Assembly: GCA_022835595.1 (NCBI GenBank)
Contig: BQUP01000001.1
Span: 496,001-560,000 of the forward strand
DNA: 64,000 nucleotides
Direction: 5' to 3'
Source of the DNA: Cystobasidium ongulense
Lineage: Eukaryota; Basidiomycota; Cystobasidiomycetes; Cystobasidiales; Cystobasidiaceae
The position numbers and the translations under genes are program-made. The notes beneath the pieces were generated by a model. The model was given only the letters and a program-made list of their open reading frames with translations, made no database searches and had not been told where the DNA came from. Below are positions 1-64,000 of the stretch, one piece after another; position 1 is the first letter of the stretch, and the number at the start of each line of letters is the position of its first letter.

Positions 1-370
1 TCATGCCGTGACAGCAACGAGCAGCACAGCGTGTGTAGACTGTGATACTGGATACACAAGGTGCAAGTCCTGCTGCGAGGCTGGCGGCCTTGCGTCTGGC
101 CCAGTGTCGGGCAATCCGGCGCCACTCGACTTGCATCTTGCATACATGCATGCTTCTCTCTACCACACACACCACCGCAGAGTGCTCTGCTGCTGAAATG
201 GCCTTGATGGAGTAGAGTAGAGTGCACACAAGTGAGCAGGGCCGCCGGTCCATCGCAGCTCATGCATCGCTCATGTCCACCTCCTCATAGATCTCGGCGG
301 ATGTCAACAAACACGCTGTGGATGCTGTAAACGAGAGCGTCAAGGCGAGTGCAACAAGCCGCCATCAAGC

Positions 371-3300
371 ATGCAGGTGTATCACGACGACGTTCAGTGC
401 GAGAGTGTACGCTCCGTCTCGACCCACACACCCGACTCGTCCTTGTCGCGCACAATGACATCGGCAACAGCAGCAGCACCCCCACTCATGCTGGACAAGG
501 TGTTGCTTGCTCCCCCAAACATGGACAGCAGCAGACCTTCATTGACAACTGCATCTCAATCTCCACGACGAGTCTTTGGATCGCATCCAGCCATGACAGC
601 TGCCGTTGCTCCCTCCAGCTCATCCAAGCCTTACAATACGAGTACAGCAAACAGGCCAGTCAAACGATCGAGCGTCGGTCTGTCCTCGTCTCCCAAAAGA
701 CGAGCAGCGTCAAGTGCAGACACGAAATCAGTCAAGTCAACGCTCCTCATCATGCGATCCCCTCCTGCTCCGTCAAAGAACCTCTTCAAGCCTGCAAAAC
801 GGCCTCTAGAAGGTCCAATCGCCACCGACGGTGATCGCCCTTTGAAGCGCATCAACAGCATAGCCATGCAAGCAGCGAGCGATGCAAGCCATAATCCTCC
901 TCCAAGTGCCTTGATAGCTGCATCTGACAATAGAGCGCCTTCAAAAGCGGCTAGAAAGTCATCTAGCTTGCCGAAAACATCGCCATCAACAACAGCTGTT
1001 GCCAAAGCAGACACAAACAAGCACGTCGACTTCCAACAGTTTGTCCCAGCTTCACCATGCAAGCAAGCTGGCGGACAGTATGCCAGCACGTCTCTTGCAC
1101 ACCCTGAGATGTCTAGAAAGGCCTTCTCACTGCCAGTCAAAACATCGAAACCAGCATCCATAATGTCCCTATCTCCCTCAAAATTCGGGCTCACTCTGCC
1201 TAAAACAACTTTCGCTTTTCTCAAACCTTCTCTTTCCACATTCACTACTTTTTCGGACTCGTTGGGAGCATCATCATCCAGCTCTACTTCGCAGCCGACC
1301 GGTCTCGCTCCATCACCCATTCGATCCGATGAGCACGTGCCACGACCGCTGGCAGAACCAATGCATGTCTTGCCTTCAAAAAGTTCCAGTCTCGAGTCGA
1401 TAAATAGTCTCATTGCAAGTCCAGATCGCGTACAGGCTATGTTCGCCAATCCTTTCTTGAAAACTCAAGAAGGTAGAGCACATATCTCGGCCGCTCTGCA
1501 AATACCCAGCTCGCCCCCTTCATCATCAAATGCGAAGGACAACCACAGCGCACCCTCTTCTATTTCATCAGCAAGCTCTTCTAGGCCTGCTAGTCCGATG
1601 CAGCGAGATGATCTGATGCGTCGGACAATTGAGCGAAGTCCCGTTGGTGAGATGGATCGTATGGCAGTAACTTCGCTTGACAGTGGGAAAGTCGGACAGC
1701 CCCGCCAGAAGGCCAGTCAGACGTATCAACGATACTCCCTCTCTCAGGATCCTCTAACGACTACTACGGATAATAGACATGATGCAAACCACTCTGCGTC
1801 TCGCCCTTCACTATTCGAGAAGAGCTGGACACAAAGCAAACCTTCGTCGAACTCGCTTGCGCCGGCGCCCTCCAGTCCTTTCAAGCGTCCACTTTCGCCG
1901 ACTGAGTCAATGTATACCGAGCAACGCCAAGTTCGTAAACGTAGTGAAGATACACTTTCCCGCCGACAAAGCTCACGCCAGGCAACGAGAGCCTCGCTAG
2001 GAAACGACAAAGCTTTAACAGGTCCAGTGTTTGAGACAGCAACTGCACTTAGAAAACCTAGAGTTAGCTCAAAGAGTCGTCAAAACAGCAATGAATCTGA
2101 ACAGGGCAGTAAACCACTATATCGACCTGCATCAGCAGGCGGATCGGCTCCAATCACAAGACCGCCATCGAATAGATCTTTATCTGCGCCATCAGCTACT
2201 ACCACGGGATCTACTGCCGATGTATTCAAAGCTCCTGCATTCACTTCGATGGCACCGCCACGCAAGTTGGCTCCAGGAAATGCAGCCATCGACGAAGGTG
2301 ATAGCGTCGAGACGTTTGACGCCGACACATCCGTCATGTCAACCTCTGGCCTCTCATCGCTTGCGAATTTGCAAAACTTGCTCACTAGAATGTCCCGACC
2401 TAGCATGAGTAGACGCACCAGCTCTGCTTTCCCACACCCATCTGCAAGCTTGGTTAGCTTGCCCGAGAAGGCGGAAGCGGAGATCAAGAACGCAGCACAG
2501 TCGTATAACGACAATAATAAGCCATCTCTCGGTCAATCAGCTTCGAATAGTCGACCTATAGCTGCTCTACCTCGATATGCCGCTCCTACTTCATCTTCTG
2601 CCGCACGACAATCCAAAGGGTCGAAAGGGCCTGATTCTGTCGAATTGCTTTCATCTGAAACAGTGGCACTGAGGCCCAAAGAACGACGACGGATCTCAAG
2701 CGGCGTTCCTGAAGTACGGAGAGGTAGCCTTCTACCAGTAGCAGTCAACGCTGCTCAGCGCATGACTGTGCGGCCTGATGCGGGCACTATGGATGGGGTG
2801 CAGAAGTTGCCGGCGTTGAAAGTCTCAAAAGTCGAAAAGTGCAGCATACTTCAGGATGTTGTTGCCTTTGTGGATGTCAAGACGGCAGAAGGAGATGAAG
2901 CTGGTGGAGTGTTTGTTGATATTCTTCGAAACCTTGGAGCACGAGTATGTGGTTATAGACGTCAGGGGATCGTCTTGGATGTGCTGACCTTGACTCTTTG
3001 CGTTTGTAGGTACTTGCACGTCCTACAGACTCCATCACGCACATTATCTACAAAGGTGGTCGTCAGGCAACAGTCCAACGCTACCGAGCTTATACAAAGG
3101 AGCCCAAGCCTTTCTTTGTGGGAGTAGGCTGGATAGTCCGATGCCGCGAGACGAACGAAAAGGCGAACGAAACGCCCTTCTTGGTGAATCCTGATACTGT
3201 CGATAATGGTGTATTACTTGGTGCTGGCGTACAAGGGCAAAACATTAAACTTGTCCAGCCATTGGGCCTCTCTTCAGGCAATGTCAGCAAAGGTATAAAT

Positions 3301-3709
3301 GCGAATAGAAGGAAGACGCTCGAACCGAAAGTGCTATTCCCGGATCCGAAGAAACCGGCGTCTGCTTTACCTCGTGGACAACAGACTCTTCATGGTAAGC
3401 GCAATTGAGTATTTATTTCGAAAACTTGGGCAATCCGGCTAATTTATCATGAAATCTCTTCTGCTAGCCTTCAGCGTTTTCCGCGGTGATGACAGCCAGC
3501 GCAACTCTTCGACTAGCCAAGGTGGCGAGATTGAAAGGGCAAGACAGAGGTCTCTCAAGTTTGCGCCCAGAAGTAAGCAAAGTCAGGCCTTTTCCCGAAT
3601 GTCACTAGGCTTACCTTCGTTTTTGGTTATTCTAGTCGGCTCGCCATTGAAGCAAAGAGTCTTCAACGCAATTGAGCACGACGAAGATGCGATGCAAGAA
3701 GACTCATAG
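371..3709 (+). CDS. BRCT-domain protein, microcephalin-type
   Basis: Four exons: 371-2944, 3010-3394, 3468-3572, 3636-3709 (about 1045 residues). Introns are 63-73 nt with GT..AG ends, and splicing keeps one frame to TAG at 3709. Roughly the first 830 residues are Ser/Pro/Lys-rich and look disordered, with many short basic SP sites. One BRCT domain follows: SILQDVVAFVDV, then after the first intron THIIYKGG, and the C-terminal helix FFVGVGWIVRC with its conserved Trp. Spacing and sequence resemble the first BRCT of microcephalin more than a tandem phosphopeptide-binding pair. BRCT domains bind partners in DNA-damage and chromosome-condensation proteins; a nuclear role is inferred. Start uncertain: Met at 371 or the next in-frame Met at 455. 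The family call rests on the BRCT only. Confidence 0.8.
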
Positions 3710-4264
3710 GCGGCTGCGTAAGAATATGTTGCTCTTACGTTGCTCAGAATCTGCCTGAAGGGTTTCCTATATGAGCTTGCATTGTTCAGTTTCAAACTTG
3801 TATGTTGCATTTGCTGATAAAGTTAGTGAGCTTGAAGTGGAGGTTCCTTGGTGTTGTAGCATAGCCGAAGATAGTTTCGATGATCTCTGATGATCTGGCG
3901 TGGATTGTAAAGCGAGGGCAAAGCCGTAACGCGGGCTATGGAAAGTCGTAGTCAATCTGTCCGTGGTCGTCGAGTACATTGTCACGTGTCCTTGCAGTCA
4001 GCGAGCAAAGCATGGGCAAGCCTGGAGATACAGCAGCGGCATGAGGCTAGGGCATGATTGCAACAAGCTGTAGTCTCTTCTAACACGTAAGTTGTAACAG
4101 TGTCAGCTTGCACCGCCTTTCGACTGATAACATCCCGAGGCGTTTCGACGTCAAGAAGCTGGTCCGGTTGCTGGCACGTCGACTTCCCACCGGTTCAACA
4201 CCACATTGCCATTCGCATACGCAGCATACACTAGCTCGAGAGTGCTCGACGAGTCGATGGTGCC
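3710..4264. other. Intergenic, 3' flank of BRCT gene and 5' flank of HFI1
   Basis: Both flanking genes run on +. Overlapping short frames occur, but none has splice sites or a recognisable domain. I see no TATA box, repeat or RNA gene. Confidence 0.5.
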
Positions 4265-6108
4265 ATGCTGCCTCTCACTCTGCCGCTGACACCGGCCTAT
4301 CCCTATCCATTTCCACCTCCGCCGACCGTCAAGCGGGCCAACACACTCCTCATCAAGCACAAGCTCGTCGAGCTGCTTCCGCCAGAGCTGGGCGAGATCT
4401 ACTGGTCACTGCTGTGCAATCTCGTCACTGGCAAGATCACGAGAGAAGAGTTCGAGCTGGGCTGGGATGAGCATCTCGCTGCAGCGTCCGAGGGAGCTGG
4501 TGTGATTGATTCGACTGGTGGACGACAGCATGCGATAGATCACGATGAGCTGGCGTACCTACACAATGCACTGCTACTTAGCGTACTGTACAATACTACC
4601 AAACCTACGCTCCCACCTGCAAGCGTAACGCATCAAGGCTGGACGAGCAAGCGCAAACGAGGTGGTATCGATGCGATGGCCGAAGGACCAGGCGCGGATC
4701 CACTGGGAGAGCACGCGAGAAAGAGGAGGAGACTCAAGAGACTCGTCGCTGGCATGACCAAAGGAGAGAAGAAACGACTGCGCCTGCTCCTGAACAATCG
4801 AGATAAGAAAGGCCAAGATACGCATCACTTTCCCCCGGCTATTGAAAGCATTGCAGAAAAAACTCGACTAGGACTCATGCCTGCAAGTGCAGGATTGAAG
4901 ACTCCAAACTCCGGTTGGCTTCTTCCCTCTACCACGTTTGTGACCGTCCGTGGCTTACTTGTTCCTAATTTACAGCCGCTATCCAACAAGAGCTACAGCG
5001 AGCACAAGCCACACCTACATGCCTCGACTCTGGAGAGCTGCCCGACCTGCAGTCCCTCGTTGACAGGATGGCTGGAGTTGCGTACTCGACCTCTCTTACA
5101 GCCGGTGTGAATGGGGACGCCGCCGCCTTGATGAGCGTTGCACTCGATGTAAGTTCTGCCATCCTTTTCTACACATTTCCTGCTTCGGTCCTGATATTTA
5201 GATCTGGCACTATGCAGGTTTATCTAAAGGACATGCTAGCAGCCTTACTTGAAGTTGCGTCTGCGGACAAGGCGAAGCAATCTTTAATGACCAAAACGAA
5301 AGCCGGCAAGAAAGGCAAAGCGAAAACGAAGGAGCAAGCGGACAACACGCCTTCTACTGTCACTCGTAATCACATCCTATCCCTGTTCGAATTATCACCT
5401 TCTATACTTCGTTCTAGTCACGTTGCTAGCGTTGAAAAATTTATTGCACATCAACATCTGTATGATCTGCCGCCAAGAGAAGAGCGCGTTCATATGCTGG
5501 AAGAGCGACTTGAGCAACAAAATAAGATACTTACGACGGCTTCTTCGTCAAAGACTCCAGCCACAGCTGCTGCCCCAGCTTTCTCGGCGACATTTACTGT
5601 ACCTGCTTCACCGAACAAAGAAGCTCCATCAAGCAGCATGAAAGGTGGTGTGTCACCTTCCCGCGATGGTGGCATGGATATAGATAAGATCGGTACACAA
5701 GGGACCCCTTCAATTGGAAAAGCAAAGGATCTGGCATTCGAGCTCTTCCCCGAAAGTCCTGCTCAAGCTAAACCGAATGCTGCTGGTATCGCCTCACCGG
5801 TCAGAAAGCTAAAGAAGGGAAAGCATGGTGAAGAATCGGGCTCGTCGGGTGACGAGAATGAGATACCTCTTGCAGCTACTGCCGCCCCGTCTGCTGCTTT
5901 AGCAGTCACTAAGCCCGTCGATAGCAGCGCGACTGGAGTGAAGGATACCTCGGGTAAAGAGAAGAATACGAGTGAAAAGGCAAAGAAAGAACTACAGAGA
6001 GGCAGATTTGGGATATGGAAATTGCTCACTGGGATTCTGGAGGGAAGTACAGCTAGTAATCAGGGTGTGCAGAGTAATCACCGCTTTCAACATCAAAGCG
6101 TTATGTAG
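4265..6108 (+). CDS. HFI1: SAGA complex subunit Hfi1/Ada1
   Basis: Three exons, about 570 residues. Exon 1 starts at 4265; exon 2 ends at 5149; exon 3 is 5219-6108. The first donor is uncertain (4887 or 4914), with the acceptor at 4975. The second intron, 5150-5218, has a length divisible by three, so the frame stays open through it. The N-terminal Tad1-like region has LPPELGEIYWSLLCNLVTGK and later YLHNALLLSVLYN, the two helices typical of Ada1. The middle has LPDLQSLVDRMAGVAYSTSL before the histone-fold-like VALD/VYLKDMLAALLEVA. The family scaffolds SAGA and pairs with TAF12 by a histone fold to support transcription activation. The Ala/Ser/Lys-rich tail is low complexity. Confidence 0.8.
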
Positions 6109-6335
6109 CTGGTCCGTTTGACTAGGATCAATCCCATAGGAGTAGTCAACCTTGATTGTTGTTGTTCATGTAGCAAACTTGTGGTGGTGATTAGTGTGCA
6201 ATGTCGTATCCTCGCTGCTTGCAACTACTATAACTGAGCTCGACCTTCGTGGTGACTATGGCTTCCGCCGACCGCACGATGCAACAGACGACACACCAGG
6301 TAGACGCGTCGTGCTGAGCAGGCAGAGAGCATACG

Positions 6336-9300
6336 ATGGCGTCCTCGAGAGCGACGACGAGCGCGGTCAGTCTGGACAAATGGGAGAGTCTCGCGCCTTT
6401 AAATGATATGGCAAAGGCCAGCATTGCCATGGTCGCCGAAGCAAGCAGCGAGAAGCCATTGCCAGCGAGGGTGGGTACCACGATGGTTATAATACAGACT
6501 GAAGCATGCTGACCATCTTGCTTGTCGTCTCAGCTGCTCAAGAACACGCGTGCTCTCCAGACAGCCACCAATAATACTCGACCGGGCACACCATCAGGAT
6601 CCACGACAAACCTGCTTCGACGGGCAGCATCACGCGCAGACCTGGGAAGCTCTCGCATAGGCGGCTCTGCAGACTCGTCTGTACCTGGAACGCCGCGCCC
6701 ACGCAGCCCTTCGCGGGCCAATGTCTACTTCTCCCCGCCTGGAACGAGCCATCATCACGGTCAAGGCCATGCTCGCATGCATTCAGCTACAAGTGCATTG
6801 GCGCTCCAGCTTCACCCCCAGACTATGTCCTCTCCAAGCACCTATCTAAACGGCAACACTGGCGCAGGACGAGACCCTCTGGCAGTCCATTCACCTATCG
6901 AAACGCCACAGCAGTTCTTGGACTGGTTCAGCGGTGTCGAGGCGAGTATGGAGAGCGACCAGGAAGAGGTCTTCAGGAAATACGAGATGGAGATCGATGC
7001 ATATATAGCAAGCTGTGACGAAGCGATGGAAATGCTAGAAGACTCGAGAGGATTGATCAAGGAAATGGAAGCGAATTACAGATTTGTGGAAGATAATAGC
7101 AAAGCTCTGCAACTTGCTTGTGAAGCTATGCTGGAGGAGCAGGTACGCATATATCCATCATTTGCCCTTCTTGTGCACAGAAAATGCTGACCCTCCGGAA
7201 CGCGCAGAAACATCTTATCGAGGTTACGGAGGCCATCGACGCTCGCTTGGAATATTTCAAGGAGCTAGAAACGGCGACGCGTGCTCTTAGTCAGCCTGGA
7301 GACAAAGTAGTACTTCAAGAAGACTTTCTTAATATGGTGCATCGCCTAGAAGCATGCCTGGACTTCCTGAAGACCAAGGTGGGTCGCTATTTACCATTCC
7401 TAATGCCCTACTGACAAATTTCTGGTTCTTCAGCGTAATTATCGGGATGCCGAAGTGTACATCATCCGATTTCAGCAATGCCTTACTCGCGCAATGACCC
7501 TCATCAAGATGCACTTTTTACAATTGCTTAATTCGGTCTACATAGAAGTAGCCTCAAAACTATCGGGCAGCTTCAGCGGCGCAGCCGGCTCCAAATCTGG
7601 CGGTGGTGTCTCGGGCATCAACCTGTCAGAGACGGCCTTGAAGGCATTGTTGTACGCCAAGTTCACAACCCTTAGCACAAGTACGAAGGTGTTCGTAGTG
7701 GAACTCGAGAAGAAGGCTTTGAAGAACCCAGATGAATACGGTAGCTTGCTGTCTGAATGCATCAATGCATGGACTGGAGTGCGAAGACAGCTTTTGGGAC
7801 CGATCATTGCGGAAGAAGTCCGCCGTATGGACCCCTCCTCTAGTGATCTGGTCAAACTCGCAAGATCAGGATGTGCTTATTTACGAAACGTATGCATGAA
7901 CGAATGGACTCTTTTCCGAGAGTTCTTCGCCTACTCCGGCCAAGAGGACATCTATAGATACCTCGAATCGATGTGCGACTACCTGTATGATTCGCTCCGA
8001 CCGAGAATATTGCATGAACCCAAGCTGGAGGTTCTCTGCGAGCTTTGCAATGTGCTACAGGCGTTGATCTCGCTAGATGGGGACGAAGGAGATGATGAAG
8101 ATATTGAAGACCAGCAAGAAGGAGGGACAGGCAAACGGGATTTACGCCAAGGTGATATTACTATGACCGAAGACTCTTTCGACCTGACCATAGCAGAAAG
8201 CTCGATGGCACGACGGGCAAATGCCAGTGGCAACAATGACCTTGAGGATGAAGACGCAGTCTTGCCTTCTGGTGGCAGCCTCCGCTTTAGCGAGCTACTG
8301 TCAACAGTGCTCCAAGATACCCAAACTCGACTCGTCTTCCGAGCGCAATACGTTATCGAAGCTGAAGTGTTACAATATGCGCCTAAGCTTGAAGACCTAG
8401 ACTACCCAGGCAAGCTTCAGAGGAAGAGGAAAGCAGCAGCAGCAGCCAAGGGCAAAGGCAGGGAGGAAACGCCGATTTTGAGCCTGTCACAATGGCAGAG
8501 AGAGCATGGAGGCTACAACGCAATGGGCGTAGTCGAGGAAGATGGCGTTGTCGAGTTCAAGTTACCTCCTGAGGACATCATGGAAGACTGGTATCCAACC
8601 CTACGGAAAACTTTGTGGATATTGTCAAAATTGCACTCCTACGTCAATGTGAGTTTTTTGCGCCACATTGTGTAATGATATGCCTGATCTCACTGATTTG
8701 GTACCTCAGTCTGCTATTTTCGAAGACTTCGCTGGGGAAGCAGTCAACCTATGTCGACAATCTTTAGCATTGGCTTCTGAGAAAATAGCAGCCCTTCCCG
8801 AGGCAAGCAAATTGGATGGCCAACTTTTCGTCATTCGGCATTTGCTTATCCTGAAGGAAATGGTACGCTCGCTTGATCTTGTATCTTACGAGCGGGGTAT
8901 GGCATTCAGCAGCGTGACAGATGCGCTCGCTAGTATACTTCGTAACACTACCTCTACCTTGTCCGCTATGGCTACTTTCAGGAACCCTTCAGCTGCGTTG
9001 ATAGGTCTAGCGGGACGCGGAGTTGCTGGTTTCAACGAGTTGATGAATTCTGGAGGAGGCAATGCGGAAACCATGAGGGACGCCAAACGGGAGCTTGATG
9101 CAAGCTTGAAGTTAATATGCGAAGACTTAATGAGTCAAGCATCCTTAATGGTTGCTGCACCGCTAGGAGTGTTCCTAGCGCGCTGTAGAGCATACCTCGC
9201 GCAGACGGTAGCAAGCTCGCCAGGTTCGCAAGGCGACTTGACAACGCAAGAATGGGCTAGCAGCGAGGAAGTGTTAAAATTACACGATGCGTTTTTAGCA

Positions 9301-9657
9301 GAAGCAGACGGATTGTCATCGACCGACGGAGGATCCATGGAGAAAGGACTTAGAGAGTTCTTGGACAAGCTGCGGCTGTTCCTGGTAGACGAGGTCGTAG
9401 AAGCGGAGGAAGCCCGAGTAGAAGGCCCTACTGGAGGTCGCGATGGAACCAAGGCTATGAGCGTATTAGTGCCGCCGACCCTGAGCGAAATTCAGGAGCA
9501 TTACACAACATTCTACAATCTCGTCAAAGCGGAATATCCTTTTGATGTCAGTGCAAAGCTAACACATCCAGCAAGTGTAGGAGAACGCCTTCGCAGTATA
9601 GCTGGTGATTCAGGAAAAGTCAGCGGCAATGGCTGGGCTAAGCCTAGAGAGGGGTAG
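6336..9657 (+). CDS. COG3: Conserved oligomeric Golgi complex subunit 3
   Basis: Five exons: 6336-6470, 6534-7142, 7208-7378, 7434-8648, 8710-9657 (1025 residues). All four introns (55-65 nt) are in phase. The N terminus has the Sec34 signature SLDKWESLAPL in exon 1. The coiled-coil-rich Sec34 domain follows (PQQFLDWFSGVE, MEDSRG region, EACLDFLKTK, RNYRDAEVYIIRFQQCLTRA). The C-terminal helical half carries an acidic linker (about residue 510) and a basic Lys/Arg/Ala patch. COG3 belongs to lobe A of the COG tether, which captures retrograde vesicles at the Golgi. The length matches fungal COG3 with low-complexity inserts. The ATG at 6336 is chosen because exon 1 holds the conserved N-terminal motif. 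Confidence 0.93.
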
Positions 9658-10069
9658 CTTGTGCCGTACATCCTTTCCATTCTGCTACATGAGATTGTGA
9701 AGTCCGGATGATGCTTATCCCCGTTGCTTCGGAAATCAAGCCAAGCAGGGCAGGTGAATCGAAGGTGGAGATGGTCCACATGTTTTAGGCTTTTGGAGCC
9801 AGGTGAAGATCTTTTGAAAAGGCTTTTGTTAGGTCGCATGACGCGGCGCCCCGGATAGCTTTTGCGGTTCGGCCGGTTTGTAACTTCCTCGCCGGGTCTC
9901 CGCAATACCGGCAGCAGGTGCAACTGACACTACACTGGACTTCGTTGGCTTCACTGCTTGGCTTCTCTTGTCTTCGCTTCACATCAGCTTCATTCCTACC
10001 TCTCCTTGACGCGGTTGCAACATTTCCCGAGTCACGTGCTTACCTGCTACACACCGCTGAACAGCCACC
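9658..10069. other. Intergenic between COG3 and alpha/beta hydrolase gene
   Basis: Both neighbours are on +, so this holds the COG3 3' end and the hydrolase promoter. CT-rich sequence just before 10070 fits a 5' leader. No other gene seen. Confidence 0.5.
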
Positions 10070-11024
10070 ATGCCCAGCCCAAATCCAAACTGCAAGACCG
10101 TACGTGTCCCGCATCTGTGGGGAATTGATGCTTCGTATCAGATGCCAAAGGAATACGACAGCTCCAAGCCTACTTTAGTTCTAGTCAATAGTTTTACAAC
10201 AGATTCAGAATTATACAAGGCTCAATATGAAGATAAACGCCTTACCGACGCTATGAACCTCATCAGTATCGAGCTACTAGGTCACGGTCAAACTAGAACC
10301 AAAGCAAAGGAGTTCACATATTGGGACACTGCTATAATGAACCTTCAGGTTCTCGAGGCGTTGGGCATCAAGAAAGCATATGCGCTCGGTACCAGTCAAG
10401 GTGGATGGATTGTCGTTCGAATGGCACTACTAAGACCCGATATGGTATGTCTATCGCTCACACTCTTGACGATACTACTCTAACTTGAAGCCATAGATCC
10501 AAGGTATAATTCCCCTCGGCACATCAATGGACAAAGAATGCCAGAGAACAATCGACCTGGGCTGCTGGGACGGATACAACGACGTCAGTAACGCTGTTAA
10601 TGCATTCAAGGCGGAGAAAGGCAAAACTCAGCCCGACTTTGAGGCTCCAGTCTGGTTCTGTGATTTCCTGATTGACGTCGGGTTTGGTAAGGACGTAGAT
10701 TCCAAAGTACGAGACTTTTGGCGTCAAGAGATCAAAGATAATTACAGAGGTGAAGATGGTAGGAATAGAATTCACATGGCCTCAGTCAATCTGAGAGATA
10801 GAGATGGCCTTCATGCACGAGTAGCGGATGTTACCTGCCCGGTCAGGTGGATCCACGGAACCTCAGACGCTGTCTACAGCGTAGCGAATGCTAAAGAGGA
10901 GATTCCGCTGTTCACTGGATCCCCTGATGCCAGACTACAAGTTATCGAAGGAGGTCAACACTTCCTGAGCTTCTCTCACCCGAATGAAATCGCAGAGGCT
11001 TTGCTCGAATTTGTTAAGAATTAA
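10070..11024 (+). CDS. Alpha/beta-hydrolase fold protein
   Basis: Two exons, 10070-10444 and 10497-11024, give exactly 300 residues; the intron is 52 nt. The nucleophile elbow is GTSQGGW with Ser109. The acid is probably Asp249 in HGTSDAVY, and the base His280 in GGQHFL, which completes the Ser-Asp-His triad in the usual order. LLGHGQT near residue 70 matches the oxyanion-loop strand, with a Trp/Phe-rich cap between residues 135 and 215. No signal peptide or membrane segment is visible, so a soluble intracellular esterase- or lactonase-like enzyme is likely. The substrate cannot be told from sequence. It lies tail-to-tail with acetyl-CoA synthetase. Confidence 0.9.
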
Positions 11025-11661
11025 TTCCCAATTCACATCATACCGATTACAGACTTTCCAGCTTGACCAGGAGGCACATTGTATGCTAGTTCCTCTGTGA
11101 CTCTTTAAATGGGCGACATCTCGCCAGCTTTGTAACCTCGGCATTGGTAATACCGTCAACTCCGTCTGTCGTTCTATGCTCAGCGAGCATGGTCAGGAGA
11201 CGTATCACTCGCCTCTTCTTCGATGTGGACTTAGCTTATTGAGAACATTCTTTGTGACGACTAAGCCCATGGGCCGACCGGCACATAGCACATGCTTTTT
11301 CACTATGACCTTACCTGTTTTCATCTTTTCCTTGGTTATTATTGAAAGTACCGGCCAAAGGCAAGCTTAAACGGAGAACGTGATTGAATTCTGTACTGGC
11401 ATTGCATGTGATTGATCATAATGACGAGACATTCAGCCCTGCCCAGACCGAATTTCTGAAAGAGAGGGCAAAAGGACACTATAGTAAGAAGATAGAAGAA
11501 ATTCGCCTGGTATATAATTCTGACGATACACCAGATATATAGAATTAGAAAAGATGACCTTGCCAGACCTTATTGTTAAAGTGAGACTGCACTGAGGAAC
11601 CAAGACCACAGAGCGAGATATAGATATACTGAAATCATATTAGCAATAGGGCTTTTCCGAT
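11025..11661. other. Convergent intergenic region
   Basis: Lies between the 3' ends of the hydrolase (+) and ACS (-). It is AT-rich toward 11500-11650 and fits the 3' untranslated ends of both genes. No gene or repeat seen. Confidence 0.5.
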
Positions 11662-14395
11662 TTATTTCTTCGCATCTGCTGCCTTGACTGCTTTAACGAT
11701 AACGTCAATCACCGAGGGGTCGGCAATTGTTGAAGTATCGCCAAGTTGATCTTCTTCACCAGCTGAGATCTTGCGCAGAGCACGTCGAACGATTTTGCCC
11801 GATCTAGAGATAGCATTATTAGTATAAGTAATGGTAGGGTACTCCACGAAGACGGTTGACTCACCTCGTCTTTGGTAGTCTGTTCAAGCACGAAGGAAGG
11901 ATCGCAGATAGAATATACGTTAGCTCACTTCCAAAAGAGATAGCCCAAGAAGGTAAACTTACTCAGGAATGACGACAATCTTCTTTGGTGCGGCAAAAGG
12001 ACCGATATTCTTTCTGACTTGCATAGTAAGTTCTTTGAGTAAAGTAGCTTCATCCGTGGTGTTTTCGCCTTTAAGGCAAACGAAAGCGCAAATAGCTTGA
12101 CCAGTCATTTCATCTGCTACTCCGACTACGGCGGTTTCAGCAACGCCTGGATGTTGAATGAGAGCAGATTCAATTTCCGCTGTTGATAATCTATGCCCTG
12201 AAACGTTGATGACATCGTCTACTCTTCCTCTGATCCAGATATAGCCATCGTGATCTCTGCCTGCTCCATCTCCAGTAAAGTAGAATCCCTTGTATGGACT
12301 CATATAAGTCTCTTGGAAACGAGCATGATCGCCGTAAATGGTTCTAGCGATAGAAGGCCAAGGTTTCCTGATAGCTAGCACACCTTCTACATCCGGGCCT
12401 TTAAGCTCTTCACCGGTGGTAGGGTCTAGAATAACAGGATCGATACCAAAGAACGGAAGTGTCGCAGAGCCTGGCTTTGTCTTGGTAGCACCTGGCAGAG
12501 GAGCGATGATAATACTGCCGGTCTCGGTCTGCCAGTAGGTATCTACAACGGCAGCTTCGAGCTGTCCAACATGTTCATGGTACCAGTTCCAAGCTTCAGG
12601 ATTGATAGGTTCACCGACTGATCCGATGGTTCTCAGAGTAGAGAGATCATGTCCTTTGACGTGCTCTTCACCCAATCTTCGTAGCAGTCGAATAGCAGTA
12701 GGAGCAGTGTAGAACTGGGTGATCTTGTGCTTGGCGACTGACTCCCAGTATCGTGAAGGAGTGGGGTAGACTGGTGTGCTTTCGAAGATGGTAGTGGTGA
12801 CACCGTTCATGAGAGGTCCGTAGATGATGTAGGTGTGTCCAGTGATCCAACCTACATCGGCCATGCAAGCGAATTTATCATCTGGGTGTACGTCGAATAC
12901 ATACTTCAAGGTGGTCGCGGCGCCAAGCAGGTAGCCGGCGGTAGTATGTACCACACCCTTTGGTTTACCGGTCGAACCAGAAGTGTATAGAATGAAAAGA
13001 GGATGCTCGGACGGAACAGACTCGGGAGGGCAATAAGGTACTTGCTTAGCAGCTTCCTCGTGCCACCATCTATCACGACCCTCCTGCATAGGTACCTGAG
13101 CACCAGTCCGTCTGAGAACGAGTACATGTTCCGTGACTGGAGCTTCCTTGAGAGCTGCATCTACAATAGTCTTTGTGGCGATAGTCTTGCCTCCTCGTTT
13201 GGCTTCGTCTGTCGTGATGAGGACCTTGGCTCCACAATCGTTGATTCTGTCTCGTAGTGATTCGGATGAGAAACCAGCAAAGACGACGGAGTGGATAGCT
13301 CCGAGACGAGCGCAGGCTAGGAAGGCGACTGCAGCTTCGGGTACCATGGGCAGGTAGATTGCGACGGCCTGTCATGACAAGGGGATGGGAGGGGATGGGC
13401 GAAGAGTCAGTGCTGGTCTGGTATCAAGCATTCAGGCGACGGAGAACGAGTCGACTTACATCACCCTTCTTGACACCAAGGGACTTGAGTACATTGGCGA
13501 CTCGGCATACTTCCTGGAGGAGCTGGTTGTACGAGAGTTCGACGTGAGTGTTGGGTTCGTCTGCTTCCCAGATGATGGCGGTCTGAGATGACAATCCGAT
13601 GATTCATCGGAGGTATCGGAAAAGCAGGATTCGAAAAGAGATGGCGGCGGCGGAGAGGTGATCGGGAGAGGGAAAGAGTAACGAAGAAATGGAAGATTGA
13701 GGGGGAAAGTCAGCGAATGCAAGGGCGGTCAGTGACAGGGTGCGCACCTTGTTAGGATGCTTGTAAGCCCATCTGTCGACGCAGTTGTAGGAAGCGTTGA
13801 GAGCTGCAAGTATGGGTAGCGGAGAAGCAGGGAGGAAGGCCGCAGGGAGAGGCAAAGATGGGATGGAGAGGGAGAGGGAGAGTAAGAGTGAGTGAGGGTG
13901 GTCAGGCATGCGTCAGTATACACTCTTGTCTAGTTTCCAAAAGCACCTCGTCCATCCACCCAGCAAGCAGCCGCCCGTCACTCCGGCTCCGGCGGGGCTG
14001 TCTGTATCCGAGGCCGAACGAAGCCAGGCCAGCGATGAGATGGAGACTCACTGCCCTCGGGGAACCACTGGATGTCGCCATCCTCGAATCCACCATGCAT
14101 GACAGTCTTGTAGGGCCTGTCGAAGGAGAGGTGGTCCTTTGCCATCTTGTCCCAGAAAATGTCCGGGTGCTGGATCGACTGCTTGTGCATGGCCTCGTAG
14201 GCTGCCGTGTTGACATGGGGCTTGATGTACTCGTCGAGCAGGCCGTTGGTGCGCTTTGCTATTTCGCTGCGAGGGTGTCATCCAGTCAGTCAGTCTGTGA
14301 TGCATGTGCCAATACACTGTCGACGCCTCCCGCCAATAAAGCACCCACTGAATGACATGGGCGAGGCCGGTCTCCTCCTTCTGCTGGTTGGCCAT
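11662..14395 (-). CDS. ACS1: Acetyl-CoA synthetase (AMP-forming)
   Basis: Seven exons in coding order: 14349-14395, 14052-14266, 13748-13803, 13460-13582, 11963-13368, 11865-11879, 11662-11803, giving 667 residues, normal for the family. It makes acetyl-CoA from acetate, ATP and CoA in cytosol or nucleus. The N-terminal helices include [10 protein letters not shown]. The AMP-binding P-loop [11 protein letters not shown] lies at residues 275-285. The C-terminal A10 motif is LPKTRSGKI with Lys624, which is catalytic in the first half-reaction and is the usual acetylation site. Exon 6 is only 15 nt and supplies the residues ELPKTR before SGK across its two borders. The second intron from the start codon side is long for this window (248 nt). 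A TATATCATATAAA-like stretch at about 14594-14618 on the minus strand may be the promoter core. Confidence 0.95.
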
Positions 14396-16246
14396 GCTGG
14401 AGGGTGCGCAAGTGGGTGGTGGATGGTGTAGACTGGTGCTCGCGGGTGGACAGGCAAGTGGAACGGAAGCAAGAAGAGCTCCATCCTGTCTTGCTTGCCT
14501 CGTGTCGTTCTTCTCCGCGGGGATGCAAGAACCCGGCAGACAGAGGCAAGCACCCGATCAGTCTCCGCCAGGCCCAGCCAAGGTGCACGCTGCAGCATTT
14601 ATATGATATAGTGTAGTGTAGGGTAGTGTAGGGCACTGCATCTATCCTGCAGTAGTTACTACTTCCTGCATGTGTCTGTGATGGTGTGGCCTCTCCCACC
14701 GCCACACCCTGGAAAGCACTCTCTTTCTTCCATGGGAAATAGACTACTAAATACGGTCCCATAGACTGTTGTTATTGCTCCTCACTCCTACGCACACCCC
14801 GGTCCATTATCGCACTCGGAACACTGCCAGCAACGACGTGTGGGCCTTCCCGGAGCCCCGCGGACCAGCTGGCAATTATTCCCTCCCTTCCGGACTTATG
14901 CTGATCGAACATGTAGCCAGTATTTACATACTTGGTGCATTGTATAATTTAATAGCACAGCCTGGAAAGCTTTACTTTTGATTTCAAGATTCCCTACTCC
15001 TCTCTTCGATGTCAGTGCGATCCTGAAGATGCCAAACTGTTGTCATGTAATTTCAAAATCACAGGCAAAGGCAAAGACTGCGCACCTCCAGCCGCTTTCC
15101 CAGTATCCGGCCTGGTACGGTAGCCCTGCTTCCACCGGTTCCTATTGCAAGAACAACGTATGGTCGTCACTTATTGGAGACAGTTACAGTGCTCTACATG
15201 CTTTTTCCCCTGCTCAGTAATTGATCCCTTCTAACACGACCCCCGTGGATATCCTCGACGAAGCTCATTTGGTATCTAATAAGCGGAACAGATTTGTGCG
15301 TTCTTTGGCAAGACAGATTTGACAAATGCTCGTCAAACACCTCCGCTGCTCTTCACCTAATCAAGCTTGTGTGGCCTGCGAAGTGGGTTGCTGTTCATAG
15401 GCTGCAGTCTGGCTGACATGGTGATTAGTGCGCCGTATGTACCTCTGAGAAGTGCGGGTCTGCGTTTTCCCTACGCCATGGCAAACCTTGCTATAGTTTC
15501 CGATGCCTGGCTCAACGTGCGTGTCCTTTACCAAGTCGCATACATGTGGCGTGCCCGGCTTCGACAAGGTACCTATTCATTCAGAATTTCAGGACTTCTG
15601 CCATACCTCCTCCCTGGTGGTGGCTGTAAGAGGCATATCACAGCACAGCAGGCGAAGATTTTGAGATACAGTAAGAGTATGGGTTGATATGGATGAGCGC
15701 CTGCGAGTCTTCTATTCAGATGGAGTCGTTGTCACTATAGAGGGATGCGACAGGCGCTACGAAACTGAAATGAGAAGCGAATTCATTCGGTACTCTACCG
15801 TATCTACCGTACACCCCCGAATTTTCCAAGGTAGTCTGCAAACTCCTCACAACACATACTTATACGCTGTCCGTAGTGTCGTATTAATTACGCTCAAGTC
15901 ACGTGTAGCCGAGAAGCTCAGTCACTTCGCAAGGAAGAGCTGTCACCTTTTTTGTAATTGTACGCGCCTCGTAGCGACAGCTCGGGCATCTTGTAGTACA
16001 TCTAACAAAAAAGCAGTCCTTCTCCGAGCCTTGGGAAAGGCCGAACCTGTCAACACTGGAAAATATGGCCTTGAATGAGTGAGCAATGTCACCGGCTATC
16101 GACGATGTCAAAGCCGGTCAGGCACACCGCGGCGACTTGGTAAGATAATATTAATGCTTGGGGATTTGTACAAGTAATTATAATAAAATTGATAGTGAAG
16201 CCACACTGCTCTTTGCTTTACTTCATCATATTCATCACAAGCAAAC
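14396..16246. other. Long divergent intergenic region between ACS and alkenal reductase
   Basis: The region carries both 5' flanks. It contains the simple repeat GTAGTGTAGGGTAGTGTAGG near 14612 and two tight copies of TACCGTA at 15796-15802 and 15805-15811. Frames of about 60-130 codons occur on both strands but lack splice sites, domains or a consistent strand. I found no tRNA. Confidence 0.45.
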
Positions 16247-17576
16247 ATGTCCACCTACAACCGTATCGTGCTCGCTGAAAGGCCAGAAACGGATATCGAT
16301 GACAAGACTTTCAAGATGGAGACGGCTCCAATGCCTGACAAGGAGAGCCTGAAGGATGACCAGGTCTTGGTCAAGGTTGAGCATTTGTCGCTGGATCCAG
16401 GTAAGCCGTAGAATCCGTCTATTCCATCCGCAAAGCCCCCATATTGATGCGTGTTGACGTCCCTCAGCCATGCGTGGGTGGCTGCGTGATGCTCGGTCAT
16501 ACCTCCCACCTGTCCAGATTGGCGAAGTCATGCGAGCAGGCGGGCTAGGTCAAGTAGCTGCAGTCGGCCCAAGTGTGCAGTCTCTCAAAGTTGGCGATAA
16601 AGTCGAAGGCATAGTCGGTGGGTCCATCCTTGCGCCAACCACGACCTTGACGGGTTTGGGGATGTACTGACACACACCACCAAACACAACAGGATGGCAA
16701 GAATATGCAGTGATTTCCGAAAAGCAACTCACAAAACGAGTACCTCCCAAAGGCGCTCAGTTGACCGACTATCTCGGTGTCTTGGGAATGCCAGGCCAGA
16801 CTGCTTACTGGGGTATCAATGATGTTGGTCAAATCAAGCCTGGGGAGACTGTAGTAGTATCAGGTGCAGCCGGTGCCGTCGGCAGCACGGTAAGCCAACT
16901 ATCTTTCAGACTAATACCCTGCCAATTCCCCCTTTGCATGGACTTAGCTGATGCCTCTTGGGTACTACTACAGGTCTGTCAAATCGCCAAACTCAGAGGC
17001 TGCAATGTCGTCGGTATTGCAGGAGGCAAGGAAAAGTGCGAATGGCTCGAGAATGATCTAGGTATCAAAGCCATTGATTACAAAGCTCCTAATTTCCATG
17101 ACGAGTTCAAGAAGATTGGGTACCTGGACGTTTATTGTGAGAAATTGTCCCCCAATCCTGCTTTTCCAGGAAAGATCATCTTACCGTATTTCTTACTTTT
17201 ATCCCTTACAGTCGACAATGTCGGTGGAGAAATGCTCGATTTCGCTCTTACACGTCTAAAGCAACACGCACGAATCGTACTCTGCGGAGCCATCTCAGAC
17301 TACAACAAAGTCAAGCCTAAAGGTCTCTCAAACTACCTTACACTCATCGCAATGCGAGGTCGGCTACAAGGACTCATTGTATTCGATTACAAAGAGAGAT
17401 ATGGAGAGGCTGAAAAGGAGATGGCTCAATGGATTGCAGAAGGAAAACTAAAGAGAAGAGAGACTGTTTTATACGGTCTAGAGAACTGCGTAAAAGGTCT
17501 TCAGGGAATCTTCAAGGGTGCAAACACAGGAAAGATGCTTATCACATTGAACAAAGATTCAAAGGCTCGGATCTAG
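16247..17576 (+). CDS. NADP-dependent alkenal/ketone reductase, MDR family
   Basis: Five exons: 16247-16400, 16468-16617, 16693-16889, 16974-17136, 17212-17576 (342 residues, the usual size). It belongs to the leukotriene B4 12-hydroxydehydrogenase/prostaglandin reductase branch of the zinc-independent medium-chain reductases, which reduce alpha,beta-unsaturated aldehydes and ketones with NADPH. Seen in the sequence: SLDPAMRGW near residue 50, the substrate-side DYLGVLGMPGQTAYWG, and the nucleotide-binding glycine motif SGAAGAVGS. Then come GIAGGKEKCEW, the DNVGGE motif and the NYLTLIAMRG segment. Zinc ligands of alcohol dehydrogenases are absent, as expected. A role in detoxifying lipid-peroxidation products is inferred from the family. 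Confidence 0.92.
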
Positions 17577-18692
17577 ATATAAAACATGTAAAGATCCGCA
17601 TCATAATAATGATAAAAACATTGTAATCAAAGGTGCAAGTCTCCAACATCCGCATAGAACAAAATCGCACATCAAATTGTATGTTTTGAGAGGGAAAAAA
17701 CTAGGACTAGCATGTGTTTGTCCTTTTATTTCTTTGCACAATTTATAAAAAGGCATGTCAACATTTAAATGATTCAGAGGGAAAGAGAGAGGACCCTTTC
17801 GTGTATTAGGTGGTACCTTCTTTCACCACCCCCCTGAATCATTTCTATAATAACAATAAGAGACGGAAGGTTAACCATGCTTTTCATAATGTTTTGGTTT
17901 CGCGATATGTTTCTGACTCTAAACTTGTCACCTTTTTCCATCTACTTTTCGAGGTGCATTCGAGGTGCATTGGTCTGAGAGCCCGACGATCTGGGAATGT
18001 TGAGAGACAGCTTTGCGGGTTGGGGTTTGGCCTGATACAATGACATGGAATGGTGGAAATGTGCTACGGATATACCATTCCGGTCGAACATTCCATCGTG
18101 TGTGTGTGTATGGAAATCCTCAGCCAAAGGAAATCCGTGTTTGTAGCGTGCCCTCCGTGGAAAGCTCGCATTACTGATTGGGTGTTGAAGGGAAAGGGCT
18201 TCCAGGTAGGCGTGTATATTCCCGGAAATGCCTCTACTTTGTATAGAGGGATAAGTGATTGGTTTGAACCCCTAACAGATCGACGCAAAGTACAGAAACT
18301 ACTTTTGGACCGGAACTGATAGGATAAGGAAAGGTAGGGTATCGACAAATAGGGTTATAACACAGAACAAACTACCACAAGCTTTGAAAGCTAAAATTTG
18401 TAAGGAAAAATAGTTGTTTTCAACAATAATGATGAAAGCGAAATAGAAAAGGTGGAGGGGGGGAGGGGGGGGGGGGATGGTGTTAACAAAATAGGCCCAA
18501 ATACAAATAATGTGAAAGTCAGATCCGTTTTCACCGCGTAGCAAGTTTGGAGCGTGTATATTCAAAAGCTGTGCGATGGTGATAGACTGACTCGAAGGGA
18601 AATTTATCATTTTCGTAATACTCTTGAAGGAGTGGAAGAGTAGGATGGAAGGACCGAGGCGCCTTGTGTGCAATGTCTGCGCTTGATCGTGC
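17577..18692. other. Convergent intergenic, A/T-rich
   Basis: Between the 3' ends of the reductase (+) and the bZIP gene (-). It is A/T-rich near the reductase end and contains the purine run listed separately. No coding sequence supported. Confidence 0.5.
18457..18476. repeat. Poly-G tract
   Basis: Seven G, one A, then twelve G on the + strand. It lies in the 3' flank of the bZIP gene, so its transcript would carry a C-tract. Confidence 0.9.
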
Positions 18693-21600
18693 TTACGCTA
18701 GTACCGAACCGGTACTATTGGCATGTAGCGCATTGCTAGGATACCCAGCAAGGAAGTCGGCGAATGCGGCCGATGTCCCAAGATTCGAGCTCAGATTTTT
18801 TGATGAGAAATAGTCTTGCGAAGGGGCCATTAGGCGAGTATCAAGCGCGGGAGAGGGAGTAGGAGGTGCGCTAGCGGGTCTAATAGGTATATCTTGAATT
18901 GAAAGACCAAATGTATTTGGTAATCCAGGAGACATATTGTATCCCGTTGTGGCATTGTTGTTACTATTCGACGATGATGAGCCACCACCCAGCATTCCGC
19001 CAGAGGAAAAGATACCACCAGGAGTGAAAAGTAAACCAGCTCCAAAACCCGGCGTTTGACCTCCATTGCCTATTTTGCCCATTGCACCATTGAACAAATC
19101 TGCAAAGTTAGGTGTAGCAAGTCCGAATGTAGCTCCTGCTGATCCAGGTCTATTGATATCTCCAACCGTACCAAGCTGACTATTATTATTTTGCGAAGGC
19201 AATTGACCATGTTGATTGTGCGGATTCAATCCAGCGAGTAAGTTTTGAGGTTGTAAAGAAGCAGGAGACAGGTTTAATTTATGAGGTGCTCTTTGTTGCG
19301 GACCCGATAATTGGTGATGCTGTTGACCCAGACCACCAAGCTGAGGTTGTGAGGCTTGTACATTCATGCCATGAAGTGCAGGAGGAGCGAGTGTAGGTCC
19401 TCCACTGATATTAGAGCGTACACCAAGAGGTTGAGGTTGAGTTTGAATATGCACTGGAGGATGACGAGGAGGAGCGTTATTGACATCTGGAGCTGAAGAA
19501 GAGTGAGGGTGAGGTGAAGCATGCGTCTGCACGATAGCCGGAGGATGAGACATGTATGACATATTCTGCTGGTAACCCTGTTGATATTGAGGCTGCTCTT
19601 GCTGTTGCATCATCGATGTAGTGTGACTAGGTTGCTGCTGTTGTCGCCAGTCTGGCAGTTGTTGCTGCTGATGGGGCTGCTGAGGTATCGAAGCAGGAGT
19701 AGCGGAAGGTTGATTCTGAGCTTGCTGCTGCTGAAGTTGATGATTTCCGACGGCACCAGAAGGAGGAGCAGCAGCGCCCGCAGCCGTACAACCCGATCTC
19801 TCATGAAAAGAAAGAGTATGTCTCAAAGCGAAAAGCTCCTTTCGTAAGGTATCAATTTCAGATGCTAATGATTGATTTTCAGTTTGTAATCTAGCAGCGT
19901 GAGTTTCCAGGTTATTGATCCATTCCTTCTTCTTTTGTCGGGATCGGCAAGCAGCTGGTAGCAAACCGATGTCAGCGAATTTTGGTTTTGGTCGACGGAT
20001 GCAATTGCGAAGTGAGACTCGAAGCTCACCTTGTCTATTCCTTTCCAAGAATGCCTTTCGTTTGTGTTCATCATCACCATCCTCGTCATCATCACCCGCA
20101 CCATCTCCATTAGGAACACCACTTCCACCGAATCCATCACCAGAATAACCACCGCCATTATTATCAATATAAGACGAAGTATTTCCTCCCTTTTTACCAG
20201 AAGTAGAACCAGTAACAGAAGTAGCTCTATCTTCATTATTAGATTGTTGATTCTTTTTTCCTTTCTTGCTAGTCGTCGTAGTTGCTGCATGAGTTACTTT
20301 TTGAGCAACTCTAGTACCTCCTTGTCCGGCACTTGTTGTCGATAAAAGGACAGTATTGTAGTTTGCAGGGTCTAAAGCTCCTGTAGAAAAGTTCCCAAAT
20401 GAAGAATCATACATATTTGAATCTTCTTCTTGCTTCACAATTGAAACTCCTTCATTAAGTTCAGTAGTATTTCCAGAAGCAGGAGCTGTACTTCCTCTTC
20501 TATTATGATTGTTAGAACGGGTAGATCTAGAAGATCTAGCTGGTCCACGTCCATTCGCATACGGTATAGGACTATTATTGCCGCTCTTAGTGTTACTGCC
20601 TGTTACCGGCTGCTGCTGCTGCTGCTGCTCAAGAGATCCTTGTCTTGCAGATTGGGGAGGCTGAGATGCGACAGGAGATGCTGTTCTTTGCTGCTCCTGT
20701 TGCGCTTGCTGTAGTGTTTTCGGAGGCAAAATAACTGGCTGAGCCTGTTGTTGGTGTTGTTGCTGCGGCTGAGCCTGAGACACGTAGCCCGTATATCCAG
20801 CATAATGATGACCGCCCGGTTGATGTTGTGGCTGTTGTGTATTGAACGTAGCACTGTTCATTGGAGGGGGTACACTCTGAGTGAGAGTATTGCTTCGATG
20901 ATGTCCAGATTGTTGAAGTCCAGAGTACGCATCTTGCTGATGGGAGCTTACAGAAACAGCACTCGCATTACCGAATATACCATTGGGTGCTAATTTAGCA
21001 GCTTCAAGCTGTTCAGGAGGGATTGACATTTTCCTCTCTTGATTGCCGGCAGGATTAAAGTGGGCAATGGCACCGCTAGTCGCATTATGAGGTAAAATAG
21101 CATGTTGGAGAGAAGGAGTTGGAATCATAGAAGAAGAGGCTGGAGAACCAGAGTCTGGTGAAGCGTTCATATTGAGAGTCATGCTTGGAGAGGGAGCATA
21201 TACTGATGTTCCTGATTCAGTGGTAGATGATAGATCCGACGAAGAAGGGTTTGACATGTTCAACTCGTCAAGTTTGGGTCTTTTCCAGGATGGAAGTGGA
21301 TGACCAGATTCATCTAGAGGGAGGGCTCTAGAAGATGCATCGTTCTGTAAAGATGAGAGAGAGGCAGTTTGAAAAGGCCTCTTCAAGCTTGATACCGAAG
21401 AAGAAAGGCTTGTATTTCCTCCGGCATTTTCAGTATCTTCTCCATCATCTTGGGATGAAGATTTGGATTGACCCTCCTTACTAGAAGCGTTGATTGTGCT
21501 TTTACCGTTACCATCCTTTGTACCTGCAGCAGCATTGATTGGAGCGAGGAGATGTTCGTTGTGTTTAGGGAAAAAGGACAGTTCAAAAGGGTTTAGTTCT

Positions 21601-21842
21601 TTGCTTGGGGAATAGGCTTTAGGACTATGCTTGAAATTTGCAGTCGTAGGGGTGTTGCTTGTGCCTTGACCATTAGCAGCAGCTAACGAACCCCAAAAGG
21701 GCGAGCCGAATGCGGTTCCAGGTGTAGTGTTGCCTCCTCCCGGTGTGCTATTGAAAGTCAACCATTTCGAAGGGGTGTCTGTGTCGGGGTCGCCGAGGAA
21801 CGAGAGGTCGGCGCCTGATCGCGTGCGCATGATGTGTACCAT
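18693..21842 (-). CDS. Atf/Sko1-type bZIP transcription factor
   Basis: Two exons, 20030-21842 and 18693-19954. The 75-nt intron (19955-20029) lies inside the basic region and is divisible by three, so the frame reads through it. Spliced length is about 1024 residues. Splicing restores the ATF/CREB basic region KAFLERNRQAACRSRQKKKE at about residues 592-611, followed by a leucine zipper to about residue 655. Near the N terminus, KELNPFELSF and the Ser/Thr-Pro-rich stretch before it resemble the Aft1 HRA region of Atf1/AtfA. The rest is Gln-, Pro- and Ser-rich, with several polyQ runs. Homologues are targets of the Hog1/Sty1 stress MAP kinase and bind CRE sites; that role is inferred here. A very long 5' flank suggests complex control. 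Confidence 0.9.
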   Translation of the reverse strand: MVHIMRTRSGADLSFLGDPDTDTPSKWLTFNSTPGGGNTTPGTAFGSPFWGSLAAANGQGTSNTPTTANFKHSPKAYSPSKELNPFELSFFPKHNEHLLAPINAAAGTKDGNGKSTINASSKEGQSKSSSQDDGEDTENAGGNTSLSSSVSSLKRPFQTASLSSLQNDASSRALPLDESGHPLPSWKRPKLDELNMSNPSSSDLSSTTESGTSVYAPSPSMTLNMNASPDSGSPASSSMIPTPSLQHAILPHNATSGAIAHFNPAGNQERKMSIPPEQLEAAKLAPNGIFGNASAVSVSSHQQDAYSGLQQSGHHRSNTLTQSVPPPMNSATFNTQQPQHQPGGHHYAGYTGYVSQAQPQQQHQQQAQPVILPPKTLQQAQQEQQRTASPVASQPPQSARQGSLEQQQQQQPVTGSNTKSGNNSPIPYANGRGPARSSRSTRSNNHNRRGSTAPASGNTTELNEGVSIVKQEEDSNMYDSSFGNFSTGALDPANYNTVLLSTTSAGQGGTRVAQKVTHAATTTTSKKGKKNQQSNNEDRATSVTGSTSGKKGGNTSSYIDNNGGGYSGDGFGGSGVPNGDGAGDDDEDGDDEHKRKAFLERNRQGELRVSLRNCIRRPKPKFADIGLLPAACRSRQKKKEWINNLETHAARLQTENQSLASEIDTLRKELFALRHTLSFHERSGCTAAGAAAPPSGAVGNHQLQQQQAQNQPSATPASIPQQPHQQQQLPDWRQQQQPSHTTSMMQQQEQPQYQQGYQQNMSYMSHPPAIVQTHASPHPHSSSAPDVNNAPPRHPPVHIQTQPQPLGVRSNISGGPTLAPPALHGMNVQASQPQLGGLGQQHHQLSGPQQRAPHKLNLSPASLQPQNLLAGLNPHNQHGQLPSQNNNSQLGTVGDINRPGSAGATFGLATPNFADLFNGAMGKIGNGGQTPGFGAGLLFTPGGIFSSGGMLGGGSSSSNSNNNATTGYNMSPGLPNTFGLSIQDIPIRPASAPPTPSPALDTRLMAPSQDYFSSKNLSSNLGTSAAFADFLAGYPSNALHANSTGSVLA

Positions 21843-24214
21843 TGTTGTTGATTATAGTTGATTGTTGTTGTATTCGCATTCGAGCATGTTCGATTGATGT
21901 TGAGTATGGTCATCCGAGAGACATTGCGGCAGCGGGTCCAACGAGTGAGTCCGGCGAGAGCGGATAGTCGGGGTGTGCGATAGATAGTACCGTAGATATA
22001 AAGGTAAAGTAAGGTGGAATCGTCAGCATGTGTCTATATCTCTCTTTGAAAGCATGCGAGCGAGGAAACTGGACAGAAGAGAGCGAGGTGCGACAGGCGT
22101 GGCAGCGGATCGACGGAGACGGCTGGGAGAGCTGAAGGACAGCCGGGATGGAGAGCAGAGTACACATCGAGCGCGACTGCTGGCTGCTTGTCTTGCCTCT
22201 CCATCCCACGTCCACCACCGCAATGGATGGCCGTACAGGCAGGCATTGCTGCGGCCGGGCAGGACGAGCACGACTAGCCTGGACTTGGTCGGAGTGGGTG
22301 GCATGGATGGGTGCATTTGTCTGCATCATGTGGTCATATTGGCCTGCTCGTCTTGCCTCGCCGCAGTCTTCCATTGGCCGCTGTCCCACTCTCTCTCACT
22401 TGCCCTCTGTCTGTCTGCCGCGCATGAGGCCGCACGCATGCATCCACCCTGGACACTCACCTCTTGGAGGCAGCTCAACCCTGCTGCCGGGTTCCATGGA
22501 AGGAGTCTTGAGCTGATGACTGTACCACTCCTGCGCCTGCGTAGTATCCCGTGATATGACTATCCACGACCGTTCCTTGTTGCCCTGTTCTTTGCTTTGC
22601 TTTGCTTTCACGGCCAGGCCAGGCAGGCAGGCAGGCAGGCAGGCCGGAGGAGGGACCGGGATCTGGCTTGGGCGCGCTGGCTAGCTACGTCAGACCTGCT
22701 GGACGAAGGGTGCTCTGCTCTGCTACAGTATTTGGGCGAGCTTGCTGCTTGTCCTCGTCTTTCGCGTGTGTCCGCGGTGTCTGTCCGTCTTGCTCGTCTG
22801 TGCGACGCTGTGCCAGAGTACCGAACCGTGCCGCACCGCACCGTAGCTGCAAGTGCGTGTATGCTTGCGTGTGCCGTCGATGGTCGTGTATGCGTGTGTC
22901 GGTGGTGCGTCGGTGAAAGCACTACCGTACCCTCTGCCGTCCAGCGCCCTCGTGTCCACCTCCATCCGGCCATGCTCGCTCGACACACGCCACCACCTGG
23001 CACGCACGCAGACTGTAGCTTTTCGCAGTCATTATTGCATACAGCACACCATCCTATTACTGTCACTACCAGCAAACCCTGCTGCCATCCATCGCTATCC
23101 ATCCTCAAGCTGCGGCTGTCCCGCCTGTCGCTCTGCCAATCTTTCTCGATCAGCCTGTTCTGGGCAGCAGACAGCCAGCATGATTTGCAAATCAGGATCT
23201 TCTTTCATAAATAGCGCAACATTCCGAGCATTATCATCTAACACGTCCATCTTAACCGTATCCATAGCAGTATTTACTGTAGTTGCAACTTGCAGCAAGG
23301 ACGGTCTACTACTATGATACAGTGTCAATCCTCTATAACCCTCCGTAACTCTCCCCGCTGACGTCCACGGCAATAGCAGGTCAAGAGTAAAGTGAAAAAG
23401 CTTCATCAAAAAGCAAGACAAAGAGCAAAAGGAAAAACGTAAAGAAAGGTAAAAGACTTTTCAGAAAGCAAAAGCAAGCGATTCGACCAAGTTATTATTA
23501 CGTCAACTCACACCATTGTGCAACACGTCACAAACTATTACTGGTACCGGTATCATTTTATTACAGCCCAAAAAGCCACCCCCCAGGTTGTCAGTTCAGG
23601 CTGCTTTTTCGTTTTTGGTATTTTTGCTTAAAAGCATGTCAGGACGAAACAAATATATACCGTATTCATTATCATTGCTATTCACATTGAAGAAAGGCTA
23701 ATCATATGCAGATGGATCTGAATCGGTGTCGCCGGAATTATTTCTCCTAGCTTCGTATACAGGGGAAACCCCGACCTGTGAATATGTCCGGAAATCCGAA
23801 ACACCCTTGGTGCGTTATAGTCGTTCAGGAACAAAGGGGTGTGCTTGGAACGAATGCAAGAAACAACAAAAAGGCCTTCATATTCGAGTCCGCAGGCTCC
23901 ATGACCATAAATAATCGTTGCTGCCCAGTGAAAAGGTGGCAATGAAGGAAGCAACGTAATCCTTGCCTGTTCGATTTAGATGCTGAATACCTCACACAGT
24001 ATCATAAGTGCAAAGGTAGAACAACCAGCAAAGTTGATTCCGTGGGCTTAAAAACGATTTAATGATGGCAGTTTCATTTGCGGGCGAATTCCCTAGAATC
24101 TTATAACGGCTACATTGTATTGTTCAAAAGAGTATCCTAGAACAAACAAACAAAGCATAACACGTCAGTGATGCGATACGTCCATGCTATTGAGATATAT
24201 CGCAGCCTCGAGAC
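21843..24214. other. Long 5' flank of the bZIP gene
   Basis: About 2.4 kb between two minus-strand genes. Many overlapping frames exist on both strands between 22000 and 23300, but composition is repetitive and no domain or exon structure emerges. It holds a GCAG-type microsatellite and motif copies at 21988-21994, 22923-22929, 23545-23552 and 23658-23664. A long untranslated leader or regulatory RNA cannot be excluded. Confidence 0.45.
22621..22643. repeat. (AGGC)n microsatellite
   Basis: About six tandem AGGC units, preceded by short TTTGC repeats at about 22590-22607. Confidence 0.9.
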
Positions 24215-27200
24215 TCACATGCCAACATCATCATCACCACCTTCATCCTGCCTATCATCTTCCTCTTCTGTCATAGAAGGCGAGAGCAAAGGAGTTGACG
24301 GTGCAGAATAATCATCTTCTGCTACTATCAAATTGCCATTCTCGTCTCTTCGCTGTAAAGCACGTAAAGGTGATAAAAGATCATTCGGTCTTTCAGCATC
24401 TGTATCGATGCGTATACGTGGTGGAGCTGTTGTGTTGGCGGCTGTAGCGCTCAAGAGAGAACTATCGGATACAGATGACGTTTGACGATGATCATCATCT
24501 CTTGCAGCGGTACTGGCAGCTAAAGCAGCTTGAATGTCGTTCTTCTGGAAGGGCGGATCGAACAACTCCGAATCACTATCCGACGATGCGTTGATGCCTA
24601 GACCGGTTGGCCGTTTCGAGGCACTAGTAACAGGTTCATCACTGCTCGCATCAAGCGGATTAGCCTCGTTTGAGGCAGAAGCGTCATACTGAGAGGAGGT
24701 AGTCTGACTACTCTGTCCGCCTTGCTGCGTGTCTGAAGGAGAAGCTTCAGAAGCTCCACCCATCGCCATCTGACCTTCTAAAACCTTTCGCTGATCTTCT
24801 AAACGTTTAAGTTCAGCTTGTAAACTAGCTAGATGCATCTGACGTCGACTAAGTTCCAATTCTGCAAGTTTCTTCTCCCTCTTAAGCAAAGCTTTCTTTC
24901 TTAATCGTTCAACTTCTGGTATAAGTGTCCCTACAAAAAGTACGATACCAATGTATAGATTTCGCAATGCTCTTTCTAAAGTTAATGGTTGAGATTGATA
25001 AGCTCGAATTGCAGATGGTGTGCCCGGTTGATTGACTTGTGTAGGAAGAGGCGGTACAGGAGTACCGTTTTGTGTTGCTTGTCGACTTGTGATCTGCATT
25101 TGACGAAGTACAGTCCTTGAAAGGCCCATATCACGAGCTTCCGCTGAAAGTCCAACTTTGGCTAATAGATAAAGCCAATATTTGGGAGACATACGACTTG
25201 GCGCTTGTCGATGGGATGAAGAGCGAGAAGAACCACCATTGGCTCTGCCTTGTCTCCTGGCATCATCAGCTGGATTCTCTCCGTTGCGCAAGCGCCTGCG
25301 TAGTTCCTGATTTCCCAGTTCTTGCAAACGCTGCTGGAGTTGTGTCAATGCCGGCGGAAGTTGCTCCTGTACACCAAGAAGACGAGCTTGCCCTGCATCG
25401 TCCGGCCGGTCCGGATGCGGCGCCTGTCCATCGAGGTCGCCAGGTCGCCCTTCTCCGCCAGGAACATTGGGCGGATTGTCATGCTGTTCTACCACTCGAA
25501 TGCGTATACGGTCTTGTAGAGCATTCTGCTGACCTGGGCCAGGAGCTCTTTGTTGTTGCCTTCTTGCTTCAGCCGCTCTGCGTCTTCGATGAATGGATGT
25601 TCCCTCCCAAATAACCCATGCGAGAGCCATGACACACATGACGATCCGCTTACGCGTTGTGGCATGCTTGCCAAAGACGTAAATGAGGAATGCGAGCTTT
25701 ACGGAGAGGAAGAGAAGAGGCATAGCGAGCGCCATGATCTCGTCCAGGTTGATGACCACAGCCAGTCTTGCGGTAGGCATACCAGGTCCAGCGAGGCGAG
25801 CGGCGGCTTGTGCTCCGATACCGATACCTCCAATCCCGTTAGGTCGGTTGAGACCTTGTTGCATGGCAATACCGGCAACGGGAGGCATTGGTCCGTTATG
25901 TTGATGCGCATCTCTTGCTCTTGCAAAAGGAATCTGGTACGAAGAAGGGAAGCCGGCTTGGCTTGTGCCATGAGCCAGTTGTAGATTGCGCGTGATGCTT
26001 AGCATGGTGCTTAGTAGCATATGAACCGTTTGGTACCTTTTGAGCTGGACGAAGGCTTCTTTGCGCTCCTTGGCTGGAATTGCAAATTGAGGAGGAATTT
26101 GAAGGAGAAACGGATAGCCAGAGATGTAGACGACACGACTGCTGCTTTGGCCACCCAAAAGTCCACTTTGTGTCTTTTCGACTGCATCGAACTCTTCTGC
26201 TGCCGTGGATTCTGCAGCGCGCACGCTTGCCAAACAGCCTAGATCGTCAAGCAATTGCTCAATGCTATCCTCCATCTCTTTAACGGATTGTGACGAGAAG
26301 CCTGTACCAATCTGACCTGACTCGCGTAGCTGTTGTACCTGTTCCTCGCCCAATACTGTCATTTGAGGGCCTTGTCGCTCTGCTGCAACTTTTGACAGGG
26401 TGGCGTAGTAGCGTTCAGCTCGAGAGACGCGCCCAATGAAGTCGGCTCTTTGTGTGGCTGACAGGGCTGAGAGATGGGTAGAGAATGTTTTCCACTGAGC
26501 TGCATTCATCTTGGATGAGATAGGTGCGGCAGACGAGATTGTCGCGAGCGATGGAGGGGAAACGGAGCTGTCGATGATTGCTTGAATTGATGTGAGAGGC
26601 GGATGCGTGTCGGTAGGTCTTGGGCCTGGAGTGAGGAAAGCGGAGGGTTGGAGTTGTGGAGGAATGGGAGAGGTGCTTGGTGTCAAAGATGCTGATAGAG
26701 CAGACAGTCGCTCTGCTGCTGAGGATGCCGAGCTCTTGATGTTTGATGTCAAGGCTGCTGTCAAAGGCGCCGTCTTCCACATCTCGGCAGGACAGGTGAG
26801 GTGCAGGACGTAGCCCATGTCCGGCTGTATGCACAGAATACAGATGATTAGCATAGTCTCATCACATTGTAATCCCCGATACGGTGATACTGCTCACCTG
26901 CTGGGTGCCTTGGACGACCTGCTGCAGGACCTCATCATCGGCCAAGCGCCTACCGTGCCAGAGGAGGCTTTGGCCTTTTGCAAGAGGACCTCCAGGGAAG
27001 GACTGCTCTAGTCTAGCTTTCAAATCTTTCACTGTGCTCGCTGCAGGCACTTGGAGCTTCTCTGGGATGGTGTACAGCTCTGCCACGTCTGCTGTCTGTA
27101 CGCCATGCTGTAAGGGACGCTGCGGACAAAAGACCGCGAGCTGGATTGTGGGAGCACCGTCGCCATCTTTTGCTACTGGGGATGATGCATCTGGATGTGT

Positions 27201-27218
27201 GTCGTCTGCCATGCTCAT
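24215..27218 (-). CDS. Ubiquitin-like domain ER membrane protein, HERP/Usa1-like
   Basis: Two exons, 26898-27218 and 24215-26824, with an intron of 73 nt; 976 residues. Exon 1 encodes a ubiquitin-like fold at about residues 20-106 (STVKDLKARLEQSFPGGPLA, then SLLWHGRRLADDEVLQ), so the whole domain is one exon. Two close hydrophobic segments at about residues 473-492 and 500-514 look like a membrane hairpin. A third lies at 728-745 and is followed by a charged coiled coil. The tail is acidic and Ser-rich. This order matches HERP and yeast Usa1, scaffolds of the Hrd1 ER-associated degradation ligase. That function is inferred from architecture. The start could be either of two Met codons two residues apart. 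The 3' end may be spliced (see findings). Confidence 0.72.
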
Positions 27219-28272
27219 ATGCGAGCAGCACTGACAGCCATGCGTTGGAGAGGTGCACAAAACGAGCGTGGCGCAGGCCTGCCTGCCTCGAGCCAGGCGG
27301 CGGTGGCGACGGACGACATGAACACTGACAGAGCGTGGATCTGCTGGCGGACAACTGTGAGTCGTGAAGGGACAGCAGCGAGGCCTATATTGCGCTACTA
27401 TGCGTATGCTTGCAGCACGAAGATAGACATGGCCCGGCGCACACGTGACTCCAGGGCCAGCCACTATGCGCAAGATGTAACAGATAATGAGCGTCTCTGC
27501 AAGTATCAGTTAGGCCAGCTCAGAGCAGCACACGGCATCGCAGAAAGGCATCCAAAGCATGTGCGTGTGCTCGGCACGCATGCGTGCGCGTCTTTGGTGC
27601 AGACTGCCTCGGGATCCCCCGACAGCAGAAGCAAGCGTTCAATATTGTGTTCGAGTACCGTACACCGGCTTGCCGAGAGTGCGCGAGATGATCATACCGG
27701 CGCTACTGTAGTACACACGAAGTGCAGTCGCTGCCGCAAGTCGCGCTTCTGATTGCCTGGCCTTCCAAGAAGCTATTCAGAGGGTCCTCAGGCTTAGCCA
27801 GTGTTCGCGAAGCGAAAAAAGCAGACACGCCGCGTATACCGTATCTTTTGTTACGGTAATGCTTCTTTGAGCGGACGCTAACTTATCTTCTGGCTAGCGA
27901 CGTTAAGCAGCCAATCTGCGGCACCAATGAAAGTGACGGCAATGGAGTATTTCCCTGCCTGACCAGCAATCTGACAGCTCGGATCAAAGCACTCATTACT
28001 GGTACGGAAGATCGGTTGGGCCGAAAGTAGCCGCCACCACTCCTGCCGGCAGGCTGAACTGCAGGCAATACTGATGTAGCGACTGTGTAGCCCCCAGGCC
28101 AGGCTATGGAGAAATCAATAACGAAGCAGGTCCCCGCCGTGTAGTGAACCTGCAGCTGGGTCTCCTCTTTCCTTTGCTTCCCTCGCTTTCCTCTGCATTA
28201 GCGCATACATACATACATCCCCCTTCCGCCACCAAGGACCAGCAAGACCTGCTAGCTCGTTGCTCTGCAGAC
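27219..28272. other. Divergent intergenic between HERP-like gene and P450
   Basis: Contains both promoters. Motif copies TACCGTA occur at 27656-27662 and 27837-27843 and the reverse form at 27852-27858. CT-rich sequence lies just before 28273. No gene or RNA recognised. Confidence 0.5.
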
Positions 28273-30247
28273 ATGGCCGTGCTATCCACTCCAGTCCACT
28301 CGGCATTCGTCAACTTCGACCCCAAGGTAGCGGTCGTCGTTGGACTTATCGCAATCCTCGTCTACTTCTTCAAGCAGCACAATGACTATGAGAAACGAAG
28401 AGGTGGAGCAAAGAGGCTGCCCGGTCCCAAGGGGGCCCCACTTATCGGCAATCTCAGACAACTTCCCGCCTTGAAACCCTGGGTGGCTCTCAAGCAATGG
28501 GGAGATGAGTACGGTGAGCTTTCGATTCCCACTAGTCAGCAGCTTGTACTCTTTCGAAGGGATTCGCATGCATTCTTTCCTGCACGTTAGTGGCGAACTT
28601 GTGCTGATGATATCCGTCTTGCCACGGTTCCTCAACTACTAGGTCCATTGTACCGATTGAAACTTGGCGTCCAAGAAGTCGTAGTCGTCTCATCTGCCGA
28701 CCATGCTATCGAGTTGCTCGACAGGCGTTCCCCCAAATATTCGTCTCGACCTCGTCAGGTCATGGCCAACGATCTTATTTCCCGAGGACTTCGTTTGACT
28801 TTTATGCCATAGTGAGTGTTGAGATCGTACATTTGACAGCGCCATGCTGACTATGTGCATTCAGCCACGACCTCTGGCGAAAGGAGAGAAAGCTCATTCA
28901 CAAGCTGACTTCCGCCCAAGCTTCTTCATCTTACGAGCCCATGCAAGATCTCGAGTCTACACAATTGATGGTCGATATGCTCGAGCGACCCAAAGCATTC
29001 TGGGGTCACTGCCAACGATATGCTGGATCCCTCATCATGCAGATCGCCTTTAACAAGCGAGCGAACCGAAATACCGACCCTGCAGTTGCAGATATGGTAC
29101 GCATATGCTTTAAGAGTAAAGCCTACTTTATTTCGAGTACTAAAGTCTGTTGTGATTTTCAGCGTGCATTGCTCGAAGAACTCACATCAGCCGCCGTTCC
29201 AGGCCGACACTTAGTCGACTCTCTTCCTTGGCTCAATTTCCTGCCTACCATCCTCGCACCATGGAAGAAAAGTGCCGAAAGAATCTTCAATGCCCAAGAA
29301 AGACTCTTCTACGGACATATGCAAGACGTCAAGCGTGATATCGCTTCTGGTCAAGATGCTCACTGCTTTGTCAAATATATGATTGACATGCAAAAGGAAT
29401 CCGGACTGACGGATCAGGAAATCGCTTTCTTGGCTGGTGTCATGGTATGTCGACTCAAGAGATCTCATTGTATGTGGACTAACACGTCTCTCTTGCCAGT
29501 ACGGTGCCGGATCGGACACAACTTCAGATGCTATCGCCACCTTCATCATGACCATGGTAAACCACCCCGAACAACAACGTCTCGCACAGGAAGAAATCGA
29601 CCGAGTTGTTGGTCGAGACCGCATGCCTACATTTGAAGATCAAGCGGACCTCGTTTACGTCTCTGCCATGGTAAAGGAAGTCCAGCGATGGCGACCAGTT
29701 ATCGCTGGTGGTCTCGCACACGCTACCACCGCAGACGATGTTTACGAAGGCTACTTCATCCCAGCTGGCACTACTATCATCCCCAACGCTTGGGCTATCC
29801 ACATGGATCCCAAAGTCTACCCCGAGCCAGAGAAATTCAAGCCTGAACGATTTATCAGCAACAACCAGGTTGTCGGTATCCCTCAATCAGAGCGTGGTCA
29901 CTTCGGTTTCGGATATGGCCGAAGAATCTGCCCGGGAATGTACATCGCTGAACGCTCACTATACAGTATGTCTTTGCGATGTTCTAGCTGTTCTTTTTCA
30001 AGCTGACCTTTCGGTAATTCTCTCAGTCGTCTTCTCTCGTATGCTTTGGGGATACAATATTGCTCACGCCAAGGACGCTCTGGGCCAGAACATCCCAGTC
30101 GACGTAAACGCATACACGACCGGCTTTTCGTCCCACCCTCAGAAATTCGCTTGCTCTATTACTCCTCGCCACAAGGACGTGGAAAGCATCGTCCGAGCGG
30201 CGGCTGAGCACCACCACTTACCAAAGACAAGCGGTTTGGTAGCATAA
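28273..30247 (+). CDS. Cytochrome P450 monooxygenase, microsomal
   Basis: Six exons: 28273-28513, 28643-28811, 28865-29096, 29163-29444, 29500-29965, 30027-30247 (536 residues). An N-terminal membrane anchor (about residues 18-36) is followed by the Pro-rich hinge RLPGPKGAPLIGN. The I-helix is YGAGSDTTSD, the ExxR motif is KEVQRWR, and PERF follows. The heme-binding loop FGFGYGRRICPG carries the axial Cys. All core residues of an active class II P450 are present. It resembles fungal P450s of the CYP64/OrdA type that act in secondary or xenobiotic metabolism; I cannot give a substrate. It needs an NADPH-P450 reductase in the ER membrane. No biosynthetic cluster surrounds it. Confidence 0.95.
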
Positions 30248-31081
30248 GTGGAGTTCCACAAAGACAGTCTAGTCCAATTCCGATATTGGGAGCATATCAT
30301 GAACATGTATCTATACGATCTGGGCAGTCTTCAGTTCTGTACTTGTAGAAATGCGCGAGTAAAGCAGTCAGTAACTCGATCTATCATTACAAGCGGATGA
30401 ATTTGAGTCAGGCAAATCACTGCTCCTAGCCTTTAAATCCCAGTTTGGCAGCCTTCACAGTACAAAGCGGAGGCAGTCTTAGCAGGCATTGCAAAAACTG
30501 AAGATGCATTTGTTTGTGTAGTATCATAAAAGAGAAAACACCGCTAATATACACATTTGAGGAGGCTACGGGAATGCTTTCTTGCATTATTCCCATAATA
30601 TTCCAGATTTATTTGCTTTTCCGAAATTGCGAATTGAACGATTCCTTTTTCCTTCTTTATGAGGTGAAAGCCGCTGAAAGAAAGTAAAGATTGACGGCGA
30701 CGACTACATGCTTTTGACTGAAGAAACAAAAAACCAATGACTGAAAATAGGACTCCCACTTAGTTGTTATTTTTCTTCCCGAGTTGGCTGACCAGGACGT
30801 GTAATTGAGCTTGACTTGCATTGGAACCAGAAAAATCTTTTAAAATGCATTTGGGTGGAACAGCCAGGGGAGCAGCATGAAATGCCTAATGAAGCAGACT
30901 GATCTGAGAACATGCAGCATGTGAATGAGGTATGCTGCTGATGCTTGAGTGATTACGGTATATAAATTTGCGAAAAGAGCGATGTGGACTTTACATCGCA
31001 GCATAGACGAGATTTTGCGGATTGTTTGATTGGTGGATGAAATGTCTTTCGAAGAGCTTACCGCTCAAAAATGGGTGTGAA
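30248..31081. other. Convergent intergenic between P450 and cyclin genes
   Basis: AT-rich 3' flanks of both genes. One copy of TACGGTA lies at 30954-30960 beside TATAAA. No gene supported. Confidence 0.5.
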
Positions 31082-33738
31082 TCAAGAGAAATCCCTTAGC
31101 CAAGCTTGTTGATGCGGTTGAACGACATTGTGGTATTTTGCCAGTGCTTGAGCGGGCCAGGAGAGGACTCCCGGGAGGCCGTTATTTGCGAAAGAAGAGT
31201 AGTAAGACTGGTATGGCATTACAGATGGTTGTGGTTGGTGTTGCTGTTGCTCTTGTCTGACAGCTGCCAATGGGGTGATGGTGAAATTGGAATTGCCGCT
31301 TGACAAGGCTAGATTCTGCAGAGAGGGTTCGAGCGGGCTTCGAGGCGCAATTTGAGAGTGTGCCATCCCATGATGTGGAAAGGCATTTGAGGGCATCTGC
31401 TCGGGGTAAGCATAACCCTGAGACACAATTGGCGGTGTAAGTCGTGCTCGTTTCTGCATTGACATGTTGCTGTACATAGATTGCTGCTGTCCCGGCGTCA
31501 AAATTTGATTGTCAAAGTGAGCAGAATGAGGATATGTATGGCCATCTTGGTACTGATACATCACCCTCATACCAACTGGTGACAACGAGAGCGACATGCG
31601 TGGAGGCTGAAGCACAGGTGTAGAGCTGTTCTTCCCATTGCCCACAAGGCCATTCCGAGGAAGAGGGGCGTACATTCGTCCAGCTGCTGTTGGTACCTGT
31701 TGCATAGGCATGCCTGCGTGGCTATATGTTGGCATGTCGGGATAGGGTTGCAGTGGCTGATGCGTCAAGTAGCCACCTCGCTGCTGACCTGCTGCAAGAG
31801 CATAGTAGGTAAGATCTTGCGGTAATCTGTTACCGACTTCATCGACGGGGCTCCATGAGCTAGTTAACGCATTGAAGTCCGCCGGCATGAAGTTCTGCAT
31901 GAAGTAAGCTTGTTGTTGATTCATATAAGTCTCATGCGCACTAGGTGTCGTAGAGCTCGATGGGACGGCAGACATCGCTGAAGTCGGTGTCGCTACGATT
32001 GGGGTATATAGGTGCGGTGGGAGAGCATAATGAGCTGCAGGATGAGCTGAAGGCAGACTGTCGGTAGCGACGTGCAGGGCTGGATCTCTTTGAGAAGCCG
32101 CTGGTGGCATAGCAGTTCGAGGTGGTGACAAAGCGGCATCTGACATTCTTCGCTTTCGGCTGCTGACTTTGCGCGACGAGGTAGGCTCGGCACCTGCAAT
32201 TGCATCCGTCGACAACGCTGGATACATATACGGTGCTTCGACAAGATGGGAAGTGGAAGGCCAAGCATTGAGGAGTAATCGTGATGCAGGTATCTGAGAT
32301 ATATTTGCGGTCCCTGAAGCAGTTGCCGGCACCGCAAAGGCGAAGTCAAAACGTAGGCCTCCATTTGTATGCGCCGACGAGGAAGAGGTGTGATGCATCG
32401 GACTGGTAGGTGCCGAAGGTGCGATAGGATTGGCTACTCTGGGCTTCTTGCGTGGAGGTGCGGATTGCTTGACGATATTGCTGCTCTCGCCATTCTGAAG
32501 CATTGTGTACCATCTGCAGTGGAGAGTCAATCGAGTCAGATCAAATGTAACAACAGGAAGATGGGATGACTCACGCTAGATAAGCTGTATGTGATACATG
32601 CAGATCAAATTCTAAACCTTGTAGGAACTCGACTTCGGCACCATTGAGGACGCCCAGTGGCAAGCCCGACACTTCCGACCATGTCTTGTTGGTGTAAGTA
32701 TGATCGTCGAGTATCTTGTTTGCGAGCATCAGCGAGGCCTGGTATAGTACAATGGTAAAGTAAGCTATGCCGTACTCTTTTCAAAAGAGACGTCGAGGAC
32801 GACTTACGATCGTCAACTTGTACTCGGAGCCTGCCCTCGGCTCTATGGAGTGCTTATTCTGTAGCTTGGAGACGAAGTACAGAGCGAGAACGACAACACT
32901 TTGAGATACTTGGGCTGTCAGGCCTTGATGTTAGTAATTGATGGTGTTATACTCATATCACTATGATAAACTCACTAGTCGTCAAGATGTCGTTGCAGAA
33001 ATGAGCGAAAGCGGAAGTAGGTTTTGGGAAAGTAGGAAGGCGCTTCTGAGGAGGTGAAAACCAGAGGTAGACCATCATTTCAGCAAGATAGGTTGCAAGT
33101 TGAGATATGCAAGCAGGCGTGACGACCAGAGTGTTTGTGGCGCTGGAAGCTGTCTTTGCATCCATCGTCGGCAAGAGTGGGAGCTTGCTTCCTGCCTGGG
33201 TGGGAGGTAGACTTTTAATGGAGGGTATGGTAGGATAGACCTGTCTCGCAGTCTGTATAGACAGAGCTGGTTCCTTTGAAGCTTCCAGAGGCACAGAGAG
33301 AGGAGGAGTCAGAGGAGAATGATTTGGTACTTGATGAGAATCGAAGAAAGGGGAGAACAAAACAGCAGAGCCTTCTGAAGTGATTGAGGATTCAGAGATT
33401 GATTTTGGAAGATGGTTGTAGTGTGACAGGGGAGCTGTCGACTGAAATGGGTACAGGAAATTTGGATGAAGCTGGGGGGATGCTCCAAAGACTGTCGAGG
33501 TGGAGGTCGACGTAGACTCTGAAGACGAGGGACACGAGGGACACGAATAGGTGTCCTCGGGCGGAGTGAAGTGGATGCTGGATGTGCTGGAGGGCCCAAG
33601 GCAATAATTGCAGCACGTGCCGCTGTGGCTGTTGCACGTGCAGGATGGGCAGGCGTGGGTGTCGACGATTTTGTTGGAGGCCGGAGGGGGAATTGAGGAT
33701 GACACTTGAGGGTGGTGTGGTCCTCGTGTCGCTTGCAT
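31082..33738 (-). CDS. Pho85-type cyclin, Clg1/Pcl-like
   Basis: Four exons: 32976-33738, 32808-32914, 32575-32738, 31082-32513 (821 residues). The cyclin box starts at about residue 205 with ACISQLATYLAEMMVYLW and runs through QSVVVLALYFVSKLQNK, ASLMLANKILDDHTYTNKTW and AEVEFLQGLEFDLHV. The conserved Lys and acidic residues that contact the kinase helix are present (ANKILDD). N- and C-terminal parts are long, Ser/Pro/Gln-rich and probably disordered; the N-terminal part has a Cys-rich patch, CPSCTCNSHSGTCCNYC. The family activates Pho85-like kinases in nutrient, polarity and cell-cycle signalling. Start: Met at 33738 is preferred; an in-frame Met at 33969 would add 77 residues of poor composition. 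Confidence 0.88.
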
Positions 33739-36700
33739 TATCGTCTGGATGCAGTCGTCGAAAATGCAGGATTGCGCCACTCTCCAGTGTAAGCTTGCAG
33801 GGCGATCAGAGCGAGCGCGGTTTGGCTCTTCTCCTTCTTCTTCCACCTTTTCGAGTGGTAGATGGAACAGAGAGAGAATGAACGAAGAGATGAACGGCAC
33901 CGACGCTCTAACTTGCAGCGATCTCCTCCACTCTGCGAATGAATGGACGATGAAAACCCTGTCGACCACGTCGACGGTGTTTGGATTTCGACCAGGGAGG
34001 GCCTTGAGCTCGAGGGAGGGAGGGAGCGTGGTCGAGGGCCCTCCTTTCAGATGATGGAGCTTGCAAGCGATAGAGAGGAGAGCGTCGACAGGAGAGCGTC
34101 GAGAATGGACGAGGAGCGGGAATGTGGTGCGAGAGCTGCCAGCAATTCAATCCAACTTGAAGATGGTGGTGGAGTCAAGGTGGCGTGAGGTGGACGACGA
34201 GCAATGGACTGAATGGGAATGACCGCAAGCTTGCTTGGTTATCCTCAGCAGCTTGTTCAACAATGCTGCCGCTGCTGTCACCACGTTTGGGCGGGAGGGG
34301 ATGGAGATTGCGAGTGGCGTTGTACAGCCAGCTGGGGAGACGAGCTGCACACAGCAGTCCTACGGCGGGCACTGCTGTGTGTCGATGCAGCAGGACAGGC
34401 CTTGCAGATCGTATGCCTGGCCTTGAAAGGTGTGCGAGCGAGACTGCTGCACAGAAAGGCCGAGGAAGCTGTCAGCCTGGATGACACGAGACATCTTCTA
34501 GTCGGACATGCAGTACACGGATGCACAGCCATGGGACTCGCTTGACACGTGCGGGCCGCCTTTCTCCAGCTTGACTTACTTGATCTGCAGCAGATAGCTA
34601 GGCTATGGCCTTGCTGGCTTTACGTTGGCCGATGCTCTCCTCTAATGTCTATCGATCCTGTATGTATATAGGTACTCCTGTATGATACTGCATGCGTGGG
34701 AGGCGATCGGGGCAGCTTCTGGAAGAGAAAGAAGAGGGAAAGAAGAGGGAAAGAAGAGGGAAAGCAGAGTGAAGAGCCAAGTGACGCTGCGTGCAGCATG
34801 TACTCTGCGCCGCAAGATGGTCGAGCCAAAGACGCTTCCTAGGGCTCTACCACCCCCGACCTTGAATTGCCACCAGCCAATTTATTGCGGGTGAGCAAAG
34901 CCCTGCAACAATCACCGTCGTCGTGTCGTCAAGTGGGGCGTGCGTTTTGTGGCTTCGCTCAAAGGACGGACAGGACGGGGAAGATGTAGATTCTGCTTGA
35001 TGCGCTGCTTTTCGGCTGACTTCCTCGCGCGTCTCGTCTGTTTCGGACGACGCTTGGAGCGTTCTTTCTCGATCGCGCAGTTCGGCGGGCTTTGTCTCTT
35101 TCTTCGGCGAGGTGAGAGGTGTGCGGGTGGACGAGATGAGGCGAAATGAGAACGCTTGGTGGAAAGGTGCGGTAAAGCGTGGTACAGTAGACAAGGCGCC
35201 TGTCTGGATGATGGGCGAACGGGGAAAGAAAGAAGATGGATTGTCGTAATAATAATTTTACGGTATGCGAAGTAAATGAAAGCAAGACAAGGCACCAATA
35301 AATCAGCTGCCGCAGGTAAGTTACATCACATCACTCCTACCCCACTCCCGCAGCCAGCCCAGCCCGTCTCTTGCTTTCGAAACAAAAAAGATAAATTGTG
35401 GTGCTAACTTTTACGGTGATACCGGTATTTTGAGCCATGCGATGGCTCGGCTTTCGGGGAAGTAAGAGGGAGATTTTTGACTTTCCAGCTTTTATTTCCC
35501 TCGCCATGCCCAACTCGGGTAGCGTTCTTCTTACGTGTAAAAAGCCCCACAGCACTTGTCTTGCAATATTCTAATAATCTGAACAACCGTAAATGTGATG
35601 TAGCCGCGACTTTATTGCCATTTGAGTACATATCTCTCTTTCTCCTTATTACTCTTGCGCGTCCTAGAGTTGCGGTCCCGTTTCTCCTGTACGCTTGTCC
35701 CGTCGTGAACTTTTTGGATTTTCCACGCTCCTACGGTACCAAGCCGAACTTTTTTCACTCAGATTAGCGAATTACCGTAGCTATGAATGCCACAGCTCGA
35801 AAAATGGTGGACCCCCCAAATGAGCCACGGTACCGCTACCAATTGAAAACGATAACTAGTGCAGGTCTTTGGGTTCCAAAATGCTACAGTACATAGGTAA
35901 TAAATTACACTACAATCTTCCATTCAATATTCTTGCGGAGCATTCCTCCGAGATCTACCTGCACGCCACATACCTGTACAATAATTGAGATGTGATGTGA
36001 TCTATAATCAGTATGACAGTCGGAATCTCCTAAGCTAGTGCCGCCATACCGGTAGTACGGTAGTTACAGGAGGTGACTGTTCGCTCGCTCACATCGGAAA
36101 CGCTTGTCCTGTCTCTGTTTCTGTTGACGATATTACTTAAATTGGCCTATATATGCTAGTCTTCCTGATCTCTCATCGCACTACAAGCATTGTTTAGCGG
36201 TCGCAGCTCTGAAATACCGAGAAGTAGACTGTGGCAGGATTGTTCCGGCGAGAGACAGAGGGAATCTAGGAGGCGCCCTCATACCTCGTCAGCTGGACCT
36301 GAAGATTCTCATCTCCTACCTGTCTCAGTGAGTCATCTTGGAAAGCTTATTAGGCAAGTAATTGAGGGACAATTAGGGACTGCCGCGGTATAGTCAAACA
36401 CCTGGTGATCTCTAAATGAAAGATACATACCGGTACAGTATTACTCTGGTTGTAGCAGGTACATACCTGTATGATCACGGTCTGTAAATCAAGTAGTAAT
36501 GGTCCAGCCAGCTTATCTGTATGCCCTATCGTAAATTCTGTAGGCACCACCCCTTTGGTACCAAGTTACTTTGTACCTGTAAATAGTAGACAGCCTGCAC
36601 AGTGCCCTGATGAAAGAGGAAATCATTGCCCGGAGCAGGCAATCCAAGTCTAAAGGGAAGTCTTTACAGATTGAAACAAGCTTTCCAATCGAACCGAATT

Positions 36701-38455
36701 GCTTAAGATAAGGAAGGTGGGGCTACTTCAGCAAGTTCCCGCTGTTTGACAATAATTCAGCAGAGCCTGCAAGATTGCAGTTTACTGTTCAGACCAAGCC
36801 GCGCAGCGACCAGATCTGATTTTCTGTTCTTGGCCTGGACGGTGTACATACATGTCTTGACTTGTTTTTTGCCCTTTTTTGCGGAAACTTTCTAGATCTG
36901 CTCGTCGCCTGATCGGCACGTGTGGGGTAACCTTTTGTATGAGAGACACAAAATTGCTAATGATACAAATCGGTCTATTATTACATGATACTTGGCCTTC
37001 TTGCAATAAGAAGCTTTTCGTTCCATGCATATGCTGCTGTTCCAGGCATTGATAGTGATCTGGGAGTCCGTAACTTGCCCTCGATGTCACTGCGACTGGA
37101 CAAAGATCATAATGTGTGAGGCGCCAATCTGCTGCGCAGATCCCCGAGCAGATCACGAAGATGGCTCCGGATCTAGTCCCAGACCATGTGCTAATGTATT
37201 ACTCTGTGCAGCCTGAATTGCGCGCCCATTATGCGGTACGGTACCTGCAATGCTTGCTTTCCGAATCTCAAATATTTCCGAAGTATAGGTGCAGCACCGC
37301 GATAATTCCATAGAAGCAGCTGATAACAGGTTTTAAAGTTCATCGATAGAAAGAACGGCAACACCAGCATGCTCCCATTACTGGTCAAAACAGAGCCCCA
37401 ACAAGTTTCGAATACACCTCTTTGCCACTTTCTGGACGGGTATGAAAGATGAAATTTGAGTATATTGTCCAATATTTGCGAACGAGCAAGAGCGCTGGAC
37501 AAGCTTGAAAGAACCTGCGAGAGTCAGGCAAGGAAGCTTCACTCTGCGTAAACTTTCAGACGAATGGTCCGTTTCTCAGGCTTACAAGAGCAATGTCGCC
37601 GACCCCACCTATAAACACGGAATACTTACGCCAAGCGTTTGATTATTATCTGCCCTTAAGCTTCATAGAAGGTTGCCATGTGAGAGATACCGAGGATCGT
37701 CTCTAATTCTCTGTAAAAGCAAGCGGTCCGAGATCATGATGTGAACACGGCGAGATTCCTTCTTAAGGCTTGCGTTCTAATCGAGCTGTACAGTGACAGC
37801 GAGAGCATCACGCACAACAATGTGGATTGTCGCACGTCAGGATCGCGAGACAGGTCAGGACAGCACTGACTGACATGGCGCAGATCTGGTAGAGGCGGGG
37901 ACGTCCATAGACCATGTACGACATATGAATGTTCCAGTTTGTCCATGCCTAAGGTACGTCTTATTGCGGGCCAGGGCAATGCTTACCAAGTGCAGACCGC
38001 AGGGCAATCAGCGAATTCAGCGGCCTTTCAAGCTCGCCACAGCCTTGCATCGGCATCAGCAGAAAAGGGCTGCATCCGCCGGGTGTCAGGTCAGTTGGCA
38101 GATCTCGAGCTAGCGAAAAAGCATGGGGTTTTGCATTGCTTATCCTCCTCCATTCCTTTCACAGTCTAGCAGATATGCGGACTACTTGCAACAATGTAGA
38201 GAGGGAGTCATAAAGAGAGATTCAAAGCGTAGCGTGGGTGGTGATGAGAAGAGCGCTTGTCTCGGGAGGCGGCATTCTTCTTGCGTCAAAACTGTAACAA
38301 AGGTGCAGCAATGTTTGAAGCGGGGTAGTCGAGAATAGGCTTGCTTTCGTTGAATCTTGCAAGCAAGTTGAGCAAACAAGATAGAGCGAAAACTAGCCCA
38401 GGTTGATGCGAAAATTCGTTGTATTGATGATACATCGTAGGTTTTAGCAAGCTTT
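33739..38455. other. 4.7-kb gene-free region
   Basis: The largest stretch without a supportable gene. It has an 11-bp tandem repeat at 34728-34760 and a cluster of TACCGTA/TACCGGTA motifs between 35259 and 37243. Frames of 60-130 codons occur on both strands but show no domain or convincing splicing. I see no tRNA, transposon ends or terminal inverted repeats. The left part is the cyclin 5' flank, the right part the eL13 3' flank. Confidence 0.4.
34728..34760. repeat. 11-bp tandem repeat, three copies
   Basis: Unit AAAGAAGAGGG, three perfect copies, with degenerate purine-rich edges on both sides. Confidence 0.9.
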
Positions 38456-39244
38456 TTACTTGGCCTTGGCAGCCTCTGCATCGGCCTTTGCCTTTGCTCG
38501 CTTCTCGCGGACACCAACGAGTCGTCCATCGGATCGCTCCTTTCGTAGGGTGGTGAAAGCGTTGAATTCCTTCTCTTCTGAGGTGATAGCACGTGGCTTC
38601 TCGGCTTCGAAGGTAGGTAGGGGGATGACGGAGTTGATGGTTTGTGTGAATTTGGCGTTGAGGTCCTCGCCCTGTGTTTTGCAAAGCAAAAGGTAGAAAA
38701 AAGAGTCAATAAAACATGTTCGACTAGAATATACCAGTGCTTGGGAGCACTAGACTACGCACAGTGCTGTCAGCCTTGCTGGGCTTCTTCGAGTTCTTGG
38801 GGAAGACGACCAAGCGGGCCTTGTATGCCTGGAGACGCTCGACGTTTCTGTTGAATCTCTCCTCGGAGCGAGATCTAGCTCTGTGGTCTACGCAGACACC
38901 AATGGACAGAGCCTCCTTCTTTCTGATTCCTGCAGCCTTTAGCTCCTCGAGGGAGAATCCTCGTCCTTCACGGATCTTCATGTTGTATCGGATGGAAGGG
39001 CATCGGACGGCAGGTCGTAGAAGGCCGGTAGGTCTGTTGCCTAGCTTGGCAGCCTTCTGCAGTCTCGCTGTGCGGCGGGACTTCTTCTGGCCTGGCTGGT
39101 CGAACCATGTCTTCACTCTTCGCTGCCAATCCTTGCGGAAATGGGCGTTTGGTCTGGCATGGGATGGGCTGTCAGCTCCGCTCGTTCGCACGCCGCAGCT
39201 GGTTCCACGGTGACCTACAGGACGTTGTTCTTGCTGAGAGGCAT
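38456..39244 (-). CDS. RPL13: Large-subunit ribosomal protein eL13
   Basis: Three exons: 39219-39244, 38763-39153, 38456-38671 (210 residues, as in other fungi). The protein begins MPLSKNNVLPNAHFRKDW and continues RRVKTWFDQPGQKKSRR, the eL13 signature, then RCPSIRYNMKIREGRGFSLE. The C-terminal helix is rich in Lys and Ala. It binds 25S rRNA in the cytosolic 60S subunit. The first intron falls within codon 9, so exon 1 codes for only eight full residues. Intron-early structure is common in fungal ribosomal protein genes. Confidence 0.96.
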
Positions 39245-39924
39245 GGTGGATGGTCTTGATGGTCAGCGAGTAGAGTACCGTGGTCGCCGTCGAGGTGAAT
39301 CGCTGCCCTCTGTGTCCTCCATCCTGCACGGCGGTCGAATTCCTCGATCACCTCTCGCCCCCCCCGCGCCACCAATTCTGAGCCTTCCCTGGGCGAAGCG
39401 TGGGCAGGAAACCCGCTGCAGAGAAAAAAGCAGCTCCCAAATCCAGAAATTCAAGGTGGGCTGGAGATGCGGAAGGAAATTGGGAAAATCCTGCAGAGGA
39501 AACCTCGAGAAAAACATTACAAAATATCAGCAAGGCATGAAGCAAGGTCTTGCGCCAGCATTTGAAGCATCTGAACGGTTACTGCATATCCTACGTCCTT
39601 GCTTCCACTCGAGACAAAGGCTCTCCGAGATAGCCACACGCTGGCGAAGGATAAGGAGATATGAGCTGAAGAGAGTGAGCATCTGTAATGCACATCCACT
39701 GCAGACCGCAGCACAGGTACAATCACAGGACAACGTCTTGTCGAGTGGGCAGCGTTCCTGTTCTGACAGTGCGTGTAGTCCCAGTCATCGCAATGAACCA
39801 TTTCGAGCAACATGCTAATTGAAATGTTACACCATTCAAAAGAGCTCGAGCCGATGTCACCATCATCTAGACATCAGAGCTCAAAGATTGATGCTTTCTT
39901 GCTAACTCTCCCAAAGTCCGCTGC
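39245..39924. other. 5' flank of eL13 gene
   Basis: Upstream of the minus-strand eL13 start and left of the fossil element. Overlapping frames show no domain. No clear TATA box. Confidence 0.4.
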
Positions 39925-40690
39925 ATGGAAAGATATACACAAACCCTTAATTCCATAACGAGATCTAACAAGCCTAAGGCCAATGTAGCGGCCATTCCAT
40001 TGTTGCTAAGCGGCAGCTACCATGCAGTAGTCGGACATTCAGAGAGATATGGTAGGGATCTACGCTTCGAAGCAGTGGACCACGACAGGCCAGCCGTATC
40101 TGCAGACGCAGTCCTGGACTGGAAGGACACGCAAGCAATTGTATCGCGCAGCAATACGACAGCGCTGCTTGATCTAGATAAGGAGCATGTAGACTACATT
40201 AGCAAAACCAAACTGGCCGGTTTCGCGGTTCAACAACCAACAACGCCCTGAAAACTACTGCCACTCATCTAGCCGCTGTTCGCTGGGTCCTCCAATACAT
40301 TGCTAGTACAAGGGATATCAAGCTCACTCTCGGTGGGTCAACTCCAACTATTGGTTATTGCGACGGTGTTTTGGGTGACGACCGTGACACTGGTCGAAGT
40401 TCTTGCGGCTATGTGTTCACTAATGGTCAAGGCGCCGTTAGCTGGTCAAGCCACTTAAAATCTCTCGTTTGCATGTCAACTTGCCAAGCCCAAATCGTAG
40501 CTACTACTTCTGCCGCGTCCGAAGCTGTCTGGCTTTTCCAACTGCTAGATGCATTTCACATCAACGCTACTCCAACTTCAAGTGTATCTCCACGCACGCT
40601 CAACTCGCAGACGCTTCTACCAAATCAGTACCTGCTCAAATCATGTCGTAGTTCCTCAAACGATGTAGAGACGCTTAAAATCTGCTAAGT
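39925..40690 (+). mobile_element. Fossil Ty1/copia-type LTR retrotransposon fragment
   Basis: The right part matches the RNase H end of copia polyproteins: a GYCDGVLGDDRDTGRS-type stretch, CGYVFTNGQGAVSWSS and SAASEAVWLFQLLD. The left part has a weak Gag-like look (RYTQTLNS, AAIPLLLSG). Most of the internal coding region is missing and the rest is broken in several places, so it is a decayed remnant. No pair of LTRs could be matched; AT-rich sequence to about 40920 may contain a decayed end. Age is probably old, judged from this decay. Confidence 0.7.
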
Positions 40691-41018
40691 CAGACTAGGT
40701 CGCTTAGTTAGACTAGGTCGGACGCAGGGCAACTCCAAGTTAGTGAGAGTGTTGTAACATAGCCTTGAGTTGCCGAAAAGATGCATCTGTATCCCTTCAG
40801 TAATTACCTGACTGGCAATACAACTAACTGCTACTCACAATAGCTCTGTTCCTTTTGTTCGCGAGTCTATTATACTGCTATCTATATATTCAATGTTTTC
40901 TTACTACTTATCTTCTCGTTGTATGGGTGGCGATGTCGATTGTACCGGTGTTTGTCGCCGGTCGTAATTCTGCTCTCGAATACCGCTCGCATTCAGTCAT
41001 GGCGCATCGTCGACAAGC
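40691..41018. other. Flank of fossil element and promoter of next gene
   Basis: AT-rich sequence that may include a decayed element end, then the 5' flank of the gene at 41019. No other feature seen. Confidence 0.35.
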
Positions 41019-42020
41019 ATGGAGCTGAGGAAGCTCATCAAAGCATCTAATACAGCTCTTAAAGCCTTTCAGCAAGGCGTGTCTCTGGTTATTGCCGGTG
41101 TACGGTAAGTTGCATTTGCCACGTGCAACAGTAACTGCGCGGTCTCTCTGCCGAAGCCAGCTTTCTTACTGTTCATTCTGCTTGCAGCCTCGCCTACCTG
41201 GTAGATGTCTGTGCACTCCAGCCCCGCCAGCTTGCCAGTCTACAGCAGCTTTTCAACGACAATGGACCCTCGAAATCGCGAATCTTCTTCTTCCATGAAC
41301 GCGATAGTGAACAGACTTTCGCTATCAATGCTGAACTGCTGACGAGACTGTTCAGCAAGAATGGTCATCATCAGCCCGCAAGGCCAATTGTCTACGTTGA
41401 CGTCGCCTCTGGTCAACCGCGGACAAGCCAGGCCTGGTCAATTGAGCGGATTGCGCAATGCTTGCATCAAGCAGCCGTTTCCTGTCTATCAAGCCAAGGC
41501 ACCGAACTCAAACAGGAGAACAATTGCATCGTCAGTCTGAAAGACTACATGGCTCTCTCTTCTGACAAGATGCCCACTCTTTCGTCGGCCGATTCGAGTG
41601 GATTCATGACCATGCTTGCAGGCATATTGCTGGAGTATCCTTTCGTCTACACAACTAGTCAATCCCCTTCCGCAAGACGTTCAGTGCACCACCTTGACGG
41701 AATACCCTTAGTTTTAGTGAAGTTGCTTCTCATATCTGGCCCTACTGAGTGAGCAAGCTGTCCCAAATCCTTGCAGCCACTCGGCCTACTAATGAATCCA
41801 ATTTAACGTCATCAGATTGTCGCAGACAGTTATACAGTTCAGCGTACCGCTCAACTTCAAAGAAAGCAACGAAGAGCAGTTCACGACCGTCTTACTGGAA
41901 ACGAAGAAGATGTATCAGGACCGTTTGCATCAGTCAGAAGCATTCGCAACACTCCAACCGAAAACACCCGAGCTCGCTTGGGAAGTTAAGACTGTTCTGC
42001 TGGACCAGGTAGCACTCTAG
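41019..42020 (+). CDS. Probable UPF0739 (C1orf74-like) protein
   Basis: Three exons: 41019-41104, 41188-41748, 41816-42020 (283 residues). Both introns have GT..AG ends; the second has a strong TACTAAT branch site. The order of segments resembles the UPF0739/DUF4504 family: an N-terminal helix then LAYLVDVC; a middle GILLEYPFVYTTSQS followed by HHLDGIPLVLVKLLL; then IQFSVPLNFKES; and a C terminus ending in DQVAL. Function of that family is not known. The match is by eye and could be wrong, but the open spliced frame and its composition argue for a real gene. It begins about 330 nt after the fossil retroelement. Confidence 0.55.
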
Positions 42021-42535
42021 GCAATACATATATCCAACCCAGGAAGCTCATGTATTCGCTTATGCTACGCCGCTGGGCCGCAATTGCCTCACAAGGGACT
42101 CAAACATCTGCTTTGGCGCGATACTCTCCCAAGCTCTCCTGCCAGAATAGCTCATGCCTGGATGACACCAGCTCGCTCGCCTCAAGGCCCTTCGCTGCAG
42201 GACGGCGCCCCAGCTGGCTTACAGCTCGGATAGCAGCGTCGAATCTGCCGTTATCAGAAAGGTGCTGTAGAGAGACCGTTTGTTGGAAGTGCAATGGGCC
42301 AGAAAGCGAGAATGCTGAGCGAAGAATACGCTGCACAAGACCTGGCCTGAGTAACGCACCGTCAAGTAATCTAATAAAGGACAACAAGCAGCCAATGTTT
42401 ACCGATGAAATCTAGTCGTAATTGGTGGGGTGTAATCATGAAAAGCGGAAGAATGAGCGTACAACGCGCGGAGCGCTAAATTTCTGATAACTGAAGGATA
42501 TCTCTTGAACACTTTCTCAAACCGTTCGTCGGGCT
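42021..42535. other. Convergent intergenic
   Basis: Between the 3' ends of the UPF0739-like gene (+) and tricalbin (-). Short overlapping frames on both strands look like chance. No other feature. Confidence 0.45.
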
Positions 42536-45500
42536 TCAACTGCTAGGAGTGGTTTCCCGTTTTCTGTGCATTGAAAAACGAGGCTTTGACTTCGTTGACG
42601 AAGGAGAGTCGGGCACGTTACTACCCGATGCCGAAGGCGGGAGAGATCTCGATGTACTAGGTGAAACGGATCCAGCATTACCTGCAGAACTGCCGTTCGC
42701 AGTCCAGGAAAGTGATACCGCAAGAGATTGACCAGCTCCAGTGCTGAGCATGGTGTCCGCCGAATTCTGAGTACCGGGATGAATGAGACTCCACAAGTCA
42801 AGATCCGCTGTTCCTATCGTTCTGTCCTTGCCGAAAGCCTTCCTGACGACAAGTGAAAACGTGAGGTTCATGGCTTCAGGCAACGTTTTGAGGTTGAAAA
42901 TTACATCATTGTGTCCAGTGGCGGCATTCTTGTGTATATGCGGCTTCTCGTGCTGCTTGACTCCGTGATGAAGCTGAACATGTACTTTTTCATCTTGAGG
43001 AACACCTTGAATTTCGGTCACTGTGACTTGGAGTTGACCGAAATCAGGCGAGCCGCCTCCAACGGGAGCATAGGCTATACGTCCATTGACATCGCTGCTT
43101 GGTGTGATCTTCGGTCCGTTGAGGGCACTCCCTCCGTTTGAGATATCTTGGTCACTTGCGTCCTGTGCTTCGTACATAGTGGAGGCAGCCGTGTTGCGCC
43201 GACTTGTTCCGGGTACTACATTTCGAACTCCAGATAATACTCCCTTGCCGACGAATCCAACTCCACCAGCAACAGCACCGACACCCCCGACGGCTAAACG
43301 ACCTCCTTTTCCAACTATCTGAGCTCCGCCTCCGACAACATTTCCCACCCCGCCAACAGCACCTCCAGCGACTGTTCCAACAAACGTACTTGTGGCAGCA
43401 CGAGCTCGTGCCACAAACTAGCAAGGTACGATGAGATCAGCACTTTCGAAGGGACGGAAGACAGGCCGCTCACCTCTGGACGGAACACCAATCGCACTTC
43501 TACGAAACCATGCTCGGTTCCATCGGAAGTGGTAAGCTTAACAGTCTGTTTCGTTGCCTGGAACGGCTCAATGTTGACAAGGTCGAGCCACCCCACTCCA
43601 AGTTTATCGGCCTTGGCCATTCGATCCCAGTCCATGACTAGCGGCAAAACAGCTCAGTGTCTGTCTCTACGAAGCCAAGACGAATACACGACACGCTGCT
43701 CACCTTTGACCCGGCATTTAGCTGCAACTCTCGAAGGGACTAGCATCTCGAAGTGCTGCATTGTTCGTCAGCAGTGCTCAGTTCGCACTTGAATATCAAG
43801 CATGTGACAGTTCAGACTAACCTCGTTCCACTTTGGATTGAGAGTCTTCTTCTGAATTTGGGTTGTAAACACCTTGTCATCGTTGAGGTAGAATTCGCAA
43901 TATGGGTCGCTCTTGCCGTTCCGGTCAGCCGCTCGAAGACCATGACCTTCCAGAACATCCACACGAATGATACCGGTATCTGTGGGGGGATGGTGAAACG
44001 GTCAAGACAGTCAAAGCAGTTCTGGCAGTGCTCCCTGCACCCACTGTTAACCGTTTCCCTCATCTCTAGCTTGATGGGCACCGGAACGTATTTAGCGGAT
44101 ATAGTGACAGTGCTACGATTGCCGCCGTTCGGATCAGTCAACATGAACTCGGCCGGTTTGTCCTAAGGTTTGATGTGTCAGCTCTAACGACGAGTACCCC
44201 ATATCGAATGTTCAAACAAAACTCACCAGGCATTGCTCCAAGAACTCTGACAAGCCGGTACGGAAATCAGCCTGTATATCCTCCCTACTATCTTTATCTG
44301 CTTCATTCAGACGCAATATGATTCTAGAGTATCCAAGTTCACGAACGAACGATTCGCCTACTTCGTCCCATGTCTGATGTACTGATCTTGCAACTTCAGT
44401 CGAATAAGTAGGCCAATAAGCGTCGTCGAAAGCGACTTCCAAACGCGCACCCTTCCTTGCCAGATTGCCAGAGATGATGTTAAAGACAAGTACTCCTGAA
44501 CCGTAGCTCAAAATTTGCTCTCTTGTCATAGACACGCCTTCAGCCTCATTTGCTTCATTGCTATTGACTGCCACGCTGTCTTCTGCTGTGGCACCGGTTT
44601 CGACTGTTGCGAAGCTTGCATTAGATGGTCCATTCTTCCTGTGACCCAGGCTAGACGCTTTTGACTCTCCACCTCGCACACCAGTCGTATTGCTGTTTGT
44701 ATCCGCTACTGCTGTTTTGCCAATTGCCGCTTCGACTCGCATTTGCTGTGCAACTTCGTCCTCATCGCCGGCAACAGTGCCATTCTCATCGTCCTCCCCA
44801 ATGTCGACAGTAGATTCGTTACCGTCTTCGGCCATAAATTTGGCTTTCACTTGCTCCACCGCGTTAGCAGGCTTGTCGAAGACTACACCTTTGATCGGAA
44901 TCGTTGGGTAGAAGATCGCCTCGTAGTATAATGTTCCCTTGCCAATCTTTCCTGCATGATCTGTTGTGAGCTGTGCCGCACGTTCCACCCTTCCAGTCGA
45001 TACAAACGGATGTTCAGCAGAGTCGGTTCCCTTGGCGGCAATGTCTTCTATTTTGAGTCTTGCGACTCCCAGTGAGCGGTCTTTCGAAGTGTGTTGATAG
45101 TCCATAACCTCCATAACCAGCATTTCGTTCAAATTGTGCACGGGTGCATAAACAATCTCATCGAACTCCGGATTGAGATTGTTGTTGTGAACCAATGTCC
45201 GAGCTTGAATGACTCCTTTCCGGACAACCCTGACATAGGGGTCGGATTTGCCTCCGGTAAGAGCTTCGACATTCTTGAGATCCGCAGCTTTCTTCATCCA
45301 GATGCGCACAACACCAATGGGTGGTTTGAAGTCTCTGGTAGAATTGATGGCACCGGCCATTGCTACAGGTCTAAAGTTCGCTGACATGCGGATCTTTCCA
45401 CTCTGAGCACCGCTAAGCGGGAACCAATCTTGTTGTTTAGCATTAGCAGCTAGAATATCGCTTAGCTTGACATTGACGTAGCCTAATGTGGGGTCCGAGA

Positions 45501-48167
45501 CGAATCCTTTATTATCTATGACTTTCACTCCGATAACGGCATCGTCTTTCGATGTAACCAAAAATTCGGTGCTTTCTTCCCACATAGGATTGTGGTTTCG
45601 CTTGAATGTGTGAGTCTTATGTATAGCTCTACCTCGCAAGTAAACTTTGGCGTATGGATTGCATGATCCTCCGCTTTTGCCCATGTCCAGCTCCTTTGCC
45701 TGATGAAGCGTGATACGGACGATACCAGTGTCTGAGAGTGAGCAATTGGTGAGCGGTGGTAGTCTCCGGACTAAGAGTATACTTACTTGATTCCGGTAAA
45801 GGTTCCTCGGTACCATCTGCTGCTTTTTGAGCTTTCATTACCGGGTAGAACTTGAGATCGAATTTAATCGTTCCTCGTGATTTGCCCTGCAGTAAGACTT
45901 CGCTGACGATATCTTCTTGCTCTGCATCATCATTCAGGCTCCTCAAGTCGAAAGAAGCAATGCCCATATCTGTGTCTTTACGATGGTCGTTGTAATCGTA
46001 CAAATCTAATGTGAGGACGTCGCTCAGAGTATTGACAAGCAAGAACTTGGTCTCGTTCCAGTGGGGATTGACGCTGAACAGAGAAACGGATCAACGAAAT
46101 TCTGGACGTCAGCAAATAGTCCTTTCTTCAACGTGTATGCAAGACTGCTACGTACGTGCTGTGCTTGACATTTGTCTTTGCCAGGCCCGTCCGTTTGCCA
46201 ATGCCCAGACTGATATAAGGATCGGGAAGTCCTCCTCCGAATTTGGTGCCCTTGACGCCTCTTGCGTTGTAGACTGTGACTTGCAGGACTCCAATAGCGG
46301 TATCTACGAGCACGTGGATTCAGCACGTGAATTCATTTAACTCCGGCTCCGGCACTTGCGCGGCCCACGCTACTCTAACATCATCACGGCTTACCTATAG
46401 GTGCGCTAGAGAGTAATTGCTCGAGGTTGAGAGTGAAAATGTTGGGATCGTAGAGCATAGGTCCTAGAGTGCCATGGATTTGATTATCGCTGCATGTGAC
46501 CAGGACTTGTCAGCGTTCGAAGAAAGAAATATCTAAGGCGCAGGCCAGGAAGGCTCGGCTCACATAAAGTTCTCAAGACCAGGAATCATATTAATATCGA
46601 AGCCAATAGGTTTGGCGACAAAGTCAATAAGCGGTTTCTCCAAGAAACTGAAATCTACCGTCTGTACGTGAGGGTAATTGTTCATGAGCTTCAAACGTAT
46701 TCTCATTATTCCCGCAAATGTAATATCTTCAACGATGAGGTCTTTACTGAGCACGACTTTGCCTTTACCAAATTTGATAGTCAAGACGATCTTGGGATTA
46801 ACTTTGTCTGCAGCTTGTCGAGTGGTGAGATCGGCTGTGTCATTCGGAGTGAACGATAGCTTGACATCCATGACTACGACATCATCATCTGTATTTGGAT
46901 GTGTTCTGATAAAGTCGATTCGGGGTGCCTTGGTACCTAGTGTAAAGTGTGTCATTCGCATCGAGTCGATACCAGCAGGTGCTACCGAGCTGAGGGTCTG
47001 GTCAACACTAGCTACGACCGTTGCCGAGAGTACCGGTTCAAAGATGAGCCAGAATCGAGACAGGAAATTGTTCATCCAGTCTACAGATTCGGAATCGGTG
47101 AAGAGGCGTTGTTTTGATACTTCCCGTGTGATATCGTCTCTGGCTCGATGCCGAACGCGCTTTGAGCTGAGCTGATAGTATGTTGAGCATGTTGCGAGGA
47201 TAATGAATAGCCAGCTGGATCATAATAGGGTCAGCGAAAGTGCAGCCATACAGCACGTGCTCCGACAAGCTAACCCGAAACCGCCGCCGAAGACGGTCAC
47301 ATAGTGACTAGCAAAAACGGCAAAGAAGATGACTGCGGCGCTATTGCATCAAACGATTCTCGTTAGATGTTCAATCTTTGTCTGAAGTTGGCGGACCTGT
47401 CTCACTCATGATACCATCCGCCATAGTAGCTCTCGTCTAGGAACTCGCCAAGCAGGGAGCGCTGTCTTGCCTGTTCGAGATCCCCACCAGAATCTAAAAA
47501 AGCTAGGGAGTTTGCCCTCCATCCAACTTGATACCATTCAGGAATCGCGGCTGCGACTTTGCTGGGGAGCCCTCCAGGCATAGCGGGTTGACCTGTGGCG
47601 GCGGTATCTGACCTTCCCTTTTCTTGCTCCGAAGCAGCGTTAACATCGGCAAGGGATATTGAAGGCTTGACGTCCATGCCTCCTATGTCACTTGCGACCT
47701 CTGTAGTTGTACCAGTTTAGCGTGGGCAATGACCAAGTTTATTGCCTGGCTTGCTATATCGCACGCACCTGTGCCACCTTGATGCCGTTCAGCAATTCGC
47801 TTTGGCAATCTTCCACCCATTGCCTCCATTCCCTTGAGGGCCTGCGCTTTCTTCTGCTCAGGTGTGTCGTTCTCGTTGAACTGGTATACGCTGTGTTCAA
47901 TATTGGGAATCAGCAACAGTACCATGCCCCAAGGCAAATGGGCACCATCGAGCAACATTGGCTTCGATAGCAAGCGACGCACTTTGCGCCGTGGTCTACG
48001 TTGTCTTGCAGCTTTCGGACGGCATCTTGGGACGATATGGTCTGGCCATCCTGCTCTTGCGAGTACCCAGACTGTCCGTTACCGACGAGGGAAGCTGGAG
48101 TTGGCTCGCCTGCCATGCTCGGTGGCAGTCGCTCAGCCGTGGCCTCGGACATCCCGTTGGCAGCCAT
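42536..48167 (-). CDS. Tricalbin, ER-plasma membrane tether with SMP and C2 domains
   Basis: Fourteen exons in coding order: 47983-48167, 47769-47890, 47406-47700, 47275-47340, 46564-47214, 46395-46489, 46156-46303, 45787-46073, 44227-45731, 44045-44162, 43822-43979, 43704-43755, 43474-43637, 42536-43417. Length is 1575 residues. A hydrophobic hairpin at about residues 201-236 anchors it in the ER. The SMP lipid-transfer domain covers about 260-465. C2 domains begin near 475 (GVLQVTVYNARGV), 620 (GIVRITLHQAKELD), 770 (GVVRIWMKKAADLK), 990 and 1160 (GIIRVDVLEGHGL). A sixth, degenerate C2-like unit lies near 1390 (GQLQVTVTEIQGV). Several have SDPY-type calcium-loop residues. Tricalbins hold cortical ER to the plasma membrane and move lipids. 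A Gly/Val-rich stretch (about 1290-1350) precedes the last unit. An in-frame Met at 48266 is an alternative start. Confidence 0.93.
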
Positions 48168-48987
48168 TCTGCCAGCATGCAGGTCGGGTGCGAGCTGGCC
48201 AGTAGTGTTGCTGCTGCTGTTGTTGTTGCTGTTGAGAAGCAAAGCAGAGCATTGCGTTATTCGCATCTACCAGCTTGCAGCAATCACGCGATCGAGCGGG
48301 GACAACCCCGAATGCATTGCAAACGGAAAGGCCTGGGGACAAGCGACAAGAGACAAGCTGCAAGTAGTAAGACTAGACAAACAAGGGCTAGGTATGGCTT
48401 CGATTGATTATGCGAAGCTGATGCGTGTTGTAGGTGGCGGTAGTAGGTACTAGCTGTGTCCGATGCCTAGGTGTGATAGCGTACTTGTAGGTCTCTCAAG
48501 CCGAGCTTCCACTTGACAAAGCACAGGTCAAGTTGCACATCGCGCTGTGCTGTATCCACGCAGAATGCTTGATTCTCGGTGAATTGCACTGCCCTGCGAA
48601 GAGTAGTGTCATGGTGGGTACCGTAAGACGGCACGCCTACCAGCCAATCCAGACACGCCTCCATCGTCGCTGGGGCAGACCAGCACACATTCAGCACGAC
48701 TGCAGTGTTGGCCGACACATCCTCGACGCCATTCACGGCTGCAAAGCCCTATAACATGCATTTAATCTGATTCGACTGCTCCCCACCCAGCCAAAAAGCC
48801 GATGATCGACGCGGAAGCTGGCAGGCAGGCACCGCCAAAAGCGGCCTGTCCGAGCGCCGGCTGCACGGGTGGGAAGCTTATATAATGGGAAAGTCACTGA
48901 GGAGAGCCGAGGAGTCGAGCTGAGTGCTGTTGGTCGCTCTTATCCTTCCTCTGCTCCATCTCGCTCCCTACACTCACTCTCGAAAAG
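48168..48987. other. Divergent intergenic between tricalbin and FAD oxidase
   Basis: Holds both promoters and a CTG/TTG-rich simple stretch near 48200-48240 that may be part of the tricalbin 5' leader. Apart from the TATA box listed next, no feature seen. Confidence 0.45.
48879..48885 (+). promoter_or_regulatory. TATA box of the FAD oxidase gene
   Basis: TATATAA, about 100 nt before the start codon at 48988, with a C-rich leader after it. The spacing fits a fungal core promoter. Confidence 0.55.
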
Positions 48988-51397
48988 ATGGTACGCTCGT
49001 TTCCTGCAGGAAAATATAAAGCAGCTGCTTTCTGCCTGGTCGCCGCCTCGCTGGTCTCCCACTCCCAAGCAGATCTTCTACCATTGAACGAGACTAGTTC
49101 CATACTCTCTGGCTCAAGCTCCATCCTCAATGGCCTAGTCACCGCCAGCGAGGCCATCAATAGATCCCCCGTAGACGCTTTGCAGTCCTGCCTGCAGAGC
49201 CTTTCTCCAGTCTTTCCTAATTCTCAAAACTACAAACAAGATTCAGCGCCATTCAACCAAGCTTTCAGCTGGAAGCCTGCTGCTATCGTATACCCTCAGA
49301 ACACGAACGAAGTCGCTCAAGCGGTGAAGTGCGCCGCAAGCTCGGGCTATAAAGTTTCTGCACGTGCAGGTGGCCACAGCTATGCCGCTTTCGGTTTGGG
49401 TGGTGAAGAGTGAGTCGCAGAGACCGAACGTATACAGACTGATCATCCCAACTTTCTACTGACTCGTTTTTCGTTCCGCTTCATAATCTAGTGGACAAGG
49501 TGAGAGAGACCTGATTTAGCCGACTGCATGCGGCGTGCTGCCCCGCATATAACTGACAGCAAAAACCCAGTCATCGTCAGTCTCGACAAATTGGCATATT
49601 CGTATGTGGACTCCTCCACCGGTATAGCTACAATTGGAGGCGGTACTCGACTAGGCCCCGTGGCTCTGGGTTTATGGCAAGGAGGCCAGCGTGCCATGCC
49701 CGTGAGTGGGCAGAAGTACCTAATTACCCAAAGCTAAGCTAATGTTTCGCTCTTCAATCATCGATAGCATGGAGTGCGTCATAATCTTTAACTTGCTCCC
49801 ACTGTCAATCGCTGAACTTCTCATCCCTACTATTCCCTTCGTGCAGACATGCCGTATGTAATGTCAGTGCCCCCCGGAATAGGTAGTTCCCGTAGCTAAT
49901 CTCTCTTCTACAGCCTATGTCGGATCTGGTGGACATTGTGAGGAACTTGTACGCGTGTTCAGTCGGAGTCGGTAGACTGACAGAAGTCGCGAAACCAGTC
50001 GCTATGGGCGGATGGGGCCTTGATTCACGCCTTTGGGGTCTAGCAATGGACAACGTCGAATCTATCAAGCTCGTCAAAGCCGATGGATCCATCTCTACCG
50101 TCTCATCATCGAATGAACCCGACCTCTACTGGGCGATGAGAGGTGCCGGACCATCTTTCGCGATTGCGACTGAATTCAAGGCAAAAACCTACCAAGCTCC
50201 TCCTGAAGTGTACCATTTTGAGCTCAAACTTAATCTCCAAAATGCACAGCAGGCTGCTAAAGCTTTCTTGGCTTACGTCAATTGGGGAACAAGTGCAGAT
50301 ATCCCGGCTGGGCTCGGCATGCAGGTAAGCCTAAAAGTTCCGGTCTTTTCTAAGGCTGCCGTGACTTACAGGCGACCACCCGTAGCTTGAACTAGGCAAA
50401 AACAACTTCGTCATCGAAGGAACATACTATGGCGCTAATGGAGAAGCTGCATCAAACCAAGCCATTGCGTCTCTCTTGCCAACACTCCCAGTTCAGCCTA
50501 CCCAGACAAATTGGAAAGCAGACTATATTACATCGGTCAAAAAGCTTACAGGTAATGAAAACGCAAGCTTGAATGTCACGGGAACAAGGGATTCTCCAGA
50601 TACCTTCTTCGCGACTGCACTTTTTGTCCAAAGTGAGTGTAACGTGACTCTCATTGCACATGGAAAGAATAAATTGACGAACTTTTGCGACTGCAGAGGA
50701 CAACCTCCTTACTGAACAGGCGGTACAAAGCTTCTTCAATTATATCTACGGAGCTGGAGCACAGTCTAACACTCGATGGTATATTCAAAGTACGCTATAT
50801 CCAGTTACGCTTGTCTCAGTGGCCTTGCTGATGTGAAACACAGCCGATATCTGGGGTGGTCAAGCTTCCACTATCAATAAAGTTGGGCAGCAGGATACGT
50901 CGTTCTGGGTGTAAGCTACACGTCACGTACATATGATGCATAAAGGCTTAAATCTCTGTTCCTTCCTTCCTCGCTCATTCAGCCGAGATGCTGCATACGC
51001 ATTCCAGTTTTATGCCAGCACTCCCAATTTCTCGCCACCATATCCGCAAAGCGACATCGACTTTGTTCAAGGCTTCAAGAACAGTATCACCTCGCAAATG
51101 CCAGGAGTCACTTTCTATGGCTATGCGAACTATGTAGATGCTACTTTGAGCGCATCAGAAGCGTAAGTATTGAAGACTTCCGATCTGTTCTACGGTTACG
51201 CTGATGCATGTGATCTATTACAGTCAAGCTTATTATTATGGAGGTCATGCGGACAAACTGAATCAGATTAAGAAGCAAGTGGATCCTAGTAAGCTGTTCT
51301 CGACTCGCTACGTTTGACTTTCGAGTTTTGACGAAGCCTCGTCGCGTCCTGTCCAGACGGGATCTTCACCAATCCTCAAGCGTTCGGCAGACAGTGA
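48988..51397 (+). CDS. Secreted FAD-linked oxidase, berberine-bridge/GOOX type
   Basis: Thirteen exons: 48988-49409, 49492-49499, 49571-49701, 49768-49773, 49847-49853, 49914-49937, 49999-50324, 50386-50632, 50697-50789, 50844-50910, 50983-51162, 51224-51288, 51357-51397. Length is 538 residues. A signal peptide covers about residues 1-28. The FAD domain has RAGGHSYAAFG, with His130 as likely 8-alpha-histidyl anchor, and PHGTCPYVGSGGH with Cys191 as likely 6-S-cysteinyl anchor. GGWGLDSRLWGLAMDNV follows. The C-terminal BBE motif is YYGGHADKLNQIKKQVDPN. Such enzymes oxidise sugars or alkaloid-like substrates with O2 and release H2O2; the substrate is not known here. Four exons of 6-24 nt are needed to read the flavin motifs. 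Splicing by eye keeps every phase. Confidence 0.92.
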
Positions 51398-51695
51398 TCA
51401 CTCAGGGTGTGACTTGGTCTATCAGCTCTGTTGAGCTTGCGTGACCTAACATTCGATTTTGTAGCCGTTTGGTCGTGCTTGGCTCGGTCTGATTAATTTG
51501 TAGCAGAAGTATAGTTGAACAAGGACAATAAGAATGAGCTTCCAAGATTAGGATGAGAGGCTGTGTGTTACAGCTAGCCCGGTCCCATGCAGGACAGCTT
51601 TCTCCGACGCCTTTGCCACTCTCGCACATATGTCTAACCCAAGCTAGCATTCACGTGCATTGTCTCGCCTCTTTACCAATTGACATCTCAACGCC

Positions 51696-52237
51696 ATGTC
51701 TGAATTACGTTACACGCAGAACACGCAGCTTGAGAATTGTAAGCGGTCTTTCTCACGTCCACTTTCACTATCAGGCTGACCATTCTCTCTCCCAGTGCAT
51801 GCCAGGTATGCGACTCCGGGGGGCATGAAGCAAACGAATTGCAAGCTGATCTGATCCGCTATTATCGCCCACAGAACAACAGGAACCGGGCACCCCGACA
51901 TTTCCAAGTAGTGAGTATCTGTATATCATATGTAATCATCGACTCTCTGACTGGCCAGCTGTTCAGCGAGTGGGTCACGCATCAGCATCGCGACACCTAC
52001 GCCTCAATTATCGGCCACCCACCTCTGCTCAGCTACATCGCCGTGGCCGACGGAGAGAGCTTAGGCCGAGCCAAGTTCGAGATGTGCGAGGTAAGCTCAT
52101 CAGCTGCTATCCCTTAGCTGCTCCGTCAAAGCTTCAAAGACTGATTATTCCTTGTCAATGCTCTCGATCACCTGCTTCCTCGACCACAGAGAATGCTACA
52201 ACCATGCGGACCTCCACCTGAGAAGCAGGAGGAGTAG
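51696..52237 (+). CDS. SF3B5: Splicing factor 3B subunit 5 (SF3b10/Ysf3)
   Basis: Five exons: 51696-51738, 51796-51805, 51875-51910, 51967-52090, 52190-52237. The product is 86 residues, the length of human SF3B5. It reads MSELRYTQNTQLENLHAR, then TGTGHPDISKYEWVTHQHRD, and ends MLQPCGPPPEKQEE, matching SF3B5 from end to end. SF3B5 sits in the SF3b complex of U2 snRNP next to SF3B1 and SF3B3 and helps recognise branch sites. No exon is longer than 124 nt and exon 2 has only 10 nt, so the gene cannot be seen as one frame. It lies about 300 nt after the FAD oxidase and faces the Rab gene. Confidence 0.95.
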
Positions 52238-52593
52238 GCGACAGTACGAAGCGCAGTTCACGACTGTAATATTAGATGTAAACTACAGGCCCAGCGGAGT
52301 TTGCTGTTGTACCGCCGGGATATTCTGGTCAGAAGGCTTCACATCAATCACCAGTTCTCAGACACAAGCAAACCAAGTCAAATCTGAATATACGACTCTT
52401 AGCTGGAAATACAGACCTTTCGCTAAACAGTGTAGACGGCACAAACGGATTCTGACCAGTCTAATCGAGACTAGCGCAAGGCAAGACGTTTGTCTGTTTG
52501 TAAACGTGATATTTGCATGGGTACTGTGTATAGCAATACTGGTTACAACACTACTGAATACATTTAGTTACTAACAATAATAGCGAATAATCT
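52238..52593. other. Convergent intergenic between SF3B5 and Rab
   Basis: 3' flanks of both genes; no further feature seen. Confidence 0.5.
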
Positions 52594-54215
52594 TCAGCAG
52601 CAACTACGCCTCCATCCTTTACGTTCTCCACTTGAACTGGCACCGCTTTTCCCGCCAACTCTGATAGAATCATTCTTTCCTCCAGCCTTCACATTTCCCG
52701 GTTGTCCATCTAGTGCCAGCATTCCATTCAGTCTATCTTCTTCATCCTGCATGTTCCATCGTGCATTTATCCGCTTCGCTAGATAGCTGAAGATTTCATC
52801 TACATTTTCACCGGATTTTGCAGATGTGTAGAAATGTTTGATACCGTCTTGTACACCAAAGACGTCCTTGGCTGAGAGTTTTGAATTCTGATTCTCTTCA
52901 TCCTCATCCAGCTGCTCTAGTATAGCAGGCACGGTGCCCGAGTAGCCGTATTCCAAGGCTTCTTCTGTCCGGCCGTCGCTCGTTGCTGGCAATGTTTCGG
53001 TCGACCCGCTATTTCTTGGAGTACCGGCACCCGAGGTTGACGGAGCAGGTGGGGTCGTGCTTGCATTGGAGGAGGTTTTCGCTGTTGCCCAAGATGAATG
53101 AATGAGGGAGGACGAGGGAGTGTGATAGACCGATGGACCACGAGAGCCAGGCCGTGGCAGATCAGGCAGTATCTCGAGCGAACGTCTTTTAGTAGATATA
53201 CTTGACCCTCGCCGTCTCCGGCTACTCGGGTCTGTTGTCTGCACTCCTCCTAAATCCTGCTCTTGCTGCTGGACTGCCCCGTTCACATCTGATGTAACTG
53301 GAAGCGAGAAGACCGACATGTTAGATTACAATTAGCTCATCTATATATGATGCTCACTAGGCATCCCTGACGGCTTGTGGTCTATGGACACAGACTTGTT
53401 AGGCTCCACAGGAGGACATATCCGCTGCAGAATGCCAAGCACGTCTTTTTCGTGTACAAGGTCTTTATCGTGTGTGGACCGTATCAGGTCGTGCTTGTTC
53501 CCGACACATATAAAAGGAAAGTCTCGTTCTTGTCCGTCTTTTAGTGGACAGCGTTCGACGAAGGCATTGTACCAGCTTTCTATGCGTTCTGCCGAGGTTG
53601 GCGAGTTGCATGCGTAGACTATGATGCACGCGTCTGCTCCTGCATCCGGGAGTGAGTGTCATTAGGCTTGCTGGTATGTCAAAGAATGTGTAATGGGGCT
53701 CACCTCTGTAGAAGGCCGCTCCCAAAGCCTGAACGAGAATGGCATGGTGTATATGTCAGTGTCAGGCAATCGGGCCAAGGCTGGACGTGTATGCCTACCT
53801 GAAAGCGTTCCTGCCCAGCTGTATGACCACAACTGCATCAGCCAGCATATAGGACAGGCGAGAGTGAAGCAAGAGATGCCCACCAGTATCCCACAGCTGC
53901 AAGGACATGCGAGTCCTGCTTCCCGCGCCACCAGTGTCATTGTCGTCGTCCAGGTCAATCGTCTTTGTGGTAAAGTCGGCGCCAATGGTTGCAATGTACG
54001 CTTGGGTGAAGCCTTTTGGGCCTCGAAAGTATCTGTTCCTCAAGGACGTCTTGCCTGCAGTGCACTTCAGCTCCATCCATTCCACTCGACGGGCAGCACG
54101 ACTGACCGACGCTGGCACTGCCTATGAGGACCACCTTTGCCGTTCGAGGCGGGTCGTTGGACGCGGACGGGCCAGGCTGAGGCACGTCTGTACTGCCCTC
54201 GGCATAGCTGCTCAT
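52594..54215 (-). CDS. Rab-family GTPase with a large insert between G4 and G5
   Basis: Six exons: 54107-54215, 53884-54054, 53799-53818, 53704-53728, 53358-53639, 52594-53297; 436 residues, about twice a normal Rab. G1 is GSASVGKTS. Switch I has ATIGADFTTKTI, G3 is WDTAGQERF, G4 is NKHD (residues 156-159), G5 is TSAKS (360-364). Two Cys end the protein, the usual geranylgeranyl site. Switch and G3 resemble Rab7/Rab32-type proteins. Between G4 and G5 there are about 200 residues, Ser/Pro/Arg-rich then acidic, where normal Rabs have roughly 30. The frame through it is open, so it is probably a real insert. Exons 3 and 4 are only 20 and 25 nt and encode switch II. Membrane traffic in the endosome/vacuole route is inferred. 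Confidence 0.88.
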
Positions 54216-54421
54216 TGCACAGCAGCTGCTTGCTCCACTCACTTGGCTGCAGAGCCAGCATGCACGTCGCGGCAGCTGGATGCGTGGGCTGATCGAAAGA
54301 GACTTGATTGCCACTGCACACTGGGCCGACGGAAGACGACTTGGACAAGTGACGGACGCGGGCTTTCTTGCTTTTGACCTATCGACACACTGGAATTCAG
54401 CCAAACTCGTTGAGCAACACT
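54216..54421. promoter_or_regulatory. Shared divergent promoter, Rab and MBL-fold genes
   Basis: Only 206 nt separate the two start codons, so both promoters must lie here. No TATA box seen. Confidence 0.5.
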
Positions 54422-55592
54422 ATGGCTTTCACTGATCCTGCTGCCACTGCCTGCCACGCTAGCAAGAGAGGCCAATCCTCGGAACTTGCGAAACGACTAG
54501 GTCCATCTGCGCGCGAGGAACTCGGATGGCCCATCTGTGTTACGTGTTCCACGCAGACTTCTTACACTGGTCAGGGACTGCAGATGGAGTGCGAAGATTC
54601 CGACTATAAATGGTAAAATGCGGGGTTCTTGAGATTGCTCTGAAAGCATTGTCTGAACTTAATGCCGTTTACAGTGCCATATGCAGCGATCCACGGCAGT
54701 ACATCGGCATAAACGGTCAGAAATGGACGACCCTAGCCAAGCTGCATGCCGATGAGAAGGGATACCACAACGACTTTGCCGAGTTAATACCTGGAAAGCT
54801 CTGGACCTTCAAGACTAGACCATCTATTGGTATCGGACAGAGGGCTTTCCTGATGAAAGACTCTTCTATCGAAGGACTGGTCATGTGGGACTGCGTAGCC
54901 TACATCGACGATGCTACAATAGACAAGATAAACGAGCTGTCCGGTGGGAAAGGTCTGGCTCACATGATCGTCAGTCACCCACATTACTATTCCACTACAG
55001 CAGTATGGGCAGCTGCCTTCCCAGAAATGCAAATGTGGCTTGCCGAAGTTGATTTCTACGACTGGCATCAGCGGGCAGACTTGATTCGAGCCCAGAAACA
55101 CTCACAGTCGCAAGGGGAGGCAAGCATCGCTTCGGTTGCAACGCGACTCCGGTTGGTAAAAGAGACACAGACCAATCTACCAGGAAGTAATAGCACAAAA
55201 ATCCTGCTCCTCGGCGGTCACTTTCCCGGATCGTTAGTGCTCCTCTGGGAAGACTGCCTGTTCATCGCAGACACAATACAAGTTGTTCCGAGCGGTCTAT
55301 ACAAATCTAAAGGACCACAGAGACCAGGTATTTCCACATTCGCGTTTCTATGGAGGTGAGTTTTGCGTAAACTGACTTGATTTAGATTATCTATTCTGAC
55401 CTGTATTTGAAAAGCTACCCAAATCAGATACCATTGAGCGCGGCAGAAGTAAAGAAAGTATGCCAGCCATTGGAAAAGGTTCATTTCGACAAGGCGTTTG
55501 GAGCGTTCGAAGGTTTTGATGTTTGGGGAGGAGCGAAGGAAAAGGTGATGCAAAGCCGAGATATCGTTGTTGGCAGACTTAAACTTTCTTGA
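54422..55592 (+). CDS. Metallo-beta-lactamase-fold protein with N-terminal zinc ribbon
   Basis: Three exons: 54422-54612, 54675-55355, 55415-55592 (349 residues). The N-terminal part has ICVTCSTQ and, across the first intron, CAICSDPRQYIG, a likely four-Cys zinc ribbon. The core has SHPHYYSTTAVW, where the HPH(Y) motif stands for the HxHxD motif of the superfamily, then LLLGGHFPGSLVLLW and ADTIQVVPSG. The canonical metal site is only partly kept, so activity and substrate are unclear. Similar single-copy proteins occur in many fungi without known function. The last exon starts after an unusual acceptor, AAAAG, but restores phase. Confidence 0.75.
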
Positions 55593-55816
55593 AATAATAG
55601 CGAAAGCGGGAAATCGGAAAGAGAGAAGCGCACACTTAATTTATGCTAGCATTTGTAGTCAAAGACATTGGGTGAAGAGGAAGTAGGACAGACAGAAATC
55701 CATGGCCTTCGTTGCAGCGTTCACTTTTAGTTGTGTTTGTTCATCCTGTCAATCTCCGTCGTCGTCGAATATATCTGGATCTTCAAGAAAAGGTATGCTA
55801 CCTCGTTGATACGGTC

Positions 55817-56672
55817 TCAACCGCGTACGAACACTGGGCAAGAACGTACACGGCGGAGGCCACCCTGTTGCAGGATGTGACATGCGGGCGGCGCTAGTGT
55901 AGCGACTTCCGCATCCATCCGTGGTATAGATGCCTCGCAGGTGTCCACAAATTCCCAGTAGACCTCTCTTGACATCACTATCTCTTAGTACTTCAAAAGA
56001 TGAAATGATGATGAGCCGACCATCAGTGATGCCTTCCACACCTGTTAGAAGTTTCGCTTACTTTGGATGCTCCGCTCTATGGCAGACGCCAATTCGACTT
56101 CGCCCAATGGTGCGAACACGTCAGATAGGATTCTCTCCTTTGTCATGTTCTGCAGGAGATAGGTCTAGTCAGCTAGACCTTGGATCTAGGTATGGTACCA
56201 AAGGATATGCACCGAAAGTGCATCACAAAGCATATCTTTGCGCTGCTCATCGGTGAGGCCACTGATTAGTGAAGGGCCAGGAACATCTGTCGCATCGGCC
56301 CTAATCGAAGCGGTGTGGAAGGTCCCTTCACTGTCGTACTTGTGTTCGAAGAGAAGGATGTGGGTGCTGGGCAGTCACCCTTCGCTCCGGGCATATCAAG
56401 CGCCGGTACAAAGTTGGTCTCAGTCCAGGTAGGACCGGGCAAGATAGCATGCTCCAGCTTCTTTAACATTCTCATGATGCAGACGCGATGATTTCCCGCA
56501 GTTATGAGCAGATCCGTAGTTTTCCTTCTTCGCTATTTCTGCTCGCTCTCGTAACTCCCGGCATAATCTGACTAGCAGATGAGACAAGGTGGGCATAAGT
56601 TCATAGTCCAGCCCTTTCTGTTTAAGTCTGTTGAAGCTCACATTGCTTTCCACGCTCTTCTAAATCTGCCAT
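55817..56672 (-). CDS. Uncharacterised small protein (spliced orphan)
   Basis: A five-exon model, 56642-56672, 56436-56571, 56213-56366, 56062-56149 and 55817-55977, gives about 189 residues. It begins MADLEERGKQ, is basic and helical (RELRERAEIAKKENYG), then has HILLFEHKYDSEGTFHTAS and SLISGLTDEQRKDML, and ends with helices (EVYWEFVDTCEAS). Introns of 63-84 nt have GT..AG ends. I do not recognise the family. The last two exons are the least certain: other acceptors near 56040 would change the C terminus, and another frame is also open across 56266-56475. No signal peptide or membrane segment. Confidence 0.4.
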
Positions 56673-57912
56673 GCTTAGCTTAAAGACGTAGTCGTAGGAA
56701 AAGGAACTGAAGAGAAGGAAATATCGATGCATCGAGGCGCTTTTCATACACTGAGCAGGTCATCAATCTTTGCATTCTATTCTTTGTAGCGTATCATTCG
56801 CTTGACAGGCAGGCACATACTCTGACAGCAAGCGACGAAGCCAACAGGTCTACGGGGCGGCAATTTGGAAGCGGGCGAACTTTTGGGCTGGTCAGAAACC
56901 ACAACAGCGGGTGAGGTTGTCGGGACGAGAGTCGTGTGTCATATCTTATGCCTTGTCATGTCGTAGTCCGAAGAACAAAGCCAGATATTGCGGAACAAGA
57001 CACTGGTGGTGTCGCTTCACAGGAAACTCGTCTAAGTCCCAGACGTGCGATAGATCTGGAACGAGGAGACAAGGCTAATAAGACGCTGTGCTCTTGACTT
57101 GACAGATAGCCAAGCGCTGATTGCTGTGCATGTTGGTGCACCCGAAGACAGGATACCATGGTCTGTAGAGTAGCGATTTCGGCCAAGCGTCGGGTGAGTT
57201 ATAGAACCAGGAATACACGCTCTTTCCACGTTCAAGTTACTCAGGTGGTACTTCAGACGGTTCTTGTGCCCTTGTCACGTTGCTAGTCGTCTTCCTTGAT
57301 GTGCATGCTCAGTTGACGAGTAGCTCGATTGACTTTGACTGTAGCGACAGCTCTCCCGATGAGGCACACAAGAGCGCCGTATGTAGGTTATGGCATCGCT
57401 TGTGCCGCATGAAGCATGTCTCCGGCCTTATCAGGTGTGTCGAGGAGCTTTGGTCTTCTGTCAAGGCGCTGAACACGTTCGCCAGCGTCAAAGAGGCGAG
57501 CTCGACGCGATACCGGAAAGTAAATCCAGCACATGCATGCAGAGGAGACGAGGATCTATTTTCACTTTCAAGATGTATGATATAATTATATACTAAACAT
57601 TCTATTTATGGTGAAATCCAGCGTCAGGGAGCGGTGCTCAGCTCCTCGGTCAACTAGCTACACGTTTTACGTTATGCGCGCTGTACTAATTCGTCCGGAA
57701 CGTGCATCCTGCCTGGCTTTGAGAGGTTGCCGATGTCGGTTTCATGTGCTCTACATCCTAGCTCCCGCCTACTGACCATCCCACTCGACAACTATTTCAT
57801 TGGCATATCTTCCTTTCTTTGGTTCCTTCTGCATTCCTCTCCACCTCGGTTCAGCCCGACTGCCATTTAATACACACACCAGTGACACACCATTGTCAGT
57901 TCCCGAAGAGAG
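56673..57912. other. Intergenic, possibly with an unresolved gene
   Basis: Stretches at 56956-57186 (minus) and 57280-57590 (either strand) have protein-like composition, but I could not build an exon chain. The right 300 nt are the CT-rich 5' flank of the SurE-like gene. Confidence 0.35.
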
Positions 57913-59413
57913 ATGCGCTTCTCGATCATCGCAGCCTTAGCTGCTTCTACAGGAGCTCTAGCAAACCTGAACATCATCCTCACAAACGATGAGCACGTCT
58001 CCTTTACTTCTTGTCAACGATAGCTACTAACCTGCCGAACTTTCCCTTCCTCCCGCAGCTCATGGGTCAGCGCCAACATCAGAGCCGCAAAGACCGCTCT
58101 TGAAGCTTCGGGACACAAGGTCTTGCTGCTTGGTCCACTAGACAACCAAAGCGGCAAGGGAGGTTAGTGAAGCGTTTACGCTGGCACGAATGCAACTCTG
58201 ACTCACGCCTTGCGATTATAGGCACCGTTGTTCTGCCAACTACCAATGTCACTGCGGAAGGCGGTAAATACGGGTAAGCGCGCCTACCATTCTAGTGTTT
58301 CACATCTTCAAATGAACGATACTGATGTGATTTATTTTGATGGCACAGCTTCGTCGCCGAAGGATCGCCATACTACGGCTACAATGAGACCGATACGTCG
58401 CTCCGGTATTTCAACGGTACACCCGCCGCTGTTGCTCTGTGGGGTCTTTCGGATCTCGATGGAAGCATCAAGAAGTTCTTCAACGGTGGAAAGCCAGAAC
58501 TTATCGTGTCTGGACCTAATGAGGGTGAGTATATTCAGTCTAGAAGTCGCCACTACAATGTAGTCGAGGACATCCCCTAATGCCGGTTTTGTCACGTGCC
58601 AGGCAATAACCTCGGTCCCTTCCTTTATACTTTGAGCGGTACTATCGGAGCCGCTTATGCATCTATCGAATATGGTGTTCCTGCTGTTGCCTTCAGTGCC
58701 GGCAACGGTACCCAGAGACCATTCACCGACATCGACTACAATGACCCCTCCGATCCTGCCGTGCTGGCTGGAAGACTGGTTGCAAACCTAGTAGATGCAC
58801 TAGCCGATGGCTGGGACAAGAATGGAAAAGCTCCTCTCTTACCTCCTAGTATTGGACTGAACGTCAACTTCCCGGTTTTGAACTCGACTTGCTCTTATGC
58901 TCCATATACCTTGTCACGTGAGCCAAAGTGATACTATGTTGCGGATCATTCACACATGCTAAAGTTGCTTTCTTCTTGCTCGCAGGTTTGACGGGAGGTG
59001 CATACGTTGATGGTTTCGAGATCACCGATGAAGGCTTCCCTACATACACAGACCTTGAGACATCTGGGTGAGCGTTGAATTCCTTTATATACAGTCAACG
59101 AGTTCAGTGCTGATCGTACGATTGAGTAGTGTAAACTACTGTGCCAATGGCGACTGCTCCCTTCCAGGCGAGACAATCGTTGTCGAGTCCTGCCAATCTT
59201 CTATAAGCGTTTTCTCGGTAGGTATAGAGTAATAACAAGGCATTGGGCCTACTATATCTGACGTGAATATCGACCATGCAGACCGATTACGATGCACCTG
59301 CCAAATACGCTCAGCCAGTCCAGGAGCACGTAAAGAACAACCTCGCCAAGAAAGCGAATCGAAGAATGAAGCGTGATTTGAGCCCTAAGATGAGCCGACC
59401 TGTGGCTTTCTAA
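57913..59413 (+). CDS. Secreted SurE-like 5'/3'-nucleotidase or acid phosphatase
   Basis: Eight exons: 57913-57992, 58059-58162, 58222-58273, 58349-58524, 58603-58917, 58986-59067, 59130-59217, 59282-59413 (342 residues). A signal peptide covers about residues 1-17. The SurE metal motif is NDD after ILT, followed by SWVSANIRAAKTALEASGHK and DNQSGKGG. The second metal/phosphate loop reads SGPNEGNNLG. SurE enzymes release phosphate from nucleotides and other small esters. The C-terminal part is Lys/Arg-rich and may be processed. N-glycosylation sequons (NVT, NET, NGT) fit secretion. The first intron seems to start with GC, which is needed to read NDD and keep the frame. Confidence 0.88.
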
Positions 59414-59774
59414 TTTCCTTTGATCGTAGAGAAGGGTTGTATACACATTCTTTTGAGAGATATCCGGCGGATGAACAGCATTTGAGAATGACGATGCTGA
59501 AAGTTCGAAAAAGTAAAGTTAAAACCAAAAGCGTAGAACTGGCGCATTTCAACTTAGATATTTGTAACCAGAGTATACACTCTATTCAATAATTGTCAAT
59601 GTATCATGTCAATAGAATATCATCCTTGCGGCTGCGACGAAGCGATGCTCATTCAATGGCACCGACTGGTCTTGACCGTTTCGTAAAATGCAAACACTGA
59701 TACTGAAGAAGACTTGACGTATATGCACAACGAGCGAGAAGAAAGGCTGAGAAAGGGGACATGCGTGTCTAGCC
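59414..59774. other. Convergent intergenic
   Basis: 3' flanks of the SurE-like gene (+) and the light-chain gene (-). AT-rich in the middle; nothing else seen. Confidence 0.5.
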
Positions 59775-60585
59775 TCATCCAGCCATAATCTGTGAAAATA
59801 GTGACAAGTCAGCAGTCATTCGCCACCGGACGTTAGAATGAACAGTCCAACCAGCACACGCACCTCTCTTACGAATGATCTGTAGTCGATCGTGCCGTCG
59901 TTTCCAACACGTACACCAGCCAAGAGCTCGTCGACTTCTTGATCTGTGAGCTTCTCGCCTAGGTTGGTGAGGACGTATCTGAGTTCTCCTACGCCGATAT
60001 GGCCTGTCTGGTCCTTGTCGAAGACTGCGAAGCCTCGAATGAATTCCTCTGATGGTGGTGCATGGGATGCATTGAGTGTGGATGTTAGAATAGTCCGAAT
60101 ATGCAGTCAAGTGTAGCGTGTTGATGCGAGTCGCGTGATCAGAATACGGGTGTCACCGTAGTATGGATGATGGAAAAACGGCATGGATGCAAGGTCAGCA
60201 TGGAGCACCAGCATACTACACCAGAGCAGACCGCTCCCACCCTCTGAGCCAGCAGACTTGTAGCCATCAGGGCGGTGGAGGATGCCGGTGAAGGTGTCGT
60301 AGTCGACTGTTGATGGACAACAAACGCGTGAGGGCCATTTGACACTCAATCCGAGCAAACGCAACCCACTGTCCCGCGGGTTCTGCGAGGCCAACTCTGC
60401 GACCTCTGCCTGCGTAGGGTTCTGCCCCAATGCTCTGAGCAGGTCTCCCAGCGACTCTCGAGGGATGGCGCCTGTGCCTCGCTTGTCGAAGAGGGCAAAG
60501 GCCTCTCTGATTTCTGCGTCTTGGGACTGTCGGCGACTGTTTAGCTGAAGTAGTACCCTCTGATGACGGTACTGCTCCTCACCAT
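59775..60585 (-). CDS. cdc4: Myosin essential light chain, Cdc4/Mlc1 type
   Basis: Five exons: 60583-60585 (ATG only), 60370-60526, 60241-60306, 59864-60048, 59775-59789; 141 residues, the same as fission yeast Cdc4. Four EF-hand-like units are present: [16 protein letters not shown], a degenerate second with [34 protein letters not shown], and a last one ending [12 protein letters not shown]. The loops lack several calcium ligands, as in light chains. [10 protein letters not shown] is a near-exact match to Cdc4. It binds IQ motifs of type II and V myosins for the contractile ring and cargo transport. The fourth exon joins the last (15 nt) through a 74-nt intron. Confidence 0.94.
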
Positions 60586-60724
60586 GGTGTTGGACTTGTT
60601 GCTTGATGTTGACCGCAGTTGGTGTGTGGCTGTCTTGAAGAATGACAATCATGATGATGGATATGGACGACCGCGAGGCTGCTTCTTGACCACATCGACC
60701 CATCAACACACACTCCAACTCAGC
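60586..60724. promoter_or_regulatory. Shared divergent promoter, light chain and uS7m genes
   Basis: Only 139 nt separate the two start codons, so both genes share it. No TATA box seen. Confidence 0.5.
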
Positions 60725-61629
60725 ATGCAACGCTCGTGCATACGCTGTCTGAGCACATCCGCGCGCTCGCTCGTCTCGCAGACTGCTTCCACTTCAGGCA
60801 GCAGCAGCTCGTACAGCCCTCCAGAGCATTTGCAGAGTAGGCCTGTCGTCCCAGAACTCAAGCACGTCGAGCCACAGCTGAGGGAGCTTCTCCTCAACCC
60901 TCTGCGTCACGCTGCCGTGTACTATGGCAACAATCCAGGTGCGCCTAGCTTTCTCTTGTCGCTGTCTGCACTCTGCAGCCCTCACAGCTGAAATTCCCAA
61001 TCTTTGCTCTTTCAGACGACATATTCAAGGATGCAAACACATCATCTAGCCATTCCACTACAAACTTCGCAAAGGTAACAGCCGCCGTGAATCGTAATTC
61101 CTATTCTCCCTCCTCTTCCTCAAGCGATTCATCAATTCTCCCACCCGCCGTTACTGCAATCGACAAGATCATCGAAATACCTCCCTTGGAAGACCCTTTA
61201 CTTTCGTTCATGACAAATCTAATGATGAAAGACGGTAAAAAAGCAACTGCTCGCAAACATGTCTCTTTGTTACTCTACACACTCCGTCTACGATCATCTG
61301 CATTGCCGATGCAACAATTACGAGAAGCAATTCGATTAGCTTCACCTTCTATTAGATTGACACAACAGAAAAAGGGAGGTAAACAAGTAGCAGTGCCTAT
61401 TGCGCTTGGAGAGAGACAGAGAGTCCACAAAGCCATCTCATGGATCCTCGACGCTAGCGACAAGAGAAAGAACCCAAATGCAGGTGGAAGCAAGAGATTC
61501 GGCGAAAGAGTTGCATTGGAGGTCGAAGCTGTATTGAATGGCACTTCTGAAGTACTCAAGAAGAAGGAGCAGATTCATGTCACCGCTACTGTCAGCAGAG
61601 CCAACGTGAATGCCGGATCGAGGCGATAG
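60725..61629 (+). CDS. RSM7: Mitochondrial small-subunit ribosomal protein uS7m
   Basis: Two exons, 60725-60938 and 61016-61629 (275 residues). The first 30 residues are Arg/Ser-rich without acidic residues, a typical mitochondrial presequence. The S7 core runs from about residue 140: LLSFMTNLMMKDGKKATARK, then ALPMQQLREAIRLASPSIRL, VPIALGERQRVHKAISWIL and GGSKRFGERVALEVEAVLNG. These are the rRNA-binding helices of bacterial-type S7. It assembles the head of the mitoribosomal small subunit. A Ser-rich stretch separates presequence and core, as in other fungal Rsm7. Confidence 0.93.
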
Positions 61630-61823
61630 TATAGCAAGAACCATTGAAGCAACGATGGCTAGTTGGCATTAAACGATAAACGACGTCCACTGTTGCAGTA
61701 TAATATGATACAATGTAAAGACATTCAAAGATGCTTTCTGTTGCCGCTTGTCCTTACAGCTTGCTTAGACGATTGATCTTCCGACTATCCAGACCTCGGT
61801 ATGGTAGCTACTGCGCGTTCACT

Positions 61824-63132
61824 TCACGACGCTTTCGGCCATGTTGCTTTTCCATCATCAACAGCCTTCCTCAACTTGAAAATGACATCGCTCGGATTTT
61901 CAGCGTTGAAGATGGCAGTACCAGCTACAATGACATTTGATCCAGCGTCTGCGCATGGCTTGACTGTCTTTTCGCTTAGGCCTCCATCTACTTGGATATC
62001 CTTTGATGGGAATCGTGCTCGAAGTTCCGAGACCTGCGTGAAGCGGATAATGGTGTAGATGTCTTAGCCTAAGATACTGACGAGAAGGGAGGAGAGTGGG
62101 TCCTTGCACCGTACCTTTGGCACACATTCCGCCATAAACTTCTGTCCTCCCCGGCCAGGAATAACGGTCATCACAAGTAGCATATCTGCTTTCTTTCCAA
62201 TAGCATCCGTGATGGCGCTTGATGGTGTATGTGGTGAGATTGCAACTCCACATCTCATGCCATGTTGATGGATGAGGTCGATAACACTGTCTGCTCCTTC
62301 TGTTGAATTCAGAAAGGAGTTAAATGAGTGAAGCATAATCATTAGATGAATCTCTGACTAGGCTGACATAGGTGATTTCGGGGAGAGCAACGCACCTTCG
62401 CCTGTCGCTTCAATGTGGAAAGTGTATGACTTGCCACCAGCATCAGCGACATCTTTGACCCACTTGATACCACGAATAGTAGTTGATGATTGTGTGCCTA
62501 TCAGAAAGATCCTCGAGTGTGGGAGACTGTGGTGCGACTAGCTCACCCGTGCTGGATCAGCAACCATCATATGGCAGTCCATCCATGCGCCAGTAACGGA
62601 GTCAGACACGCTTTTCAGAACAGGGGCGCCTAGGTTTCCAATATGCATAAAGGTAATGGGGTCATGGAGAGATAGAAGAGGGAGTTATCGAAGAAATGGG
62701 GATGTACAAGTATACCGAGGTCGACTTTGTCAGGCACTGCTTCTCGGGCTATGGATATAGGTTTGTCATTAGGATGCGGCTCACCAATAGTGATATTAGG
62801 TACAAAATGACTGTGTAGTAATACTCAGCAGTCAGGTATTGTCGGTTTAAAGGGTTGAAAGAGCGAGAGTAGTCGCGTTGTGCTCACCCATCCATGACAT
62901 CTGTCATTTGATACGAAGCGGGGCAAAGTGGATACAGCGACAAGCGCAGCAAGGCAGAGAATACAGACTCAGCTGAAGAACCCCACGCTGAACAGATCTA
63001 TGCAATGCCTGCCAACGCACCCATGTGCAGCCAGTCTGCGCCGTCCTTGATCATTCTCGTGCATTCGGCGGTGAGCTTTCCAAAGTCCGAGGCCAGGATG
63101 GAGGGAGCGATCTTTGCTGTTGGGGTGGCCAT
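61824..63132 (-). CDS. RPE1: Ribulose-phosphate 3-epimerase
   Basis: Seven exons: 63021-63132, 62888-62900, 62785-62810, 62547-62629, 62396-62462, 62115-62299, 61824-62033; 231 residues, normal for the family. It interconverts ribulose 5-phosphate and xylulose 5-phosphate in the pentose phosphate pathway, in cytosol. The TIM-barrel motifs are all there: [66 protein letters not shown] and [11 protein letters not shown]. The metal-binding His and Asp residues of these loops are kept. Exons 2 (13 nt) and 3 (26 nt) encode the DVMDGHFVPN loop. Introns up to 155 nt are longer than usual here. Confidence 0.94.
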
Positions 63133-64000
63133 CTTGTGCTTGTTACTATCCTGTTGCTCTTGAGGATGGTGGTGTTCTTTCGCAGCGTGGATGAGGTAAG
63201 AGCAGAACAAGTGGCGAGATGCTACGAGGAAGAAAGAAGTGTCGGAGAAATGGCAAAAGAGAAAGCTTTCTTCTCAGCAATACACACACGCTCGACAAGG
63301 CCCTGACTGTATTGCTGTAAAGGCCGATATACACGCTGCAGAACTCTCTCTACACAGCCAGCCCTTCCTGCTTCGTCTGAGCAATACCGCACAAGCTCGG
63401 CGAACACGACAATGGCAGCTGCAGCACGAGCAGATGACAATACCCATGGACGAAACGAATGATGTGGTCCACCTCCAGCTGCAACGTACAATCCTACGAT
63501 AGCGCCCTTTGCTGCGTTCTATGTGCCTCCTCCCTGACTAAGGCTTCTCGAATGACTGCAAGGGCAGCTTGTCGCACGACGGCACGAATTGCGGTGGATC
63601 GTTCGCAGCCCATACCGTGTGATGCATCGTCTAGCCAGGCCGTATGCTCGGGTTCTGCGCCTTCAGGGATCTCCTCCATGGCACAGTCATCCACGGGCGA
63701 CACAGCTGCAATTACTGGATTGTCGATACGGCGCCGTGGCTGTTGCGATCCTGCCTAGAAGCGAGAAGAGCATAGACTTGCAAAGGGACATGCGAGATTC
63801 CTGTGAGAATGTCGAGCTTGTATCAAAAAGCTCTCTCGAAGATTTGCAGGAGAGGCACCTCGTCCTGCGCAACTACTGTCCTACAGCTTGCACGTGAGTC
63901 CGCCCTCCAAGAGAAAGACGGCAACAAGCTTTTACGCAACCACCACATGCTTTCGTCGGAGGATCAGACAGCCAAGGGATCACAACACACCTCGTCGACC
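63133..64000. other. Right edge of window
   Basis: 5' flank of RPE1 and, beyond 63490, the doubtful exon above. Nothing else supported before the window ends. Confidence 0.4.
63494..63702 (-). CDS. Possible 3' exon of a minus-strand gene (partial)
   Basis: An open minus-strand frame ends at 63494 with helical, protein-like sequence (RAVVRQAALAVIREALVREE). A possible acceptor, AATTGCAG, precedes it at about 63702. Upstream exons would lie toward or beyond 64000. I recognise no family, so this may not be a gene. Confidence 0.22.

Follow-up and report, generated by a model that had tools for sequence, protein, structure and literature searches.

A GOOX-like flavo-oxidase gene of Cystobasidium ongulense with a modelled cluster of 6-, 7-, 8- and 24-nt exons in and near its HGTC motif

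The oxidase gene and its surroundings

In a 64,000-nt stretch of Cystobasidium ongulense DNA (the window, by which we mean the whole stretch analysed), a GOOX-like flavo-oxidase gene was modelled at 48988-51397 on the + strand, 2410 nt from start to stop. Its 13 exons and 12 introns give a spliced coding sequence of 1617 nt for 538 amino acids, with neither an internal stop nor a frame break, and all 12 introns are of the GT-AG type, each 54-82 nt long. The coding span as a whole is supported by the spliced model, by spliced alignment of the homologous protein P0001 and by matches in PDB and Pfam. The query for the PDB, Pfam and homolog searches was a 534-aa version that reads through intron 12 (ending in STRYV) and differs only C-terminally. 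Near full-length matches in PDB were 6y0r (ChitO, 1.5e-82), 5k8e (2.3e-82), 9vn8 (6.1e-82) and GOOX 1zr6 (4.5e-81); the Pfam domains FAD_binding_4 (PF01565, 83.1 bits) and BBE (PF08031, 35.3 bits) both scored over the cut-off. An earlier note made from the sequence had named an FAD oxidase, and the ChitO and GOOX matches together with the two domains agree with it. By its similarity to AA7 proteins, its domains and its anchor residues, the gene is predicted to encode an AA7-type flavo-oxidase of the GOOX kind (VAO/PCMH fold), probably a sugar-oxidising enzyme and probably secreted.

The two residues of bi-covalent FAD attachment are present, His130 in GGHSY and Cys191 in HGTC. His130 is the expected 8-alpha-histidyl anchor, and Cys191 is likely the cysteinyl (6-S-cysteinyl) one. 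The earlier note had proposed Cys191 as the likely anchor under this same number, and the number is correct; the corresponding Cys of P0001, which matches GOOX 1zr6 at 2.6e-83, aligns with a Cys in 1zr6 and with an Ala in 3hsu. The distance between His130 and Cys191 (61) equals that between H111 and C172 in PpBBE1, as given in the part of PMC6001459 consulted. GOOX (PDB 1zr6, 2axr, 3hsu) and the other AA7 oxidases treated in the portion of PMC8035211 at hand share with the predicted protein near-full-length homology, aligned GGHS and HGTC motifs and the pair FAD_binding_4 and BBE; compared with them, nothing is outstanding in the encoded protein, which is known here from sequence alone.

Named oxidase homologs among the matches listed are mostly from Basidiomycota, at no more than 44% identity. 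Six further FAD_binding_4 loci occur in the genome, all of them distant from this oxidase, and a genome search for a second copy or for repeats of the oxidase introns returned the locus itself only. Neither a tRNA nor an Rfam match reaching the gathering score was present in the window. Of the neighbouring genes, a tricalbin gene gave a negative score in spliced modelling with P0103, and an S7 gene had four named matches, all from Basidiomycota at 40-46% identity, among the matches listed.

Micro-exons in and upstream of the HGTC segment

Exon 1 (48988-49409, 422 nt) carries the start codon, a hydrophobic N-terminus and GGHSY with His130, and it ends in phase 2. Intron 1 (49410-49491, 82 nt, GTGAGT...CTAG), placed by P0001 and by 61 of 69 further homologs, separates it from micro-exon 2 (49492-49499, 8 nt, TGGACAAG), which completes Asp141, encodes Gly142-Gln143 and supplies the first base of Val144; P0001 has Gly-Gln-Val here. 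Intron 2 (49500-49570, 71 nt), with the same support from P0001 and 61/69 homologs, contains a second, in-frame acceptor whose AG ends at 49559. Exon 3 (49571-49701, 131 nt), drawn from the spliced model and the P0001 alignment, is followed by intron 3 (49702-49767, 66 nt, GTGAGT...ATAG; P0001 and 68/69 homologs).

Micro-exon 4 (49768-49773) consists of 6 nt, CATGGA, and encodes His188-Gly189. After intron 4 (49774-49846, 73 nt, GTGCGT...GCAG; P0001 and 68/69 homologs) comes micro-exon 5 (49847-49853), whose 7 nt, ACATGCC, encode Thr190-Cys191 and the first base of Pro192. Both are supported by the spliced model, by alignments of P0001 and the homologs and by the shuffles described below. Beyond intron 5 (49854-49913, 60 nt, GTATGT...ACAG; P0001 and 67/69 homologs), small exon 6 (49914-49937, 24 nt) completes Pro192, encodes Tyr193-Val-Gly-Ser-Gly-Gly-His199 and contributes the first base of Phe200, as indicated by the spliced model, the alignments and conservation. 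Introns 3-5 fall inside the near-invariant HGTCPYVG.GGH segment.

Intron 6 (49938-49998, 61 nt, GTGAGG...CCAG; P0001 and 68/69 homologs) leads to the larger exons 7 (49999-50324, 326 nt) and 8 (50386-50632, 247 nt), followed by exons 9 (50697-50789, 93 nt), 10 (50844-50910, 67 nt), 11 (50983-51162, 180 nt) and 12 (51224-51288, 65 nt), all of them given by the spliced model and the P0001 alignment. Exon 13 (51357-51397, 41 nt) includes the stop codon, and the modelled C-terminus, NPQAFGRQ, is that of P0001. A branch-like YTRAY site lies 11-28 nt before the AG in 9/12 introns, a count made without a background control; none was found near the acceptors of introns 4, 7 and 10.

The exons of 8, 131, 6, 7 and 24 nt had been proposed in the earlier note, and all five lie where it placed them, with GT...AG borders and compatible phases; its reading of the 6-nt exon as His-Gly (CAT GGA) and of the 7-nt exon as Thr-Cys (ACA TGC C) was also confirmed. 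Its statement that the flavin-attachment motifs are encoded by micro-exons applies to Cys191 (exon 5) but not to His130, which lies in the ordinary 422-nt exon 1.

Homolog support and chance controls

In the homolog search, P0001 matched at 83% over 98% of the query. It is colinear with the oxidase and free of gaps over the last 476 residues, 430 of which are identical, and it reads GENGQV(I) and HGTCAYVGSGGHF without a break. Its gapped spliced alignment, which began near residue 64 and ran to the C-terminus, recovered all 12 introns and placed exon 13, against read-through of intron 12. The aligner was a purpose-written script that weighed splice-site quality no further than GT and AG. P0001 comes from contigs of at most 1928 nt, which are too short for a gene with these introns (2410 nt); it is therefore probably the transcript of a relative and not an intron-free gene. 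Scans of viral, bacterial and archaeal contigs for a relative's genomic copy gave no match, as expected.

Spliced alignment of the 69 further homologs placed both introns flanking the 6-nt exon in 68 cases and both introns flanking the 8-nt exon in 61; all six junctions were given by 59. When exons shorter than 9 nt were forbidden, the alignment score dropped from 420 to 390, and when those shorter than 25 nt were forbidden, it dropped to 340. The residues encoded by exons 4, 5 and 6 are also the most widely shared: the mean share of 72 homologs with the same residue was 0.99 for exon 4, 0.93 for exon 5 and 0.75 for exon 6, compared with 0.27-0.41 for the other ten exons, including 0.38 for the 8-nt exon. 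Among aligned homologs, identical residues were found at His188 in 70/72, Gly189 in 72/72, Cys191 in 70/71 and His130 in 71/71. With their own acceptors and donors, matching phases and conserved residues, exons 4, 5 and 6 have the properties of micro-exons as judged from the DNA and its homologs; the 8-nt exon is supported as one too, less firmly.

At the position of the 8-nt exon there is an alternative. Exon 1 could be joined to the acceptor ending at 49559, either always or in one of two mRNA forms, so that Lys-Asn-Pro replaces Gly-Gln before Val-Ile-Val while exons 4-6 stay unchanged. The frame is open across 49560-49570 (GED-KNP-VIV instead of GED-GQ-VIV), and the intron 49410-49559 was picked by 4/69 homologs (P0019, P0036, P0041 and P0050); four more avoided the 8-nt exon in other ways, P0051 via 49410-49580 and P0058, P0059 and P0072 via 49403-49570. 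Conservation of the 8-nt exon (0.38) is no higher than in the gene at large. However, P0001 reads GENGQVI, 61/69 homologs picked the 8-nt exon and Gly142, which it encodes, is present in 66/71; in addition, a branch-like CTGAC site 13 nt before the AG at 49570 would nearly coincide with the AG at 49559. We consider disuse or part-time use of the 8-nt exon unlikely. The earlier note had held that the conserved sequence can be read only through these exons; this goes too far for the 8-nt exon, which has an in-frame rival intron.

Taken alone, the pattern AGCATGGAGTNNGT was found 4 times in the genome, compared with once for its control, so the 6-nt exon with its borders is by itself unremarkable; the evidence is the full in-frame chain. 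The DNA between exons 3 and 6 was dinucleotide-shuffled 100,000 times, with the end hexamers, the exon-3 donor and the exon-6 acceptor fixed and introns of at least 35 nt; an in-frame GT-AG chain encoding HGTC arose in none of the shuffles, and the real DNA contains exactly one. In 2500 shuffles per region, PHGTC was recovered 0 times (first region) and GQV 0 times (second region). The best shuffled alignments scored 419 and 418, compared with 420 for the real DNA. These scores are close because the aligner penalises each additional intron; what is informative is therefore whether the motif is recovered exactly, not the raw score.

These results also bear on whether the locus is a decaying or mis-assembled gene copy in which the tiny exons are coincidental matches. 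Its introns are indeed numerous per coding length when set against certain neighbours, for instance the S7 gene, which has none. Against this stand the gap-free identity of 430/476 residues with P0001, the GT-AG borders of all 12 introns, the frame without stop or break and the 0/100,000 shuffles with an HGTC chain; moreover, a search of the gene's own genome with P0001 matched the oxidase locus only, among the best candidates scored. Such decay or mis-assembly is very improbable.

A stwintron is an intron whose splice element is interrupted by an inner intron, all of the DNA between being removed. Several GT/AG pairs lie next to each other within the 212 nt of 49702-49913, and this stretch might be taken out as one such intron-within-intron unit, the small pieces not being exons. 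Yet the pieces encode exactly His-Gly-Thr-Cys, and removal in one piece would lose these residues and shift the frame, with a stop at codon 210. Nested introns are the least credible of the explanations weighed, hardly to be entertained; as a member of the stwintron class the region was rejected on the deletion of HGTC and the frameshift.

Splicing of the cluster and its place among known micro-exons

The consequences of mis-splicing can be read from the model. Skipping exon 2 shifts the frame and leads to a stop at codon 205, and skipping exon 5 does so with a stop at codon 212; joint skipping of exons 4 and 5 ends at codon 210, and across the skips of exons 2, 5, 4+5, 5+6 and 4+5+6 the stops fall at codons 202-212. 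The frame and Cys191 both survive the skipping of exon 4 (His-Gly) or of exon 6. The earlier note had stated that skipping would remove the anchor or the frame, which holds for exons 2 and 5 (frameshifts) but not for exon 4 or 6. Each of introns 1-11, if retained, introduces a stop, at positions from codon 142 to codon 505. With intron 12 retained the protein would still be almost complete, its stop falling at codon 535 rather than 539, which makes exon 13 a less firm requirement than the other exons.

Inclusion of the micro-exons might vary with growth conditions, with skips of exons 2 or 5 cutting output and skips of exons 4 or 6 altering the protein. The pattern of early stops at codons 202-212 and in-frame losses would suit such regulation, and a glucose-dependent micro-exon switch is described for Trichoderma Xlr2 in the part of PMC11121469 available. 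The residues of exons 4-6, however, are near-invariant, so that the in-frame skips would most likely produce a dead protein, and constant inclusion is the simpler reading. We regard a regulated switch as improbable.

Introns of 54-82 nt go with intron definition in fungi. The earlier note had considered exons of 6-8 nt too small for exon definition; with all 12 introns in this size range, exon definition is probably the wrong mode to apply. The short introns suggest intron definition, under which tiny exons are no paradox.

We have high confidence in the following reading: an intact AA7 gene, with constitutive 6- and 7-nt micro-exons and a 24-nt exon in HGTCPYVG.GGH and an 8-nt exon upstream, would be spliced by intron definition with ordered intron removal into the mRNA of one enzyme, predicted to carry FAD on His130 and Cys191. 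The splicing machinery most likely treats every short intron as a unit, complete with donor and acceptor. Removal would probably proceed in order, each micro-exon first joining a neighbour and so enlarging the exon before the next cut; two splicing complexes would then never be needed on one 6-nt exon at the same time. The sequence itself shows the splice sites, phases and exon chain, the homology and conservation, and the chance controls, whereas actual splicing in the cell along these lines, constant use of the exons, the order of removal, the covalent flavin, the oxidase activity and secretion are inferred.

The clustered micro-exons might in addition form a built-in gate that ties the active, flavin-anchored enzyme, and with it peroxide output, to splicing conditions. 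Under this proposal the consecutive 6- and 7-nt exons could be included only one after the other, and errors at exon 2 or 5 would shift the frame. We view it as unlikely; if true, the gene would lend itself naturally to studying how the spliceosome copes with a pair of consecutive exons below its footprint.

Micro-exons inside conserved motifs are already published for fungi, so that the constitutive cluster modelled here is a dense new example and not a new kind. According to the sections of PMC12940212 consulted, Fusarium CYP621A has a single-nucleotide exon, and in Phanerochaete chrysosporium CYP5141A1 the I-helix motif AGHETT contains a micro-exon of 8 nt; as in the oxidase gene, fungal micro-exons there cut a near-invariant enzyme motif and were found by homolog fitting. 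The same sections explain a micro-exon as the remainder left when introns land in an unchangeable motif. Those genes belong to another enzyme family and have single micro-exons, whereas the oxidase gene has four small exons in 446 nt, those of 6 and 7 nt being consecutive; CYP621A is backed by RNA reads, and the oxidase micro-exons are known from genomic DNA. A large set of basidiomycete P450s, as far as the text consulted describes it, is likewise made up of oxidoreductase genes whose introns are short and whose exons go down to 6 bp; it differs in family and in scale, close to a third of its members carrying micro-exons, compared with one oxidase gene here. Plant micro-exons, in the excerpt of PMC8831610 used, measure 1-15 nt and include an adjacent pair of 5 and 12 nt in Peptidase M1; they too are tiny, conserved, sometimes neighbouring and often missed by annotation. 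They have RNA-seq support and cross-species conservation, whereas the oxidase cluster is one fungal gene. Among the open-licence literature matches listed, obtained with queries none of which combined AA7 with microexon, no micro-exon in an AA7 gene was found.

If confirmed by RNA, the cluster would stand out among fungi for its density of ultra-short exons, and no denser run was met in the literature surveyed, as far as the portions consulted extend. The oxidase micro-exons would probably be missed by gene finders. The anchor Cys is one residue used to tell AA7 oxidases from dehydrogenases (PMC8035211, in the part available). Given confirmation by RNA, fungal AA7 models without HGTC would call for caution, as they may reflect faulty annotation and not a mono-covalent or non-oxidase enzyme; the family is of use in biotechnology. 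The oxidase gene would also offer a compact natural substrate for tests of ordered intron removal around tiny exons.

A 13-exon model and its support from homologs

The model of the GOOX-like AA7-type flavo-oxidase gene was built by hand from the DNA of the window as a chain of exons with GT-AG borders. On the + strand, exon 1 (48988-49409) is followed by exon 2 (49492-49499; 8 nt, TGGACAAG), exon 3 (49571-49701; 131 nt), exon 4 (49768-49773; 6 nt, CATGGA for His188-Gly189), exon 5 (49847-49853; 7 nt, ACATGCC for Thr190-Cys191 and the first base of Pro192) and exon 6 (49914-49937; 24 nt), and then by exons 7 (49999-50324), 8 (50386-50632), 9 (50697-50789), 10 (50844-50910), 11 (50983-51162), 12 (51224-51288) and 13 (51357-51397). 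Each of the 12 introns begins with GT, ends with AG and measures 54-82 nt, and the 1617-nt coding sequence specifies a protein of 538 aa. The exons of 8, 131, 6, 7 and 24 nt that the earlier note had placed in 49410-49998 were thus all present in the 13-exon model.

Employing a draft of the oxidase, different from the final protein only at the C-terminal end, as the query, we scored the 7989 candidate proteins with most shared words and obtained 72 matches at E <= 1e-30. The closest of these, P0001 (533 aa), showed 83% identity across 98% of the query; its alignment was gap-free from residue 63 to the C-terminus (430/476 positions identical), and it ran uninterrupted across the disputed stretch (GGENGQVIISL ... 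RAMPHGTCAYVGSGGHFAMGG). Its source ('lgn') consists of 4 contigs, the longest of 1928 nt. An open 533-codon frame on a contig of that size is likelier a transcript than an intron-free gene. When P0001, beginning near residue 64, was aligned to the genomic DNA with splicing allowed, the introns returned were the 12 in the model and no others, and the score decreased from 420 to 390, 367, 340 and 337 when exons shorter than 9, 15, 25 and 40 nt, respectively, were disallowed.

We further aligned 69 of the other 71 homologs with a gapped spliced aligner (P0067 and P0068 do not cover the segment). Introns 49702-49767 and 49774-49846 were placed with 68/69 homologs, 49854-49913 with 67/69, 49938-49998 with 68/69, and 49410-49491 and 49500-49570 with 61/69 each; the six introns were recovered jointly with 59/69. 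Exons 4 and 5 were skipped with P0039, and the placement around exon 6 differed with P0063.

The 8-nt exon was bypassed with the 8 remaining homologs: intron 49410-49559 was chosen with P0019, P0036, P0041 and P0050, 49410-49580 with P0051, and 49403-49570 with P0058, P0059 and P0072. Intron 2 (49500-49570) contains an alternative acceptor, an AG ending at 49559, whose use would drop exon 2 without a frameshift. Because the resulting intron 49410-49559 is an in-frame alternative, with Lys-Asn-Pro standing in for Gly-Gln, the 6- and 7-nt exons are more certain than the 8-nt exon.

In dinucleotide-shuffled DNA, PHGTC was recovered in none of 2500 alignments (49708-49907 shuffled), nor was GQV in another 2500 (49416-49564 shuffled). 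The top raw scores among shuffles, 419 and 418, came near the real 420 because additional introns carry a charge. As a stricter test, GT-AG chains giving His-Gly-Thr-Cys plus one base were searched exhaustively, with the exon-3 donor and exon-6 acceptor fixed; real DNA held 1 such chain and 100,000 shuffles held 0. The bare motif AG-CATGGA-GTNNGT occurred 4 times in the genome, versus once for the control; the weight therefore rests on the ordered, in-frame chain.

Expected flavin anchors and conservation by exon

The protein matched Pfam FAD_binding_4 and BBE, and the nearest solved structures (E 1.5e-82 to 4.5e-81) were the chitooligosaccharide oxidase 6y0r, 5k8e (entered as an FAD linked oxidase-like protein), 9vn8 and the glucooligosaccharide oxidase 1zr6. 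With P0001 as the query, 1zr6 came first (E 2.6e-83), and at the column of the HGTC Cys, 1zr6 has Cys whereas 3hsu has Ala. We take the aligned residue to be the flavin-linked Cys of GOOX. In the oxidase, His130 and Cys191 are 61 residues apart, the same spacing as between the flavin-linked H111 and C172 of PpBBE1 (PMC6001459). AA7 oxidases characterised earlier are described as bi-covalent, with mention of the cysteinyl flavin bond of GOOX; loss of the cysteinyl bond is reported to accompany reduced redox potential and reduced oxidase activity, and a His facing the flavin is thought to aid the reaction with oxygen (PMC8035211). Judged by position, His199, which the 24-nt exon encodes, may be the counterpart of that His in the oxidase.

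The small exons had been said jointly to encode the flavin-binding region. Only one of the two expected anchors, Cys191 in exon 5, lies in a micro-exon, because His130 sits in exon 1.

The mean share of the 72 homologs with the identical residue was 0.99 for exon 4, 0.93 for exon 5 and 0.75 for exon 6, versus 0.38 for exon 2 and 0.27-0.41 for the nine remaining exons. Exons 4-6, the most conserved, therefore cover the portion of the protein that tolerates change least and within which an intron has no freedom to slide. HGTC was found at the matching place in 59/72 homologs, with a variant or gap in the other 13. Conservation of the 8-nt exon was unremarkable except at Gly142 (66/71 homologs).

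Consequences of skipping and mode of splicing

Computed on the model, the frame is shifted when exon 2 or exon 5 is skipped, with stops at codons 205 and 212, respectively, and also by the joint skips 4+5, 5+6 and 4+5+6 (stops at codons 210, 204 and 202). Skipping of exon 4 loses His-Gly, and that of exon 6 the stretch YVGSGGH, both with the frame and Cys191 kept. The expectation that any skip would remove the flavin anchor or shift the frame was thus borne out for exons 2 and 5 but only partly for exons 4 and 6. Retention of any single intron from 1 to 11 leads to a stop at codons 142-505; retention of intron 12 (51289-51356) moves the stop from 539 to 535, giving a nearly full-length protein with an altered C-terminal end. 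With these corrections on anchors, skipping and the 8-nt exon, the interpretation in the earlier note was right in essence.

In fungi, introns in the size range found here, 54-82 nt, are as a rule each recognised as one unit (intron definition), a mode with which a paper on S. pombe reportedly deals. Each short intron here would most likely be recognised in this way. Under this mode a 6-nt exon would be no obstacle in itself, because the micro-exon joins a long exon after one flanking intron leaves; for two consecutive micro-exons, the adjacent introns would need successive removal. A branch-like YTRAY site lay 11-28 nt upstream of the acceptor in 9 of the 12 introns, a count without a background control; in introns 4, 7 and 10 there was no YTRAY in that stretch.

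Genomic setting and known micro-exons

In the genome (G000; 19.77 Mb, 19 contigs), no second copy of the cluster was found among the best candidates scored, and P0001 likewise gave one locus. Another FAD_binding_4 gene, with GGYGFVSRLYGLSMD, lies at about 1814-3337 of locus L024 (G000:C5:1295000-1300500); its similarity to the oxidase is weak, and the block that matches continues without a break across the position of oxidase introns 1 and 2.

The neighbouring S7 gene best matched P0073 (73% over 99%) and P0075 (99% over 59%, on a 97-kb contig), and its four named matches were from Basidiomycota (40-46% identity); for tricalbin, the best among the matches listed was P0099 (90% over 85%). Named homologs, among the matches listed, reached 44% for the oxidase, 46% for S7 and, for tricalbin, 54% across 36% of the query, so that none of the named matches listed points to a close relative. 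The fungus is accordingly probably a basidiomycete. S7 aligned with a homolog as a single block (60958-61626), as did tricalbin with P0103 (about 1.5 kb). Intron load is uneven among neighbours: the oxidase has 12 introns per 1.6 kb of coding sequence, whereas S7 forms a single block. Very long uninterrupted frames in the window also contrast with the finely divided oxidase gene: 1052 aa with a bZIP domain (18696-21851), and 963 aa (236-3124) and 892 aa (24218-26893) without Pfam matches. A cytochrome P450 gene in at least 2 pieces lies at 28851-30003; P450 genes are a reported site of basidiomycete micro-exons.

In basidiomycetes, small exons are reported to be common (PMC2897884), and P450 genes of P. 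chrysosporium include exons as small as 6 bp (PMC1184071). Two cases come from Nelson and Syed: in Fusarium CYP621A an exon of 1 nt, with RNA reads, and in P. chrysosporium an 8-nt exon within a conserved P450 motif. In their view, tiny exons of this sort preserve motifs interrupted by introns (PMC12940212). In Trichoderma, one micro-exon is reported to be regulated (PMC11121469); plants have exons of 1-15 nt, some neighbouring within one gene (PMC8831610), and a 1-nt exon (PMC4674806). In the genome project of an anther smut, internal exons of <=6 nt were marked for manual review (PMC4469406). Given these fungal and plant reports, the kind is already known. Among the matches listed in the open-licence literature, with the two terms searched for separately, there was no report of an AA7 micro-exon. 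Two features are unusual here: how densely the small exons lie, those of 6 and 7 nt in direct succession and those of 8 and 24 nt all falling within 446 nt, and the placement of a micro-exon on an expected flavin anchor. The oxidase cluster is a new, dense case of a known kind of micro-exon.
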